NCBI GenBank assembly: GCA_004195035.1
Contig: SGBD01000003.1
Location: 165,981-227,485 of the forward strand
Origin: Candidatus Acidulodesulfobacterium ferriphilum
GTDB taxonomy: Bacteria > SZUA-79 > Acidulodesulfobacterales > Acidulodesulfobacteraceae
Length of the DNA stretch: 61,505 nucleotides
Direction of reading: 5' to 3'
A program made the translations under genes and the position numbers. Shown in pieces: positions 1 to 61,505 of the stretch. A model generated the notes under the pieces. That model had not been told where the DNA came from and did not search any database. It was given only the letters and a program-made list of their open reading frames with translations. The first letter of the stretch is position 1; each line of letters starts with the position of its first letter.

Positions 1-39
1 CTAAGCGATGTTTTTTGTCTTCATAACGAGTATGATATT

Positions 40-792
40 ATGAAATTAAAAGAAAATAATTTTAAAAAAGACGGCAAGAACTTAGATAATAATAAAGAAA
101 ATAATGAAAATCCTCCGCAAACAATCCACAAAGATGTAAAATACCCTTCGGATTTGTCGGAAAAGGATTTAATAATATACCCAGATTTATTGCCGGCATT
201 TGAAATTAAATTTAACGACAGGCAGATTTACTTTAAGGGCGGGTCGGTTAAAAAGAATAAAGATAAAAAATCCATTACAATTAAAACTTCAGGCTTTCTT
301 AATAATAATCTTAACGATGATAATTATAAAAATGATGATGAGATTTTCACAAGTTTAAAGATAGAAATAGGTAAATCTATCGGCTTTTTCATTGATTCTA
401 AATCCATGGCAAGCGGAAATTTAGATATAATTATAAGGCTTACGCTTCCCGGCGGAAACGGACCTGCAGTGAATATTACAACCTTCGGGGATATAAAAGG
501 TTTAAGCGATTATTTCAAAAAAGAATTAAGCGCAGGCGTTGACAGCGCTGTTTATATCAGCGATTCTTTTTGGGGCGGGAATATTATTATCAAACAGCAG
601 GCAGGCGGCAAATTCTCTAAAAAATATGATTTTGTTTTCAGCCCTATAACCACAATTTCTTTGTCGGAAAGCGGATTTGAAAGGATTTTTCAGGGCATAG
701 AGATTAAATATAGTTTTAATTTAGTTATGGAAGAGGTTTTTCGGAGTATAATAATATTAGATATAGAAAAGATTAAAAAGAACAATACCTAA
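40..792 (+). CDS. Uncharacterised protein with Lys/Asn-rich N-terminus
   Basis: I do not recognise a family. The 250-residue product begins with about 40 very polar residues rich in Lys, Asn and Glu. It continues with a probably folded, mostly beta-type region containing LLPAFEIKFND and a Gly-rich turn LPGGNGPAVN around residues 136-145, and ends with the segment FSPITTISLSESGFERIF and a short helical tail. No membrane segment or signal peptide is visible, so it is probably cytoplasmic. The ATG at 40 has no clear SD, and the same frame is open back to base 1, so the true start may lie outside the window. A strong hairpin follows the stop directly, which separates it from the glycogen synthase gene. 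Confidence 0.6.
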   Translation: MKLKENNFKKDGKNLDNNKENNENPPQTIHKDVKYPSDLSEKDLIIYPDLLPAFEIKFNDRQIYFKGGSVKKNKDKKSITIKTSGFLNNNLNDDNYKNDDEIFTSLKIEIGKSIGFFIDSKSMASGNLDIIIRLTLPGGNGPAVNITTFGDIKGLSDYFKKELSAGVDSAVYISDSFWGGNIIIKQQAGGKFSKKYDFVFSPITTISLSESGFERIFQGIEIKYSFNLVMEEVFRSIIILDIEKIKKNNT

Positions 793-830
793 TTGCCGCT
801 CGTCTTTTGCAGACAAAAGACGAACGGCAA
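793..830. terminator. Long hairpin after the first gene, probable (bidirectional) terminator
   Basis: Bases 793-809 pair with 814-830 (16 of 17 positions, one C/A mismatch) around a four-base loop, starting one base after the stop codon at 792. The downstream flank is AT-rich but has no T-run, so termination efficiency is uncertain. The stem is inferred by eye. Confidence 0.55.
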
Positions 831-846
831 TAACAATTATATAATT

Positions 847-971
847 TCAAATCACTGTCAGAAACTATTGTAATTGTTTGAACATATTATAAATGCTGGA
901 TTATCGCTTCGCTCTCGTGCCTTACGGCACTCGTGAAGTTCCTTTGGAACTTTCCCGCCTTCGCGGGAATG
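847..971 (-). repeat. Third, divergent copy of the nested inverted-repeat element (glgA leader)
   Basis: Read against the reverse complement of the element at 39757-39932, bases 850-902 align over an outer arm (atcactgtcagaaac), the link (aacatattataaatg) and the core start ctggatt at 896. The core then diverges into three small hairpins: gtgcc/ggcac at 918-931, aagttcc/ggaactt around 935-952, and ttcccgccttcgcgggaatg at 952-971. The far outer arm is not visible, so this copy is partial or recombined. It lies between the hairpin at 793-830 and glgA and supplies the glgA leader. The element is described at 37968-38127 and 39757-39932. Confidence 0.6.
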
Positions 972-1000
972 GCGGGCATAAGAAGGATAAGGCGGGAAAC

Positions 1001-2590
1001 ATGGGACAATTTAATAACGAAATATGGTTTGTGGGAGCGGAAATGGCGCCCTTGGTTAAGGCCGGCGGTTTAGGCGATGTAATGGGCAGTCTTCCGGGCG
1101 TGCTGTTAAAAGCGGATATAAATGTAAGGGTCGTTATCCCGTATTATAAAAATTTAATCCCGCAAAATCTTATAGAAATTAAAGAAAGCTATCCTGCCGG
1201 CAGGGTTAATTTTGGAGAAATTCCTTTTGAATTTGGAATTAAAACCGGAATTACAAACGGGGGGATACCCTTGATATTGATAGAGCAGAATCATTTTTTT
1301 AATCGCGAAGAAGTTTACGGTTCCCATGGCGGAATTCAGGGTTATAAGGACAATTTGTGGCGGTTTGCCATGCTTGCCCATGGTGCGGCTTATGCAATGA
1401 GGATTTTTGGGATTCCGCTTATAATTCACACGCATGATTGGTCCGGCGGTTTTGTTCCCGCCGTTATAAGACAGACATTCGGCGATAAAAAAGTCCGGTT
1501 TGCGGGCGCAGGCATATTAAATGCAAAGTTAAGCAAACATATAAGCGCGGACGGTTTGAGGCCTGCCGTAATTTTTACCATCCATAACCTCGGGTATCAG
1601 GGGGTTTACGGCATCGACGATTTTTACGATATTGGAATAGATTTTAGATATAATTCTTCTTCCGCTTATGAACATTTTGGAACCTTAAACAGTTTGAAAG
1701 GAGGGATGCTTCTTAGCGATTTTGTCACAACCGTCAGCCCCACATACGCAAACGAGATCACGACCCCTGTTTTCGGTTTCGGGCTTGACGGAGAGTTGAA
1801 AAATCTTTATAACGACGGTAAATTAAAGGGAATACTTAACGGAATAGACTTAGATTACTGGAATCCGAAAACCGATAATCTTATACCGCACAATTTGAAT
1901 TTACAGGAAAATAATTATAAGCCGAAAGATTACAAGGAGTGGAAAGAGTTTAAACTTAAAAATAAAAAGGCATTATTTTCGGAAGTTTCGCTGCCGCTAA
2001 AAATAGGCAGGAACGGCAAGCCCTTGCCTCTTTTGGGTATTGTAAGCAGGTTTACCGAGGAAAAAGGGATAGATATATTTTTAGATTCGCTTTTTAATTG
2101 GGATAATTTTCCGTTTCAGGTTATCATATTGGGGAGCGGCAAAGATTACATCGAGGGGAAGGCATTATATCTGTCGGAAATATACAGAGATAAGGTTTAT
2201 TCCCATATAGGCAAATATGATGAAGCCTTATCCCATAAAATATACGCCGCATCGGATATTTTTGTTATGCCGTCAAAATTCGAGCCGTGCGGATTGTCCC
2301 AAATGATAGCTATGAGATATGGCGGCGTCATTGCAGCGGGAGATACCGGCGGGCTTCACGATACGGTTTCGGATATAATGGATACAAATGCAGGGAAACC
2401 GTCCGGCATTTTCATTAAACATTTGGACGCAAACGGTGTTTCATGGGCGCTTAATGAGTTGTATAATATTTACATGAGTAATAATGACGAAATATGGGGT
2501 AATCTGGTTATTAATTCTGCAAATAAGCATTTTGGATGGGATAATTCAGCCAAAATTTATGAAAATTTATATTATAATATCATAAAATAG
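1001..2590 (+). CDS. glgA: Glycogen synthase (ADP-glucose type, GT5)
   Basis: This enzyme transfers glucose from a nucleotide-sugar to the end of an alpha-1,4-glucan in the cytoplasm. The 529-residue product has the GT5 N-terminal nucleotide-binding loop KAGGLGDV (residues 20-27), HTHDW, GILNGIDLDYWNP, and the C-terminal acceptor motif FEPCGLSQM with the conserved Glu at 428. I chose the ATG at 1001, behind aaggcggg, because family similarity starts there. The frame is open further upstream to an ATG at 893, but those 36 codons translate a repeat element and have no SD. Other glg genes are not in the window. Cell-surface polysaccharide genes follow, so a role in a storage glucan or another glucan is possible. 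Confidence 0.93.
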   Translation: MGQFNNEIWFVGAEMAPLVKAGGLGDVMGSLPGVLLKADINVRVVIPYYKNLIPQNLIEIKESYPAGRVNFGEIPFEFGIKTGITNGGIPLILIEQNHFFNREEVYGSHGGIQGYKDNLWRFAMLAHGAAYAMRIFGIPLIIHTHDWSGGFVPAVIRQTFGDKKVRFAGAGILNAKLSKHISADGLRPAVIFTIHNLGYQGVYGIDDFYDIGIDFRYNSSSAYEHFGTLNSLKGGMLLSDFVTTVSPTYANEITTPVFGFGLDGELKNLYNDGKLKGILNGIDLDYWNPKTDNLIPHNLNLQENNYKPKDYKEWKEFKLKNKKALFSEVSLPLKIGRNGKPLPLLGIVSRFTEEKGIDIFLDSLFNWDNFPFQVIILGSGKDYIEGKALYLSEIYRDKVYSHIGKYDEALSHKIYAASDIFVMPSKFEPCGLSQMIAMRYGGVIAAGDTGGLHDTVSDIMDTNAGKPSGIFIKHLDANGVSWALNELYNIYMSNNDEIWGNLVINSANKHFGWDNSAKIYENLYYNIIK

Positions 2591-2635
2591 TTTCTAAATC
2601 GGGATTTGGGAGGAAATTAAATTGAGGTTTTTGGC

Positions 2636-4012
2636 TTGAACATCCTGTTATTTATTAAAATAGCCGTAATAGCCGTATCATGCATTATTTTAATCGCAAT
2701 AGCCGTAAAACGACCGGATTTAGCCGGCTTCTTTGAAAAGGCGGCGCTTTTCGGAATATTTTTATTTGCCCTTTTCATACCTATTAAAGACGGATTTGCC
2801 CTGTTCGGCATGGTTACAGCTATTGTTTTCTTCATCGCATATAAAATTGCAAAGCGGGATGCTTCTATTCCTAAAACAGGTTTTAATATACCTATTCTGG
2901 TTTATACGGGTATCTGCGCGGCTTCTTTTTTATGGACATACAGCATGAAAGACAGCATTAACGAAGGCGGCGAAATAATTTATTTTGTCCTGTTCTTTTT
3001 TGCGGCGGCAACTTTATTGAACGCAAAAAAAAGAATAAATTTTATGGTTTATACATTTACATTTTCAATAAGCATTGCTATAATTTACGGTTTTTTTCAG
3101 GGAATTTTTATAAACGCTATTCATTCGCCAAACAGATTAACGGGGCTTATAGGCAACTGGACAGGCTTTCCGGTTCAGGTTTCCTATGGTTTAGTTGTTA
3201 TAATGGCATATTATTTGATAAATTTTAAAAAACAAAACAAAAGGACATGTGCTTTTTTGTTCTGGATATTAATATCGGCGGCAGGATTTTTCGATATAGT
3301 ATTTTCTAAGGCAAGATCCGCATGGATAGGGATTATACCGGCCGTTTTTGTTCTGATGTATTTAAGGTCGAAAAGACTTTTTTGGGCAGCTTTGGTTTTG
3401 CTTTTAGTGTTAAATATCGGAATGTTTTCCGTTTCAAAAACATTTAAAAGCAGAATGCTGGCGATGTTTAATCCAAAAATTTATAAAATGGAATTAAAAA
3501 ATCACGGAGATATAGAAAGCCATCTTGCTCTAATAAAATCCGCATGGGCTGTTTTTAAAAGATTTCCTTTAACAGGTGTAGGAGTCGGGGCGTTCTCAAA
3601 ATATTTTGACGAGCATAAAGGGGTTCATTTCCCATGGTATTATAACCCTGAGACGGGAGAAAAAATTTACGACCTGTATGATAACTGGCCCGAAAACGGC
3701 TATATGCAAACCTTAGCCGAAACAGGGTTGTTTAGCTTTCTGGCATTGATGTGGCTTTTTTTTCTTGCATTAAAGCAGCCGGTTAAACTTTTCAGGAGTA
3801 CGGATGACGAATTTAAACGAAAAATAGCCGCATTGACCCTGGGAGTAAGTATTGTTTTTTACGGTTCTTTTGCGGGGGTTTCCAATATGTCTAACGACCA
3901 GCTTGCCAACCTCTGGCTTTTTTTCTTAGCTTTATTTGCGGCAGTAAATTTAATGCCTGGGGTAATACCAAAATCAAAAGATTTTCAAAACCAAAACGAT
4001 GTTATCTCATAG
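2636..4012 (+). CDS. O-antigen ligase/polymerase-like (Wzy/WaaL) membrane protein
   Basis: A polytopic membrane protein of 458 residues with about ten hydrophobic segments. A large loop at about residues 280-360 carries the Wzy_C-type pattern, FPLTGVGVGAFSKYF followed by NGYMQTLAETG. This is the signature of O-antigen ligases and polymerases, which act on undecaprenyl-linked glycans at the outer face of the inner membrane. It overlaps the next gene (sugar transferase) by 14 bases, supporting a shared role in surface polysaccharide. The start is uncertain. The TTG at 2636 is 22 bases from the SD gggagg (2608-2613), while that SD sits correctly for a five-codon mini-ORF (2622-2639) whose stop overlaps the TTG, or for a rare ATT start at 2621. 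Specific substrate is unknown. Confidence 0.82.
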   Translation: MNILLFIKIAVIAVSCIILIAIAVKRPDLAGFFEKAALFGIFLFALFIPIKDGFALFGMVTAIVFFIAYKIAKRDASIPKTGFNIPILVYTGICAASFLWTYSMKDSINEGGEIIYFVLFFFAAATLLNAKKRINFMVYTFTFSISIAIIYGFFQGIFINAIHSPNRLTGLIGNWTGFPVQVSYGLVVIMAYYLINFKKQNKRTCAFLFWILISAAGFFDIVFSKARSAWIGIIPAVFVLMYLRSKRLFWAALVLLLVLNIGMFSVSKTFKSRMLAMFNPKIYKMELKNHGDIESHLALIKSAWAVFKRFPLTGVGVGAFSKYFDEHKGVHFPWYYNPETGEKIYDLYDNWPENGYMQTLAETGLFSFLALMWLFFLALKQPVKLFRSTDDEFKRKIAALTLGVSIVFYGSFAGVSNMSNDQLANLWLFFLALFAAVNLMPGVIPKSKDFQNQNDVIS

Positions 4013-5381
4013 AAGTAAAATCCTTGCGCAATATCTTTATGTTTTATCCGTTATCTTTGTGTGCGGAAGTTTTTTCCTTGCATTTATAACTTATGATACG
4101 ATAAGTCCTTTAATTATCGGTTATAAGTTATATGGTATAACGGATTATATCTGGCTTTTGATCCCTACCTGTATTATTTTATATCTACTCCTTTTTGCCT
4201 TTGGAATGTATTTGAACTTAAATATTAAGAATTTTAAATCCGATGCCGTAAAGCTTTTAGAGATAACGGTTATAGCGATATTTTTAATTTACGCAATTTT
4301 ATTTATGTTTAAGATAACATATATTTCAAGGCTTTTTATAGGATATTTTGCGGTTTATTCATTTTTATCGCTTGTTTTGGCGGATTACATAGGAAGGAAA
4401 CTTGCAAAAGGCCTAAAAAGGCGCGGTTATTCCATTAGAAATATTCTTCTTGTAAGCGGCGATGGCAGTAATTTTAATGCCGATGTTAAAGAAACGATTG
4501 CATCGCAGGAGTACCTCGGGATAAAATTGGTCAAAGAAATAAACAAGGGGGATTTAAATGAGCTGGGGGATTTTGTTTTAAATAATCCGATAGATGAGGT
4601 TATATTTGACATTAAGGGCAATGAATTAAGCGGTATTAAGGATACGATACTTTTCTTAGAGGAAAAGGGGATAACGGTTAAAATATTAACCAATTTTATT
4701 CCATTTAAAAATTCTAAGGTTTCCTTTGAAAAATTAGGCGGCTTTCCCATTATTTCCTTTTACACGTCTCCGGAGGACGATATACGGCTTTTTGCAAAAA
4801 GGGTATTAGATATCGCCGGTTCGATTATTGCCGTAACAATATTTTTTATACCAGCCGTCATTATAGCAGTTTTAATTAAACTAACATCTGACGGCAAGGT
4901 GTTATATAAGAGCAAAAGGGTCGGTAAAAACGGAAGGCTGTTTACATTTTATAAGTTTAGAACGATGTATGCGGGAAGCGATGAACTGAGGGAAGAGCTT
5001 ATAAAAAAGTATAGCAGGGACGGAATAGAGATTAAGATTAAAAATGACCCGAGGCTTACAAAGATAGGCTGGTTTTTACGAAAAACCAGCCTTGATGAAC
5101 TCCCCCAATTTTATAATGTATTACGGGGCGATATGAGCCTTGTCGGTCCCCGCCCGCCGATGCCCGACGAGGTTAAAAAATATTCGATAAAGCAGAGGCG
5201 GAGAATTTCTATGAAGCCCGGAATCACCTGTCTCTGGCAGATTAGCGGAAGAAGCGAGCTAAGTTTTAACGACAGGGTTGAGCTGGACTTAAAATACATC
5301 GATAACTGGTCGTTGAAACTTGATTTTATAATTCTTTTGAAAACGGTTCCCGCCGTTTTGTTTGCTAAAGGGGCATTATGA
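3999..5381 (+). CDS. Polyprenyl-phosphate sugar-1-phosphate transferase (WbaP/WcaJ-like)
   Basis: This protein starts surface glycan synthesis by moving a sugar phosphate onto undecaprenyl phosphate in the inner membrane. The 460-residue product has four to five N-terminal membrane helices (roughly residues 10-125), a Rossmann-like middle domain, a re-entrant helix near 265-290, and the bacterial sugar transferase domain with KFRTM, NDPRLTKIG, LDELPQFYNVLRG, SLVGPRP and KPGITCLWQ. It overlaps the upstream ligase-like gene by 14 bases and shares an ATGA overlap with the next gene. A perfect hairpin lies in its coding sequence at 5067-5091. The sugar specificity cannot be read from the sequence. 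Confidence 0.92.
   Translation: MLSHRSKILAQYLYVLSVIFVCGSFFLAFITYDTISPLIIGYKLYGITDYIWLLIPTCIILYLLLFAFGMYLNLNIKNFKSDAVKLLEITVIAIFLIYAILFMFKITYISRLFIGYFAVYSFLSLVLADYIGRKLAKGLKRRGYSIRNILLVSGDGSNFNADVKETIASQEYLGIKLVKEINKGDLNELGDFVLNNPIDEVIFDIKGNELSGIKDTILFLEEKGITVKILTNFIPFKNSKVSFEKLGGFPIISFYTSPEDDIRLFAKRVLDIAGSIIAVTIFFIPAVIIAVLIKLTSDGKVLYKSKRVGKNGRLFTFYKFRTMYAGSDELREELIKKYSRDGIEIKIKNDPRLTKIGWFLRKTSLDELPQFYNVLRGDMSLVGPRPPMPDEVKKYSIKQRRRISMKPGITCLWQISGRSELSFNDRVELDLKYIDNWSLKLDFIILLKTVPAVLFAKGAL
5067..5091. repeat. Perfect 11-bp hairpin inside the sugar transferase gene
   Basis: ggctggttttt (5067-5077) and aaaaaccagcc (5081-5091) are exact reverse complements around the loop acg. The segment encodes the conserved GWFLRKTS stretch. 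Confidence 0.8.
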
Positions 5382-6919
5382 AATACGGCAATAAAGCTTT
5401 TGCAAATCTTTTTCTTTTAATTGCGTTTTTTCTTTTTATCGGCACTTTTTTAATCAATATATCAAGTATCTGGATATATATACTTCAAAGGGCATCGGAG
5501 GCTGCGTTGATTGGCGGGATTGCGGACTGGTTTGCGGTTACCGCCCTTTTTAAGCATCCGTTTAATCTTCGCATTCCTCATACCAATATTATCGAAAACA
5601 ACAAGGAAAGGCTTATAAATACGGTAAGCAATATGGTTAACGATACATGGCTCGGAAAAAATTTTCTTGGCGCGGAGATAAATAAAATAGATTTTTATGG
5701 CATTATTATAAAAATCATAGAAAAAGATAAATATAACAAAAAAATAAGATTTTATTCACGGAAATATCTTATTAAATTTTTAAAATATGTGAAAACCGAT
5801 AAATTTAATAAATTTGTAAACGGCAAAATCGGTGAGGCTTTAGATGAAAATTTATCGGAAAGGATTGTGAACGGTATAACATTATTTGTGAAAGGCGGTG
5901 ATTTCGATAAAACTTACGGCATATTAGCGGGTTATATTAAAAATTATGCAGCCAAATATGAAACGAAGGACATCACAAAAAAGATTATAGAATTGTCATC
6001 TTTGGAAATAATGAATTCGATAAAAATTTCAGGAAAAAGATTAATAAATGATAATTTTGATAACGCCATAATAAATTTGTGTGATTTTGCAAATATAACC
6101 ATAGACAAAAACGAATCCTCTTTGAAAAAGCAGATAAGGGAAGTGATTGAAAAATATAAAGACGATTCGGTTATAAAAAAGATTTTTATATTTGTTGCAC
6201 GGGAGACGAATGTTTTGGATGTGGAACTTTTATCGAATGAAATTATAGCAAAAATAAAGAATTTTATTAATGAAATAAGAAATGATCCCTTAAATGATAT
6301 AAGATTGAATATAAAGGATTATGCCTTAAGTATTTTGGACAACCTGGATGAAGAGGTTAAGCATCAAGTATTAAATAATATTGAAACGATTATTCATAAA
6401 AATTCCGATAACTTAAGAGATTATCTCTTAAGTTATTTAGATAAGGCATCAGGAAAGAGATTTATTAAAAACCGGCTGTTAAGTTTTATAAAGTCCGATG
6501 GAAATAATATTATGAGCCAATTTAACGAACCAATCAAAAATGGGCTTATGACGGCAGGCTTGAACACAGTTAAGGCAATAATAGAAAATAATAAGTCATA
6601 CATACTTAATAAAAATTTATTTAAAGAAAAATTTGATTACGGAATAAGCTTAATTCGGGATGAGATTTCAGAGAAAAGCGGCGAGATAAATAGTTTTTTT
6701 AGGAGAAATACCGTCTATGCAATGAAGCTTAACCATTCCATAATCGGAAAACTAGTAAAAAGGTATTTAGAAAGTTTGGACCATAAAAAATTGGTCGGTC
6801 AAATAGAATCCAAAATCGGAAATGATTTGCAATATATAAGGATAAACGGAGCATTAGTAGGTTCCATTGTGGGCATACTTATTGCGCTTATCGGCTTGTT
6901 TTTGAAAAGCGTCAGGTAA
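5378..6919 (+). CDS. DUF445 family membrane-associated protein
   Basis: The 513-residue product has the DUF445 N-terminal signature EAALIGGIADWFAVTALFKHP (residues about 43-63, given here as the end of a membrane segment and the motif GGIADWFAV), then IPHTNIIENNKERL. One hydrophobic helix is near each end (about 10-30 and 490-510) and the long middle is helical and charged. The family's function is not established, although some members are linked to the cell envelope. Its ATG overlaps the stop of the sugar transferase gene (ATGA), so the two are probably translationally coupled. A perfect 13-bp hairpin is embedded at 6408-6436. Confidence 0.85.
   Translation: MKYGNKAFANLFLLIAFFLFIGTFLINISSIWIYILQRASEAALIGGIADWFAVTALFKHPFNLRIPHTNIIENNKERLINTVSNMVNDTWLGKNFLGAEINKIDFYGIIIKIIEKDKYNKKIRFYSRKYLIKFLKYVKTDKFNKFVNGKIGEALDENLSERIVNGITLFVKGGDFDKTYGILAGYIKNYAAKYETKDITKKIIELSSLEIMNSIKISGKRLINDNFDNAIINLCDFANITIDKNESSLKKQIREVIEKYKDDSVIKKIFIFVARETNVLDVELLSNEIIAKIKNFINEIRNDPLNDIRLNIKDYALSILDNLDEEVKHQVLNNIETIIHKNSDNLRDYLLSYLDKASGKRFIKNRLLSFIKSDGNNIMSQFNEPIKNGLMTAGLNTVKAIIENNKSYILNKNLFKEKFDYGISLIRDEISEKSGEINSFFRRNTVYAMKLNHSIIGKLVKRYLESLDHKKLVGQIESKIGNDLQYIRINGALVGSIVGILIALIGLFLKSVR
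6408..6436. repeat. Perfect 13-bp hairpin inside the DUF445 gene
   Basis: ataacttaagaga (6408-6420) and tctcttaagttat (6424-6436) are exact reverse complements around the loop tta. The segment encodes NLRDYLLSYL. Confidence 0.8.
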
Positions 6920-6994
6920 AGTGTCATGGTTCGGAAAAATTATGATATAATATAATGCACTTTGCATCAAAAATCTTTAACGAGGTTTAGAATT

Positions 6995-7753
6995 ATGTCT
7001 ATATTTAAACGGAATAAGGTGGCGGTAATCCGCTATTCAGGCGCTATTACATCGCAAAGCGTATCGCCTTATATTAATATTTTTAAAAAGATAGAAAAGA
7101 TTAAATCCATAAAAGGAATAATATTTATAATAGACAGCCCCGGCGGCAGCGCCATACATTCGGAGCTTTTATATTTCGCAATTAAAAGGCTTCAAGAAAA
7201 GGGCAAAAAGCTTTACGGCTATCTTGAAGTTTCTGCTTCGGGCGGTTATATGATTGCCTGCGCTTTAGAAAGACTGTACGCCCCTTCCTCGGCTATTATA
7301 GGTTCCATCGGCGTTATAAGTATGAAGCCTGTGTTAAAAGATATACTGGAAAAGTTAGGTATTGGTTATGAAGTGATAAAAAAGGGAAAACACAAGGATA
7401 TGTGGCTTTTTACAAGAAAATATTCGGACGAGGAAAGAGCGAGCATTGACGAACTTCAGGAGGATATTTATACGCGCTTCATTGAAATAGTGTCGGGCGG
7501 GAGAAAAATTCCTCAGGAGGATATTTTAAAACTTGCAACGGGTGAGCTATTTTCATCCAAAAAATCCCTTGCAAACAAATTAATCGATGAAATATCGGAC
7601 TTCGATAAAGCCCTTGAAGACCTTTGTAAAGAGGTTAATGTCGATCCATCTAGAACCGTTTATATGAGCATAAAAAAACCGTTTTTTCAAAGAATAATAG
7701 GCGGCTCCATCCTTAATGCGATAGAAGATATATATTACAGGGCGATATATTAG
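6995..7753 (+). CDS. sppA: Signal peptide peptidase SppA-type serine protease (S49)
   Basis: A 252-residue S49 peptidase. Visible motifs are IIDSPGGSAIHSE, the nucleophile region SASGGYMIAC, APSSAIIGSIGVI, and the GKHKDM segment with the probable general-base Lys. Members cut remnant signal peptides in the inner membrane. This one has no obvious N-terminal membrane helix and may be cytoplasmic or peripheral. I chose the ATG at 6995 behind cgagg at nine bases; an upstream in-frame TTG at 6962 has no SD. It follows the DUF445 gene by 75 bases. The short form is complete for the single-domain type. Confidence 0.85.
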   Translation: MSIFKRNKVAVIRYSGAITSQSVSPYINIFKKIEKIKSIKGIIFIIDSPGGSAIHSELLYFAIKRLQEKGKKLYGYLEVSASGGYMIACALERLYAPSSAIIGSIGVISMKPVLKDILEKLGIGYEVIKKGKHKDMWLFTRKYSDEERASIDELQEDIYTRFIEIVSGGRKIPQEDILKLATGELFSSKKSLANKLIDEISDFDKALEDLCKEVNVDPSRTVYMSIKKPFFQRIIGGSILNAIEDIYYRAIY

Positions 7754-7892
7754 CCAACCGCAAGAAGTTTTATCCGCTGCCGGAAACCATAAAATCTGTT
7801 TACTTTTTTAAAAAATAATATTATAATAACTGAAATTTTTTTAAACCTTTTTAGTTTTAACCCGAAAAAATACCTTAAACATTAAATTTGCG

Positions 7893-7994
7893 TATAATTA
7901 AAGCGATACTTAAAAATAAAACACCTGTTTAACTTTTTTAAATAAATTTATTTATTAAAAAAATATTGATAACTTTTTGCAATAATATTAATAT
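7893..7994 (+). promoter_or_regulatory. AT-rich promoter region of the aconitase gene
   Basis: The 263-base gap 7754-8016 holds no gene. Two candidate promoters are visible: a good -10 TATAAT at 7893-7898 without a clear -35, and TTGATA (7966-7971) with 17 bases to TAATAT (7989-7994). The second would place transcription start almost on the SD aggaggaa at 8001, so the first is more natural. Confidence 0.35.
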
Positions 7995-8016
7995 TTAATC
8001 AGGAGGAAATTAATTT

Positions 8017-9945
8017 ATGGGACTTAGCTTAACGGACAAAATTTTAAAAGCGCATCTCGCAAAAGGCGAATTGAAGCCTGGAGAGGAGATAGCAATCAAA
8101 ATCGACAGAACATTGACCCAGGATGCCACAGGCACTATGGCCTATCTCCAGTTTGAAGCGATTGGCGTTCCAAGCGTTAGAACCGATTTATCTGTAAGCT
8201 TTATCGATCATAATACCCTTCAAACAGGCTTTGAAAATGCGGATGACCATAAGTTTTTACAAACCGTTGCCGCAAAGTACGGTATATATTATTCGAAGGC
8301 AGGAAACGGGATTTGCCATCAGGTTAATCTTGAAAGATTCGGCGTTCCAGGAAAGACGCTTTTAGGCTCCGACAGCCATACCCCTACGGCAGGCGGCGTG
8401 GGCATGATTGCCATCGGCGCAGGCGGACTCGATGTTGCCGTTGCTATGGGCGGCGGGGCATTTTATATGACTGCTCCAAAGGTCGTTTTAGTAAAACTTT
8501 CGGGAAAACTTTCGGAGTGGGTTTCCGCTAAGGATGTGATTCTTGAGCTTTTAAAGAGATTGACGGTAAAGGGTGGCGTCGGAAAGATTTTTGAGTACGG
8601 CGGAGAGGGCGTTAAAACCTTAACCGTTCCTGAGAGAGCCGTTATCACGAATATGGGCGCGGAACTTGGGGCTACTACATCTATTTTTCCAAGCGATGAA
8701 AAAACCCTTGAATTCTTAAAAGCCGAGGGCAGGATTGACGATTATGCGCCGCTCGCCGCCGATGAAGGCGCTGCCTACGATGAAGTTATAGAAATAGATT
8801 TAAGCTCTTTGATTCCCTTGACTGCCAAACCGCATATGCCGGATCAGGTGGCCAAGGTTAGCGAGCTAAAAGACATAAAGGTTGACCAGGTTGCTATCGG
8901 AAGCTGCACCAATTCTTCTTATGTCGATTTAATGACTGTTGCAAGCGTATTAAAAGGAAAAAAGGTTCATCCCGATGTGAGCCTTGTAATATCCCCCGGT
9001 TCAAAGCAGGTTTATGAAATGATAGCCAAAAACGGGGCGCTGGCCGACCTTATAGCATCCGGCGCCAGAATACTTGAATCTACCTGCGGCCCCTGCATCG
9101 GCATGGGGCAGGCTCCAAGATCCGGGGCTGTTTCATTGAGGACATTTAATCGTAATTTTGAAGGGAGAAGCGGAACTAAAGATGCGAAAATTTACCTTGT
9201 TTCCGTTCAAACCGCCGCGGCTTCCGCATTAACGGGGTATATTACTGATCCAAGGACGATGGGCAAGGCTCCCGATATTAAAATGCCCGAAAAATTTGAC
9301 ATAGACGATTCTATGATATTGCCTCCATCGACAAATCCGGACGAGGTCGAGGTTTATCGGGGGCCAAATATTAAACCGCTTCCGGTTCAGCAGAAACTTC
9401 CCGAATCTTTAACGGGAAAGGTTCTTCTTAAAGTGGGGGATAATATTACGACCGACCATATAATGCCTGCCGGTTCTAAAATACTTCCGTTAAGGTCAAA
9501 CATACCCGCAATATCGAAATATGTCTTTGAGTCTGTCGATGCCGCTTTCTCCGAAAGGGCTTTAAAAGAAAAAGGGGGTTTTGTAATAGGCGGGGAAAAC
9601 TACGGTCAGGGTTCGAGCAGGGAACATGCCGCGCTTGCTCCGATGTATCTGGGGGTGAAGGCTGTTATTGCAAAATCGTTTGCAAGGATTCATTTTGCAA
9701 ACCTTATTAATTTTGGAATTTTGCCTTTGATATTTGAAAATCCTTCGGATTATGATAAAATAGGACAGGGAGACGAGCTTTACGCGCCGAATATTCTAAA
9801 AGAGCTTGGCGAGCATAAACCTGTTACATTTATTAATAAGACGAAGAATAACGAAGAGTATAAATTTAAGTATAATTTAACAGGCAGACAGGTTAAAATT
9901 ATTAAAGAGGGCGGATTGCTAAACGAGACGAAAAATTCAAATTAA
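8017..9945 (+). CDS. Aconitate hydratase (short, about 640-residue type)
   Basis: This enzyme interconverts citrate and isocitrate through cis-aconitate in the TCA cycle and carries a [4Fe-4S] cluster. The 642-residue protein has the LeuC-like catalytic part first and the swivel domain at the end (GENYGQGSSREHAALAP). Cluster ligands are visible: Cys297 in GSCTNSS, and Cys357 and Cys360 in TCGPCIG. The length matches the compact aconitases of deltaproteobacteria and Aquifex rather than the roughly 900-residue AcnA. The ATG at 8017 follows aggaggaa closely. The gene stands alone between SppA and NAD kinase. Confidence 0.93.
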   Translation: MGLSLTDKILKAHLAKGELKPGEEIAIKIDRTLTQDATGTMAYLQFEAIGVPSVRTDLSVSFIDHNTLQTGFENADDHKFLQTVAAKYGIYYSKAGNGICHQVNLERFGVPGKTLLGSDSHTPTAGGVGMIAIGAGGLDVAVAMGGGAFYMTAPKVVLVKLSGKLSEWVSAKDVILELLKRLTVKGGVGKIFEYGGEGVKTLTVPERAVITNMGAELGATTSIFPSDEKTLEFLKAEGRIDDYAPLAADEGAAYDEVIEIDLSSLIPLTAKPHMPDQVAKVSELKDIKVDQVAIGSCTNSSYVDLMTVASVLKGKKVHPDVSLVISPGSKQVYEMIAKNGALADLIASGARILESTCGPCIGMGQAPRSGAVSLRTFNRNFEGRSGTKDAKIYLVSVQTAAASALTGYITDPRTMGKAPDIKMPEKFDIDDSMILPPSTNPDEVEVYRGPNIKPLPVQQKLPESLTGKVLLKVGDNITTDHIMPAGSKILPLRSNIPAISKYVFESVDAAFSERALKEKGGFVIGGENYGQGSSREHAALAPMYLGVKAVIAKSFARIHFANLINFGILPLIFENPSDYDKIGQGDELYAPNILKELGEHKPVTFINKTKNNEEYKFKYNLTGRQVKIIKEGGLLNETKNSN

Positions 9946-9952
9946 TTTAACC

Positions 9953-9978
9953 GTCATTCCAGCTAAAGTGGGAATGAC
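9953..9978. repeat. Isolated half-unit of the gtcattcc/ggaatgac palindrome
   Basis: gtcattcc (9953-9960) and ggaatgac (9971-9978) form an eight-bp stem in the short gap between aconitase and NAD kinase. It resembles one degenerate core arm of the element at 39757-39932, without the ctggatt end. It may act as a weak terminator. Confidence 0.5.
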
Positions 9979-10011
9979 GAACTGCGGTATTTGACGGCAT
10001 TAACAATTTTA

Positions 10012-10860
10012 ATGTTTGCATCCGAATTCAATAAAAATATTAAAAGAGTTCTTATCTCCTATAAAAAAGACGCCGAAGAAGCCTTTAAATCTGCGAACTA
10101 TGTTCGTGAATTTATAAAAACAAAGGGTATCGATGCGGCGGTGAAGCCAAGTATGAACATAACCGCCGCAGATACCGAAAATGTCGGGCTTGTTGTGGTT
10201 TGCGGCGGAGACGGAACCCTTTTGATTACCTTTGGAAAGATTTTTCCTTTAGAAGTTCCCATTATAGGAATAAATTTTGGAAAACTCGGGTTTCTTGTCG
10301 AGGTTTCGGAGTCTTTAAGGGATGAGGCGCTTAAAAAGATTTTCGACGGTTCTTTGGAATTTCACCCAAGAATGGCTTTAGACATTAATGTGATAAGGAG
10401 CGGCAGATCAATTTCCAAATTCGTTTCGTTAAATGAAGCGACTATCGCAAGGGAAAAAAGTATTCATGCAAGGATTATCGATTTAAGCGTTCATGTCAAC
10501 GATGTATGGTTGAATGATTTTAGGGCGGACGGTCTCATTATTGCAACTCCAGCAGGTTCTACCGCTTATTCGTTATCAGCCGGGGGGCCTATTGTTCAGC
10601 CCGATGTCGAGGCGTTTATTCTCACGCCTATCTGCCCGCATACCCTTACAAATAGGCCTGTAATAATAAACCCGTGTGAATTAAAGATAAAAATTGCGCC
10701 GCAGGAGCGGAATATTTTTATATCGGCTGACGGAAGAGACGGTATAAAACTTTGCGATAATGATGAAATAATCATCAAAAAACATCCTTCCAAGGTCTAT
10801 CTTTCCGCATCTTTAAGTCTTAATTATTGGGATATACTGAGATCGAAACTAAATTGGTAA
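10012..10860 (+). CDS. nadK: NAD kinase
   Basis: The product phosphorylates NAD to NADP in the cytoplasm. The 282-residue protein has the diagnostic GGDGT (residues 65-69), NFGKLGFL, the substrate-binding SLNEATI, and GLIIATPAGSTAYSLSAGGPI, followed by the usual LTPICPHTL segment. I take the ATG at 10012; an in-frame TTG at 9991 would add seven residues, and neither has a strong SD. RecN follows by 30 bases, an arrangement common in bacteria. Confidence 0.92.
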   Translation: MFASEFNKNIKRVLISYKKDAEEAFKSANYVREFIKTKGIDAAVKPSMNITAADTENVGLVVVCGGDGTLLITFGKIFPLEVPIIGINFGKLGFLVEVSESLRDEALKKIFDGSLEFHPRMALDINVIRSGRSISKFVSLNEATIAREKSIHARIIDLSVHVNDVWLNDFRADGLIIATPAGSTAYSLSAGGPIVQPDVEAFILTPICPHTLTNRPVIINPCELKIKIAPQERNIFISADGRDGIKLCDNDEIIIKKHPSKVYLSASLSLNYWDILRSKLNW

Positions 10861-10890
10861 AACAATTTATTTATTTAATTCCCATATGCG

Positions 10891-12591
10891 ATGATAAAAA
10901 AGATATATATAAAAAATTTTGCTACGATAGATTTTTTAGAGGTTGATTTTTGCGAAAATTTAAATGTCTTAAGCGGTGAAACCGGCGCCGGCAAGAGCAT
11001 TATAATAGAATCTCTCAATTTTTTATTTGGAAAAACAAAAGGAGAGGGCGTCATAAGGACAGGTGAAAAAGAAGGATATGTCAGCGCAGTATTCGATGCC
11101 CTTAGCGGGAAAGTTAAAGCCAATTTGGCGCAGATTTTTGAGGAAAATGGGATAAACTTTGAAGAGGACGAAGATATAATAGTAAAGAGAGCAATCTCTA
11201 TAAACGGCAAGAGCAAATATTTTATAAATAATGAACCTGTAAATAAAACTGCCGCCGAAAGGTTAGAGGGGAGCCTTGTCAATATCTTCGGGCAAAACGA
11301 TAAAAGGTTTTTAATATCAAATGACAGCCAGCTGGCTTTTTTGGACGAATTTGCCGAAAATATCAAGCTATTATCGGATATTAAAGGCATATATAACGAT
11401 ATTAGCAGACTTGAAAGCGAAAAGGAAAAAGTTAAGAAAAAAATAGGCGACATATCAAGGATTAAGACCCTTAATGCGTATATTATAGACGATGTGGAAA
11501 AACTTGAAATTAAATCGGAAAATGATGATATAATATTGCAGGAAGAGCTTAAAAGACTTGAAAACATCAATAGCATAAAAGAATATATCTCCGCATCGAT
11601 AAATTTAATTGATAATGAAGAATACGGCATACTAAAAAATTTAACCCCGTTAGTATCAAATCTTTTAAAGCTGGCAGATGTCGATTCCAATTTTAAGAAA
11701 ACGGAAGAATTTAAAAATGCCGAAAGCGCTAAAATTTTAATAGAAGATATACTTTTGTTTTTAGAAAAATATGCGGATTTTGAATTTGATGAACAGAGAT
11801 TGAGCGAAATCAGATTGAAAATAGACAGAATAATAAGCGCGGAAAATAAGTACTCCGTTTCCGGCCTGAAGGAACTTATAGACTTATATAACAAAGCTAA
11901 AATCGAGTTAGAAAGCGTTGCAAATCTCGAAGAAAGGGTAGAGGAGCTTGAAAACAACATCAATGGTTTAAAGGACAGGTTTCTTGGCGCGGCAGATGTT
12001 TTGCATAAAAGAAGAGCAGATTCCGCTTCCGTTCTCGAAAAAAAAATAGAAGCGGAGCTTTCATCTTTAGGGATTAAACCTGTCTTTAAGATAGAATTAA
12101 ATAAACTGGATTTTAAGGAAGGTTTTTCCGAGACGGGACTCGATGAATGTAAATTTATGTTTTCGGCTAACCCTGGTGAAGACCCGAAACCGCTTTCTAT
12201 GGTCGCTTCGGGCGGGGAACTCTCCAGACTCAGCCTTTGTATGCTAAAGATTGTAAATGTAAAAAGGGGCTCATCTTCTTTTATATTTGACGAGATAGAT
12301 TCCGGAATCGGGGGAGATGTCGCCAATTTTGTCGGAGGGGCGCTTAAAAACATATCTAATGTTAATCAGGTTATTCTTGTTACGCATCTTGCGCAGGTAG
12401 CCTCTTTCGCAGGGAGGCATCTTTTTGTTTACAAAGAAGTAATAAACGGAAAAACATATACTAAAATAAGAGAGCTTTCGCCTGAAGAAAGGGTTAATGA
12501 AATTGCAAGAATGCTTTCGGGCTATGCAAAAAGCGAAGCTGCAACCGCTCATGCGAAGGAAATATTAAAGAGGAGAGGTTTTATTGTATAA
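10891..12591 (+). CDS. recN: DNA repair protein RecN
   Basis: An SMC-like ATPase used in double-strand-break repair. In order, the 566-residue protein has Walker A GETGAGKS (residues 29-36), a long charged coiled-coil middle (about 150-370), the ABC signature ASGGELSRLSL, Walker B FIFDEIDSG near residues 462-470, and the H-loop VTHLAQVASFA. Its stop overlaps the TTG start of the next gene by eight bases. The opposite strand carries a long open frame that is a codon-usage shadow. Confidence 0.94.
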   Translation: MIKKIYIKNFATIDFLEVDFCENLNVLSGETGAGKSIIIESLNFLFGKTKGEGVIRTGEKEGYVSAVFDALSGKVKANLAQIFEENGINFEEDEDIIVKRAISINGKSKYFINNEPVNKTAAERLEGSLVNIFGQNDKRFLISNDSQLAFLDEFAENIKLLSDIKGIYNDISRLESEKEKVKKKIGDISRIKTLNAYIIDDVEKLEIKSENDDIILQEELKRLENINSIKEYISASINLIDNEEYGILKNLTPLVSNLLKLADVDSNFKKTEEFKNAESAKILIEDILLFLEKYADFEFDEQRLSEIRLKIDRIISAENKYSVSGLKELIDLYNKAKIELESVANLEERVEELENNINGLKDRFLGAADVLHKRRADSASVLEKKIEAELSSLGIKPVFKIELNKLDFKEGFSETGLDECKFMFSANPGEDPKPLSMVASGGELSRLSLCMLKIVNVKRGSSSFIFDEIDSGIGGDVANFVGGALKNISNVNQVILVTHLAQVASFAGRHLFVYKEVINGKTYTKIRELSPEERVNEIARMLSGYAKSEAATAHAKEILKRRGFIV

Positions 12592-13177
12592 AACAACAGG
12601 CAGGCAGAGGTATGAAAAGAGTGGAAATGTTATATATTATCCATCTAAAGTAAAAATCGAAGTAGATGGGGAGATTTTCGAGATAGTTCTGCGAAGGGCG
12701 CTAATGTGCGATGTCAAAGCTCTTTATAATCTTTTCTCGGAATATTCGAAAGCGGGAGAGATGCTCCCCCGTTCAATGAGCGATATATACGAACATTTAA
12801 GGGATTTCTATATTGCGGAAATAGAACATTTTGACGAAGAAGATTCGAGCGAAATCATCGGGGCCTGCGCCTTAACCATAGTATGGGAAAACCTTGCCGA
12901 AATAAGGTCGTTAGCCGTTAAAAAGCCTTACACAAGAAAGCTTATCGGGACAGAATTAATAACAAAATGTATCGAGGAAGCAAGATTTTTTAAGATAACG
13001 AGAATATTTGCCCTTACTTATAAACCGCAATTTTTTCAGAAATCAGGTTTTAAAATAATAGACAAATCGGAACTCCCGCATAAGATATGGAGCGATTGCA
13101 TAAATTGCGTTAAATTTCCCGATTGCGACGAGACTGCCGTGATGCTCGAGTTTGATAAATTTAACGGTGTAATTTAA
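12584..13177 (+). CDS. ArgA-like N-acetyltransferase (GNAT), probable N-acetylglutamate synthase
   Basis: A 197-residue GNAT protein. After a roughly 25-residue leader it has the acetyl-CoA fold (VLRRALMCDVKALYNLF, GACALTIVWENLAEIRSLAV) and a C-terminal block, LPHKIWSDCINC followed by KFPDCDE. That C-terminal block is typical of short stand-alone ArgA homologues in deltaproteobacteria that acetylate glutamate for arginine synthesis. The TTG start at 12584 is supported by ggagag at eight bases and overlaps recN. ArgJ, which can also make acetylglutamate by recycling, is 6 kb downstream. The four C-terminal Cys/Asp residues may bind metal; this is inference. Confidence 0.78.
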   Translation: MYKTTGRQRYEKSGNVIYYPSKVKIEVDGEIFEIVLRRALMCDVKALYNLFSEYSKAGEMLPRSMSDIYEHLRDFYIAEIEHFDEEDSSEIIGACALTIVWENLAEIRSLAVKKPYTRKLIGTELITKCIEEARFFKITRIFALTYKPQFFQKSGFKIIDKSELPHKIWSDCINCVKFPDCDETAVMLEFDKFNGVI

Positions 13178-13245
13178 TAGACAAAATAAAAACTATATAT
13201 TATAATATCATAATATACATTCTATAAAAATGGAGGCATTACAAA

Positions 13246-13617
13246 TTGTTTAATATTTTTAGAAGGGAAGGACTGTCCGAAGAAATAGAACAGATTACTC
13301 CCGAAGAGGCGCTTAAAAAAATATCGGAAGAGCATACAGGCGGGAAGGCTTTAATAATAGATGTCAGAGAACCGCATGAATTTAACGGTAATTTGGGACA
13401 TATAGAAAATGCAAAACTGATACCCCTAAGACTTTTACCGTTAAAAATAAAAGAACTGGAACATTCCAAAGATAAAGAGATTATTGCTGTTTGCCATAGC
13501 GGCGCCAGAAGTTATTCGGCCTGCACGATGCTTAAAAGGCACGGCTTTAATAAAGTCCACAATTTAAAGGGCGGCATGCTTTTGTGGAAAAAAAACGGGT
13601 TAAAGTCCCATATCTAA
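13246..13617 (+). CDS. Single-domain rhodanese-like sulfurtransferase
   Basis: A 123-residue rhodanese domain. DVREPHEF is near residue 43 and the active-site loop is CHSGARS with Cys83, which carries the persulfide. It probably passes sulfur between small thiols or proteins in the cytoplasm; the substrate cannot be inferred. The TTG start is set by ggagg nine bases upstream. It lies between the acetyltransferase and the PPDK regulator and shows no membrane or signal segment. Confidence 0.85.
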   Translation: MFNIFRREGLSEEIEQITPEEALKKISEEHTGGKALIIDVREPHEFNGNLGHIENAKLIPLRLLPLKIKELEHSKDKEIIAVCHSGARSYSACTMLKRHGFNKVHNLKGGMLLWKKNGLKSHI

Positions 13618-13648
13618 TTAATTTAGTAGCGCAGCATACATAATAGGC

Positions 13649-14476
13649 ATGAATCATAAAATAGATTCTAAAAGCGGGGATTTTTATGTTTTTGTGGTAT
13701 CCGATTCTACGGGTGAAACCGCAGAAAAGGTCGCAAGGGCCGCAATTTCACAATTTTCTATTCCGGATGTCCACTTAAAAAGATTTCTATTAGTAGATTC
13801 GGAGTTAAAGCTAAGAGAAATTATTACCGAAGCTTCGGAAAAAAAGGCCCTGATTATTTTTACTTTAGTTAAAGACGGCCTTAGAAATATTATGCTTCAG
13901 GAGTCAAATGAAAAGGGTATTACAAGCATCGATATTATCGGTCCCGTGTTAAACTCCATTTCATATATCCTAAACCTCTCTCCTGAACGGAAACCGGGAT
14001 TGATACACCGTGTAAACGACGAATATTTTAGAAGAATAGACGCGCTCGAGTATGCCGTAAAACATGATGACGGACAGAGAATAGACGAGATCAACGAAGC
14101 CGACGCGCTTGTTTTGGGGGTTTCTAGAACATCCAAGACTCCTCTTTGCTTATTTCTTGCCCAAAGAGGATTTAAGGCCGCCAATATTCCCATAATAGAC
14201 GAACAGAGTATCAGCGATGTTATCTATAAAATTCCCAGAGGAAAGATATTCGGCTTAGTTTCGGATGCCGGCAGAATCTCTAATCTGAGAAAAGAAAGAT
14301 TAAAAAGAATGGGGCTTCCCTTTTCGACGGATTATATCTCGAAAGAATCTATAGAAAAAGAACTGGCTCATTCAAAAGATTTATATGCCAAACTAAATGC
14401 TTTTGTTATAGATATTACCGATAAATCTATCGAGGAAGCCGCCGCCGATATCATCTCCCACATAAATAATAAATAA
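13649..14476 (+). CDS. PPDK/PEP-synthase regulatory protein (DUF299 kinase/pyrophosphorylase)
   Basis: A bifunctional ADP-dependent kinase and phosphate-dependent pyrophosphorylase that switches pyruvate phosphate dikinase or PEP synthase off and on. The 275-residue product has the family opening VVSDSTGETAEKVARA, the nucleotide loop GVSRTSKT (residues 157-164), and PIIDEQSI. Its presence implies a PPDK or PEP synthase gene elsewhere. Whether the target is PPDK or PpsA cannot be decided from this sequence. Confidence 0.88.
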   Translation: MNHKIDSKSGDFYVFVVSDSTGETAEKVARAAISQFSIPDVHLKRFLLVDSELKLREIITEASEKKALIIFTLVKDGLRNIMLQESNEKGITSIDIIGPVLNSISYILNLSPERKPGLIHRVNDEYFRRIDALEYAVKHDDGQRIDEINEADALVLGVSRTSKTPLCLFLAQRGFKAANIPIIDEQSISDVIYKIPRGKIFGLVSDAGRISNLRKERLKRMGLPFSTDYISKESIEKELAHSKDLYAKLNAFVIDITDKSIEEAAADIISHINNK

Positions 14477-14552
14477 AGACTCGCCGAATGCTTGTTAAAA
14501 ATTTTGTTAAGTAATAAAATAAAATAAATTTAATAAAAGGAATGAATTTTAA

Positions 14553-15914
14553 ATGAATTTTGACGATGTAATTTCATTAATAGACGATTATTCTAGGAAA
14601 AAGGGTATAAAATACGTGGTTTATCTTTTCAATTCAAAGGTTTTAAAGATGGAGTCGGAAAATAGTTCGATATCAAATTTTATTAATGCCGAAATAAATG
14701 GATTTAATTTAAGATTATTGAATAATAAGAGGATGAGCTTTTCGTATTGTCTGGGGCTTGAAGAGCAAAAGATAAGGGATACTTTTGATAACGGACTATC
14801 CTTATTAAGCTTTATGGAAGAAAACGAGTATGCTGATTTAGCCCCTTCCTTACATGAATCAGCCGCCGTTCAGGCACCTGATTTTGAAGAAAAATTGGGA
14901 ATTTATTCTTCAAAATCAGATAAAATAGATATGGATAAAAAAAAAGGATGCCTGATAGAGATGGAAGAAACTGCATATTCCTATGATAAAAAAATATACA
15001 AAGTTGATAAGCCAACCTATCACGAGTCATTAACTGCAAAAAGGATTTGCAATTCAAATGGTTTAAATTTATCATCCAGAAAAACCTCTTACGAAGTTTT
15101 CTTATCGGTTGCCGCAAGGCAAGGCGCCGACACCGGTTCGGGGTTTGATTTTGATTTTTCCCACGAATTCGATAAACTGCAATTTAAAAAGGTTTCCATG
15201 AATGCCGCAAAGAGGGGCGTAGACCAGCTTGGGGCGAGGGTTATAAGCAGCGGAAGCTATAATATACTATTCGATAATTTTACGGCATCAGAGTTTTTGG
15301 GGATATTAAAACAGTCCTTCTATGCCAATAATGTTTATAAGAAAAAGTCTATTTTGAGGGGGAAGCTAGGCCAAAAGGTTTTTTCGAGCAAACTTAATAT
15401 TATCGACGACGGGCTTTTGCCTGGCGGGTGGGCGACGGACATATTTGACTACGACGGGATAAATATGCAAAGAAAACCTCTTTGTATTAACGGCGTTATA
15501 AATTCTTTTCTTTACGACATAGAATATGCAAATAGATTTAATACGAAATCTACGGGAAATTCCGCTATGCAGTCGCATACGCTTCCGCCCGAGGTTGGTT
15601 CAACCAATTTTTTTATAGAAAACGGGGAAACTCCGCTCGTCGATATTATTTTGTCGATGAAAGAGGGCATGTACATAAATGAACTTATGGGGCTTCATAT
15701 GGCCAAACCTTATACGGGTGAATTTTCACTCGGGGCATCCGGTTTTTATATAAAAAACGGTAAAATTGAATTTCCGGTTAAAGGGATTGTCGTAAGCGGC
15801 AATTTGCTGCATCTCTTTAATAGCATAACAGGCATTGCAAACGATATTCGATTTTTCGGTTCTACGGGTTCGCCCTCAATTTTATTTGAAAATGTTGAGG
15901 TTTCCGGCAAATAA
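14553..15914 (+). CDS. pmbA: TldE/PmbA-type metalloprotease subunit
   Basis: A 453-residue TldD/PmbA family protein. The C-terminal pattern GASGFYIKNGKIEFPVKG and GNLLHLFNSI, and the absence of a TldD-type HExxxH motif, assign it to the PmbA (TldE) subunit. The subunit pairs with TldD in a heterodimeric protease for small peptides. No tldD is in the window; usually the two are adjacent or the partner is elsewhere. A good AT-rich spacer with aaggaatg precedes the start. Confidence 0.83.
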   Translation: MNFDDVISLIDDYSRKKGIKYVVYLFNSKVLKMESENSSISNFINAEINGFNLRLLNNKRMSFSYCLGLEEQKIRDTFDNGLSLLSFMEENEYADLAPSLHESAAVQAPDFEEKLGIYSSKSDKIDMDKKKGCLIEMEETAYSYDKKIYKVDKPTYHESLTAKRICNSNGLNLSSRKTSYEVFLSVAARQGADTGSGFDFDFSHEFDKLQFKKVSMNAAKRGVDQLGARVISSGSYNILFDNFTASEFLGILKQSFYANNVYKKKSILRGKLGQKVFSSKLNIIDDGLLPGGWATDIFDYDGINMQRKPLCINGVINSFLYDIEYANRFNTKSTGNSAMQSHTLPPEVGSTNFFIENGETPLVDIILSMKEGMYINELMGLHMAKPYTGEFSLGASGFYIKNGKIEFPVKGIVVSGNLLHLFNSITGIANDIRFFGSTGSPSILFENVEVSGK

Positions 15915-15941
15915 ATTATAAAATTCACGGAGCAGGATAAA

Positions 15942-18587
15942 GTGGCGATTAAGTTATTAAAAAGTATTTTTGGAACAAGCAATCAAAGAGAGATTTCAAA
16001 ATTAAAACATGTATTAGAAAAGATTAATTCCTTAGAGGTCAAATATTCGGGTTTTACAGATGAGGAGCTTAAAGGAATGAGCTTTAAGTTTAAAGAGGAA
16101 CTTAAGGGGCTTTCAAAAGATAAGCAGGATAAAACATTAGAAGAAATTTTACCAGAAACCTTTGCCGTTGCAAGGGAAGGTGCTAAAAGGGCGTTAAATA
16201 TGCGTCCGTTTGATGTTCAGCTTATCGGGGGAATGGTGCTGCATTCGGGTAAAATAGCCGAGATGGCAACGGGGGAGGGTAAAACGCTCGTAGCCGTTCT
16301 TCCCGTTTATCTTAACAGTTTAACGGGAAGAGGTGTTCATGTCATAACGGTTAACGACTATCTTGCCAAGAGGGATTCGGAGTGGATGGGCAAGGCTTAT
16401 AATCTTTTGGGTCTTTCCGTAGGCGTAATAACGAATGATTTAGACGACGACGGTAGAAAAAAAGCTTATAATTGCGATGTGACTTACGGTACTAATAACG
16501 AATTCGGTTTTGATTATTTAAGGGATAACATGAAGTTTTCTTTAGATGACTATGTTCAGAGAGAGCTTAATTATGCGATTATAGATGAGGTTGACTCGGT
16601 ATTAATCGATGAAGCAAGGACCCCGCTTATAATTTCCGGCGAATCCGACGAAGCTACCGAATTATATTATAAAGCCGATAGGGCTGTCCTGCATTTACAT
16701 AAGGATGCCGATTATACCGTCGATGAAAAGTTAAAAACCGCGATTTTAACAGAAGAAGGGATAGAGCGCGTCGAAAAGGAATTGGATATAAAAAATATTT
16801 ACGATCCGAGGCACCTTGATGCCCTTCACTCCATAAATCAAGCTTTGCGGGCACACGCATGTTACTTTAGGGATGTAGATTATTTAGTTCAGGATAACTC
16901 GGTTGTCATAGTCGATGAATTTACTGGCCGCCTTATGAACGGAAGGCGCTACGGGGAAGGGCTTCATCAGGCGCTGGAAGCTAAAGAACGCCTTAAAGTC
17001 GAGGGTGAAAATCAGACTCTTGCCACTATCACCTTTCAAAATTTTTTCAGGATGTATAATAAGCTCGCGGGAATGACGGGAACGGCGGATACCGAAGCCG
17101 AAGAATTCAAAAAGATATACAATTTGGATGTCGTTGTTATTCCAACCAATAAGCCTATGATCAGGCAGGATTATACCGATCTGGTTTTTGCCACGGAGGC
17201 CGAAAAATTTGACGCCGTTTCGGAAGAAATTATAGAAAATTATAAAAAGGGTCAGCCGGTTCTTGTTGGAACGGTTTCCGTCGAGAAATCCGAAAGGCTC
17301 AGCGCCATTTTAAAGAAAAAGGGTATCCCTCATTCCGTTCTAAATGCAAAAAACCATGCAAAAGAGGCGCACATTATTGCCCAGGCCGGCCAAAAAAAAT
17401 CTGTGACAATTTCAACAAATATGGCGGGCAGGGGAACCGACATTGTCCTGGGCGACGGGGTGGTGGAATTAGGCGGCCTGCATGTCATAGGAACGGAAAG
17501 ACATGAAGCGAGGCGGATAGATAATCAGCTCAGAGGCAGGTCCGGCAGGCAGGGCGATGTCGGCTCTTCAAGGTTTTATGTTTCGCTTGAAGACGACCTT
17601 ATGAGGATATTCGGTTCCGAAAGGCTTGCCCCGTTTCTTGAAAGGTTAGGATTAAAGGATGGACAGGCAATCGAACACAAGATGATTTCAAAGGCTATAG
17701 AAAACGCTCAAAAAAAGGTTGAAGGACATAACTTCGATATAAGAAAAAATCTTATAGACTACGATAATGTTATGAATAAGCAAAGGGAGCTAATTTATGC
17801 TTACAGAAAAAGGATACTCCATACCTTTAATCTTGACGAGATTTATGACGAGATAATATTTGACATTAAATCCTTAGTAGAATCATATTTTGAAAGTTAT
17901 ATTCCCGAAAAGTCTCACAGTGAAAATTGGGATATAGACGGGCTCGTAGATGTTATTAAAGTTAATTTAGATGTGGATATTCCCTCATTGCTTGCCGGGG
18001 TTCCAGAACTAAATATTCGGGATTCTAAAGATAAGGATAAAGAAGCGGCGAAAACGGCTTTGACGGAGAGGTTTAAAAGGCTCGGCAGGGATGAATTGCT
18101 AAATAATATTACAGAGCTGATTAAAAAGCAAATCGATTTAAAAATTTCCGGATTTCCGGAAGAGGAAAGGGTAAACATAATTAAAGCATTATATTTGCAG
18201 ACGGTTGACAGCCTCTGGAAAGATGCCTTAACATCCTTAGAGAGCTTGAAGGAAGGCATCGGGCTCAGGGGATATGCACAGGTAAACCCGTTAATCGAAT
18301 ATCAAAAAGAGGCATATGGATTATTTATTAATATGCAATTCAGAATGAAGGAAGAAGCTATAAATTCTATTATGACCGTCCAACTGGAAGAAAATTTGGC
18401 GGCAGGGGATCTTTTTGCCGGAGCAGGGCTTTACGGCGGCAACTTGATTTTATCGCATGACGGAATACTTCCCGAAAATGAAACAGGACAAAAGCCTATT
18501 GTAAAACCTAAAAAGATTGGAAGAAATGAACCATGTCCATGCGGAAGCGGGAAAAAATATAAAAATTGCCATGGAAAAAATCAATAA
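15942..18587 (+). CDS. secA: Preprotein translocase ATPase SecA
   Basis: The motor that drives preproteins through SecYEG. The 881-residue protein has Walker A GEGKT (residues 111-115), the DEAD-type box DEVDSVLIDEART, the second helicase domain with AGRGTDIVLG and RGRSGRQGD, the helical scaffold, and a C-terminal zinc-binding SEC-C motif with Cys865, Cys867, Cys876 and His877. The GTG start at 15942 follows ggagcagga. Its last 17 bases overlap argJ. Confidence 0.96.
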   Translation: MAIKLLKSIFGTSNQREISKLKHVLEKINSLEVKYSGFTDEELKGMSFKFKEELKGLSKDKQDKTLEEILPETFAVAREGAKRALNMRPFDVQLIGGMVLHSGKIAEMATGEGKTLVAVLPVYLNSLTGRGVHVITVNDYLAKRDSEWMGKAYNLLGLSVGVITNDLDDDGRKKAYNCDVTYGTNNEFGFDYLRDNMKFSLDDYVQRELNYAIIDEVDSVLIDEARTPLIISGESDEATELYYKADRAVLHLHKDADYTVDEKLKTAILTEEGIERVEKELDIKNIYDPRHLDALHSINQALRAHACYFRDVDYLVQDNSVVIVDEFTGRLMNGRRYGEGLHQALEAKERLKVEGENQTLATITFQNFFRMYNKLAGMTGTADTEAEEFKKIYNLDVVVIPTNKPMIRQDYTDLVFATEAEKFDAVSEEIIENYKKGQPVLVGTVSVEKSERLSAILKKKGIPHSVLNAKNHAKEAHIIAQAGQKKSVTISTNMAGRGTDIVLGDGVVELGGLHVIGTERHEARRIDNQLRGRSGRQGDVGSSRFYVSLEDDLMRIFGSERLAPFLERLGLKDGQAIEHKMISKAIENAQKKVEGHNFDIRKNLIDYDNVMNKQRELIYAYRKRILHTFNLDEIYDEIIFDIKSLVESYFESYIPEKSHSENWDIDGLVDVIKVNLDVDIPSLLAGVPELNIRDSKDKDKEAAKTALTERFKRLGRDELLNNITELIKKQIDLKISGFPEEERVNIIKALYLQTVDSLWKDALTSLESLKEGIGLRGYAQVNPLIEYQKEAYGLFINMQFRMKEEAINSIMTVQLEENLAAGDLFAGAGLYGGNLILSHDGILPENETGQKPIVKPKKIGRNEPCPCGSGKKYKNCHGKNQ

Positions 18588-19761
18588 TTTTTTATTTTCG
18601 GGTAAATCCTGCGGGTTAAAAAAGAATGGGGGTTTGGATGTCGGATTAATGGTATCTAAAATTCCTTTGAGGGTGAGCGCGGTTTTTACAAAAAACAAAA
18701 TAAAAGCGGCGCCCGTTATTATTTCAAAAAACCATTCCAAAAATATTATTAATGCGCTGATTGTAAATTCCGGAAACGCAAATGCATGCAACGGCAAATA
18801 TGGGATATTGGATGCCCGCAGGGTTACAAAAGCAGTTTCTAAAGAACTCGGGTTTATGGAAAATAATATTTTTGTGTGTTCTACCGGCGTGATCGGGGAA
18901 AGGCTTAATGCTTCACTGATAGAAAATGCGGTGCCGGAATTGGCTAAATCGGCAAGTTCCGATAAACTTGAGGATTTTGCAAAATCCATAATGACGACAG
19001 ACACCTTTTTTAAGACGGCATCCAAAGATGTTTTATTAGACGGCGTAAAGTATAAAATAACCGGAACGGCAAAAGGCTCGGGTATGATAATGCCGAATAT
19101 GGCAACGATGCTCGCATTTATTTTTACCGATATTCCGATTAAGAAGGAATTGGCAGATGTTATGTTTAAAAAGTGTGTCGAAACCTCTTTTAATTCCATT
19201 ACCGTTGACGGAGACACTTCGACAAACGACACAGCCGCGTTTTTTTATCCCGATGCGGAGCAGGGTTCCCATAAATTTTTAATTAAAAAATCGGATGCGA
19301 ATTACCTGTTAGTGAAAAAAGCCCTTAGCGGGATATGTTTTGAACTGGCAAAAATGATTGTGAAAGACGGGGAAGGAGCGACTAAGCTCATAACGATTAC
19401 CGTATCGAACGCTTATACCGAAACCGGGGCAAAAAAAGTTGCTTTTACCGTTGCAAATTCTCCTCTGTTTAAGACCATGATTACGGGAGAGGATTTAAAT
19501 TGGGGGAGGATAATGGCGGCGATAGGAAGGTCTTCTGTCAAGATAAAGCCGAACGATGTCGATATTTATATAAACGATAAAATCATAGTCGAAAATTCCG
19601 CCGCATCTAAAGAACTAAACAAAAATATCGAAAAAACGGTTTTATCCCCGAAGGAAATAAATTTCAAAATAGACCTGAAATGCGGCAAGGCTTCCCGGAC
19701 GGTTTTGACCTGCAATCTTACGAAGGAGTACATAGACATAAACGCTTCATATAGAAGTTAG
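18571..19761 (+). CDS. argJ: Glutamate N-acetyltransferase / ornithine acetyltransferase ArgJ
   Basis: ArgJ moves the acetyl group from acetylornithine to glutamate in the cyclic arginine pathway and is made as a precursor that cleaves itself. The 396-residue product has the self-cleavage site in MPNMATML, where Thr179 becomes the nucleophile, plus KGSGMI upstream and TGEDLNWGRIMAAIGRSSV downstream. I chose the ATG at 18571, which overlaps secA by 17 bases. An ATG at 18517 lies deep in the SecA zinc-tail codons and would add a poorly fitting N-terminus. With the ArgA-like gene at 12584 it covers both acetylation routes. Confidence 0.93.
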   Translation: MEKINNFLFSGKSCGLKKNGGLDVGLMVSKIPLRVSAVFTKNKIKAAPVIISKNHSKNIINALIVNSGNANACNGKYGILDARRVTKAVSKELGFMENNIFVCSTGVIGERLNASLIENAVPELAKSASSDKLEDFAKSIMTTDTFFKTASKDVLLDGVKYKITGTAKGSGMIMPNMATMLAFIFTDIPIKKELADVMFKKCVETSFNSITVDGDTSTNDTAAFFYPDAEQGSHKFLIKKSDANYLLVKKALSGICFELAKMIVKDGEGATKLITITVSNAYTETGAKKVAFTVANSPLFKTMITGEDLNWGRIMAAIGRSSVKIKPNDVDIYINDKIIVENSAASKELNKNIEKTVLSPKEINFKIDLKCGKASRTVLTCNLTKEYIDINASYRS

Positions 19762-19778
19762 CCCTCAAACTTAAATTT

Positions 19779-20486
19779 ATGAAAATACCCGTTTTATATT
19801 ACCATAAAATAGATTTTCCAAAAAAAAATGCGGTATATAAAGGATTATATGTAACTCCAAAGCAGTTTAAAAGGCAGATGGCTTTATTAAAAATCCTGGG
19901 TTATAGCGCCATAAAGCCTGAAGACCTTATATCTTTTATAAAAGGGCATAAACTTAGCGTAAAAAAACCTGTATTGATTACCTTCGACGACGGGTACGAA
20001 AATAACTTTATCAATGCTTATCCCATATTAAAAAATTTAGGCTTTACCTCTTTAATTTTTATCAGCACGGGATTTATCGGGAAAAAAAAATCCGTACCGG
20101 ATGAGAGAGAAAGCGCTCCCGAAGATTTTTTAGATGAAAATGAGATTAAGTCGATGTATGATGGCGGATTTTCGATTGGTTCGCACGGCATCAACCATTA
20201 TTATCTCGATAAATTAGACGAAGGCGTTTTGATAGACGAATTAACCTTTTCAAAGGCTTATTTAGAAAACCTGTTAAAAACAGACATAAATTTTTTTTCA
20301 TATCCGTTCGGGGCTTATAATGCTAATGTCATGAGGGCAATTAAAAAGGCGGGTTATTCAGGAGCATTTACGACGGCAAAAGGCAAGGTCGCCGCCGGGG
20401 ATAACTCTTATGAATTAAAAAGGATAGCCGTTAATGGGTATAACACTATTTTTAATTTTCTTTATAAAATAATTTTCTTGCAATAA
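19779..20486 (+). CDS. Polysaccharide deacetylase (NodB fold)
   Basis: A 235-residue NodB-type carbohydrate esterase. Motif 1 is ITFDDGYENN (Asp70, Asp71), motif 2 is SHGINHYYLD with metal-binding His136 and His140, and motif 3 is FSYPFGAYN. The first residues, MKIPVLYYHKI, are typical of PgaB/IcaB-like deacetylases. There is no signal peptide, so it may be cytoplasmic or exported another way. Substrate is probably an N-acetylated surface sugar. It closes the argJ transcription unit; a hairpin-bearing leader for rpsB follows. Confidence 0.87.
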   Translation: MKIPVLYYHKIDFPKKNAVYKGLYVTPKQFKRQMALLKILGYSAIKPEDLISFIKGHKLSVKKPVLITFDDGYENNFINAYPILKNLGFTSLIFISTGFIGKKKSVPDERESAPEDFLDENEIKSMYDGGFSIGSHGINHYYLDKLDEGVLIDELTFSKAYLENLLKTDINFFSYPFGAYNANVMRAIKKAGYSGAFTTAKGKVAAGDNSYELKRIAVNGYNTIFNFLYKIIFLQ

Positions 20487-20563
20487 AAATGTAAAAATGA
20501 TAAAAAGTTAAATTTAGTATTTGTAATGTTCGCGTTTTTTATTTTAAATTAACCAAAATCGTA

Positions 20564-20601
20564 CCCGTCTGTCAATGGTGCTTGTTTAACTTACAGGCGG
20601 G
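20564..20601 (+). promoter_or_regulatory. Hairpin in the rpsB leader
   Basis: cccgtctgt (20564-20572) pairs with acaggcggg (20593-20601), nine bp with one G-U, around a 20-base loop. It lies 26 bases before the rpsB start and just ahead of the SD aaggag. S2 represses its own operon in E. coli by binding its leader, so this hairpin is a candidate site, but no match to a known S2 leader motif was established. Confidence 0.35.
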
Positions 20602-20627
20602 GAGAAAAAAGCACTTAAGGAGAAGAA

Positions 20628-21446
20628 ATGCCATTTAATGTTACAATTAAGCAGTTATTAGAAGCAGGGGTTCATTTTGGACATCAAACGAAAAGATGGA
20701 ATCCAAAGATGAGACCTTATATTTACGGGTCAAGAAATGGGATACATATCGTTGACCTTCAAAAATCTATTTCTTATTTTCAATCGGCATACAATAAGTT
20801 GCTGGAAATCGCGCAAGACGGAGGGACGATTCTTTTTATCGGCACAAAAAAGCAGGCAAATCCTATCGTTGCAGAAGAAGCAAAAAGGTGCAATATGCCT
20901 TATGTTAATGAGAGGTGGCTCGGGGGCATGCTTACTAATTTTGCCACCATTAAGCTTTCCATCCAAAGATTAAAAGAACTTGAAGGACTTAAAGAATCGG
21001 AAGAATTTGCTAAATTTACAAAAAAAGAAATGTCAAAGATGGATAAAGAGATTTTAAAACTTCAAAAAATTCTTAACGGAATTAGAGATGTTGAGAAAAT
21101 TCCCGATGCCGTTTTTATCGTAGATATTCACCATGAAATAATTGCGGCTAAAGAAGCAAAGAGACTTAATGTTCCAATTATAGGCGTTGCGGATACAAAT
21201 GCCGATCCAGCGCTTGCCGACTATTTAATACCTGGAAACGACGATGCTATCAGAGCGATTAAACTCGTTTTGAGTACAATGGCTGATGCGGTCATAGAAG
21301 GGAGAAAAATTTACGAAGAAAGATTCAGCAAAGGGAAAACAAGCGAAAATATGGCAGAGGGTATTAGCGAAGAAACATTTGCGGTACCAGGCGCAGCGGA
21401 TGAAGGCACAAATTCCGGCAACGAAGATGCGGATGTTTCCATCTAA
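20628..21446 (+). CDS. rpsB: 30S ribosomal protein S2
   Basis: The 272-residue S2 protein starts with LLEAGVHFGHQTKRWNPKM and has ILFIGTKKQA, NERWLGGMLTNF, PDAVFIVDIHHE and GVADTNADP in family order. It binds the 30S head near S1. The acidic C-terminal tail of about 30 residues (from KTSENMAEG on) is longer than in E. coli. A strong SD aaggagaag precedes the ATG. It heads the rpsB-tsf-pyrH-frr-uppS-cdsA-dxr unit. Confidence 0.97.
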   Translation: MPFNVTIKQLLEAGVHFGHQTKRWNPKMRPYIYGSRNGIHIVDLQKSISYFQSAYNKLLEIAQDGGTILFIGTKKQANPIVAEEAKRCNMPYVNERWLGGMLTNFATIKLSIQRLKELEGLKESEEFAKFTKKEMSKMDKEILKLQKILNGIRDVEKIPDAVFIVDIHHEIIAAKEAKRLNVPIIGVADTNADPALADYLIPGNDDAIRAIKLVLSTMADAVIEGRKIYEERFSKGKTSENMAEGISEETFAVPGAADEGTNSGNEDADVSI

Positions 21447-21514
21447 ATCAAAACATAATTATGCTTAATAAAGGTTTAATTTTTAAAGTTAAAAGTTAAG
21501 AAGGGGGGAGATAA

Positions 21515-22120
21515 TTGGAAAAATCATCAAACATCGATGCAGGGCTGGTTAAAGACTTGCGTTCAATGACAGGCGCCGGTTTTGTTGACTGCAAAAATGC
21601 TCTTATAGAAACTAACGGAAATATCGATAAAGCGGTTGACATATTGAGAAAAAAGGGGCTTGCAAAGGCGCAAAAAAAGGCTAACAGGGAGGCTAAAGAG
21701 GGGTTAATTTACTCTTATATCCATGCCGGAGGAAGAATCGGCGTTCTGTTGGAAATTAATTGCGAGACCGATTTTGTCGCAAGGACTTCCGAGTTTCAAG
21801 AGCTTGCTAAAAACATTGCGATGCACATAGCCGCTTCAAATCCCCTTTATATAAAAAGAGAACTTGTTTCACCCGAACTCATATCAAAGGAAAGGGAGAT
21901 ATACAAAGAGCAGCTTACCGCAATGGATAAACCGCAAGCCGTTAAAGAAAAGATAGTGGACGGGAAACTCGAAAAATATTATCAGGATGTTTGTTTATTG
22001 GAACAGCCCTTTATAAAAGACCCTTCAAAAAACATTGCCGAAATAATAGATAACGAAGTGGCAAAATTGGGAGAAAATATAGTTTTAAAAAGATTTGTAA
22101 GATACCAGTTAGGGGAATGA
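21515..22120 (+). CDS. tsf: Elongation factor Ts (short form)
   Basis: EF-Ts exchanges GDP for GTP on EF-Tu. The 201-residue product has the UBA-like N-terminus ([20 protein letters not shown]) and the core motif [11 protein letters not shown]. It is the short form, lacking most of the second half of the E. coli core, as in many non-enteric bacteria. The TTG start at 21515 is set by aaggggggag. pyrH begins one base after its stop. Confidence 0.95.
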
Positions 22121-22121
22121 A

Positions 22122-22847
22122 GTGGGCGGATTCCGGTACAAAAGAATATTACTTAAAGTTAGCGGAGAGGCTTTAGCCGGCGGGAATAAGTGCGGTATCG
22201 ACCCCGCCGTTATCAATTTTGTTTCCAACGAAATAAAATCGGTGGTAGATTTGGGCGTTGAGGTAGCTATCGTTATCGGCGGCGGCAACATATTCAGGGG
22301 GTTTGGCTCGTCGTCAAAAGGCCTTGGCATAGAGAGATCCTCCGCCGATTATATGGGCATGCTTGCAACGGTTATAAATGCGCTGGCATTACAGGCAAGT
22401 TTAGAAGATAAAGGGGTTATATCAAGGGTTCAGACGGCTATCGCTATGCAGCAGGTCGCAGAACCTTACATCAGGCGAAGAGCATTAAGGCATTTGGAAA
22501 AAAAGAGGGTCGTCATATTTGCCGCAGGAACCGGAAACCCTTATTTTACGACAGATACCGCCGCTTCTCTCAGGGCAATGGAAATACATGCCGATGTGAT
22601 ACTTAAAGCAACCAGAATAGACGGGGTTTATAGCGACGACCCGTTTTTAAACAAAGATGCGACAAAATATAATAAACTTTCATATATCGATGTATTAAAC
22701 AAAAATTTAAAGGTAATGGATTCTACATCCATTTCCATGTGCATGGATAATATGCTTCCCATAGTAGTTTTTAATCTGCTGATTCCTGGCAATTTATTAA
22801 AGGTTGCTCAGGGTGAACCTATCGGAACCATAATTACAAATCCTTAA
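22122..22847 (+). CDS. pyrH: UMP kinase
   Basis: PyrH makes UDP from UMP with ATP. The 241-residue protein has the amino-acid-kinase fold with [35 protein letters not shown], and [13 protein letters not shown]. The GTG start at 22122 lies one base from the tsf stop, so translation is probably coupled. Together with PyrF and PyrKD later in the window it covers part of pyrimidine synthesis. Confidence 0.96.
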
Positions 22848-22875
22848 CTTTTAGCTTTAAATTTAAGGTGAAATC

Positions 22876-23436
22876 ATGAATGAAACAGAGATAGTAAATG
22901 AAATAAAAACAAAGATGACCCATGCCATTTCGAGTTATAAAAGCGAATTATCGAGGATTAGAACGGGCAGGGCATCCACAGGGCTCATAGATAGCATCAA
23001 TGTCGAATATTACGGCTCTGTTTCACCGCTTATAAGGCTCGCCTCTATCTCCATTCCTGATAGCAAGACCATAATGATAAATCCATGGGATATTAATTCG
23101 CTTGCAGCCATAGAAAAGGCAATACAAAAATACGACCCATCGCTAAATCCGTCAAATGACGGTAAAAGCATAAGTATTATAATACCTCAATTAACAGAAG
23201 AAAGGCGAAAGGAAATAATAAAGCAATTAAATAAACTTGCCGAGTCTATAAAGCAGGAGATAAGAAATCACAGACGGACTTTTAACGAAAGGATAAAGGC
23301 GTCTGAAAAGTCAAAAGAAATATCGGAGGATATGTCTGCCAGATTTCAAAAAAGGATTCAGGAATTAACCGATGGTTTTGTTAAAGAGGTGGATGAAATA
23401 ACAAAGCACAAAGAAAAGGAAATAATGGCGGTTTAA
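22876..23436 (+). CDS. frr: Ribosome recycling factor
   Basis: RRF splits post-termination ribosomes with EF-G. The 186-residue length is standard. The motifs SRIRTGRAST, VEYYGSVSPL, INPWD, and the C-terminal helix region LTEERRKE with VDEITKHKEKEI are all present. It sits 28 bases after pyrH and 11 before uppS. Confidence 0.96.
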   Translation: MNETEIVNEIKTKMTHAISSYKSELSRIRTGRASTGLIDSINVEYYGSVSPLIRLASISIPDSKTIMINPWDINSLAAIEKAIQKYDPSLNPSNDGKSISIIIPQLTEERRKEIIKQLNKLAESIKQEIRNHRRTFNERIKASEKSKEISEDMSARFQKRIQELTDGFVKEVDEITKHKEKEIMAV

Positions 23437-23447
23437 AATTTCTTGAA

Positions 23448-24167
23448 ATGGTTAAAAAAATAGATTTTAAAAATATTCCAAACCATCTTGCCATTATTAT
23501 GGATGGAAATGGAAGGTGGGCAAAAAAAAGAAACTTAGACAGGATAAACGGGCATATAGAAGGAATAAAATCTTTAAGAGCCGTTACTTCAGCCGTAATG
23601 GAATACGGAATTAAATATCTTACCGTTTACGCTTTTTCCTCCGAAAATTGGCAAAGACCGAAAACAGAAGTAGATTCCTTAATGCTCCTATTGGACGAAT
23701 ACCTTAACATGGAACTTCCGTTTCTTATAAAAAATAAAATCAGGCTTAATTTTATAGGCAATATAGAAAGGATTCCCGAAAGCTCGAAAAAAACGCTTTT
23801 AAGAGTTATCGATAAGACAAAAGAATGCGACAATTTATATTTAACCCTTGCGTTAAGCTACGGCTCCAGAGAAGAGATATTGGCGGCCGCGGTTAGAATG
23901 GCCAAGGATATGAAAAACGGTAAAATTAAAATAGAAGACGCGGATGAAAATCTTTTTTCATCTTATCTGTATTCTAAAGATATGCCAAATCCGGATTTTC
24001 TTATTCGAACAAGCGGAGAAAAAAGGGTATCCAACTTCATGCTTTATCAGATTGCTTATGCCGAAATCTACTTTACAAAGACTTTATGGCCTGATTTTGG
24101 CAGGAAAGAATTAATCAGGGCATTAAAAAATTATGAAAAGAGAGTCAGAAGATTTGGAAAAACTTAA
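23448..24167 (+). CDS. uppS: Undecaprenyl diphosphate synthase (cis-prenyltransferase)
   Basis: Extends farnesyl diphosphate with isopentenyl diphosphate to the C55 lipid carrier. The 239-residue product has the catalytic IMDGNGRWAKKR, the region YAFSSENWQRP, and PDFLIRTSGEKRVSNF. It feeds the sugar transferase and O-antigen-type genes at the left of the window. Its end overlaps cdsA by 35 bases. Confidence 0.95.
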   Translation: MVKKIDFKNIPNHLAIIMDGNGRWAKKRNLDRINGHIEGIKSLRAVTSAVMEYGIKYLTVYAFSSENWQRPKTEVDSLMLLLDEYLNMELPFLIKNKIRLNFIGNIERIPESSKKTLLRVIDKTKECDNLYLTLALSYGSREEILAAAVRMAKDMKNGKIKIEDADENLFSSYLYSKDMPNPDFLIRTSGEKRVSNFMLYQIAYAEIYFTKTLWPDFGRKELIRALKNYEKRVRRFGKT

Positions 24168-24975
24168 GTTCGATTTTAAGAGGTTTATATTCGGCATTCT
24201 TTTCGGCTTCGTTATAATCCTTTCTATATTTTTGTTTAATAAACTTGAATTTTTCTTTATCTGCGTTATTTTAATAACATTGTCGGTTTACGAGTTATTT
24301 TTGATATTTGACTTAAACGAGTATAAATATTTTATTCTCCCCGAAATTATTTCTATTTTAATTGCCTTTGCTTTTGTTTTTTTAAGCCCGTCCGTATTTG
24401 CTTTTGCGGTACTTTTGTCCATTTTTTTGATTCTTTTTAAAAATGTCCTTTTTTTTAAAAATGATGGCGGCAAAAGCATATTCTTAGATGTATTTTCTAT
24501 TTTTTACACTGGTTTTTTTATTTCCTATTTATTAAAAATATTCGATATGAATAACGGGAGATTATTGCTAATACTCCTGTTTATTTTAGTTTGGGCGTCC
24601 GATATATTTGCGTATTACGGCGGAAGGCATTTTGGAAGGCACAGGTTGTTTTTTTCGTTAAGTCCTAAAAAAACGGTAGAAGGCGCTTTAATCGGACTTT
24701 TCCTCGCTATATTAACCGCTCTTGTATTCAGAATTTTTGTAACGGACTACAGGATGTTTACCCTTTTTTCATTTATTGCCGTATCCGCCTTAACGGTAAT
24801 TTTTGGAATGATCGGCGACTTAACGGAATCTTTAATAAAAAGGGTTGGCGGAAAAAAAGATTCGGGATTTTTAATTCCCGGCCATGGCGGGATTTTGGAC
24901 AGAATTGACAGCCTGATATTGGCCGCCCCATTTTTTTATTATATCACGCTGTTTTTTTTAAACCATAAAAATTAA
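24133..24975 (+). CDS. cdsA: Phosphatidate cytidylyltransferase
   Basis: CdsA makes CDP-diacylglycerol in the inner membrane. The 280-residue product has about seven to eight membrane helices and the family signature GDLTESLIKRVGGKKDSG, then IPGHGGILDRIDSL. The ATG at 24133 overlaps uppS by 35 bases; an in-frame TTG at 24154 would reduce the overlap, and neither has a strong SD. dxr starts immediately after its stop. Confidence 0.93.
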   Translation: MKRESEDLEKLKFDFKRFIFGILFGFVIILSIFLFNKLEFFFICVILITLSVYELFLIFDLNEYKYFILPEIISILIAFAFVFLSPSVFAFAVLLSIFLILFKNVLFFKNDGGKSIFLDVFSIFYTGFFISYLLKIFDMNNGRLLLILLFILVWASDIFAYYGGRHFGRHRLFFSLSPKKTVEGALIGLFLAILTALVFRIFVTDYRMFTLFSFIAVSALTVIFGMIGDLTESLIKRVGGKKDSGFLIPGHGGILDRIDSLILAAPFFYYITLFFLNHKN

Positions 24976-26127
24976 ATGAAAAATATATTTATTGCAGGGT
25001 CCACAGGGTCGATAGGGAAAAGCGCGGTTGAAGTAGCGCTTTCATACCCGGAAAAATTGTCGGTAAAAGCCATAGCTGCAGGGCATTTTACCGGGGAATT
25101 AAAGGGACAGATTATTAAGTTAAACCCGTCATATTGCATTCTTTCCTTAAAGGCCGAAATGGATAAGGCAAAATCGGAAATAAGCAATCTGCCTGATATT
25201 AAAACTAAATTTCTTTACGGCGAAGACAGTTTTAAAGAATTGGTATTTAATGAAGATATTGATGTTATTTTAAATGCGATTAGCGGTTCTTCCGGGCTTA
25301 TGCTTTCATACGGAAGCGTGAAAGCGGGTAAAAACTTAGCCCTTGCAAACAAAGAATCTATGGTTATGGCAGGGGATATTTTAAATAGAATTGCAAAATT
25401 TAATAAGGCAGATATAATCCCGGTTGATTCTGAACACTCCGCTTTATTTCAGTGTTTGAATTGCGGTAATAAGTCCGATTTAAAGAAATTAATTCTTACC
25501 GCTTCCGGCGGTCCTTTTTATGATTTACCGAAAGAAGCGTTATGCGGCGTTACAAAAGATATGGCGTTAAACCATCCAAAATGGAAAATGGGCAAAAAGA
25601 TAACGATAGATTCCTCCACCCTTGCAAATAAAGGCCTTGAGGTAATAGAAGCCCATTATTTATTCGGCGTTGACGAAAAAGACATCGATGTCTTAATACA
25701 TCCGCAGGCTATAGTTCATTCTATGGCGGAGTTTATGGACGGTTCAATTATGGCTCAAATGGCGCAAGCCGATATGAAGGGACCAATAGGCTACGCTCTT
25801 TCTTATCCGGATCGTTTTCATGGTTTAATGAAGCCGCTCAGCCTTTCCCAAATTGGAAGACTTGAGTTTTTTGAACCGGATACGCTGAAATTTCCCCTCT
25901 TAAATATTGCAAGAGAGGCTTTAAGGGCTGGAAAAAGCATGCCTGCCGTTTTTTGCGAGGCTAATGAATTTTTTGTAAATTCCTTTCTGCGTAACGAGAT
26001 TTCTTTTACCGATATAGCATCTAATGTTCAAAAGGTCATGGAAAGGCACAGTCCTTTCGATATTAATGAAATAGAAGATGTTCTCGAGGCAAAAAAACAG
26101 GCGTTTATGATGTCTAAAACTCTTTGA
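24976..26127 (+). CDS. dxr: 1-deoxy-D-xylulose 5-phosphate reductoisomerase
   Basis: The NADPH-dependent second step of the MEP isoprenoid pathway. The 383-residue protein has the Rossmann loop AGSTGSIG (residues 7-14), LANKESMVMAG, the metal motif VDSEHSALFQ, TASGGPF, HPKWKMGKKITIDSSTL and HPQAIVHSMAEF. It starts directly on the cdsA stop. The usual next gene rseP is absent; instead a convergent small gene overlaps its last 14 bases. Confidence 0.96.
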   Translation: MKNIFIAGSTGSIGKSAVEVALSYPEKLSVKAIAAGHFTGELKGQIIKLNPSYCILSLKAEMDKAKSEISNLPDIKTKFLYGEDSFKELVFNEDIDVILNAISGSSGLMLSYGSVKAGKNLALANKESMVMAGDILNRIAKFNKADIIPVDSEHSALFQCLNCGNKSDLKKLILTASGGPFYDLPKEALCGVTKDMALNHPKWKMGKKITIDSSTLANKGLEVIEAHYLFGVDEKDIDVLIHPQAIVHSMAEFMDGSIMAQMAQADMKGPIGYALSYPDRFHGLMKPLSLSQIGRLEFFEPDTLKFPLLNIAREALRAGKSMPAVFCEANEFFVNSFLRNEISFTDIASNVQKVMERHSPFDINEIEDVLEAKKQAFMMSKTL

Positions 26128-26485
26128 ATTCAAGATTGATTAATCTTTTTATAAGTTTTGAAGCCTCATTATATTTAACATCAAAAGGTACATCTATAAT
26201 AATTAAATCTATTAATTTTAAAATTCCCTTTTTTAAATAAGTGTTTACCTTTTGTTTTATCATGAAATCCGATAAATTGTGTATTTTTTCTTCCCCGATA
26301 GAGGGCGACGGACCTAATTTTTCCTGCTCTTTATACAGCGAAAGAATATCTAAGAGCACCGACCTTAATGTATAAATCATAAAGGGATCCGTCTCCATAT
26401 TTACAAGAAGTTCCGGTAAAACCGAAACTATATTTTCTTCCGACAAATCCTTATTTAAAATATCCTTAATTTTATTTAATTCCAT
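26114..26485 (-). CDS. Uncharacterised small helical protein
   Basis: A 123-residue product that I do not recognise. It appears all-helical, is rich in Leu, Ile and Lys, and has no Cys and no membrane segment. It contains EELLVNMET-like helices early on (SVLPELLVNMETDPF) and ends with KLIKRLINLEFKEF. I chose the ATG at 26485; an upstream in-frame ATG at 26542 adds 19 hydrophobic residues without an SD and would overlap a likely promoter (tattatat on this strand). It is the only minus-strand gene in this half and overlaps the end of dxr tail to tail by 14 bases. Confidence 0.6.
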   Translation of the reverse strand: MELNKIKDILNKDLSEENIVSVLPELLVNMETDPFMIYTLRSVLLDILSLYKEQEKLGPSPSIGEEKIHNLSDFMIKQKVNTYLKKGILKLIDLIIIDVPFDVKYNEASKLIKRLINLEFKEF

Positions 26486-26606
26486 CGTAAAATTTTTTCC
26501 AATTTTAATATATTTGTTATATAATAGCACAGATAACAACATAATTTAAATACCTAAAATATCTGCAAATTAAATAAATATGCAATATATTACAGGGAGC
26601 GCTTTT

Positions 26607-27125
26607 ATGATAATATTGCCTTATTTAGGTAAGTATCCTAAGATTAACGAAACGGTTTATTTATGTGACAACACGGTCATTATAGGAGATGTCGAGATAG
26701 AAAATGGGTCAAGCGTATGGTTTGGGGCGGTTATAAGAGGGGATGTGAATTACATAAGAATCGGCAAAAATACCAATATTCAGGATAATAGCGTTCTTCA
26801 TGTGCAGCACGACACGGGTCCGCTTATAATAGGAAACGGCGTCACGGTGGGACACAATGCTAATCTCCACGGCTGCAAGATTGGAGATAACTGCCTTATC
26901 GGTATCGGGGCGATAGTTTTAACAGGCGCCCGTGTCGGGAAAAATTGCATAATCGCCGCAGGGGCGGTTGTAAAGGAAAATGCCGTTATTCAGGATGGCT
27001 CTTTAGTTGCAGGTGTTCCCGGGTCGGTAAAAAAAAGTCTTGGCGAAATCGAAATAAGCTCTATTAAGGAATCGGCAAATAATTATATAAAGTATGTTAA
27101 AAACTTTAGAAGGGGGGTAATTTAA
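26607..27125 (+). CDS. Gamma-class carbonic anhydrase-like hexapeptide-repeat protein
   Basis: A left-handed beta-helix protein of 172 residues built from hexapeptide turns (IGDVEIENGSSVWFGAVIRGDV, in part, through VGKNCIIAAGAVV). Candidate Zn/Fe ligands are His65 or His68, His83 and His88; the spacing of the last two (GHNANLHG) matches gamma carbonic anhydrases (YrdA/PaaY/Cam). I chose the ATG at 26607 because gggag lies eight bases upstream; the ATG at 26580 has no SD. It may hydrate CO2, but many family members have other or unknown roles. Confidence 0.85.
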   Translation: MIILPYLGKYPKINETVYLCDNTVIIGDVEIENGSSVWFGAVIRGDVNYIRIGKNTNIQDNSVLHVQHDTGPLIIGNGVTVGHNANLHGCKIGDNCLIGIGAIVLTGARVGKNCIIAAGAVVKENAVIQDGSLVAGVPGSVKKSLGEIEISSIKESANNYIKYVKNFRRGVI

Positions 27126-27194
27126 TTTGGAGGAGGGTAAGGCATTTTGTATATTCGTAAAACAGGGTTTGGAACGAGGGAAGGTAGGTAAGTA

Positions 27195-28118
27195 ATGCTT
27201 GCTTCTATTGATATCGGAACAAATACGATACGATGCCTGATTGTTTCTTCGGATAAAGATGTTTTAACCCCTGAATATGTGGATATGAAAATAATCAGAT
27301 TGGGTGAAAACTTTACAAAAGAGAGAATTATCACAGAGGCTTCTATTTTAAGATTAAAAGATGCTTTAAATTATTACGCCGAAAAGCTTAAAAGATTTGG
27401 AATTAAACCGGATAAAGTTGCTATTACAGGCACAAGCGTTTTGAGAGACGCTCCCAACAGCGCGGAAATATTAGAAAGTATTTATAAAGAATTTGGATTA
27501 AATATCCGTATTCTTAGCGGAGACAAAGAGGCGTCCGTGACGCTTGCGGGGATCGCTTCATGCTTTAAAGATTTAAAGGAATTTTATGCGCTGGATATCG
27601 GCGGCGGTTCCACGGAATATTCCTGTTTCAAAAGCGGGCAGCCTTTCTGGAAATATAGCTTGAATATGGGGGTTGTTCATTTAACGGAAGAAATAGTGAA
27701 ATCAGACCCTGTATCTGCCCATGATTTGTTAAAAATGGAAAAAGAGATAGATAATAGCCTTAATTCATTAAAACAAAAGATACTTAAAAGCGGTTATAAA
27801 TTTGAGCCTTTAAATTTGCTCGGAACAGCCGGAACAGCGACGACCCTTGCTATGGTCGATCTGGAATTAAAAGGTTATGACAGGCTTAAAGTGCACGGCT
27901 ATGTTTTAAAAAAAGAAAATGTCCTAAAGATTTACAAAAAATTTATAGAAAAAAAGGCATATGAAAGACTTAATATAACGGGAGTTGAAAGCGGAAGAGA
28001 GGACCTTGTTTTAGCAGGAACCGCTATAATGCTAAAAAGTATGGATTTTTTTGAAGCGGATAAGCTTACCGTTTCGGAATGCGGGTTATTGGAAGGGCTT
28101 ATAGCGGCGGATATATAA
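27195..28118 (+). CDS. Exopolyphosphatase / pppGpp phosphatase family protein (short)
   Basis: An ASKHA-fold phosphatase of 307 residues with ASIDIGTNTIRCLI, TGTSVLRDAPN, LSGDKEASVTLAG, ALDIGGGSTEY and LLGTAGTATTLAM. The short length corresponds to the N-terminal two domains only, as in Aquifex Ppx/GppA, so polyphosphate and pppGpp are both possible substrates. It starts behind gggaaggtagg and lies between the carbonic anhydrase and guaB. Confidence 0.88.
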   Translation: MLASIDIGTNTIRCLIVSSDKDVLTPEYVDMKIIRLGENFTKERIITEASILRLKDALNYYAEKLKRFGIKPDKVAITGTSVLRDAPNSAEILESIYKEFGLNIRILSGDKEASVTLAGIASCFKDLKEFYALDIGGGSTEYSCFKSGQPFWKYSLNMGVVHLTEEIVKSDPVSAHDLLKMEKEIDNSLNSLKQKILKSGYKFEPLNLLGTAGTATTLAMVDLELKGYDRLKVHGYVLKKENVLKIYKKFIEKKAYERLNITGVESGREDLVLAGTAIMLKSMDFFEADKLTVSECGLLEGLIAADI

Positions 28119-28173
28119 TAAATAAATTAAATCATTAAGGATGTTGAGCCGGCTGTATGCCCGGGATTATTAA

Positions 28174-29646
<1,473 letters not shown>

Positions 29647-29652
29647 TTTAAT

Positions 29653-31197
29653 ATGGAAAAAGTATTTTCTAAAATTCTAATAATCGATTTTGGGTCTCAA
29701 TATACCCAGCTTATCGCAAGAAAGATAAGGGAAAGCGAAGTATATTGCGAAATATATCCTTTTAATTCATCCTACAAAAAGATAAAGGATTTTAAGCCGG
29801 ATGCAATTATACTTTCCGGCGGCCCGTCATCCGTTTATGACGGCGGCGCCCCTTTTATAACAAAGGAAATATTTAATATCGATGTTCCTTTTTTGGGGAT
29901 TTGCTATGGTATGCAAATTATGGCGTATCTCCTTTCAGGGGAGGTTAAGCCCGCAAAAAATAGAGAATATGGACATTCAAAACTCGCTATAATAAAAGAA
30001 AGCAAGCTATTTAAGGGGTGTGAAAAATCAAGCCTTGTATGGATGAGCCACGGGGATATTATCGTAAAAACTCCGCCGGACTTTGTTGTAACCTCTCAAA
30101 CCGAAAATTGTTCCGTTGCTTCATTCGAAAACAGCGAGAGAAAACTTTACGGACTTCAGTTTCATCCCGAGGTTGCGCATACCGCTTGCGGACGGAAAAT
30201 ATTAAATAATTTTCTATTTAATATCGCAAAAGTTAAAAAAACATGGAAGCTCGAAGATTTTATAGAGAATAAAGTGAGGGAGATTAAGAATCTTGCAGAC
30301 GGTAAAAAAGCTATATGCGCCCTTTCGGGAGGAGTTGATTCCACCGTTGCCGCCGTTCTCGCAAATAAAGCCATAGGGGATAAACTCAGGTGTATATTTG
30401 TTGACAACGGTCTTTTAAGAGAAAACGAGGGAAAAGCCGTTATAAAGTTTTATAAAGAAAATTTAAAATTAAATGTAAAACTTGTAAATGCATCTAATTT
30501 ATTCCTAAAAGCATTAAAAGGGGTTAAAGATCCTGAAAAGAAAAGAAAAATTATCGGAAAACTTTTTATAGAGATATTCGAAAAAGAGGCTAAAAAAATA
30601 GCGGATGCGGGTTTTCTTGTGCAGGGGACGCTGTATCCCGATGTTATCGAATCCGTCAGGGTATTCGGCGCTTCAAGCATTATTAAAAGTCATCATAATG
30701 TCGGCGGCCTTCCAAAAAAATTAAATTTAAAATTAATCGAGCCGCTAAGGGAATTATTTAAAGACGAGGTTCGCATAATAGGAAAGAATCTAAGAATTCC
30801 CGCGGAAATCATTAGCAGGCAGCCGTTTCCCGGTCCGGGACTTGCCATAAGGATAATCGGGGATGTCGATAAAAATAAACTTAACACATTAAGGCAAGCC
30901 GATGCCATTGTCACGGAAGAGATAAAAAAATCTGGATTAGAAGGTAAGGTTTGGCAGTCTTTCCCTGTGTTAATTCCGGTTAAAACAGTCGGCGTTATGG
31001 GGGACAAAAGAAGCTATGAATCCCTTATAGCGCTTCGGGCGGTGAGTTCGTCGGACGGTATGACGGCAGATTTTGTGAAATTGGATTACGATATTCTAAG
31101 GACGATTTCGGCGCGGATAATTTCTGAAGTAGAGGGAATAAACAGGGTGGTTTATGATATTACATCAAAACCGCCTTCGACAATAGAGTGGGAGTAA
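29653..31197 (+). CDS. guaA: GMP synthase (glutamine-hydrolysing)
   Basis: Converts XMP to GMP with glutamine and ATP. The 514-residue protein has an N-terminal class I glutaminase with Cys84 in LGICYGMQ and the His of FHPEVAHT, an ATP-pyrophosphatase domain with SGGVDST from residue 225, and the C-terminal dimerisation domain with [13 protein letters not shown] and the ending KPPSTIEWE. It lies six bases after guaB and seven before dnaE, in a tight operon. Confidence 0.97.
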
Positions 31198-31204
31198 TAA
31201 TTTT

Positions 31205-34200
31205 ATGGATAAATTCGTTCATCTCCATTTGCATTCGCATTACAGCCTTTTAGACGGCGCTATTAAAATCGACGATATTATAAGCAAGGCCATAGAGTTT
31301 AATATGTCCGCCGCGGCAATTACCGACCACGGGAATATGTTCGGCGCTATCGAGTTTTATGAAAAGGCATTAAAAAAATCCGTTAAACCCTTGATCGGAT
31401 GCGAAATGTATGTTTCAAGATCGGATATGACGCTTAAAAATTCAAATGAAAAATTATATTATCATTTAATTTTACTTGCCAAAAATGAAGAAGGGTATCA
31501 AAATCTTTCGAGGCTTATATCAAAATCTTATACCGACGGCTTTTATTATAAACCGAGAATAGATAAAAATATTTTAAAAGAAAACCATAGCGGCTTAATT
31601 GCGTTATCCGCCTGTTTAAAGGGGGAAATACCTTATAATTTAATTCAAGGCAAAATGGATTTGGCAGAAAAGAACCTTCAATATTATTTGGATCTGTTTG
31701 GTGATGATTTTTATTTAGAAATGCAGATGCAGGGTATAGAAGAACAAAAAAGGGCAAATGCAGGAATAGTCGAATTATCCAAAAAATATGGCGTTCCGCT
31801 TGTGGCTACCAATGACTGCCATTATCTTTTGAAAGACGATTACGAAGCCCACGATGTTCTTTTATGTATTCAAACCGGAAAAACGGTAGAAGACAAAGAC
31901 AGGATGAGATTTTCTACAAAGGATTTATATTTTAAATCACAGGAAGAAATGATAGATATATTTAGCGAGTATCCTGCCGAAGCCATTTCTAACACAAAAA
32001 TAATAGAAAGCAAATGCAATTTTTCTTTTAAACTTAAAGAAGGACATCATTTTCCGCAGTTTATAATCAAAGCAAACAATGATGACGCGCTTAAGCCCTG
32101 CATATCTATACTTGATTTTTTTGAAAAAAAAGTAAAAGAAGGATTTCATGAAAGATTTATAAAGAATCCAACCGCAATGGCAAAAGAATCATACTTAAAC
32201 AATGCGGAAGCCTATGAAAAAAGATTAGATATGGAGATAGAAGTTATTAAAAAATCTAATTTTGCAGGATATTTCTTAATAGTTTCCGATTTTATCAGGT
32301 ATGCAAAGGATAACGATATTCCCGTTGGACCTGGAAGGGGTTCCGCCGCAGGGAGCCTTGCGGCATATTGTCTAAAAATTACGGACATAGATCCGATTCA
32401 ATATGATTTAATGTTTGAAAGATTTCTTAATCCCGAACGAATCAGTATGCCCGATATAGATTCCGATTTTTGTATAAACGGGAGGGATGAAGTAATCAAA
32501 TATGTTTCCAGAAAATATGGAGAGGAAAATGTCTCCCAAATAATTACATTTGGAACAATGCAGGCAAAAGCCGCCATAAGAGATACAGGGAGAGCGCTTA
32601 ATATGCCTTATGCCGAGGTCGATAAAATAGCCAAGCTTGTTCCGAACACGCTTGGCATTACACTCGAAGAGGCTGTCAAAGAAGAGCCGAAACTTCAAAA
32701 TTTAATAAATACCGATTTTAAAGTTAAAAAATTAATAGAGATAGCCAGAAGGCTTGAGGGGCTGGCAAGGCACGCCAGCACCCACGCCGCCGGCGTTGTA
32801 ATATCCAATAAACCTATTCTTAATTTTATGCCTTTATATAAGGGTTCAAAGGAAACCGATGTTATAACGACTCAATATACGGGGCAAGATTTGGAAAAAT
32901 TGGGATTTATCAAATTTGATTTTTTGGGTTTAAAAACTCTTACGGTAATGAATGAGGCTATTAAGCTTATAAACGGTAAAAAAACAGGGCAGTCCAATAA
33001 ACATGAAGGCATGGAACATCCCGCCCCGCTTGCGTCCCCTGCCCCAATCAGGGAGGAGAACGATTTTAACATATATAATATAGATCTAAACGATCAAAAA
33101 ACATATAAACTTTTATCTTCGGGAGACACCACTGGGGTATTTCAGCTTGAAAGTTCCGGCATGAAAGAGTTGATTAAAAAATTAGCCCCCGAATCGTTTG
33201 AGGATTTAATCCCTCTTGTTGCTTTATACAGGCCAGGGCCGCTCGGGAGCGGGATGGTTGACGATTTTATCAATGCAAAGCACGGAAGGGTTAAAATACG
33301 CTATATCCATCCTTTATTAAAGGATATACTGAGCGATACTTACGGCGTGATACTCTATCAGGAGCAAATAATGAGAATAGCGACATCCCTTGCCGGATTT
33401 TCTATGGGAGAGGCGGATGTCCTAAGAAAGGGCGTCGGCAAGAAACAGGCCGAACTTATAAGCCAGATGAAAGACAAATTTATTAGCGGGTGTGAAAATA
33501 AGGGAATAGATAAAAACAAAGCGGAAAAGATTTTTTCGTTAATTACGAAGTTCGGCGAATACGGCTTTAATAAATCACATTCGACGGCTTACGCATATAT
33601 CGCATATATGACTGCCTATTTGAAGGCAAATTATAAAGAGCATTTTACGGCAGCCCTTTTATCGAGCGAAATGTCCAATACCGATAAACTGGCAAAGATA
33701 ATCAATGAAGCAAAATCAGGTTTCTATAGCTGTGATATATTACCTCCTTCGGTTAACTATTCGATGGAAAGATTTACGATCGTCAGCAGCAACGGTAACG
33801 GGCTTGCAATCAGGGTAGGACTGGGAGCCGTTAAAAATGTCGGCAAGTCCGCGATTGAATCCGTTTTGCAAATACGGCAAGAGGGTTTATTTAAAGACCT
33901 GCTCGATTTTTGTTCAAGGGTCGATACAAGAAAGGTGAACAAGAGAACGATAGAAAACTTAATAAAAAGCGGAGCTCTCGATATAAGCGGGGAATCCCGA
34001 AAATGGATGCTGAACAATCTCGAAAGCGTGATGGGAGAGGCTAATTTTCTGAGGGAAAAAAGAAACTCCGATCAGTTTGAACTCCCTCTTTTTTCGGGAG
34101 AAAATGTTGAAAATGGAGATGGGGACGGAGGCGCGGTTTTTAAGACGGAGGATAAGAAAGATGATAAAAAATCGGTGCTTGCTTATGAGAAAGAATCTTT

Positions 34201-35023
34201 AGGATTTTATCTTTCAGGACATCCTTTAGACGGATATGAGGAAAAAATTAAACTTATCGGCGAAGGTTCGGTTGCGGAGATTGTAAACAAATATTTAAGT
34301 TCGGGGGGGAAAACAAAAGATGAGGCATATGCAATCTGCGGGGTTATAAATCAGTTAAAGATTCACAAAACTAAAAATAATGAAAAAATGGCTTCATTTG
34401 TATTAAATGATAAAAATTTGAATGTTCAGGTTGTATTTTTCCCCAAAAATTACTTAAAATACGAAGACATTTTTGATACAAACGAACCGGTGGTTTTGAC
34501 GGGAAGGATTGATTTCTCTGGATTAACGGCAAATAACAGCAACGAGAGAAACGGGATTGCCGCAGGGGTTTGGCTAAAGGACGATATAGACGGCAATTTT
34601 GACGAAGAAAATTATAAAGGCGCCGAAGGCCGGCGGACATCAAATGATAAAATAGACAATATAAGCGACGGGGATATAGAACTTAACATCAAAATTATCG
34701 GAGAAAAGATTGAGTTTTTGGATAGCTATAAAATTAAACAAAAGAACAATATCGATATACCAGTGGTAAAAACTAACGGGACGCAAGTCCAGCCATGCCC
34801 GCCGATATGCGTTATCGAAATAACCGAAAAAGAAATCCCGCATGATAACGATGCATTAAGGAATTTTTTGGCTGAGTTAAAAGATATGCTATATAATTCA
34901 AAAGGGAATAATAAGGTAATTTTGAAGGCGATGGGTTATGAGATTATTTTAAACGGTAATATTTCGGTCGATAAGGAATTGCTTAAATCTAAACCGTTAT
35001 GCAGGTATTTGAATATTGCATAG
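31205..35023 (+). CDS. dnaE: DNA polymerase III alpha subunit (DnaE1 type)
   Basis: The replicative polymerase. The 1272-residue protein has an N-terminal PHP domain (HLHSHYSLLDGA), the C-family palm with catalytic Asp417, Asp419 and Asp421 in PDIDSD, GPGRGSAAGS, helix-hairpin-helix motifs, and a C-terminal OB domain (AICGVINQLKIH). It is longer than the usual 1160 residues because of low-complexity inserts, clearest at about 592-625 (Gly/Lys/Pro/Ala-rich) and in the C-terminal domain around 1100-1160. It follows guaA and precedes accA, an order seen in deltaproteobacteria. Confidence 0.97.
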   Translation: MDKFVHLHLHSHYSLLDGAIKIDDIISKAIEFNMSAAAITDHGNMFGAIEFYEKALKKSVKPLIGCEMYVSRSDMTLKNSNEKLYYHLILLAKNEEGYQNLSRLISKSYTDGFYYKPRIDKNILKENHSGLIALSACLKGEIPYNLIQGKMDLAEKNLQYYLDLFGDDFYLEMQMQGIEEQKRANAGIVELSKKYGVPLVATNDCHYLLKDDYEAHDVLLCIQTGKTVEDKDRMRFSTKDLYFKSQEEMIDIFSEYPAEAISNTKIIESKCNFSFKLKEGHHFPQFIIKANNDDALKPCISILDFFEKKVKEGFHERFIKNPTAMAKESYLNNAEAYEKRLDMEIEVIKKSNFAGYFLIVSDFIRYAKDNDIPVGPGRGSAAGSLAAYCLKITDIDPIQYDLMFERFLNPERISMPDIDSDFCINGRDEVIKYVSRKYGEENVSQIITFGTMQAKAAIRDTGRALNMPYAEVDKIAKLVPNTLGITLEEAVKEEPKLQNLINTDFKVKKLIEIARRLEGLARHASTHAAGVVISNKPILNFMPLYKGSKETDVITTQYTGQDLEKLGFIKFDFLGLKTLTVMNEAIKLINGKKTGQSNKHEGMEHPAPLASPAPIREENDFNIYNIDLNDQKTYKLLSSGDTTGVFQLESSGMKELIKKLAPESFEDLIPLVALYRPGPLGSGMVDDFINAKHGRVKIRYIHPLLKDILSDTYGVILYQEQIMRIATSLAGFSMGEADVLRKGVGKKQAELISQMKDKFISGCENKGIDKNKAEKIFSLITKFGEYGFNKSHSTAYAYIAYMTAYLKANYKEHFTAALLSSEMSNTDKLAKIINEAKSGFYSCDILPPSVNYSMERFTIVSSNGNGLAIRVGLGAVKNVGKSAIESVLQIRQEGLFKDLLDFCSRVDTRKVNKRTIENLIKSGALDISGESRKWMLNNLESVMGEANFLREKRNSDQFELPLFSGENVENGDGDGGAVFKTEDKKDDKKSVLAYEKESLGFYLSGHPLDGYEEKIKLIGEGSVAEIVNKYLSSGGKTKDEAYAICGVINQLKIHKTKNNEKMASFVLNDKNLNVQVVFFPKNYLKYEDIFDTNEPVVLTGRIDFSGLTANNSNERNGIAAGVWLKDDIDGNFDEENYKGAEGRRTSNDKIDNISDGDIELNIKIIGEKIEFLDSYKIKQKNNIDIPVVKTNGTQVQPCPPICVIEITEKEIPHDNDALRNFLAELKDMLYNSKGNNKVILKAMGYEIILNGNISVDKELLKSKPLCRYLNIA

Positions 35024-35090
35024 CTAAAATAAATAATAAATCTAAAATAAAATATTAATATTTTATTTTTATAACAAACGGAATTCATTT

Positions 35091-36053
35091 ATGGCATTAC
35101 AGTATCTTGATTTTGAGAAGCCGATAATCGAATTAGATCAAAAAATAGAAGAGCTCAAGACCTTTAATCTTAGCGGCATTACAAATGTTGACGATGAGAT
35201 AAAAAATCTTGAATCCAAGCGGGATAAACTTATTAAAGATATATTTAAAAATATCGGCAACTGGCAGATAACCCAGCTATCTAGACACCCTTTAAGGCCG
35301 TACACCCTTGATTACATTGAGCTGATAACGGAAAATTTTACAGAGCTTCACGGCGACAGGCTTTTTATGGATGATAAAGCAGTCGTAGGCGGCTTCTGTT
35401 TTATTAAAAGCAATAATAACGGCGGTTACAGGCAAAGAGTATTGATAGTAGGACATCAAAAGGGGCGCAATACCAAGGACAAGATGTGCAGAAATTTTGG
35501 CATGCCTCATCCCGAAGGTTACAGGAAAGCGCAAAGACTCTTTAGATTGGCCGAAAAATATTCTATTCCGATTATAACCTTAATAGATACCCCGGGGGCT
35601 TACCCCGGACTTGGAGCCGAGGAAAGAGGGCAATCGGAAGCCATCGCAAAAACAATTTATACTTTGTTAAATGTCAAAGTGCCTGTTTTATCCATTATCA
35701 TAGGCGAGGGCGGAAGCGGCGGAGCGCTTGCTTTTGGAGTCGGCAACAAGGTGTTGATGCTTGAATATTCGGTTTATTCGGTAATATCTCCCGAAGGATG
35801 CGCCTCGATATTATATAAAGATGTTTCTAAAACCGAGGAGGCATCCAATTCGCTAAAACTTACCGCAAAAGATCTTCACGGCCTAAAGGTTATTGACGGC
35901 ATTATTCCTGAACCGCTTGGCGGGGCGCATAAAAATAAGATATTAGCTTCCAATAATATAAGAAAGGCTATTATTGAAAACCTTGATCACCTTAAAAAAT
36001 ATGACGGTGAAACCCTGAGAAACGACAGGATACGGAAATTCACGGAATATTAA
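35091..36053 (+). CDS. accA: Acetyl-CoA carboxylase carboxyltransferase subunit alpha
   Basis: With AccD it transfers CO2 from carboxybiotin to acetyl-CoA for fatty acid synthesis. The 320-residue length is standard. Motifs include TRHPLRPY-like SRHPLRPYTLDYIE, the acyl-CoA pocket DTPGAYPGLGAEERGQSEAI (as DTPGAYPG and AEERGQ), GEGGSGGALA, and EYSVYSVISPEGCASIL. It follows dnaE by 67 bases. Confidence 0.96.
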   Translation: MALQYLDFEKPIIELDQKIEELKTFNLSGITNVDDEIKNLESKRDKLIKDIFKNIGNWQITQLSRHPLRPYTLDYIELITENFTELHGDRLFMDDKAVVGGFCFIKSNNNGGYRQRVLIVGHQKGRNTKDKMCRNFGMPHPEGYRKAQRLFRLAEKYSIPIITLIDTPGAYPGLGAEERGQSEAIAKTIYTLLNVKVPVLSIIIGEGGSGGALAFGVGNKVLMLEYSVYSVISPEGCASILYKDVSKTEEASNSLKLTAKDLHGLKVIDGIIPEPLGGAHKNKILASNNIRKAIIENLDHLKKYDGETLRNDRIRKFTEY

Positions 36054-36088
36054 TATTTCAAATTAGGTATTTAGGGACTAAATATTAA

Positions 36089-36117
36089 TTGAAAAACGGT
36101 TAAATGTATGATATAAA
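36089..36117 (+). promoter_or_regulatory. Sigma70-like promoter of the HD-GYP gene
   Basis: TTGAAA (36089-36094), 17 bases, TATAAA (36112-36117), about 97 bases before the ATG. A small hairpin tatttag/ctaaata (36068-36084) just upstream may end the accA transcript. The sequence tgaaaaacggttaaat here resembles tgaaaaaccgttaaat at 55230 before the histidine kinase gene. Confidence 0.5.
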
Positions 36118-36213
36118 CTTGTACTGTACTAATTATTATAAAATAAGCAAACATAAAATTATAGATTTAATATAATTTAAATGGAACATTAGAAAAATTC
36201 AATTTATTTAACG

Positions 36214-37992
36214 ATGGTAGAATATCCGGATATTGCCTATTTTATTTCAAAAGACCTTATTTCTAAAAGTTCGATTGAGGAGATTTATGAAAAAATAGCC
36301 ATTACAGCTGACACCTTTATAAAGTGCAATCTTGTTACCATATTTATGCTCAGCGAGGAGACCGAAACCATAAAATGCATTAAATTTTATCGGGATGGCA
36401 AATTTATACAAAAGGATTTTGAAATAATGCTTGGAGAAGGAATTATAGGTTCCGTCGTGGAAAACGGAGAACCCTTAATAAGCAAAGACCTCAAGTTCGA
36501 CTTATCGGATATATATTATGAATTGGAAAAGCAGTTTTCGGGAATGGCTTCTGTTTTAAGCGTACCTATATATGCAGGCTCATTGGTTTTAGGCGCTCTA
36601 AATGTATATACAGAAACCCCGTACGAATTTACCGAAGAAGAGATTGAAATAGCCAAATTTATAGCCTTAATGGGCGGGGTTTTTATATACAGTCTCACCT
36701 TATACGAAAATGCGAATTTCTTATACTTAAGGCAAAAAGAGGAAAGCAGGAAGGTGGAAAATCTGCTTGAGGTTTCGAGGCTTGTTTCCTCATCTTTAGA
36801 CCTTGCCAGCGTTCTCGACCATTCCGTTAAAAGCCTGATGAACTTCACCAACACAAGTATGTCTCTGGTCTATTTTAAGGATGAAGCGCAAATCTTGCCC
36901 TGTTATGAATTTTTTAACTGCAATATGAAGGGATGTTCAATTTACGGCGGCTCCATAAATTGTTATACCCTTGCCAATTTCGAATGTCCATTTGTAAAAT
37001 GTCCGCCTGAAAGCAAAATATTGCAGAAATGCGTTGAGTGTCCTTATTTACTTGATATAGCCCTTAAATTATTCAAAAGTTACGGAATAGAAGAACATCA
37101 AAGCATTTCGACCTCTTTTAAATTAAAAGAATATTCCTGCTCAAAAAGTTTAAACACGGGCTACCCCGCCATAGTTCATTATAAGCAGGGCAAAGATAAC
37201 CTGTGCGACTGTATATTTAAAAATATTCATAAACAGACATTTCTTGCGATACCTGTCAGAACGGATAAAGATTTCCTGGGGATAATATTTCTTTTTGACT
37301 ATAAAGAGATTAATTATTCCGTTGAAACCGTGGATTTTATATCCAGCCTTGCAGACATAATCTCGGTTGCGATTTCGAATGCGCAGATGGTGGATTATAT
37401 CGAAGAAACCCATTTTGGCGCTATAAACTCGATATCCGAAGCCATTGAGGCGAGAGACGCATACACAAGAACGCATGGCGACAGATTGATTAATTACGGA
37501 ATAGAGGTTGCCAGAGAGCTTAATTTAGGCGAAAACGAGATTAAAAATATAAGATATGCGGCAGCGCTTCACGATGTCGGCAAGATAGGAATAAAAGACT
37601 CAATATTAAATAAACAGGGAAAGCTAACCGATGAGGAATACGCAGAAATGAAAAAACATCCGGAGATAGGCTATAATATGCTAAAAAAGATAAAATTTTT
37701 AACCCCTATCGCAAACGAGATATTGCACCATCAAGAAAGATATGACGGCAACGGCTATCCCGATAAACTAAAAGGCGAAGATATACCGATTATTTCAAGA
37801 ATAATTGCCGTTATCGACACATTTGACGCTATGACTACCGATAGGCCTTATCGAAAAGCTCTTCCTCTTCAGACTGCGTTAGATGAGCTGAAAAAAAATT
37901 CAGGAACTCAATTTGATCCAAAAGTGGTAAATGCTTTTCTGAAAGTCGTCAATCAAGATTTAAACCTCAAAATTGCCGATAGAAATTTATAA
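36214..37992 (+). CDS. GAF/Cys-rich/HD-GYP signalling phosphodiesterase
   Basis: A 592-residue cytoplasmic sensor. Order: a GAF domain (about residues 15-165), a linker helix, a second sensor region interrupted by a Cys-rich module (residues 230-276, eight Cys starting with CYEFFNC, then further Cys at 308, 329 and 332), and an HD-GYP domain (about 400-585). The HD-GYP domain has HDVGKIG at 453, LHHQERYDGNGYP ending near 515, and IAVIDTFDAM. HD-GYP domains hydrolyse cyclic di-GMP, and all catalytic motifs are intact. The Cys module resembles the two-CW type found in other signalling proteins and could bind metal or sense redox; this is inference. The last codons lie in the left arm of a repeat element. 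Confidence 0.88.
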   Translation: MVEYPDIAYFISKDLISKSSIEEIYEKIAITADTFIKCNLVTIFMLSEETETIKCIKFYRDGKFIQKDFEIMLGEGIIGSVVENGEPLISKDLKFDLSDIYYELEKQFSGMASVLSVPIYAGSLVLGALNVYTETPYEFTEEEIEIAKFIALMGGVFIYSLTLYENANFLYLRQKEESRKVENLLEVSRLVSSSLDLASVLDHSVKSLMNFTNTSMSLVYFKDEAQILPCYEFFNCNMKGCSIYGGSINCYTLANFECPFVKCPPESKILQKCVECPYLLDIALKLFKSYGIEEHQSISTSFKLKEYSCSKSLNTGYPAIVHYKQGKDNLCDCIFKNIHKQTFLAIPVRTDKDFLGIIFLFDYKEINYSVETVDFISSLADIISVAISNAQMVDYIEETHFGAINSISEAIEARDAYTRTHGDRLINYGIEVARELNLGENEIKNIRYAAALHDVGKIGIKDSILNKQGKLTDEEYAEMKKHPEIGYNMLKKIKFLTPIANEILHHQERYDGNGYPDKLKGEDIPIISRIIAVIDTFDAMTTDRPYRKALPLQTALDELKKNSGTQFDPKVVNAFLKVVNQDLNLKIADRNL

Positions 37993-38127
37993 ACTGGATT
38001 CCTGCTTTCGCAGGAATGACACCCCAAGGGTGAATTAGTAAATTCTTATTAAGTCATTCCCGCGAAGGCGGGAATCCAGAGTTATCAAGGCCTTACAGTA
38101 TTTTAATAATTTCTATCGGCAATTTTG
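37968..38127 (+). repeat. Nested inverted-repeat element, copy A (MITE-like, about 160 bp)
   Basis: Outer arms: caaaattgccgatagaaatt (37968-37987) and its exact reverse complement at 38108-38127. Inside is an 86-bp core (37994-38079) with 27-base inverted ends (24 of 27 matching) beginning ctggattcc and ending ggaatccag, around a 32-base spacer. The left outer arm supplies the last codons (IADRN) of the HD-GYP gene, whose stop at 37990-37992 lies between arm and core. Copy B at 39757-39932 has the same architecture and similar arms. No transposase is encoded. Confidence 0.8.
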
Positions 38128-38144
38128 GGTAAACCCGCTAAAAG

Positions 38145-38169
38145 AAAGTTCCTCAGGGACTTCGTGAGA
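38145..38169 (-). repeat. Small aagttcc palindrome shared with the glgA leader
   Basis: gaaagttcctcagggactt plus cgtgag (38144-38168 approximately) matches the reverse complement of 930-954 in the glgA leader at about 20 of 25 positions. It sits just before the cobQ start. Confidence 0.5.
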
Positions 38170-38173
38170 CTGA

Positions 38174-39754
38174 ATGAAAAATATTAATTTTTCCGGCAAA
38201 GCCAAATGTTTTATGATACAGGGAACAACAAGTTCCGCAGGAAAAAGCGCTTTGACAACCGGTTTTTTAAGGTATTTTTCGATGGGAGGCTATAATTCAT
38301 CCCCGTTTAAATCTCAAAATATGTCTTTAAACAGTTTTGTTACGGACGACGGCTTTGAGATTGCGGTTTCTCAAGCTGTTCAGTCTGAAGCGGCTTTTAA
38401 AAATCCTATAAGACAGATAAATCCTATTTTAATAAAACCCTCATCCGACTATAATATGCACTTAATTGTGGAGGGAAAGTTCCATGGGAATATGGATTTT
38501 AATAATTATAACAAGAAAAAAAATTATTTCCTTAAAAAGGCTAAAGAAAATTTTGAGTTTTTAGCCCGGAATAACGACCTGATAATACTTGAAGGCGCAG
38601 GAAGTCCTGCAGAAATAAATCTGTTTAAATTTGACATTGCAAATATGGGTTTTGCCGAACTTTACGGCATTCCCGTAATTTTGGTTGCCGACATTGAAAG
38701 AGGCGGCGTTTTTGCCTCTATTTTTGGAACGGTTAAACTGCTTCCGTTAAAATGGAGAAAATTAATTAAAGGTTTCATTATAAATAAATTTAGAGGCAAT
38801 TTAAAGATTCTGGACCCGGGGATAAAATCCATTGAATCAATGCTTAAAATTCCTTGTCTGGGGGTTCTCCCATACATTAAAAATCTTCGCCTGGAAGCCG
38901 AAGACAGCCTTAATTTAATAAACCATTCAGGGAATGGGAGTTCAAATAATTTGACTAAATCTTGTAAATTAAGGATAGGAATTGTTCATTTGGACCATAT
39001 ATCTAATTTTAATGAATTTGACCCGCTTTTTTTTGACGACAGGATAGATGCGCGATTTTTTAAAGAGGCGCCGGATAGGCTGAATGAATTAGATATGATA
39101 ATTATTCCAGGCACAAAATCCACTATTAGCGATATCTTAAGCATGAAGAAAACCGGAATTTTCGACTATATCAAAGATTTCGAAAAATATGGCGGCGTTA
39201 TCATGGGGATATGCGGTGGTTTTCAAATAATGGGGAAACGGATTAAAGACCCGTTTCATATCGAGTCTGAAATAGATGCAATGGACGGGTTTGGTTTTTT
39301 CGACATAGAGACCGTAATGAAAAACGAAAAAAAGGTCTTAAACCAAAGATACCTGCTTAATTTAAAAAACGGTCCGCATGGGGAGGTTTTGGGCGGATAT
39401 GAAATACATAACGGGAGAACCTTTTTTGTCGAAGGATATTCGGGTGAAAATATTTACACAGGCTTGTTTGAGCCTGTCGAAACTTTAGATAATCCATCTT
39501 CCGCAGAAAACGGTATTTTATCGAAAGATAAGAAAAAAATAGGCACATATATTCACGGATTATTTGGAAATGGGATATTTACAAATTTTGTAGTGGATAT
39601 TGTCAAAGAAAATAAAGGCGAGGCTTACAATTGTAATATAGAAACGGACTCCTGTTCTTACGACGCGGTCAAAAATCGCAATTATAATTTATTATCCGAA
39701 AACATAAGCAAATACATTAACATAGATTTAATAAAAGATTTTGCCGGAATTTAA
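38174..39754 (+). CDS. cobQ: Cobyric acid synthase
   Basis: Amidates adenosyl-cobyrinate a,c-diamide at four side chains in B12 synthesis. The 526-residue protein has the DTBS-type ATP loop GTTSSAGKS (residues 17-25), SPFKSQNMSLNS, VADIERGGVFAS, and a glutaminase-like domain with Cys347 in GICGGFQIM and His461 in YIHGLFGN. It is the only cobalamin gene here. Its leader is repeat-derived, the SD is weak, and repeat elements A and B bracket it in the same orientation. The internal stretch YTGLFEPVET is encoded by a small palindrome (39458-39483). A Gly/Asn/Ser insert (NHSGNGSSNN) lies between the domains. Confidence 0.93.
   Translation: MKNINFSGKAKCFMIQGTTSSAGKSALTTGFLRYFSMGGYNSSPFKSQNMSLNSFVTDDGFEIAVSQAVQSEAAFKNPIRQINPILIKPSSDYNMHLIVEGKFHGNMDFNNYNKKKNYFLKKAKENFEFLARNNDLIILEGAGSPAEINLFKFDIANMGFAELYGIPVILVADIERGGVFASIFGTVKLLPLKWRKLIKGFIINKFRGNLKILDPGIKSIESMLKIPCLGVLPYIKNLRLEAEDSLNLINHSGNGSSNNLTKSCKLRIGIVHLDHISNFNEFDPLFFDDRIDARFFKEAPDRLNELDMIIIPGTKSTISDILSMKKTGIFDYIKDFEKYGGVIMGICGGFQIMGKRIKDPFHIESEIDAMDGFGFFDIETVMKNEKKVLNQRYLLNLKNGPHGEVLGGYEIHNGRTFFVEGYSGENIYTGLFEPVETLDNPSSAENGILSKDKKKIGTYIHGLFGNGIFTNFVVDIVKENKGEAYNCNIETDSCSYDAVKNRNYNLLSENISKYINIDLIKDFAGI
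39458..39483. repeat. In-frame palindromic element inside cobQ
   Basis: acaggct (39458-39464) and agcctgt (39471-39477) form a perfect seven-bp stem, continued by cgaaac. The half ttgagcctgtcgaaac resembles a short repeat I recall as dispersed in several bacterial genomes. It falls in a variable loop of CobQ and stays in frame. Confidence 0.45.
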
Positions 39755-39756
39755 TT

Positions 39757-39932
39757 AATTTCCTTAAATCACCGTTAGAAATCTATTTTTCTGGATTCCC
39801 GCTTTCGCGGGAATGACAATGCGGGGATTTAACTTTTCACCTTAATAGTGTCATTCCCGCGTAGGCGGGAATCCAGTATTTATTATATGTTGAAATAGTT
39901 TCAATAGTCTCTAACGGTGAGTTAAGGTAATT
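39757..39932 (+). repeat. Nested inverted-repeat element, copy B (MITE-like, about 176 bp)
   Basis: Outer arms 39757-39781 and 39908-39932 are reverse complements at 22 of 25 positions. The core, 39791-39876, is exactly 86 bp like copy A, with 27-base inverted ends and a 32-base spacer. Each core end contains the pattern ATTCCC-N8-GGGAAT (39796-39815 and 39853-39872). The outer arm aligns with that of copy A at 16 of 21 positions, and the right-hand links are also similar. The element exactly fills the convergent gap between cobQ and ftsX and could serve both as terminator. Confidence 0.82.
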
Positions 39933-40837
39933 TATATTTTTGATTCGTAAAAGAATTTTTTAGAAGAAAGATATGTCCCAAAAAACCCCGATACTAAAGC
40001 TATTGTAAAAATTAAAAAGATCTGCAGGCCGCTTAAGAATACTATGCCTATATGAAAATAGGCTAAGAAATCGCTAAAATGATAATATAGGAATATTTTA
40101 AATATCACGAAAAGCAGCAGGATAGACAAGCAAAAAGACAGGATCGTTCCAATTTCTCCTTCTATAAACATCGGAATTCTAATATAATTATTAGTAGCGC
40201 CTATCAGCTTCAATATCTCTATTTCGCTTTGTTTCCTTAATATGACGAGTTTAATGGCGCTGTAAGATATAAATATCGATAATATAAATAAGAATAAAAA
40301 TATAATTAGCCCTATAACCTTTGTAAAAAACATAAATTGAATAATTTTATCTTCCAGTAATTTATTATAATAAACAATACTGACGCCTTTAAATGTTTTT
40401 ATCCGCAAATAAATATTTGATAGAAATATTTTGCTGATAGTATCTTTTTTAAATCTTATTTTTATAAAGGAAGGTAAAAAATCGGGATTTATATCCTTTA
40501 AAACGGAGTGTATATGGCTTACTTCGCGTTCCAGAAATTTTAGCGAGGATTTATGGCTGTAATAATGAATGTTTTTTATCCCCTTAATAGTTTTAATATA
40601 CTTTACAACGCTGTCTTTTTTTGTCCCATTTTTTAGAAATACTATCATTATGTTGTTTTTTTGAAAAAGCCTCATATAATTATAAATATTTGCATAACAA
40701 AGAAGAAAAAACAGCATTATGAAGTATGAAAAAGACATTATCGCAAAGGCAAACAGGTTTCCCGCGATATTGGATTTAATGTTTAAAAACGCTATCTTAA
40801 AATAATTTATCAGGTAGCTAACTCTTTGTGATATCAA
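39932..40837 (-). CDS. ftsX: Cell division protein FtsX
   Basis: The membrane half of the FtsEX complex, which controls cell-wall hydrolases at the septum. The 301-residue protein has one N-terminal helix (about 25-50), a periplasmic loop (about 55-165), and three C-terminal helices with the FtsX core between (KLVILRKQSEIEILKLIGAT, in part). It starts within the last bases of ftsE (20-base overlap). Its stop touches repeat element B. The coiled-coil gene at 42545, divergent from this operon, is its likely periplasmic partner. Confidence 0.9.
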   Translation of the reverse strand: MISQRVSYLINYFKIAFLNIKSNIAGNLFAFAIMSFSYFIMLFFLLCYANIYNYMRLFQKNNIMIVFLKNGTKKDSVVKYIKTIKGIKNIHYYSHKSSLKFLEREVSHIHSVLKDINPDFLPSFIKIRFKKDTISKIFLSNIYLRIKTFKGVSIVYYNKLLEDKIIQFMFFTKVIGLIIFLFLFILSIFISYSAIKLVILRKQSEIEILKLIGATNNYIRIPMFIEGEIGTILSFCLSILLLFVIFKIFLYYHFSDFLAYFHIGIVFLSGLQIFLIFTIALVSGFFGTYLSSKKFFYESKI

Positions 40838-41456
40838 TTGTGCGAGCCCTTCCCATTCTTATAAGATTTTTATCGTGCGTGGCTAATATTACGGTAGTCC
40901 CTTTATTGTTAAATGATTTTATTATATCTATGATAATTTTGGATGTATCCTCATCTAAATTACCCGTAGGTTCGTCGGCAAGCAATACTTGAGGATTTTG
41001 AACCAGAGCTCTCGCTATGGCGACCCTTTGCTGCTCCCCGCCCGATAAACTTAACGGATATTCATCTTTTTTTATAAATAATTCGACGGCCTTTAATATT
41101 TCCGTAACATTTTTAACGATTACATCCCCAAAAATGCCCGAAACCTCAAGCCCCAGAGCTACATTCTGAAAAACGGTTCTGTTCGGAAGGAGTTTAAAAT
41201 CCTGAAACACAAAACCGATTTTTCTTCTTAAGAACGGTATGTCTTTCGGCTTTATATTTTGAAGCTCCGTATCCATAAATTTTATAGCCCCGTGGGTGGG
41301 TTTTTCAAGGGCTATCAGCATTTTTAAAGTTGTAGTTTTGCCCGCGCCGGACGGTCCGGTTATAAAAATAAATTCGCCCTTATTAACATTAAAATTCAAA
41401 TCTCTTAATATATAATTCTTGTCGTAAGATTTATATACATGATTAAATTCGATCAA
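40818..41456 (-). CDS. ftsE: Cell division ATP-binding protein FtsE
   Basis: The ABC ATPase of FtsEX. The 212-residue product has Walker A GPSGAGKT (residues 34-41), the Q-loop FVFQDFKLLPNRTV (typical of FtsE), signature LSGGEQQRVAIARAL, Walker B VLLADEPTGNLD, and ATHDKNLI. It overlaps thiE by 14 bases and ftsX by 20, so the three genes are one unit. Confidence 0.94.
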   Translation of the reverse strand: MIEFNHVYKSYDKNYILRDLNFNVNKGEFIFITGPSGAGKTTTLKMLIALEKPTHGAIKFMDTELQNIKPKDIPFLRRKIGFVFQDFKLLPNRTVFQNVALGLEVSGIFGDVIVKNVTEILKAVELFIKKDEYPLSLSGGEQQRVAIARALVQNPQVLLADEPTGNLDEDTSKIIIDIIKSFNNKGTTVILATHDKNLIRMGRARTIDITKS

Positions 41457-42108
41457 TATTTTTTACCCCCGTCATTTTATCGATGTTCCGCCTGAAGGCA
41501 ACGGCCGTTTCTAACGGATTTATAGAATCCGAAACGGCGCTTATGACCGCGGCGCCTTTTACGCCGTACGCGGCCAACTCTTCAATATTATAAGTGTTTA
41601 TGCCGCCGATAGCAATAACCGGTATTTTTACATTGCGGCAAATTGTTTTTAGAATTTCGGGACTCATAATGTTTCCGGCATCTATTTTGGAAGAAGTGCC
41701 GTAAACCGGCCCCGCTCCGATGTAATCCGCCCCGTTATTTTGAGCATCCAGCGCCTGTTTTAGATTGTCCGCGCTCACGCCGACAATTAAGTTTGGATAA
41801 TTTTTTTTTATCATTGCTAAAGGAAAATCATCCTGTCCGATGTGGACGCCGTCCGCCCCTGCGCAGGCCGCAATATCCGGCCTATCGTTCACGATTAACA
41901 GCGGTTTTCTGTCAGAGCTAAATTTATTTAAAAGGTTTTTTATGTACAGAGCCGCATAGTAAATATCTCTGGCAGTCAATTGTTTATTTCTCAGCTGCAA
42001 TACATCGGCATGGCTTTTTACGGCTATTCTTGACAATTCACCCAAATATGTTTTATACTCGGTTATATCGAAGTCCTTAGTTATTATTTGAAAATTAAAT
42101 CTATTCAT
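41443..42108 (-). CDS. thiE: Thiamine-phosphate synthase
   Basis: Joins the pyrimidine and thiazole halves of thiamine. The 221-residue TIM-barrel protein has LQLRNKQL, LIVNDRPDIAA, GADGVHIGQDD, YIGAGPVYGTSSK and VIAIGGI. It heads an unusual unit with ftsE and ftsX. No TPP riboswitch is visible in the 136 bases upstream; a TATAAT-like stretch lies very near the ATG on this strand. Confidence 0.93.
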   Translation of the reverse strand: MNRFNFQIITKDFDITEYKTYLGELSRIAVKSHADVLQLRNKQLTARDIYYAALYIKNLLNKFSSDRKPLLIVNDRPDIAACAGADGVHIGQDDFPLAMIKKNYPNLIVGVSADNLKQALDAQNNGADYIGAGPVYGTSSKIDAGNIMSPEILKTICRNVKIPVIAIGGINTYNIEELAAYGVKGAAVISAVSDSINPLETAVAFRRNIDKMTGVKNIDRI

Positions 42109-42188
42109 ATTATATTATAAAATTTTTTATTAATATTAATTTCATTTTAAAAAAAATATTTAAATTTAAATATGATTATAAATTTTTC

Positions 42189-42217
42189 TTGACAAAAGGT
42201 ATAGCTAAAAATAGAAT
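42189..42217 (+). promoter_or_regulatory. Near-consensus sigma70 promoter of the small lipoprotein gene
   Basis: TTGACA (42189-42194), 17 bases, TAGAAT (42212-42217). It is followed by a full anti-16S match aaaggaggtgat (42228-42239) before the TTG start at 42245. This is the strongest expression signal in the window. Confidence 0.8.
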
Positions 42218-42244
42218 AAAAATTGTTAAAGGAGGTGATAAATT

Positions 42245-42460
42245 TTGAAAAAGCTTACAGTATTAGTTTTAGGAATGTTTTTAGTTGTGTCAACCTTAGC
42301 ATTTTCCGGTTGCGCAAAAAAACCAGCCCCTAAAGCACCTGCGGCACCTGCGGCTCCTGCAGCCCCAGCAGCTCCGGCTAAGAAAGCGGCACCGGCTGGA
42401 AAAGCGGCACCGGCTAAAAAAGCTCCGGCGGCTCCTGCAGCACCGAAAACAAAGAGTTAA
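42245..42460 (+). CDS. Small Ala/Pro/Lys-rich lipoprotein
   Basis: A 71-residue product with a lipoprotein signal (Lys-Lys, hydrophobic core LVLGMFLVVSTLAF, lipobox FSGC, Cys23). The mature chain of about 49 residues is made almost only of Ala, Pro and Lys (repeats of APAAP and KKAAPAGKAAPAKK). It would be anchored in a membrane, probably the outer one, with a positively charged extended tail. No enzyme domain exists. A consensus promoter, a perfect SD and its own terminator (42484-42530) suggest high, independent expression. A structural role comparable to Lpp, with charge contacts to peptidoglycan, is speculation. The TTG start is well supported by the SD at eight bases. Confidence 0.85.
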   Translation: MKKLTVLVLGMFLVVSTLAFSGCAKKPAPKAPAAPAAPAAPAAPAKKAAPAGKAAPAKKAPAAPAAPKTKS

Positions 42461-42483
42461 GGTTTAGAACTTAAAATTTTTAT

Positions 42484-42530
42484 CCCGCCTTCCTGTTTGT
42501 TTACTATATAAAATGGAAAGGCGGGTTTTT
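42484..42530 (+). terminator. Rho-independent terminator of the small lipoprotein gene
   Basis: cccgcctt (42484-42491) pairs with aaggcggg (42518-42525), followed directly by five T (42526-42530). Confidence 0.85.
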
Positions 42531-42544
42531 AATTTATTGCTTCG

Positions 42545-43234
42545 ATGAAAGAAACTATTTTTTTATTTTTAGTCATTTTTTTTACCCTTCCGCACCCCGC
42601 TTACGCCATAAGCCGTTCAGATAAAATTATTTATCAAAAATATCCTGCTATAATAAAAAAACTTGCTTTATATAAAAAGAAATTTAATTTTTTGTCGTTA
42701 AAAATTATTAAAAAAAGAAAAGATATAAGTGACTTAAAGAATAAAATCGATATTGCCTTGCTTAAAATAAAACGGCTGAAAGGAAAGATTAATAAAGATA
42801 ATTTAATTTTAAGGAAATTGATAAGCAAGATATTTATTATTCAAAGAGATAAAGATGCTATAAGATTAACTACCATAAAGGACAGCACTAATTCTTTCAT
42901 AACTTTTTATCAGTTAAAAACGGTTTTGAATAAGGAAAAGCTTCAATTGGCCGCGTTAATAGCCCGCAGGAATAGATTCTTAAAAATAAAAGATTATCTT
43001 AATAAAGAAAAAACCAGTTTAAAAAAGGCATTAAAAAGCCTTGGGGTATCGCGTCAAAAATTAAGCAGTTTAATAAAAGGAATTAAAAGCTATATAAAAA
43101 CAATAAAGATAAAATATATAAATGAAGAGAAAAATAAAAAGAATAGACTTTTAAAGAATAAGGTTATAAAATTAATGCACAAAATAAATAGCGGTTCTAA
43201 AAAAGGCGATGTAGAATTTATTATAATGAAATGA
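42545..43234 (+). CDS. Periplasmic coiled-coil protein, EnvC-like without LytM domain
   Basis: A 229-residue protein with a clear Sec signal peptide (LFLVIFFTLPHPAYA, cut near residue 21), then an almost unbroken Lys-rich helix region with heptad-like Leu/Ile spacing. The protein ends at residue 229 with no LytM (M23) domain or zinc motif. In related genomes this slot between ftsEX and ctpA holds EnvC-type proteins whose coiled coil binds FtsX. Position and architecture suggest the same partner here, with hydrolase activity supplied by another protein. The evidence is context plus the coiled coil, not sequence identity. ctpA follows by 10 bases. Confidence 0.72.
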   Translation: MKETIFLFLVIFFTLPHPAYAISRSDKIIYQKYPAIIKKLALYKKKFNFLSLKIIKKRKDISDLKNKIDIALLKIKRLKGKINKDNLILRKLISKIFIIQRDKDAIRLTTIKDSTNSFITFYQLKTVLNKEKLQLAALIARRNRFLKIKDYLNKEKTSLKKALKSLGVSRQKLSSLIKGIKSYIKTIKIKYINEEKNKKNRLLKNKVIKLMHKINSGSKKGDVEFIIMK

Positions 43235-43244
43235 GGTAAAACTT

Positions 43245-44567
43245 ATGGGTAAGTTTTTGAGCGGGCGGTCAGTCAAGCCTGTGTTGTTTTTTATTTTTGT
43301 CGTTCTGATTTTAGCCCTTGCAAATAGCAATTATTGCTTTGCAAAAGACAATAAAGAGGCATTGAACGCAAATACCGTTAAAAGCCTGAGGCTTTTTTCG
43401 AGGGTTTACACTTTAATAAAAAATAATTATATAAAAAAAGAAAGCTCTAAGAAACTTATCTTTGGAGCGATAGAAGGCATGGTATCCACGCTGGATCCGC
43501 ATACTTATTTTCTTACCCCGAGCGAATTCAGGCAAATGAAATCGGAAACATCGGGAGAGTTCGTCGGAATCGGCATTAAGATTTCCACTAAAAACCATTA
43601 TATCGTCGTAATATCGCCTATCGACGGTTCGCCCGCCGCCAGAGCGGGCATTAAAGCCGGCGATATTATCGAAAAAATTAATAATATCTCGACATATAAT
43701 ATGAATATTATGAGGGCGGTAGGCCTTCTGCACGGCAGGGCGGGAACCGCCGTCAACCTTTGGATAGAACGCAAAGGTTTTAAAAAGCCCAAGGTATTTA
43801 AACTTGTCAGGGAGAATATAATATTAAAAAGCGTGAAATATATGATACTGCCTCATCATATAGGTTATGTCAGGATTTCGAGTTTTCAGGATCATACAAA
43901 CAGCCAGCTTTTAAAAGCATTAAAAATTATAACCCTAAAGGAGAACGGGATTAAGGGGTTAATTATCGATTTAAGAAATAATCCAGGAGGTCTTTTAAAT
44001 CAAGCGGTTAAGGTTTGCAGCGATTTTATAAAAAGCGGGGTAATAGTCTATACGAAGGGAAGGATAAAATCTCAGGATGAAAAATATTTTGCTTTAGGAA
44101 AGAGGCCGCCTTTTAAATATCCGGTGGTTGTCCTTGTCAATTCCGGAACCGCCAGCGCCGCCGAAATTACCGCCGGAAGTCTTCAGGCGCATAAAAGGGC
44201 TATCGTGGTTGGAACGCAAACATTTGGCAAGGGTTCCGTTCAGACGGTTTACACCCTTCCGGATGGCACGGGCATCGGTCTGACGACGGCCTTTTATTTT
44301 TTGCCGAACGGCGTCTCGGTTCAAGATACGGGCGTGATACCTAATTTTGTCATTCACAGTTCAAAGGATTTTATATTTGTAAAACCCCTTCCTAAGTTAA
44401 GGGAGGTCGATTTAAGACATCACTTTAAAAATCCTGAAAGCAAGAAAATAAAAGAAAGATATAACTATAAGGCATTTAAGGTATATTATAAAAAAGACGA
44501 TCAGTTCAGGTTTGCTTATGAACTTCTTAAAAGCTGGAATTCTATTAAAAGTATCGGAGTATATTAG
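43245..44567 (+). CDS. ctpA: Carboxy-terminal processing protease (S41 family)
   Basis: A periplasmic serine protease that trims C-termini of envelope proteins. The 440-residue product has an N-terminal signal/anchor (VLFFIFVVLILALANS), a PDZ domain (about residues 100-185, IDGSPAARAGIKAGDIIEKI), and the S41 core with Ser304 in GTASAAEI and Lys329 in TFGKGSVQ, the usual Ser/Lys dyad. It lies between the coiled-coil gene and the divergent deacetylase, an order conserved in several proteobacterial groups. Confidence 0.94.
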   Translation: MGKFLSGRSVKPVLFFIFVVLILALANSNYCFAKDNKEALNANTVKSLRLFSRVYTLIKNNYIKKESSKKLIFGAIEGMVSTLDPHTYFLTPSEFRQMKSETSGEFVGIGIKISTKNHYIVVISPIDGSPAARAGIKAGDIIEKINNISTYNMNIMRAVGLLHGRAGTAVNLWIERKGFKKPKVFKLVRENIILKSVKYMILPHHIGYVRISSFQDHTNSQLLKALKIITLKENGIKGLIIDLRNNPGGLLNQAVKVCSDFIKSGVIVYTKGRIKSQDEKYFALGKRPPFKYPVVVLVNSGTASAAEITAGSLQAHKRAIVVGTQTFGKGSVQTVYTLPDGTGIGLTTAFYFLPNGVSVQDTGVIPNFVIHSSKDFIFVKPLPKLREVDLRHHFKNPESKKIKERYNYKAFKVYYKKDDQFRFAYELLKSWNSIKSIGVY

Positions 44568-44569
44568 AC

Positions 44570-45823
44570 TTGGCTAAAAATAAAAAAGGCAAAAATGGCG
44601 GGTTAAAATATAAATTATTTTTTATATTGGCCGGTTTTTTTATAATTATCCTTTTTTCCGTTTTTATTTATAAATTTTTCTTTTTAGCGCAATACGGCAG
44701 GCCTGCAAAACAATATATCAGCCCTGAAAGGTTAAGCAGGGCGGCTTTAAAGACAGCCCTTTATAAAAAGCATCCCGTAAAGAGTTTAACCGGTTTCTTC
44801 AAAAAGACATTAAAAGATCTGGATATCCCGCGCCGCAACATTATAGTCCAGCATATCGCTTTAAGCGTTAAGGCGCCGGTAAACCGGCAAAATGATTTGA
44901 AAGATATAAGCATAGACTTTTCTAAATATAATATTTTAATATCAAAAGGCCTTGATTTTAATCTAATTAAAAATATTTTTAAAAGCGAGTTTAAAAAATA
45001 TATAATACCGTCCAAAAGACCTCTCAGCTATTATTTATACGCCGTAAAACATAACAGCGTGTGTCTTTATTTTTATTATAAATCACATCTTTTCCTTAAA
45101 GCGGTTTTTATAGTAAAAGGGCAGGGTAACAGCGGGTTTAATTCTATCAAGCAGTATGTGGACTCTCCTAAAATAGCTCTGGATATAGATGATGTGGGTT
45201 ATGATAAGTCTTTTATAAACAGTTTAATTTCGTTGCGCACCCCGATAACTTTCGCAATTTTTCCTTACGCTCCTTTTTCCAAACAAATAGATTTAATGCT
45301 TCATAAAGCGGGATACGAAACCATAATGCATACTCCTATGGAGCCGGTTAATACAGCGCTTTTCCCGGGAGACGGGGCGCTGTTTATTTCGATGAGTAAA
45401 AAAGAGATAAGAAATAAAATTTTAACCGATATAAGCAGGCTCCCGTTTATCGATGGAGCAAATAATCATGAGGGTTCTTTGTTTACATCCGATAAGGAAA
45501 AAATCTGCGATTCGATATCCGTTTTCAAAAAACGGGGTTTATTTTTTATGGACAGCCTGACCGATTCCAATAGTTTTGCATACAGGTGCGCGTTAAAGAA
45601 GGGACTTCCTTCCGCGCAGAGGGATGTATTTATCGACGATAAGCCGTCGGTTAGGTATATAAAAAATCAAATTAAGGCTGCCGCGGCTTTAGCCAATACA
45701 TTCAAGAGGGTTATAGTTATAGGCCATCCGAGGCAGGATACGGTAGCGGCTTTGATGAAAGAGATTCCGGAGCTTAAGAAAGAAGGGTATGTTTTTGTTC
45801 CGCTATGCGAATTTTTAAGATAA
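44570..45823 (+). CDS. Divergent polysaccharide deacetylase family protein
   Basis: A 417-residue inner-membrane-anchored protein (one helix at about residues 15-40) with an extended middle region and the divergent deacetylase domain from about 195. Motifs are ALDIDDVGYD, TFAIFPYAPF, MHTPMEP, GANNHEGS (usually NHMGS), FFMDSLTDSNS, RDVFIDD and IGHPRQDT. The domain is thought to act on an envelope glycan; the substrate is unknown. The TTG start at 44570 is two bases after the ctpA stop, with cggag about ten bases upstream. Confidence 0.87.
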   Translation: MAKNKKGKNGGLKYKLFFILAGFFIIILFSVFIYKFFFLAQYGRPAKQYISPERLSRAALKTALYKKHPVKSLTGFFKKTLKDLDIPRRNIIVQHIALSVKAPVNRQNDLKDISIDFSKYNILISKGLDFNLIKNIFKSEFKKYIIPSKRPLSYYLYAVKHNSVCLYFYYKSHLFLKAVFIVKGQGNSGFNSIKQYVDSPKIALDIDDVGYDKSFINSLISLRTPITFAIFPYAPFSKQIDLMLHKAGYETIMHTPMEPVNTALFPGDGALFISMSKKEIRNKILTDISRLPFIDGANNHEGSLFTSDKEKICDSISVFKKRGLFFMDSLTDSNSFAYRCALKKGLPSAQRDVFIDDKPSVRYIKNQIKAAAALANTFKRVIVIGHPRQDTVAALMKEIPELKKEGYVFVPLCEFLR

Positions 45824-45843
45824 AATGAATAAATAGTCTTTAT

Positions 45844-46692
45844 ATGAAAAATTTTAAAGAAAAGGTCATAATCGCATTAGATTATAATAATCTGGACGCG
45901 GTAAGGGGCATACTGGAAAGACTTAAAGGGGAAGCCTGTTTTTATAAAATAGGACCTGTTCTTTTTACATCCTGCGGCATTCAAAGTGTTAAGCTGATAA
46001 GAGATTACGGGTGTAAGATATTTTTAGATCTTAAATTTCACGATATCCCGAATACCGTTTATAATGCCGTTAAATCTGCAGGGGAGTTAGGCGTCGATAT
46101 AATAAATGTTCACGCCTCCGGAGGCGTGAACATGATGAAATCGGCAAAAAAAGGGGGGATAGAGGCGGCAAAGAAAACGGGTAAAAATATCGATGTTATC
46201 GGTGTGACGGTACTTACCAGTTTAGCGCAGGAGGATTTACGGGATATTTTTTACTATCAGGGGCATGGCGTTAATTCCGAAAATCCAAAATCAGGTGATG
46301 CGGGTAATGTCGGAAGTTTAGTTTTACATCTGGCAGGATTAGCCAAAATTTCCGGTCTTGACGGGGTTGTGTGTTCGGGATACGAATCCCTTGAAATAAA
46401 AAAGGTTTTAGGCGATAACTTTAAGACGATTGTCCCGGGAATAAGGCTGGCAGGGAGCGGTTATGCAGCGGAAGTTCATCGGGACGCCGGAGCCGCCATT
46501 GCCACGGAAGGAGAAAATATTAAAGGCGGCACACGGAGAGACGACCAGAAAAGAGTGATAACCCCTTCCATGGCATTTAATTCTAAAGCGGACTATATTG
46601 TCGCAGGAAGGGAGATTACAGCCTCCAATGACCCGTTAACGGCTTTAAAGGCAATTTATAACGATATCGAAAGATTTGCCGAAAGAACATAA
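45844..46692 (+). CDS. pyrF: Orotidine 5'-phosphate decarboxylase with insertions
   Basis: Makes UMP from OMP. The 282-residue protein has the barrel motifs IALDYNNLD, the catalytic DLKFHDIPNTV, NVHASGG, GVVCSGYE, VPGIRLAG and DDQKRVITP. It is about 45 residues longer than usual because of two polar inserts, after DIFYYQGHG (near residue 140) and between GIRLAG and DDQKR (near 205-235). The catalytic Asp/Lys residues are intact, so it should be active. A 28-bp perfect palindrome overlaps the NVHASGG codons (46106-46133). Confidence 0.93.
   Translation: MKNFKEKVIIALDYNNLDAVRGILERLKGEACFYKIGPVLFTSCGIQSVKLIRDYGCKIFLDLKFHDIPNTVYNAVKSAGELGVDIINVHASGGVNMMKSAKKGGIEAAKKTGKNIDVIGVTVLTSLAQEDLRDIFYYQGHGVNSENPKSGDAGNVGSLVLHLAGLAKISGLDGVVCSGYESLEIKKVLGDNFKTIVPGIRLAGSGYAAEVHRDAGAAIATEGENIKGGTRRDDQKRVITPSMAFNSKADYIVAGREITASNDPLTALKAIYNDIERFAERT
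46106..46133. repeat. Perfect 28-bp palindrome inside pyrF
   Basis: atgttcacgcctcc (46106-46119) is followed without a gap by its exact reverse complement (46120-46133). It encodes the conserved NVHASGGVNM region. Confidence 0.9.
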
Positions 46693-46710
46693 ATTCCCCC
46701 TCTATGGGAT

Positions 46711-46757
46711 ATCTTTGCCTGCGCTTATAAAGACAATGTCTTTATGCAAGCAAAGAT
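46711..46757. other. Long stem-loop between pyrF and rlmB
   Basis: Bases 46711-46735 pair with 46737-46757: 20 of 21 positions with one four-base bulge (gctt) on the left arm. The inner part, ataaagaca/tgtctttat, is a perfect palindrome with one central base. No T-run follows, so it is not a standard terminator. It lies before the GTG start of rlmB. Confidence 0.75.
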
Positions 46758-46788
46758 GGTTAGGGCGGGGAGGGAGGGATGTAAACCT

Positions 46789-47538
46789 GTGCAATTGACT
46801 ATATACGGGACGAATACCATTAAAGAAGCGGTTCTTTCAGGCAAACTGCGAAAAACTGTTTATGCAAGCGAGAAAAAGTGGAAAAACGGCCTTATCGATA
46901 AGGATCTTTTAAAATTAATTAAAGCAAAAAGCGTTAAAATCGAAATAAAAAATGACAATATTTTTATAAAAGAGTTTGGCAAAGAGGCCTTTATAAAAGG
47001 TATAGCGGCAACCGTAGAATATAATGAAAAGCAGTACGAAGAGTTATTCGAGAGTAAAGACAGGCGGCCGCCATTCTATTTGATTTTAGATGAAATAACG
47101 GATCCGCAAAATTTAGGTTCTATTATCAGAACGGCTAATTGTTCAGGCATCTCGGGGATTATAGTGCCGAAGTCAAACTCTATTTTTATAACTTCTTCCG
47201 TTGCGAATGTTTCGCAAGGTGCGCTATTTTATGTCGATATCGTCAGGGTTACCAATATTGCCAGGGTTATAGACGACTTAAAAAAGCGGGGCGTTTGGGT
47301 TATAGGGCTGTCTGCAGATTCCGAAGGCGACATTTATTCAATGGATTATAATATTCCTCTGGCTGTTGTTATCGGTTCCGAGGGTAAGGGTTTAAGAAGG
47401 CTTACAATTTCAAAATGCGAAAGTATTTTAAAGATACCTATGGTCGGAAATGTAAACTCTTTAAATGCAGGGATTAGTTTTGCCGTTATGGCGTACGAAG
47501 TGCTAAGGCAGAGGACATATAATAAAAAAACGGATTAA
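46789..47538 (+). CDS. rlmB: 23S rRNA 2'-O-methyltransferase RlmB (TrmH/SpoU family)
   Basis: A SPOUT methyltransferase of 249 residues. It has the N-terminal substrate-binding part beginning IYGTNTIKEAVLSGKLR and the knot domain with LDEITDPQNLGSIIRTANCSG, VIGSEGKGLRR, and IPMVGNVNSLNAGISFAVMAYE (quoted in part: IPMVGNVNSLN). E. coli RlmB methylates G2251; the target here is inferred. I chose the GTG at 46789, ten bases after ggaggg. The upstream ATG at 46744 lies inside the stem-loop and adds residues unlike the family. Confidence 0.9.
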   Translation: MQLTIYGTNTIKEAVLSGKLRKTVYASEKKWKNGLIDKDLLKLIKAKSVKIEIKNDNIFIKEFGKEAFIKGIAATVEYNEKQYEELFESKDRRPPFYLILDEITDPQNLGSIIRTANCSGISGIIVPKSNSIFITSSVANVSQGALFYVDIVRVTNIARVIDDLKKRGVWVIGLSADSEGDIYSMDYNIPLAVVIGSEGKGLRRLTISKCESILKIPMVGNVNSLNAGISFAVMAYEVLRQRTYNKKTD

Positions 47539-47547
47539 AAAATAAAC

Positions 47548-47576
47548 TTGACATTATTTATTTAGTGTTATATTCT
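47548..47576 (+). promoter_or_regulatory. Promoter of the cold-shock gene
   Basis: TTGACA (47548-47553), 17 bases, TATTCT (47571-47576), giving a 5' UTR of roughly 90 bases. Confidence 0.7.
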
Positions 47577-47626
47577 TTATATTGACTTGTTTATCTATTT
47601 GTTTGGATGAAGGTCTAATTTTAACA

Positions 47627-47655
47627 TTTAACGACTATTCTTATTAGTCGTTAAA
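47627..47655 (+). promoter_or_regulatory. Perfect hairpin in the cspA leader next to the SD
   Basis: tttaacgacta (47627-47637) pairs exactly with tagtcgttaaa (47645-47655) around ttcttat. The right arm overlaps the first purine tract (aaaggag, 47653-47659); a second SD aaggag (47661-47666) lies nine bases before the ATG. The stem could modulate ribosome access with temperature. Confidence 0.65.
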
Positions 47656-47675
47656 GGAGTAAGGAGAAGTAGAGT

Positions 47676-47879
47676 ATGAGGTACCAAGGGAAAGTGAAAT
47701 GGTTTAACGACAGCAAAGGTTTTGGATTTATTGAACAAGAAAACGGACAGGATGTTTTCGTTCATTATTCTGCGATTACGCAGGACGGCTTTAAAACCTT
47801 AACAGAGGGACAAAAAGTAGAGTTTGAAATCACCAATGGCGCAAAGGGTCCACAAGCTATCAATGTAACAAAGGCTTAA
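47676..47879 (+). CDS. cspA: Cold-shock domain protein (CspA family)
   Basis: A 67-residue single cold-shock domain protein with both RNA-binding motifs, KGFGFIE (RNP1) and VFVHYSAI (RNP2). It binds single-stranded RNA or DNA and melts secondary structure. It has its own promoter, a structured 5' UTR and a terminator at 48039-48073. Whether it is cold-induced cannot be told from sequence; many Csp proteins are constitutive. Confidence 0.96.
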
Positions 47880-48038
47880 TCTTTGCATATGAATTAAGCG
47901 GTGTATGTTCTACTTGCATTCATAATTTGATTCGTTCACTATCCTGTATGGAAAAGTGGTGCTAAGAAATAAAGAATAAAGTAATAGCAAGCAATAAAAA
48001 TATACCGTTTTAAGGTTCGGCCAGTTTAAAATCATTTA

Positions 48039-48073
48039 CCCCAGTAAATAAATTTAATTTATTGGGGTTTTTT
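48039..48073 (+). terminator. Rho-independent terminator downstream of cspA
   Basis: ccccagtaaat (48039-48049) pairs with atttattgggg (48057-48067, one G-U), followed by six T. The 159 bases between the cspA stop and this stem hold no gene that I recognise, so the cspA transcript has a long 3' UTR. Confidence 0.85.
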
Positions 48074-48099
48074 ATTGTTTATAACAATAAAAATAAGTG

Positions 48100-48108
48100 T
48101 GTTATAAT
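48100..48108 (+). promoter_or_regulatory. Extended -10 promoter of the typA unit
   Basis: TG-T-TATAAT at 48100-48108, a perfect extended -10; no good -35 is visible. The typA start at 48173 follows about 60 bases later. The rest of the 293-base gap 47880-48172 is the cspA 3' UTR and terminator. Confidence 0.6.
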
Positions 48109-48172
48109 AATACGATTAATATATACATTATTCATTTTAGCGATGGATAATATTTGTTTGGAGGCAGAATAA

Positions 48173-50014
48173 TTGAATTACCAGGAAAAAATTAGAAACA
48201 TTGCGGTTGTTGCCCATGTTGACCACGGCAAAACCACATTAATAGACAAAATGCTTAAAGAAAGCGTAAGTAAAAGAGACTTCGAGGCTTTGCCCGAAAG
48301 GGCAATGGATAGCGATGATCTCGAAAAAGAACGCGGAATAACCATTTTGTCAAAATGCACAGGTATAAAATTTAAGGATTATAGAATTAATATTGTCGAT
48401 ACGCCGGGGCACGGGGATTTTGGAAGCGAGGTAGAAAGGGTGCTTGCCATGGTTGACGGTGTTTTACTTTTGGTTGACGCCTTTGACGGACCTATGCCGC
48501 AGACCAGATTTATTTTAAAAAAATGTTTAGAGTATAATCTGAAAGTTGTTCTTGTAATAAATAAAATAGACAGACCTGGGGCAAGACCCAAAGAGGTTCT
48601 CGAAATGGTTTACGATTTATTTCTTGAGTTGGGCGGCGAAAACATCAATTTGAATTTCCCGGTTATATATTCCTCGGCAAAAGAAGGCTATGCAATAAAA
48701 GACCTGGACATCCTTCCTGAAGATAGGTACAAAGACAGACTTAATCCGCTTTTTGAGGCAATTGTGGATTTTATACCGCACCCCCCTATTCTGAACAACC
48801 CTAATCTCGAATTTTTGGTTACAAGCATAGGCCATGACGATTTTCTTGGCGCAACCGCCATCGGTATTGTTAAATCAGGGAAACTTAAGGTTATGGATCA
48901 GGTATATTTATATAATATTAAGGACGAGCTGGTTAAAGCGAGGCCGACAAAGATATTTTTATTTGACGGTCTCAAAAAACAAGAAACAAGCGAAATAAAC
49001 GAAGGCGATATTGCCTTAGTAACAGGCCTTACAGGCGTCGGCGCTGGGGATTATATAGTAAAAGATAAGCCTGTATCCCCGCTGCAAAGAATAAAAATAG
49101 ACGAGCCCGTTATTCTTGTTAATTTTATAGTTAATAAAAGCCCTTTTTCCGGAAGGGAGGGGAAACTTGTAACAACAAGGCAGTTAAGGGAAAGGCTTTA
49201 TAAAGAGGCGCTGAATAATGTCGGGCTTAAGGTTTCAGACACAGGCGACGAAACAGTATTCGATGTTTACGGCAGAGGACTTTTACATTTATCCATTTTA
49301 ATCGAAAAGATGAGGCGGGAAGGATTTGAATTTGCGCTGTCCAAGCCAAGGGGTGTTATAAAGGAGATTGACGGCAAAAAGATGGAGCCTTACGAACTTT
49401 TATATATAACTGTTAAAGACGAATTCACAGGAGCGATTTTAGAAAGACTTTCGTCTATGAAGGGCAACCTTATAGATATGACTAAAGACGATAAAGGAAA
49501 TACCTATCTTGAGTTCGTTATACCTTCAAGGAGCATAATGGGGTTTCATAATGAATTCTTGACGCTTACCAAGGGTACGGGGACAATGAACCATAACTTT
49601 TATAAATTTGACGAATATGCCTTCGATATTTCCCCAAGAAAAAACGGCGTAATGATATCCATGGAAAACGGCGAGGCTAATTCATACGGTTTATTTAATC
49701 TACAGGATAGAGGCAGTCTTTTTGCGAGCCCTCAGGATGAGGTTTATGAAGGGATGGTAATAGGAATTCATTCGAAGCCGGGGGATATAACGGTCAATCC
49801 TTGCAAAAGAAAGCAGCTTACCAACATGAGGTCAAAGGCTTCCGATGAAATGATTACATTAACCCCGCCTATAAAACTTACTATAGAATATGCGCTTGAA
49901 TTTATCGAAGATGATGAGCTTGTCGAATTTACCCCGAAATCTATCCGCTTACGAAAAAAACTACTGTCCGAAAGCGACCGTAAAAAAGGATCGAGGGGAC
50001 TCCTTAAGGTATAA
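48173..50014 (+). CDS. typA: Ribosome-associated GTPase TypA/BipA
   Basis: A translational GTPase related to EF-G that helps ribosome assembly and growth at low temperature. The 613-residue protein has G1 AHVDHGKTT, the switch [10 protein letters not shown]3 DTPGHGDF, G4 NKIDRP, G5 YSSAKEGYA, then the EF-G-like domains and the C-terminal region with [16 protein letters not shown]. The TTG start is set by ggagg at eight bases. Next to cspA, it suggests a small cold-adaptation neighbourhood. Confidence 0.95.
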
Positions 50015-50044
50015 AGCGTAAAAAGAAGAGAAGGTGCTTTTAAA

Positions 50045-50866
50045 ATGAGAGTTAAAATTTGCGCGGTGCAGATGTCTTCCTCGGCAGATAAGAATACATC
50101 GCTTAAAAAGGCAATAGATTTTTTATCTATGGCTTCAAAAAATAAAGCTAATATCGTCTGTTTTCCGGAGCTTTTTGCGACCAATTGGTTTCCGCAGGAT
50201 ATGGAAATAAATAAAATAGATGAAAATTTTAAATTAGCGGAGGATATCGGCGGAACGACTTTAGAGTTATTAAAAAAACAGGCAAAAAGTTTTGGTATGA
50301 TTATTATTGCCCCATTTTTTGAAAAAAGGGGTGACAATTATTATAACAGCACAGCCGTCATAAGTGAAAATGGCGAGGTTTTGGGGGTTTACAGCAAGAT
50401 TCATCTCCCCAATGTCGAATATTATTATGAAAAGTCATATTTTTCCAACGGGAAAGATATTCCTGTTTTTAATACCAAGTTTGGAACAATCGGCGTTCAG
50501 ATGTGCTGGGATAATTTTTATCCCGAAGTTTCGCGAATTTTAGCCATTAAAGGAGCAGAGATTATTTTTGCCCCTACCGCCTCTGCTTTTAACACTAACA
50601 ACAAATGGTTTTTATCCATTTCTGCAAACGCTTTTGTTAACGGGGTTTATATATTAAGAGTCAACAGGGTGGGCAGAGATAAAGCACTCGATTTTTATGG
50701 AAAATCGTTTTGCGTTTCTCCCGACGGAACTATTCTTGATGATTTTGCCGGACTTAATGAATGCGCCGTTATTTACAATATCGAAACAAAAGAGGTAGAA
50801 AGAGCCAGAAAGAATTGGCCTTTTATTAAGAACCGTTTCAACGAAGCATATAAAGATATTATATAA
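50045..50866 (+). CDS. Carbon-nitrogen hydrolase (N-carbamoylputrescine amidase-like)
   Basis: A nitrilase-superfamily amidohydrolase of 273 residues with the catalytic triad Glu42 (CFPEL), Lys118 (YSKIHLP) and Cys154 (QMCWDNFYPE). The sequence around the Cys and the PNVEYYYEKSYF segment resemble AguB, which hydrolyses N-carbamoylputrescine in polyamine synthesis. No other polyamine gene is present, so a different amide substrate is possible. It is cytoplasmic with no signal peptide and lies 30 bases after typA. Confidence 0.82.
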   Translation: MRVKICAVQMSSSADKNTSLKKAIDFLSMASKNKANIVCFPELFATNWFPQDMEINKIDENFKLAEDIGGTTLELLKKQAKSFGMIIIAPFFEKRGDNYYNSTAVISENGEVLGVYSKIHLPNVEYYYEKSYFSNGKDIPVFNTKFGTIGVQMCWDNFYPEVSRILAIKGAEIIFAPTASAFNTNNKWFLSISANAFVNGVYILRVNRVGRDKALDFYGKSFCVSPDGTILDDFAGLNECAVIYNIETKEVERARKNWPFIKNRFNEAYKDII

Positions 50867-50875
50867 TTTTCTATA

Positions 50876-51532
50876 ATGTTGGAAGATATGCAATTAAACT
50901 GCGTAAATCTTAAAGATATTATTAACCCTGCCCCGCCGTTAAGCGAAGGTCTTGACAAAAACGAAGAACAAAATAAAGCCGGTTTAAACCGGACTGCCGA
51001 AACAACGCCGGATTCACAGCCTATACTGGATTACACTATTAAAGAGATGTTTAATATACATATGCAGGCTTCTCAAACAATATGGGACAAAAAGATGTTT
51101 GATGACGAGTTTAAAAGGCAAGGGTCCGGCTTTATCGTCTGTTACACAAACGACGAATATAAAAAATCGGATAAAACCGTCAGCAAAGCTTTTATCCACG
51201 CCGGAAATACGGATGATAATATAAATCTTAGCCTAAAATCCAAAATTATCGCGTTCTTTATTTTTTATACCGTTTTGGATGAAATGCATATCCTCGATAT
51301 TACGGTTGCTAAAAATGAGCAATCGAAAGGAATCGGAACATTTATGCTGAATTATATCCTTAAAAAATATATAGATTTGGGTATAAAATATTTTTATCTG
51401 GAAGTAAGGGTGTCGAATGCCAGAGCGATAAATCTTTATAAAAAATTCGGCTTTAAAATATTTATGTTAAGAAAAGGTTATTATGACGACAACAAAGAGG
51501 ACGCTTTATGTATGGTAAAGGAGGCCGTTTAA
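50876..51532 (+). CDS. rimI: RimI-like N-terminal protein acetyltransferase
   Basis: A GNAT of 218 residues. The C-terminal half is diagnostic: ILDITVAKNEQSKGIGTFML, YLEVRVSNARAINLYKKFGF, and a RimI-type end RKGYYDDNKEDALCM. RimI acetylates ribosomal protein S18 in E. coli; in other bacteria it acts on more targets. It is about 65 residues longer than usual, with a polar N-terminal extension (about residues 1-45) and a Lys/Asn-rich insert before KIIAFFIFYT. It overlaps the next gene by 25 bases. Confidence 0.85.
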   Translation: MLEDMQLNCVNLKDIINPAPPLSEGLDKNEEQNKAGLNRTAETTPDSQPILDYTIKEMFNIHMQASQTIWDKKMFDDEFKRQGSGFIVCYTNDEYKKSDKTVSKAFIHAGNTDDNINLSLKSKIIAFFIFYTVLDEMHILDITVAKNEQSKGIGTFMLNYILKKYIDLGIKYFYLEVRVSNARAINLYKKFGFKIFMLRKGYYDDNKEDALCMVKEAV

Positions 51533-53508
51533 GAGATTTGGATAATTCGGACATTAATAATTCAAAAAGCAACGCCGTTCGTGATACGCTCATTATAAGC
51601 GAAAAGTGCGAAATAACGGTTAACCAAAAGATAAAAGATACCGAAGGAACCTATATTTTGAGGCTTAAAAACAGGTTCATAGCGTCAAATTATGGGCCAG
51701 GCCAGTTTGTTATGATTAAAATCAACAACGGCGACAACGGCTTTGATCCGTTATTAAGCAGGCCGTTTTCGATTTTTAACAAATTTAACGAGAATGAATT
51801 TGAGGTATTATACAGGGTTTGCGGAAGAGGAACCGGTATTTTAAGCAAAATCCCGAAGGGGAATTTTTTAAATGTAGTTGGTCCGCTGGGAAACGGATTT
51901 GATTTTAATACAGATTCGGAGAAAAATAAAATTCATGTTTTAATTGCAGGCGGCATAGGCATTGCTCCTTTATATCCCATTCCGGGGCATATACTTAATA
52001 ATTACCGGTTTGACGAAATAAAAGCGGACGGCGGCTTAAACAATGAATATAACAACAATAAGAACGGCAAGAATAAGAAGGATAAGATAGTTTTATATTA
52101 CGGCGCAAGGAAGGCGGAGGAGCTTTATTTCAGGTATAGCATCCATTCGAGGTTTGACGAGGTTTACTTTGCAACGGACGACGGATCGTTTGGATTTAAG
52201 GGAAGCGCAGTTGAATTACTGTTTCAAAATATCGGCGAATATTTAGGCGAAGATAAAGCGGAAGATTTTAATGTTTCGTTTTATGCATGCGGTCCCAAAC
52301 CGATGCTTTCGGCATTAGCCGATAAGTTTGGGGAAGCCAAACTTTTAGAAAAATTACAGTTATCTTTGGAGGAAAGTTTCGGATGCGGCATAGGCGTTTG
52401 TCTTGGATGCGCGGTAAAGTGCAAGGATGCCGGCGGCGATGGTTCAAATTTTGCTTATAAAAGGGCTTGCCAGGACGGCCCTGTTTTTCATGCCGGCCAA
52501 TTATACGGCTTTACCGGCAGCAAGGATGTTTTACAAACAGCTTTCCGAGAAAAAAATCATGGGCAAAATTTAAATGAAAATCAAAGTATAGACCTTTCGG
52601 TTAAACTTGGAAATTTAAAACTCGATTACCCTGTTATGCCGGCATCAGGGACATTCGGGTATGGCGAGGAGTTTATAAATGTTGTAGATTATACATATTT
52701 CGGAGCGCTTGTTACGAAAGGAATTTCGTTAAATCCGTCTAAAGGAAACGAAATGCCGAGAATTTGCGAGTCATCCTGCGGTTTAATTAATTCTATCGGG
52801 CTTCAAAATGTGGGCTTCGAAAGATTCAGGGATGAAAAACTATCATTTTTAAGGCATTTTAGCAAACCTGTAATTGTAAATTTTTTTGGAAAAAGTGTGG
52901 AGGAGTACGTTCTGCTTGCGGAAAAGTTATCGGGGCTTCAAGGAATTAGCGCTCTGGAGGCAAATATTTCATGTCCCAATATAAAAGAGGGCGGAAGGTC
53001 TTTCGGATCCGATCCTGAGATTGTTTATGAGCTGGTTTCATCCGTAAAGGAAGTTATGGGCGGCAAATTGCCTTTGATAGTAAAATTACCCCCTATGGTA
53101 AGCGACATCTCTTTGATTGCAGAGATTTGCGAGAAAGCGGGGGCGGATATTATATCCTTAATAAATACAATCCCTTCCGCTTCAATAGATATAAAAACCA
53201 AAAGTTTTAAATTAAGCAGGGGCTTCGGGGGTCTTTCGGGTCCCGCCGTTAAGCCCGTCGCCTTAAAACTTGTAAACGATGTTTATAACAGCGTAAGGAT
53301 TCCCGTTATAGGAATGGGCGGAATAAGCTCGTGGGAAGATGCGGCGGAATTTTTTTTGGCCGGCGCTACGGCGGTTGCGGTAGGAACCTATTCGTTTATA
53401 AATCCTAAAATAATTCCGCAAATAGTCGAAGGACTTAAGGGATATTTAGCGGATAACGGGTTTAACGATATTTATGCTATAATCGGTCTTGCAAATAAAA
53501 ATAAATAG
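51508..53508 (+). CDS. PyrK-PyrD fusion: type 1B dihydroorotate dehydrogenase with its electron-transfer subunit in one chain
   Basis: A single uninterrupted 666-residue frame joins two proteins normally encoded separately. Residues about 20-340 are PyrK: a flavodoxin-reductase fold (GPGQFVMI, SRPFSIF, VLIAGGIGIAPLYPI) and [2Fe-2S] ligands Cys293, Cys298, Cys301 and Cys321. Residues about 368-666 are PyrD type 1B: MPASGTFGYG, GLINSIGLQNVG, NISCPNIKEGG with the probable base Cys489, and GMGGISSWEDA. It should oxidise dihydroorotate and pass electrons to NAD through FAD and Fe-S. An Asn/Lys-rich insert (about 177-195) lies in the PyrK part. I kept the ATG at 51508, behind gagg at seven bases. 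Confidence 0.92.
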   Translation: MYGKGGRLRDLDNSDINNSKSNAVRDTLIISEKCEITVNQKIKDTEGTYILRLKNRFIASNYGPGQFVMIKINNGDNGFDPLLSRPFSIFNKFNENEFEVLYRVCGRGTGILSKIPKGNFLNVVGPLGNGFDFNTDSEKNKIHVLIAGGIGIAPLYPIPGHILNNYRFDEIKADGGLNNEYNNNKNGKNKKDKIVLYYGARKAEELYFRYSIHSRFDEVYFATDDGSFGFKGSAVELLFQNIGEYLGEDKAEDFNVSFYACGPKPMLSALADKFGEAKLLEKLQLSLEESFGCGIGVCLGCAVKCKDAGGDGSNFAYKRACQDGPVFHAGQLYGFTGSKDVLQTAFREKNHGQNLNENQSIDLSVKLGNLKLDYPVMPASGTFGYGEEFINVVDYTYFGALVTKGISLNPSKGNEMPRICESSCGLINSIGLQNVGFERFRDEKLSFLRHFSKPVIVNFFGKSVEEYVLLAEKLSGLQGISALEANISCPNIKEGGRSFGSDPEIVYELVSSVKEVMGGKLPLIVKLPPMVSDISLIAEICEKAGADIISLINTIPSASIDIKTKSFKLSRGFGGLSGPAVKPVALKLVNDVYNSVRIPVIGMGGISSWEDAAEFFLAGATAVAVGTYSFINPKIIPQIVEGLKGYLADNGFNDIYAIIGLANKNK

Positions 53509-53549
53509 AAATAATGAAATTAAATTCGAAACAAATTAATAAATAAACG

Positions 53550-54236
53550 ATGGAAGCAGGGTGCCGGAATAAAAATAAAAGCGGTATTTTGTTATCGATT
53601 TACGATATCTTGCTTGATAAATTCGGAACAATGAATTGGTGGCCGGCCAGGTCGGATTTTGAGGTTATAATCGGGGCGATATTAACGCAAAATACCGCAT
53701 GGACAAATGTCGAAAAGGCTATAAATAATCTGGACGCCCACGGGCTTTTATCTTTTGAAGCCCTTTACGAAATCGATTTGAATTTGTTAAAAGGGTATAT
53801 TAAGCCCTCGGGATATTACAATCAAAAGGCAAGAAAAATTAAGGAGTTTATAAATTTTGCCAAAAGAGAATATAATTTTTCCCTTGAACTTATGAAAAAA
53901 GAAGATGTGCCGACAATGAGGGGAAAACTTTTAAAGATTTTCGGCATAGGCGAGGAGACGGCGGACAGCATTCTTTTATACGCACTTAAAAAGCCGGTAT
54001 TTGTTATAGATGCATATACCAGAAGAATACTTGAAAGACACGGTATAATTAAAGGCGCTTCAAAAGAAAAATATGAAAACCTGCAAAGATTATTTACGGC
54101 GAATATTGTTCCCAGCGAAGCAAACATTAAAATATATAACGAATACCATGCCTTGATTGTAACGGCAGGCAAAATGTTTTGTAAAAGGACCCCGTTGTGC
54201 GATAATTGTCCGTTAAAAGAGTTAGAATTAGAATAA
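53550..54236 (+). CDS. Endonuclease III-like DNA glycosylase, MagIII-type
   Basis: A helix-hairpin-helix base-excision glycosylase of 228 residues, with WWPARSDFEVIIGAILTQNT, the HhH segment KIFGIGEETADSILLYAL and the catalytic Asp154 in VIDAYT. The endonuclease III catalytic Lys (GVGRKTA) is replaced by Glu136, so it should lack beta-lyase activity and act as a simple glycosylase, as in MagIII-type alkyl-base enzymes. The Fe-S tail is incomplete: Cys-x5-Cys-x2-Cys is present (CKRTPLCDNC), but no fourth Cys precedes the stop. The substrate is inferred from family similarity only. Confidence 0.83.
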   Translation: MEAGCRNKNKSGILLSIYDILLDKFGTMNWWPARSDFEVIIGAILTQNTAWTNVEKAINNLDAHGLLSFEALYEIDLNLLKGYIKPSGYYNQKARKIKEFINFAKREYNFSLELMKKEDVPTMRGKLLKIFGIGEETADSILLYALKKPVFVIDAYTRRILERHGIIKGASKEKYENLQRLFTANIVPSEANIKIYNEYHALIVTAGKMFCKRTPLCDNCPLKELELE

Positions 54237-54264
54237 GTGGGAAAAAAGAAAGAAAAAAAGCATC

Positions 54265-55215
54265 ATGAAAAATAAATTAATATTGTTTATTTTATTGGCA
54301 GGCGCAATAATAGGAGGTTCATTATTAGCAATTTATAAGATAAACTATGACAAGACGGCGAAAAATGTAATAAATCTCGATAAGTTATATCCGCTGCCCT
54401 CGATAGTCAAAAGCCCCGCTTTAACTTATCCGCGAAAACAACTAAACCCGCGAAACCCGCTTAATCCGCAAAAAACTTTTAAGCTTGCCATAGCTTCCAT
54501 GATGTCGCCCGTTGCAAATATAAATGCTTACGAGCCTTTTGCAAAATATCTTCGCCTTGCCCTTCATATGCCGGTGAAGATTATTCAAAAGCGCACATAT
54601 TTAGCCGTAAATAATCTGCTGATAAATAATAAGATTGATTTAGCCTTTATTTGCACCGGGGCTTATGTGTACGGCGGATTAAAAAACAGGGTAAAAATAA
54701 TAGCGGTGCCGGTTATAAACGGAAAAAAAACATATAGGGCTTATATAATAGCGCATAAACCCTCAAAAATTAAATTCGTCAAGGATTTAAAAGGCGGAGT
54801 GTTTGCGTTTACCGAGCCGTTATCCAACACCGGCTATGAGTATCCAATGCGTTTTTTTAAGAATAACGGCATAAATCCGGAAATATATTTTAAACGGGTA
54901 ATGTTTACTTATAATCATACCGATTCGATTAAAGCGGTTGCGGCAGGTATTGCCGACGGCGCTTCGGTCGATTCCATAGTTTATTTTTACACATACAATA
55001 AATATAAAAGCGTGAGGCTTCACACTAAGATTATTTTGAAATCCCCTTTATTTCCTATCCCGCCCATAGTTATGTCCGATGGGGCGGATAAAAGATTAAG
55101 GGATGAAGTAAAAAAAATTCTTTTAGATATGTCAAAAAATCCGAAGGGAAAATTAATTTTAAAAAAACTTGGCATAGACGGTTTTGCCGTGCCGGATTTA
55201 AATAGATATAAGTAA
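54265..55215 (+). CDS. PhnD-like periplasmic binding protein, probable sensor for the adjacent two-component system
   Basis: A 316-residue membrane-anchored or secreted binding protein. It has an N-terminal hydrophobic segment (about residues 4-25), a spacer with Pro/Asn repeats (KQLNPRNPLNPQ), then a PhnD domain: AYEPFAKYLRLALHMPVKI, KIDLAFICTGAYVYG, ADGASVDSIVYFY and KSPLFPIPPIV. PhnD domains bind small oxyanion-like ligands. No ABC transporter genes follow; instead a kinase and regulator do. In TtrS, the tetrathionate sensor, a PhnD-like domain is part of the kinase, so here it may be a separate ligand sensor. The ligand is not known. Confidence 0.8.
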   Translation: MKNKLILFILLAGAIIGGSLLAIYKINYDKTAKNVINLDKLYPLPSIVKSPALTYPRKQLNPRNPLNPQKTFKLAIASMMSPVANINAYEPFAKYLRLALHMPVKIIQKRTYLAVNNLLINNKIDLAFICTGAYVYGGLKNRVKIIAVPVINGKKTYRAYIIAHKPSKIKFVKDLKGGVFAFTEPLSNTGYEYPMRFFKNNGINPEIYFKRVMFTYNHTDSIKAVAAGIADGASVDSIVYFYTYNKYKSVRLHTKIILKSPLFPIPPIVMSDGADKRLRDEVKKILLDMSKNPKGKLILKKLGIDGFAVPDLNRYK

Positions 55216-55254
55216 ATTAATAAATTTAAATGAAAAACCGTTAAATATTTTTTT

Positions 55255-56682
55255 ATGAGATTTTCTTTATTTTTTTCAATTATATTAATCCTTAAAAAAT
55301 TTTATAATATTTCTTTAAGGATTAAAGTTATAGGACTTGTTATATTTGCCGCTTTAATACTTGGGTTGCCTGTTATATACTTTGTAAATAAAGACTTTTC
55401 GCAACAAAATAATATACAATTAAGGCTAATGAGCAAGACTACCTCCGAACAGTTATCGTCCCAGTCCGTGAATTATATTCTTGAGGATAATATATATGCC
55501 CTGACGAGATTATTGAAAAACTCGCTTAAAAGCGATCCCGATGCGGTTTATGCTTTTATTCAAAATAAAAGAGGCGAGGTTATCGCATCTACTTTTAACG
55601 GCGGATTTCCTGCAGGCTTGCTAAAAGTTAACGATTTTAAACCGAAAAGTTTATCCACCGTTAAAATTAAAACTACCAAAGGGATGATATATGATACATC
55701 CGCACCTATTTTAGAGGGAAGGCTTGGTGTGGTGCGTGTCGGAATTTCATCCGTAAGGTCAAATCTGACCCTTTATTCGCTGATAAGATCCATATTTTTT
55801 TCCATGATATTTGCGGCCGCTTTAGCCATCATACTTTCGGGCGCAATCGCCTGGTGGGTTATGGCCCCGATAGTTAAATTATCGGAGGCTGTTAATATGG
55901 TAAAAAACGGCAGTTATGATGTAAAATTGGATGTTAAAAGGGATGATGAAATAGGAAAACTTACAAACGGCTTTAATGAAATGGTAAATAGTTTAAAAAA
56001 GGCAAATTTGGAACAAATCGAAAATGATAACTTAAGAAAAAACTTCATTACAAATGTGATAAAGGCTCAAGAAGAAGAAAGGAAAAGGATAGCAAGAGAC
56101 CTGCATGACCAGTTTGCGCAGATGCTTGCTTACATAAAAATAAGATTTGGGCTGCTTAAGGATTTAAATGACTTTAAAGAGGCCAGAAGCAGCATTATTC
56201 AAATTAGCGAAGATTTGGCAAAGGCGCTTGACCTTGTCCGCGATATAGCGAAAAGTTTAATGCCCGGAATATTGGACGAGATGGGCTTAGTCTGTGCCGC
56301 CTCCAGTTATATAGACGATATTAATAAAAAAAGCGCGGATTTTAGGGTAGATTTTTACACGGGCAGTCTTAAGGATAAAAGATTTCATCCTAATACCGAA
56401 ATTAATGTTTACAGGATAATTCAAGAAGCATTATCGAATGTCATACTTCATTCGCAAACTAATTATGCGAAAATAAGCCTTGAAGAGAGTGACGGAAAGA
56501 TAAGGGGCGCTATCGAAGATTACGGAATCGGTTTTAAATATGATATTATTAAAAAAGATAGTTTTGGAATATTCGGAATGATAGAAAGGGCAAAACTTTT
56601 AGGCGGCGATTTGGAAATAGAATCTATCCCGGGCAAAGGAACCGAGGTTAAGTTTTGGGTGCCTGCGGCGCAAATAACTTAA
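55255..56682 (+). CDS. HAMP-containing histidine kinase, NarX/DegS type (HisKA_3)
   Basis: A 475-residue inner-membrane sensor. Order: helix 1 (about residues 20-42), a periplasmic Cache-like loop (about 45-175, EVIASTFNGGFP), helix 2 (about 178-205), HAMP (about 200-255), HisKA_3 with phospho-acceptor His284 in RDLHDQF, and HATPase from about 370 (QEALSNVILHS, EDYGIGFK). It should phosphorylate the NarL-type regulator directly downstream. The preceding PhnD-like protein is a likely input partner. The gene starts 39 bases after it. Confidence 0.92.
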   Translation: MRFSLFFSIILILKKFYNISLRIKVIGLVIFAALILGLPVIYFVNKDFSQQNNIQLRLMSKTTSEQLSSQSVNYILEDNIYALTRLLKNSLKSDPDAVYAFIQNKRGEVIASTFNGGFPAGLLKVNDFKPKSLSTVKIKTTKGMIYDTSAPILEGRLGVVRVGISSVRSNLTLYSLIRSIFFSMIFAAALAIILSGAIAWWVMAPIVKLSEAVNMVKNGSYDVKLDVKRDDEIGKLTNGFNEMVNSLKKANLEQIENDNLRKNFITNVIKAQEEERKRIARDLHDQFAQMLAYIKIRFGLLKDLNDFKEARSSIIQISEDLAKALDLVRDIAKSLMPGILDEMGLVCAASSYIDDINKKSADFRVDFYTGSLKDKRFHPNTEINVYRIIQEALSNVILHSQTNYAKISLEESDGKIRGAIEDYGIGFKYDIIKKDSFGIFGMIERAKLLGGDLEIESIPGKGTEVKFWVPAAQIT

Positions 56683-56696
56683 AGGTAAATAATATA

Positions 56697-57365
56697 ATGA
56701 TAACAATAGTTTTGGTGGATGATCATCATCTGATGCTTTCCGGCCTGAAAATGATAATAAGCGGACAGGAGGATTTACAGGTAGTAGGAACGGCAAGCGA
56801 TACAATATCTGCTATAGAGGCCGTTAAAACAAACAAGCCGGATGTCATAGTTCTTGACATTTCTTTGCCTAAAGCCAACGGGCTCGATATGATATCCCGG
56901 CTTAAAAGTGTTTCTCCAGAATCAAAAATACTAATTTTAACCATGTACGAAGACAGGCAGTATGTTTATAAAGCGCTTGAAAATGGCGCTCTGGGTTATA
57001 TACCCAAAAAAGCGGCAGAACATGATTTGATTTACTCTATAAGAACGGTGGCAGGAGGAGAATTATATATTCATCCGTCTTTAGTCAAAAGCTTAATTAA
57101 TAAAGAGGACAACGAATATCGTTATAACGATAACGGCTCGTCAAACAGGGAAAGATCATTATGGGATAGTTTAAGCCCGAGAGAACAGGATGTTTTGATA
57201 TTTGTTGCAGAGGGTTTTTCAAACAAAGAGATTGGCGAAAAACTATTCATTAATGAAAAAACGGCAGCTACCCACCGTTTAAGGGGGATGGAGAAATTGG
57301 ATCTTTTAAACAAATCCGACCTTGTCGATTTAATTTTCTTTAAGCTTAAACTTCCGAAAAAGTAA
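56697..57365 (+). CDS. NarL/FixJ-family response regulator
   Basis: A 222-residue DNA-binding regulator. The receiver domain has DDHH at residues 8-11, phospho-acceptor Asp54 in VLDISLP, and the conserved Thr (LILTMYED) and Lys (PKKAAEHD). The LuxR-type HTH is LSPREQDVLIFVAEGFSNKEIG. I chose the ATG at 56697 behind aaagg; an ATG at 56655 is inside the kinase gene. It probably activates the respiratory operon that starts 275 bases downstream. Confidence 0.93.
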   Translation: MITIVLVDDHHLMLSGLKMIISGQEDLQVVGTASDTISAIEAVKTNKPDVIVLDISLPKANGLDMISRLKSVSPESKILILTMYEDRQYVYKALENGALGYIPKKAAEHDLIYSIRTVAGGELYIHPSLVKSLINKEDNEYRYNDNGSSNRERSLWDSLSPREQDVLIFVAEGFSNKEIGEKLFINEKTAATHRLRGMEKLDLLNKSDLVDLIFFKLKLPKK

Positions 57366-57558
57366 TAAAAGCCTTATAAACCGGCATAAATTCAAATAAA
57401 TCCGCAATTTAAGTTTCTTTCGTAATATTTTTTCTTCACTATATTTCCGATTTTTTCTTACAAAAATCATATTTTGTATTATTTAAAATAAGTCTGTCTC
57501 GTGATAAAAGTAATAATAGTCGAGATGATTTTAATGCGGCGATGGATTGACTTCCATT

Positions 57559-57589
57559 ATATTAGTATTACACTTAATATTAGTATTAC
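57559..57589 (+). promoter_or_regulatory. Tandem dyad sites upstream of the respiratory operon
   Basis: atattagtattac occurs at 57559-57571 and again at 57577-57589, 18 bases apart. Each holds the dyad taata-N4-tatta (the first with one mismatch), and on the minus strand tactaat fits the NarL heptamer TACYNMT. A -10-like TATACT (57590-57595) follows at once, so the sites overlap a weak -35. The 275-base gap 57366-57640 has no gene. Confidence 0.55.
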
Positions 57590-57640
57590 TATACTTAAAG
57601 TAAATTCAGGATAATTTTAATATTATTAGGGGGCAAATGA

Positions 57641-58777
57641 ATGAAAAAAGAAAATGACAGGGAAAACAAAAGGGTGAAAGGGGAGGAAAAAGTAAGCGAA
57701 AGGGGAAAGAGCGAAAAATCAAAAAGGAGAAAATTTCTTAAAATGCTCGGGTTAGGAGGATTGGCCGCAGCCGCCTTCGGGTTTGCCGGTTTATCAAAAT
57801 CCAAAGAGGCATTAGCCGCCCCTTTGAAAAAGGAAAAAGGGAAAAAAAGCGGATTAAATACGCCGGAAAAAGGAACGGGAGTTCCGACGGGCGCTTTGAA
57901 AAATAAGAGATGGATGGGGTGGATGAATCCGTCGCAGGATGTAAACGACGGATGGAACGAGTGGATGAGGACGATAGAAAACCCTCATAACCTTCCTATC
58001 TGGCACGATAATTTTTACACCATTAAAGATTCAAAACCGAAACATCACTGGGCAATGGTTATGGATTTAAGAAAATGCGTCGGATGTCAGGCTTGCGTTA
58101 TAGCGTGTAAAAGCGAAAACAATGTCCCTCTTACGGTTTTTAGAACCGTGGTTCAGGTAATGGAGACGGGACATATGGTTCCCGATAAAGACGGGATAGT
58201 TGTTACGGACGAGGGAAATTTTACTCCCGATACTAAAAGATTCAATTTGCCTAGGATGTGCAATCACTGCGATCACCCCTCGTGTGTGGAGGTGTGTCCG
58301 GTAAAAGCAACTTTCAAGAGGCAGGACGGTATAGTTTTAATAGACTATAATGTTTGCATAGGGTGCGGAACCTGTCTTCAAGCCTGTCCTTACGATATGC
58401 GTTTTTTTAATCCGGTTCAGCATACGGCGGATAAATGCACATTTTGCGTTCACAGAATAGACAGGGGGCTTATGCCTGCGTGCGTAACTTCATGCGTCGG
58501 AAGAGCGAGAAAGTTCGGGGATTTAAACGACCCCAAGACCGAGGTTTCGAGGCTGATAGCCGGATATCCGACTTCGAAACTTAAAATTTCCACTGGAAAC
58601 GATCCTCAGGTTTTCTATATAGATTTAAACGGGATGTTAGTCGATCCGACTAACCCCGAAGAGGTTAAAATGGTTTATACTTACGCAATGTCTTTTAATA
58701 CCACCGCATATCAAAAATTAGGCGGGACAGCCGTGCTGCCCATCGTGGAGGAAATGGAAGACCCTTATAAAGATTAA
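57641..58777 (+). CDS. Tat-exported four-cluster ferredoxin subunit (PsrB/TtrB/PhsB-like)
   Basis: The electron-transfer subunit of a periplasmic molybdoenzyme complex. The 378-residue product begins with about 27 charged residues, then a Tat signal (RRKFLKMLGLGG, ending near ALAA). The ferredoxin core starts near residue 140. Four clusters are predicted: Cys146 opens CVGCQACVIAC, followed by CNHCDHPSCVEVC, CIGCGTCLQAC, and CTFC with ACVTSC. Electrons pass between the NrfD-type membrane subunit and the molybdenum subunit. The N-terminal extension before the twin Arg is unusually long; the start could be later, but no better SD-supported codon is visible. gggggc precedes the ATG. Confidence 0.92.
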   Translation: MKKENDRENKRVKGEEKVSERGKSEKSKRRKFLKMLGLGGLAAAAFGFAGLSKSKEALAAPLKKEKGKKSGLNTPEKGTGVPTGALKNKRWMGWMNPSQDVNDGWNEWMRTIENPHNLPIWHDNFYTIKDSKPKHHWAMVMDLRKCVGCQACVIACKSENNVPLTVFRTVVQVMETGHMVPDKDGIVVTDEGNFTPDTKRFNLPRMCNHCDHPSCVEVCPVKATFKRQDGIVLIDYNVCIGCGTCLQACPYDMRFFNPVQHTADKCTFCVHRIDRGLMPACVTSCVGRARKFGDLNDPKTEVSRLIAGYPTSKLKISTGNDPQVFYIDLNGMLVDPTNPEEVKMVYTYAMSFNTTAYQKLGGTAVLPIVEEMEDPYKD

Positions 58778-58818
58778 CCAAGTTCAATTTTAAAATTTTA
58801 AAGCAAGGAGTAAATATT

Positions 58819-59988
58819 ATGACTTTATTAAACGGTTTTTTAGAAAATCCGGTGTGGGGTTTGCCGATAGTGATTTATCCGTTTCTGTCGGGTCTTGTCG
58901 CAGGGTCGTTTGTCGTTGCATCGCTATCGCACCTTTTTGGAATGGAAAAATTCAGGCCGTTAGCTAAACTTGCGGCGATAGTCAGTTTTGCGATGCTTAT
59001 ACTTGCGGCGCAGGCGCCTCTGGCAGACGCGCTCCAGCCTTCGAGGGCTATATGGGAATTATATTTCAGGGACCATTTTCCATACTCGCCTTTGGGCATG
59101 TTCATTATTATATGGACGCTTTATATAATCCTTATGCTTTTTGAAATGTTTTATCTGTTCAGGGTTTCTAATATAAAAAGGGCGGAAGAAGATAGCGGAT
59201 TCAGAGGAAAATTGGCAAATTTCTTTACGCTCGGAAATAAAGATTTATCGGAAAAAGCTGTAAAAAAAGACCATAAAGCCCTTATGGTTATAGCCGCACT
59301 GGGCATAGGACTGGCGTTTTTGTTTCACGGATATGTCGGATTTTTATTCGGCGCCATAAAAGCAAGGCCGTTGTGGTCGGATCCTCTTATACCGGTTTTA
59401 TTTATAACATCGGCTATCGTTTCTGGTATTGCGCTTATGGGCGTACTATACGTGATAGGCTTTTCGTTTTATTCCGATAAAAATAAGGTAAAACCTGAAA
59501 CCGTGTATGAACTTAATAAAATTTTGTTGTTAATGATAGGATTCGACCTGTTTTTCGACTTAACCGAATGGCTTTATTCGGTTCGTTCTTACGCTCCTAA
59601 AGATTTATACGAAGGATGGCACGCTGTTTTCAGCACGGGTGCAGGGGGCGTTTTAGCTTTTAATTACCATTTTATGCAAATAACGCTTGGGCTTATTATA
59701 CCTGGACTGCTGCTTATTTCAAAAAAAGTAAGGAATTCAAAGGTATGGACGGTAATAATAGGCTTGCTGGTTTTAGCGGGTGTTTGGGCAATGAGGTTTA
59801 ACACCGTCGTAGGCGCGCAGCTCCAGACAAAAATCGGGCAGGGGACGGTTCTTTTCGATATTCCGTGGTTAGGTTACGACGGATATATAACCGGAATCGG
59901 ATTATTTGCATTAGGCATCTTTTTAATATTCGTTTTCGGCTATTTATTGGGGTGGGAAGATAAACCCGAATTAACCGGTAATAATTAA
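58819..59988 (+). CDS. NrfD/PsrC-type quinone-linked membrane subunit
   Basis: A 389-residue protein with about nine or ten membrane helices. NrfD-family features include the N-terminal ENPVWGLPIVIYPFLSGLVAG (quoted in part, WGLPIVIYPF), the helix pair around HGYVGFLFGAIKARPLW, and ITSAIVSGIALM. It anchors the complex and exchanges electrons with the quinone pool. It lies between the ferredoxin and molybdenum genes, the usual order in Psr and Ttr operons. A good SD, aaggag, precedes the ATG. Confidence 0.93.
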   Translation: MTLLNGFLENPVWGLPIVIYPFLSGLVAGSFVVASLSHLFGMEKFRPLAKLAAIVSFAMLILAAQAPLADALQPSRAIWELYFRDHFPYSPLGMFIIIWTLYIILMLFEMFYLFRVSNIKRAEEDSGFRGKLANFFTLGNKDLSEKAVKKDHKALMVIAALGIGLAFLFHGYVGFLFGAIKARPLWSDPLIPVLFITSAIVSGIALMGVLYVIGFSFYSDKNKVKPETVYELNKILLLMIGFDLFFDLTEWLYSVRSYAPKDLYEGWHAVFSTGAGGVLAFNYHFMQITLGLIIPGLLLISKKVRNSKVWTVIIGLLVLAGVWAMRFNTVVGAQLQTKIGQGTVLFDIPWLGYDGYITGIGLFALGIFLIFVFGYLLGWEDKPELTGNN

Positions 59989-60005
59989 AATAAGGAGGAT
60001 TTGTA

Positions 60006-61505
60006 ATGTCAATGAATAGAAGAGATTTTTTAAAATATACGACATTCGGCGCGGCGGCGGTTTTTACCGGAGCTGGTTTGACCCAGTGGGCAGGCGGGAT
60101 GTTTCATTATGAGGGCGAATATGTTTTTCCCGGCAGGACCGAAAACTGGCCCAAGGTGGATGTAAAATTTACCACCTGCAAGCAGTGCCATAGCGACTGT
60201 GCGGCTATGTCGAGGGTGTTTAACGGAACGCTCATTAAATTGGACGGCAGTCCTTACGATATACAGACGACACAGCCGAGCATTCCTTATTCTACGCCCG
60301 TGAACGAGGCAATAGCGTATGTCGGAACAAATTTTGACACAGCTAAGCCTTTCGTTGACGGCGCTCATTCCCTGTGTCCCAGAGGTCAGGCGGGAAGGCA
60401 GGATGCTTACGACCCCTACAGAATCTATATGCCCCTAAAAAGAGTGGGGGAAAGGGGCTCCAAGAAGTTTAAAACGATTTCCTACGAACAGCTTATAAGC
60501 GAGGTGGTGAACGGAGGCTATCTCTTTAAGGACATCCCCGGTGAAGAAAAGCGGTTTGTCGAGGGGTTTAAGCACCTGTGGAACGGAGGCGAGGGCAGGT
60601 TCGTCCCCGCAAATCCCAGATACCCCGACTTCGGACCTAAAACCAACCAGTATGTTTCTTACTGGGGCAGGGGCGAGGGAGGCATAGCCAACTTAATGAC
60701 CAGATTCGCCAATGCCCTGGGTTCGGTAAACGCCCTGCCCCATGTCTCTATCTGCGAACTCTCCCACCATGTTTCGACATTCAGGACATTTCCCGGAACC
60801 AACATGCTGAAGCCTGATCTGCCCAATTCGGAGTATTTATTAGTATTCGGGGCAAACTATCTGGAAGCCAATTTCCCTATGCAGACCTTGGCGAGAAGGT
60901 CCGTTGCCGCCACCTCGTCGGGCAAATTAAAAATAGTCGTGATAGATGTAAGGGCGGGCAATCAGGTAGCCCATGCCGATAAGTATATTCCGATAGCCCC
61001 CGGGGGAGACGGGGCTTTAGCCATGGGGATGCTCAGGTGGATAATAGAAAACAAACGATACGACGAAAATTTCCTTAGCAACTTAAACCACGGCTCAGCC
61101 AATAGCAACGGAGAGCCCAACTTTTCCAATGCGTCCTACTTAATAGTTGCGGATGAATCCGATAAGGATTTTGCCAGGTTCTTAAAGAGCGGAAGCTCCT
61201 TTTACGCCATAGACAAATTTAGCAGAAAGCCCGTCCTGGCTTCCGCTTCCGCAAAAGGCGAGCTGTGGCCCGCCGGATTTTTATCGCTTAAGCCCGTAAA
61301 CGTAAACGGGGTTAACTGCATGACGGGCATGCAGATGTTATGGGCGGAGCTCGTCAAGCATACCATAGACGAATATGCCAAAGAAGCGGGACTTGCCCCG
61401 AGGGTAATACCCGAGCTTGCATCCGAGCTTAAATACGACGAACCCCTCTTGAATGTTTCTATCGACAGGAGCAAAGCTCAAAACATGGGTATAACTATGC
61501 AGGAA
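60006..61505 (+). CDS. Molybdopterin oxidoreductase catalytic subunit (PsrA/PhsA/TtrA/ArrA-like), 3' end outside window
   Basis: The first 500 codons of the catalytic subunit; the frame is open to the last base. A Tat signal NRRDFLK starts at residue 4. A [4Fe-4S] site is C-x2-C-x3-C (CKQCHSDC) with the fourth Cys in HSLCPRGQAG. Cys250 in HVSICELSHH is at the likely position of the molybdenum ligand, which is Cys in sulfur and arsenic oxyanion reductases. The large insert before it resembles TtrA-type enzymes. It starts behind aaggagg. The substrate (tetrathionate, thiosulfate, polysulfide, arsenate or another) cannot be fixed without the rest of the gene. GC content rises to about 50-57 % after roughly 60400. 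Confidence 0.92.
   Translation, partial: MSMNRRDFLKYTTFGAAAVFTGAGLTQWAGGMFHYEGEYVFPGRTENWPKVDVKFTTCKQCHSDCAAMSRVFNGTLIKLDGSPYDIQTTQPSIPYSTPVNEAIAYVGTNFDTAKPFVDGAHSLCPRGQAGRQDAYDPYRIYMPLKRVGERGSKKFKTISYEQLISEVVNGGYLFKDIPGEEKRFVEGFKHLWNGGEGRFVPANPRYPDFGPKTNQYVSYWGRGEGGIANLMTRFANALGSVNALPHVSICELSHHVSTFRTFPGTNMLKPDLPNSEYLLVFGANYLEANFPMQTLARRSVAATSSGKLKIVVIDVRAGNQVAHADKYIPIAPGGDGALAMGMLRWIIENKRYDENFLSNLNHGSANSNGEPNFSNASYLIVADESDKDFARFLKSGSSFYAIDKFSRKPVLASASAKGELWPAGFLSLKPVNVNGVNCMTGMQMLWAELVKHTIDEYAKEAGLAPRVIPELASELKYDEPLLNVSIDRSKAQNMGITMQE

Follow-up and report, generated by a model that had tools for sequence, protein, structure and literature searches.

A PhnD-fold sensor of the AioX/ArxX/ArrX family beside a TtrA-family molybdoenzyme operon in Candidatus Acidulodesulfobacterium ferriphilum

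In the acid-mine bacterium Candidatus Acidulodesulfobacterium ferriphilum, the genes for a PhnD-fold periplasmic sensor (X), a sensor histidine kinase (S) and a response regulator (R) precede those for the ferredoxin (B), NrfD-type (C) and molybdenum (A) subunits of a TtrA-family enzyme. X, S and R very probably constitute a system dedicated to the control of the B-C-A operon, as judged from gene order, family placements, the conservation of the sensor pocket and a putative operator that is restricted to one regulon. The fuller reading, in which X-S-R controls a TtrA-family reductase of the same oxyanion that X binds and this ligand is an arsenic oxyanion, is put forward tentatively. The first-pass annotation had suggested a poorly described variant of tetrathionate or polysulfide sensing. 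Three-component oxyanion sensing is already well described for arsenic (PMC5908839), so the sensing is of a known kind, but its pairing with a TtrA-family enzyme is unusual. This pairing was not found described in the literature searched, with many journals lying outside its coverage, and the main text of the 2019 description of the order mentions neither tetrathionate nor arsenate.

The locus and its enzyme

The window, i.e. the whole stretch of 61,505 nucleotides that was analyzed, is the right end of contig C3 (227,485 bases) of a 1.87-Mb genome that is 97% complete. All six genes are present as open reading frames in the order that the first-pass annotation had given, and the features are the following.

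54265..55215, plus strand: X, PhnD-fold periplasmic sensor of the AioX/ArxX/ArrX family (PF12974, 1.5e-54)
55255..56682, plus strand: S, sensor histidine kinase (HAMP, HisKA_3, HATPase_c)
56697..57365, plus strand: R, NarL/LuxR-type response regulator (receiver and GerE domains)
57423..57486, plus strand: conserved non-coding block between R and the ferredoxin gene, putative operator/promoter
57458..57484, plus strand: putative core operator box TTACAAAAATCATATTTTGTATTATTT, pattern YTACAAAAATCNNNNTTTNNNNTATTT, a single occurrence in the window's genome
57641..58777, plus strand: B, ferredoxin-type electron-transfer subunit, TtrB-like, with a TAT signal (TtrB model 228 bits, cut-off 416)
58819..59988, plus strand: C, NrfD-type membrane quinol subunit (PF03916, 1.7e-34)
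60006..61430, plus strand: A, molybdenum catalytic subunit with a TAT signal, residues 1-475 of about 1032
61431..61505, plus strand: chimeric contig end outside the catalytic gene, about 75 bases, its frame unmatched in relatives

The start of R is most likely the ATG at 56697 rather than the TTG at 56655. The contig stops within the gene for A, whose frame ceases to match those of relatives past residue 475 (about 61431), so that the last ~75 bases are taken as a chimeric end. The remaining part of A harbors the N-terminal iron–sulfur cysteine motif CKQCHSDC and the molybdenum-ligand cysteine (Cys 250, within CELSHH), and a full-length orthologue is available at L036:13372-16470, within the complete B-C-A operon of genome G010 (L036:10994-16470). 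The end of another contig, C5, carries the C-terminal part of an A-type gene followed by genes for a NarJ-like chaperone, TauE and a flavin oxidoreductase, of which the latter two share 98% and 89% identity with their counterparts behind the enzyme in genome G010. This fragment is probably the remainder of the window's operon, although the C3-C5 junction is not seen. In the searched set the phylum consists of one family with 30 species, so the phylum-wide search covers these same 30 genomes; most of them are fragmented MAGs, and several X loci stop at contig ends.

The TtrA enzyme family is best known for tetrathionate. TtrA model NF011567 (NCBIfam) is the best model for the full-length A orthologues, yet they reach 552-578 bits against a cut-off of 1750, and the ArrA model NF041714 yields 110-116 bits against a cut-off of 1600. 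A phylogeny of the complete catalytic subunit, which the first-pass annotation had proposed as a check, was run with the orthologues. They fall on the TtrA side, outside the ArrA/ArxA clade and apart from PhsA-like enzymes. In this tree, which left out SrdA and the Pyrobaculum enzyme, the SZ enzymes, the enzymes of enterobacterial ars islands and the TtrA clade form a three-way split whose order is left open. The window operon also carries the two marks of the Ttr clade, the B-C-A order and the TAT signal on B (PMC2500031). Published trees unite TtrA, SrdA and the alternative arsenate reductase in one clade (PMC10100899, PMC7331816). The family thus includes the selenate reductase SrdA (PMC10100899) and a member that has been proposed as an archaeal arsenate reductase (PMC10100899, PMC9751042).

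The nearest plasmid relatives of A lie in the ars islands of Citrobacter arsenatis LY-1, Enterobacter ludwigii pEL-ars2 and a Salmonella plasmid. These operons adjoin arsDABC, and one E. coli copy has lost such neighbors. A is 37-39% identical to the ars-island enzymes (Citrobacter arsenatis, Enterobacter pEL-ars2) versus 31-32% to TtrA. The loop that carries the molybdenum ligand is suggestive of the same link: five of the six SZ enzymes have IC(E/D)L(S/T)HH there and the ars-island enzyme has ICELSHH, whereas the TtrA clade has YCG(L/G)(A/S)(Y/F)R (YCGLAYR in TtrA itself). The loop is not proof, since the counts of shared columns (22 common to SZ and ars-island enzymes, 34 to SZ enzymes and TtrA, 16 to ars-island enzymes and TtrA) by themselves favor neither relation. 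The phage collection yields just weak matches of the DMSO-reductase type.

The sensor, its kinase and its regulator

X is a member of the AioX/ArxX/ArrX sensor family, and its binding of arsenic is a prediction from this membership and its pocket. The protein starts with a long hydrophobic helix, either a signal peptide or an anchor. Among all solved structures, ArrX (1.2e-42) and AioX (3.3e-34) are the closest to X, whereas the true transport proteins PhnD, PtxB and HtxB match far more weakly (7e-14 or worse). In a tree that took in AioX, ArxX, ArrX and the domains of TtrS and of chemoreceptors, X groups with AioX/ArxX/ArrX at 98/96 as a separate branch, apart from TtrS and the PhnD transporters. 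The PhnD fusions of ~640 amino acids in sister genomes had been considered as TtrS-like and were rejected, as they are chemoreceptors. The AlphaFold model of X has a mean pLDDT of 42.

The pocket of AioX is built from Tyr88, Cys106, Tyr131, Ser161, Ser163, His192 and Asp210 (PMC5908839), for which X has Y112, C130, Y157, S187, T189, H218 and D236. Six of the seven residues are identical, and the exchange of Ser163 for threonine also occurs in the ArxX of Sulfuricella. The six residues, among them the arsenite-binding cysteine (Cys106 in AioX), are kept in every SZ-type X sequence aligned. In the alignment the pocket residues are absent from TtrS, and the cysteine is absent from both TtrS and the chemoreceptors. 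ArrX bound arsenate and, weakly, phosphate, while AioX and ArxX bound arsenite; within this family, specificity is not fixed by the pocket residues alone (PMC5908839).

In S, two transmembrane stretches flank a periplasmic domain of ~130 amino acids. The first-pass annotation had described a Cache/HAMP kinase; the HAMP domain is present, but the sCache_3_2 match lies under its cut-off. X is found at more than 70% identity in 8 of the 30 genomes with the kinase gene directly next to it, and this adjacency holds at all X loci examined. The B and C genes follow R at six of the seven loci whose contig extends past R. The exception, L043, lacks the three enzyme genes and continues with genes for a chaperone and a porin-like protein (a predicted outer-membrane barrel), which in two other genomes trail the enzyme. 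Other X-S-R loci examined adjoin Aio, Arx or Arr genes or a PhsA-like enzyme, and the latter adjoins ars genes in Azoarcus KH32C. At loci without X, relatives of S that are about 40-42% identical over near-full length adjoin the same enzyme and regulator. X therefore appears to be an input added to a pre-existing two-component system and not a part split off from it.

The X-S-R synteny and the lack of a transporter lend support to the first-pass proposal of a three-component sensor dedicated to the molybdoenzyme operon. It had also stated that no ABC transporter accompanies the PhnD protein, which agrees with the wider search: PF12974 matches exactly once in the 97%-complete genome, and no PhnE scores over the cut-off in any genome of the order. 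The pattern that the first-pass annotation had named as refuting, a PhnD gene with phnC/phnE elsewhere in the genome and apart from the kinase in relatives, is thus not what is seen.

A putative operator and its regulon

A stretch of about 64 bases between R and the ferredoxin gene hardly differs among six loci, unlike the sequence on either side of it. The putative operator was defined by sequence comparison. Its pattern YTACAAAAATCNNNNTTTNNNNTATTT has 24 matches in the 30 genomes, and the reversed pattern has none. The matches are distributed over seven X loci, 16 enzyme operons without X and one site upstream of dsrAB in G013, and mark the regulon of the enzyme plus dsrAB in one sister species. 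In the X-less operons inspected, the sites lie upstream of cytochrome and cytochrome-d1 genes.

Before dsrAB, G020 and G015 have weaker copies of 29.5 and 25.1 bits, where shuffled sequences score no more than 1.5, and a degraded or cut copy lies upstream of dsrAB in G012 and G022. No copy occurs in the dsrAB upstream regions of G000 and G010, and the window's own genome lacks a dsrAB box. dsrAB is present in close relatives of this genome, and dsrA in 23 of the 30 genomes. The dsrAB sites have two possible readings, co-activation within a single sulfur pathway and control of Dsr in the presence of a better acceptor.

Ligand, substrate and known systems

In the proposed mechanism, X would bind an oxyanion on the outer side of the inner membrane and, presumably through direct contact, act on the periplasmic part of S. 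Once phosphorylated by S, R would bind the operator that precedes the ferredoxin gene and thereby switch the B-C-A operon on; that R activates and does not repress is an assumption. The enzyme would be a quinol-linked reductase of the TtrA family for the oxyanion that X binds, reduction being the direction expected. The likeliest ligand and substrate would be an arsenic oxyanion, arsenate first. The family of X, its pocket, the ars-island relatives of A, the molybdenum-ligand loop and ArsB in the genome point to arsenic, whereas the operon without ars neighbors, the tetrathionate-linked enzyme family, the dsrAB operators and TauE in G010 point away from it. Acr3 was found in none of the 30 genomes, while ArsB is present in the window's genome and in 26 of the 30, so that arsenic cannot be disputed on the ground that arsenite efflux is lacking.

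The same wiring would also serve a sensor that has been retuned to tetrathionate, thiosulfate or sulfite, with the enzyme as a sulfur oxyanion reductase that feeds Dsr, and this is a real possibility that we favor less than arsenic. It would fit the TtrA-family enzyme in B-C-A order, the operator before dsrAB in G013 and its weaker copies in G020 and G015, the TauE gene that trails the enzyme in G010, and an operon that lacks ars neighbors in genomes that mostly harbor dsrA. The thiol could, on chemical grounds, react with tetrathionate too. However, X is an arsenic-family sensor with its pocket intact, neither tetrathionate nor thiosulfate was bound by ArrX, ArxX or AioX in calorimetry (PMC5908839), the molybdenum-ligand loop of A is unlike that of TtrA, and the window's genome lacks the dsrAB box, which elsewhere could serve to repress Dsr while a better acceptor is available.

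Another oxyanion, such as selenate, antimonate or a phosphate-like compound, is improbable as ligand and substrate. The family contains SrdA (PMC10100899), ArrX binds phosphate weakly (PMC5908839), and tailing mud is the source of Enterobacter ludwigii Sb-9, whose ars-island enzyme is related, but the window locus itself offers no positive evidence for such a compound.

The split ttr-like sensor of the first-pass annotation, in which the PhnD domain was lost from a TtrS kinase and became a separate gene, is not borne out and is very unlikely. Both sensors have the PhnD fold and both adjoin B-C-A operons, and the PhnD domain is unfused here. Yet X and the TtrS domains stand in separate clades, and a tree in which they are forced together is rejected, modestly, at p-AU 0.026, with long branches in the tree. 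TtrS moreover lacks the pocket residues and has a HisKA domain, whereas S has HAMP and HisKA_3 and a periplasmic domain of its own, and relatives of S adjoin the same enzyme without X. The idea that X serves an ABC transporter as its binding protein and lies beside the kinase by chance has, apart from the name of PF12974, practically nothing in its favor, given the X-S adjacency at every X locus examined, the 115 bits of X against a cut-off of 261 for the PhnD phosphonate transporter model TIGR03431, the lack of phnC/phnE partners, and a genome with neither a PhnE over the cut-off nor a second PF12974 protein.

The X-S-R genes and the enzyme are thus a candidate system for arsenate (or sulfur) respiration that has so far gone unrecognized. 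Some arsenate respiration reportedly proceeds without ArrA, by an enzyme on which there is no agreement (PMC9751042). An arsenic-family sensor and a loop common to ars-island enzymes are two independent lines that make TtrA-family enzymes candidates for this role, and named proteins and one operator are now available as test targets. A further and rather doubtful step would be to regard the enzyme as a TtrA-family respiratory arsenate reductase from bacteria, under the control of an ArrX-type three-component sensor, and its ars-island relatives on enterobacterial plasmids as the missing enzyme of arsenate respirers without ArrA, e.g. some Citrobacter. If the ligand is a sulfur compound instead, the AioX/ArrX fold would have adapted to an oxyanion new to it and, in acid-mine sulfate reducers, become linked to the control of Dsr. 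The locus would then also warn against naming such enzymes "tetrathionate reductase" by homology.

ArrXSR, AioXSR and ArxXSR resemble the system in that a PhnD-fold X with an arsenic pocket is followed by a kinase and a regulator beside a molybdoenzyme operon. The ArrR of Chrysiogenes and Firmicutes is, like R, not an AAA+ protein (PMC5908839). The system differs from all three in its TtrA-family enzyme in place of Aio, Arx or Arr, its NarL-type regulator, its HisKA_3 kinase and an X that has a long N-terminal helix and a branch of its own. TtrSR-TtrBCA shares the B-C-A order, the TAT signal on B, a TtrA-family enzyme, PhnD-fold sensing and a LuxR-type regulator. Here, however, the sensor stands alone as a protein and belongs to another clade, the kinase is different, the molybdenum-ligand loop differs and the enzyme stays far below the TtrA cut-off (552-578 against 1750 bits). 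The TtrA-like operon of the enterobacterial ars islands has the closest plasmid relatives of A, the same molybdenum-ligand loop and the B-C-A order. It differs in the absence of the X-S-R genes, in whose stead a divergent gene for an ars-operon regulator is found, and in an enzyme that is 37-39% identical. SrdBCA and the archaeal alternative arsenate reductase belong to the same family in published trees (PMC10100899, PMC7331816).

Variants of the enzyme operon

The catalytic subunit of genome G027 carries a serine (VSISEPSYR) at the position of its relatives' molybdenum-ligand cysteine. G010 harbors two paralogous operons whose catalytic subunits are 88% identical to each other, whereas the ferredoxin and NrfD of its L084 operon share only ~66% identity with their counterparts in the window; this pattern suggests that the catalytic gene underwent gene conversion. 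Enzyme operons that lack the AioX/ArrX-family sensor gene (X) are accompanied by cytochrome d1-like proteins, a radical SAM protein, and c-type cytochromes, and related operators lie upstream.

L095:9328-12441, G027 catalytic subunit with serine for cysteine
L036:10994-16470 and L084:7584-13179, paralogous operon pair of G010
L086:3386-8298, X-less enzyme operon (similar loci include L084, L089, L091-L094, and L098)

PhnD-fold sensors with other partners

Upstream of arrAB, ArrX adjoins a fusion of a HAMP protein with a sigma-54 activator (domain scan on L061; L118 and L119 assigned by BLAST similarity). This periplasmic arsenic sensor apparently signals to the membrane-bound activator with no kinase in between. 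Another set of proteins consists of chemoreceptors whose PhnD domain is C-terminal, and an arsenite efflux pump gene (ArsB) is found nearby in several genomes of the order; these proteins are possibly arsenic or phosphate chemoreceptors.

L061:129-3263, L118:6191-9337, and L119:6494-9628, ArrX with HAMP/sigma-54 activator fusion, 5′ of arrAB
L046:1050-2972, L049:4095-6020, and L055:9379-11301, chemoreceptors with C-terminal PhnD domain

Related molybdoenzymes and arsenic genes

The sensor–kinase–regulator trio (X-S-R) also adjoins a PhsA-like molybdoenzyme, which is neither ArrA nor ArxA, and ferredoxin-type genes; NrfD is annotated at L100. In Azoarcus KH32C, arsenic resistance genes adjoin such a locus.

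L100:1353-10516, L116:1-12082, and L117:130-12854, X-S-R with PhsA-like molybdoenzyme
L062:10031-15426, L063:10031-15426, and L122:5031-10426, TtrA-like operons in plasmid ars islands

On conjugative plasmids of enterobacteria (Citrobacter arsenatis, Enterobacter pEL-ars2, Salmonella), the ars islands contain a TtrA-like ferredoxin–NrfD–catalytic subunit operon, a candidate for arsenate respiration without ArrA.
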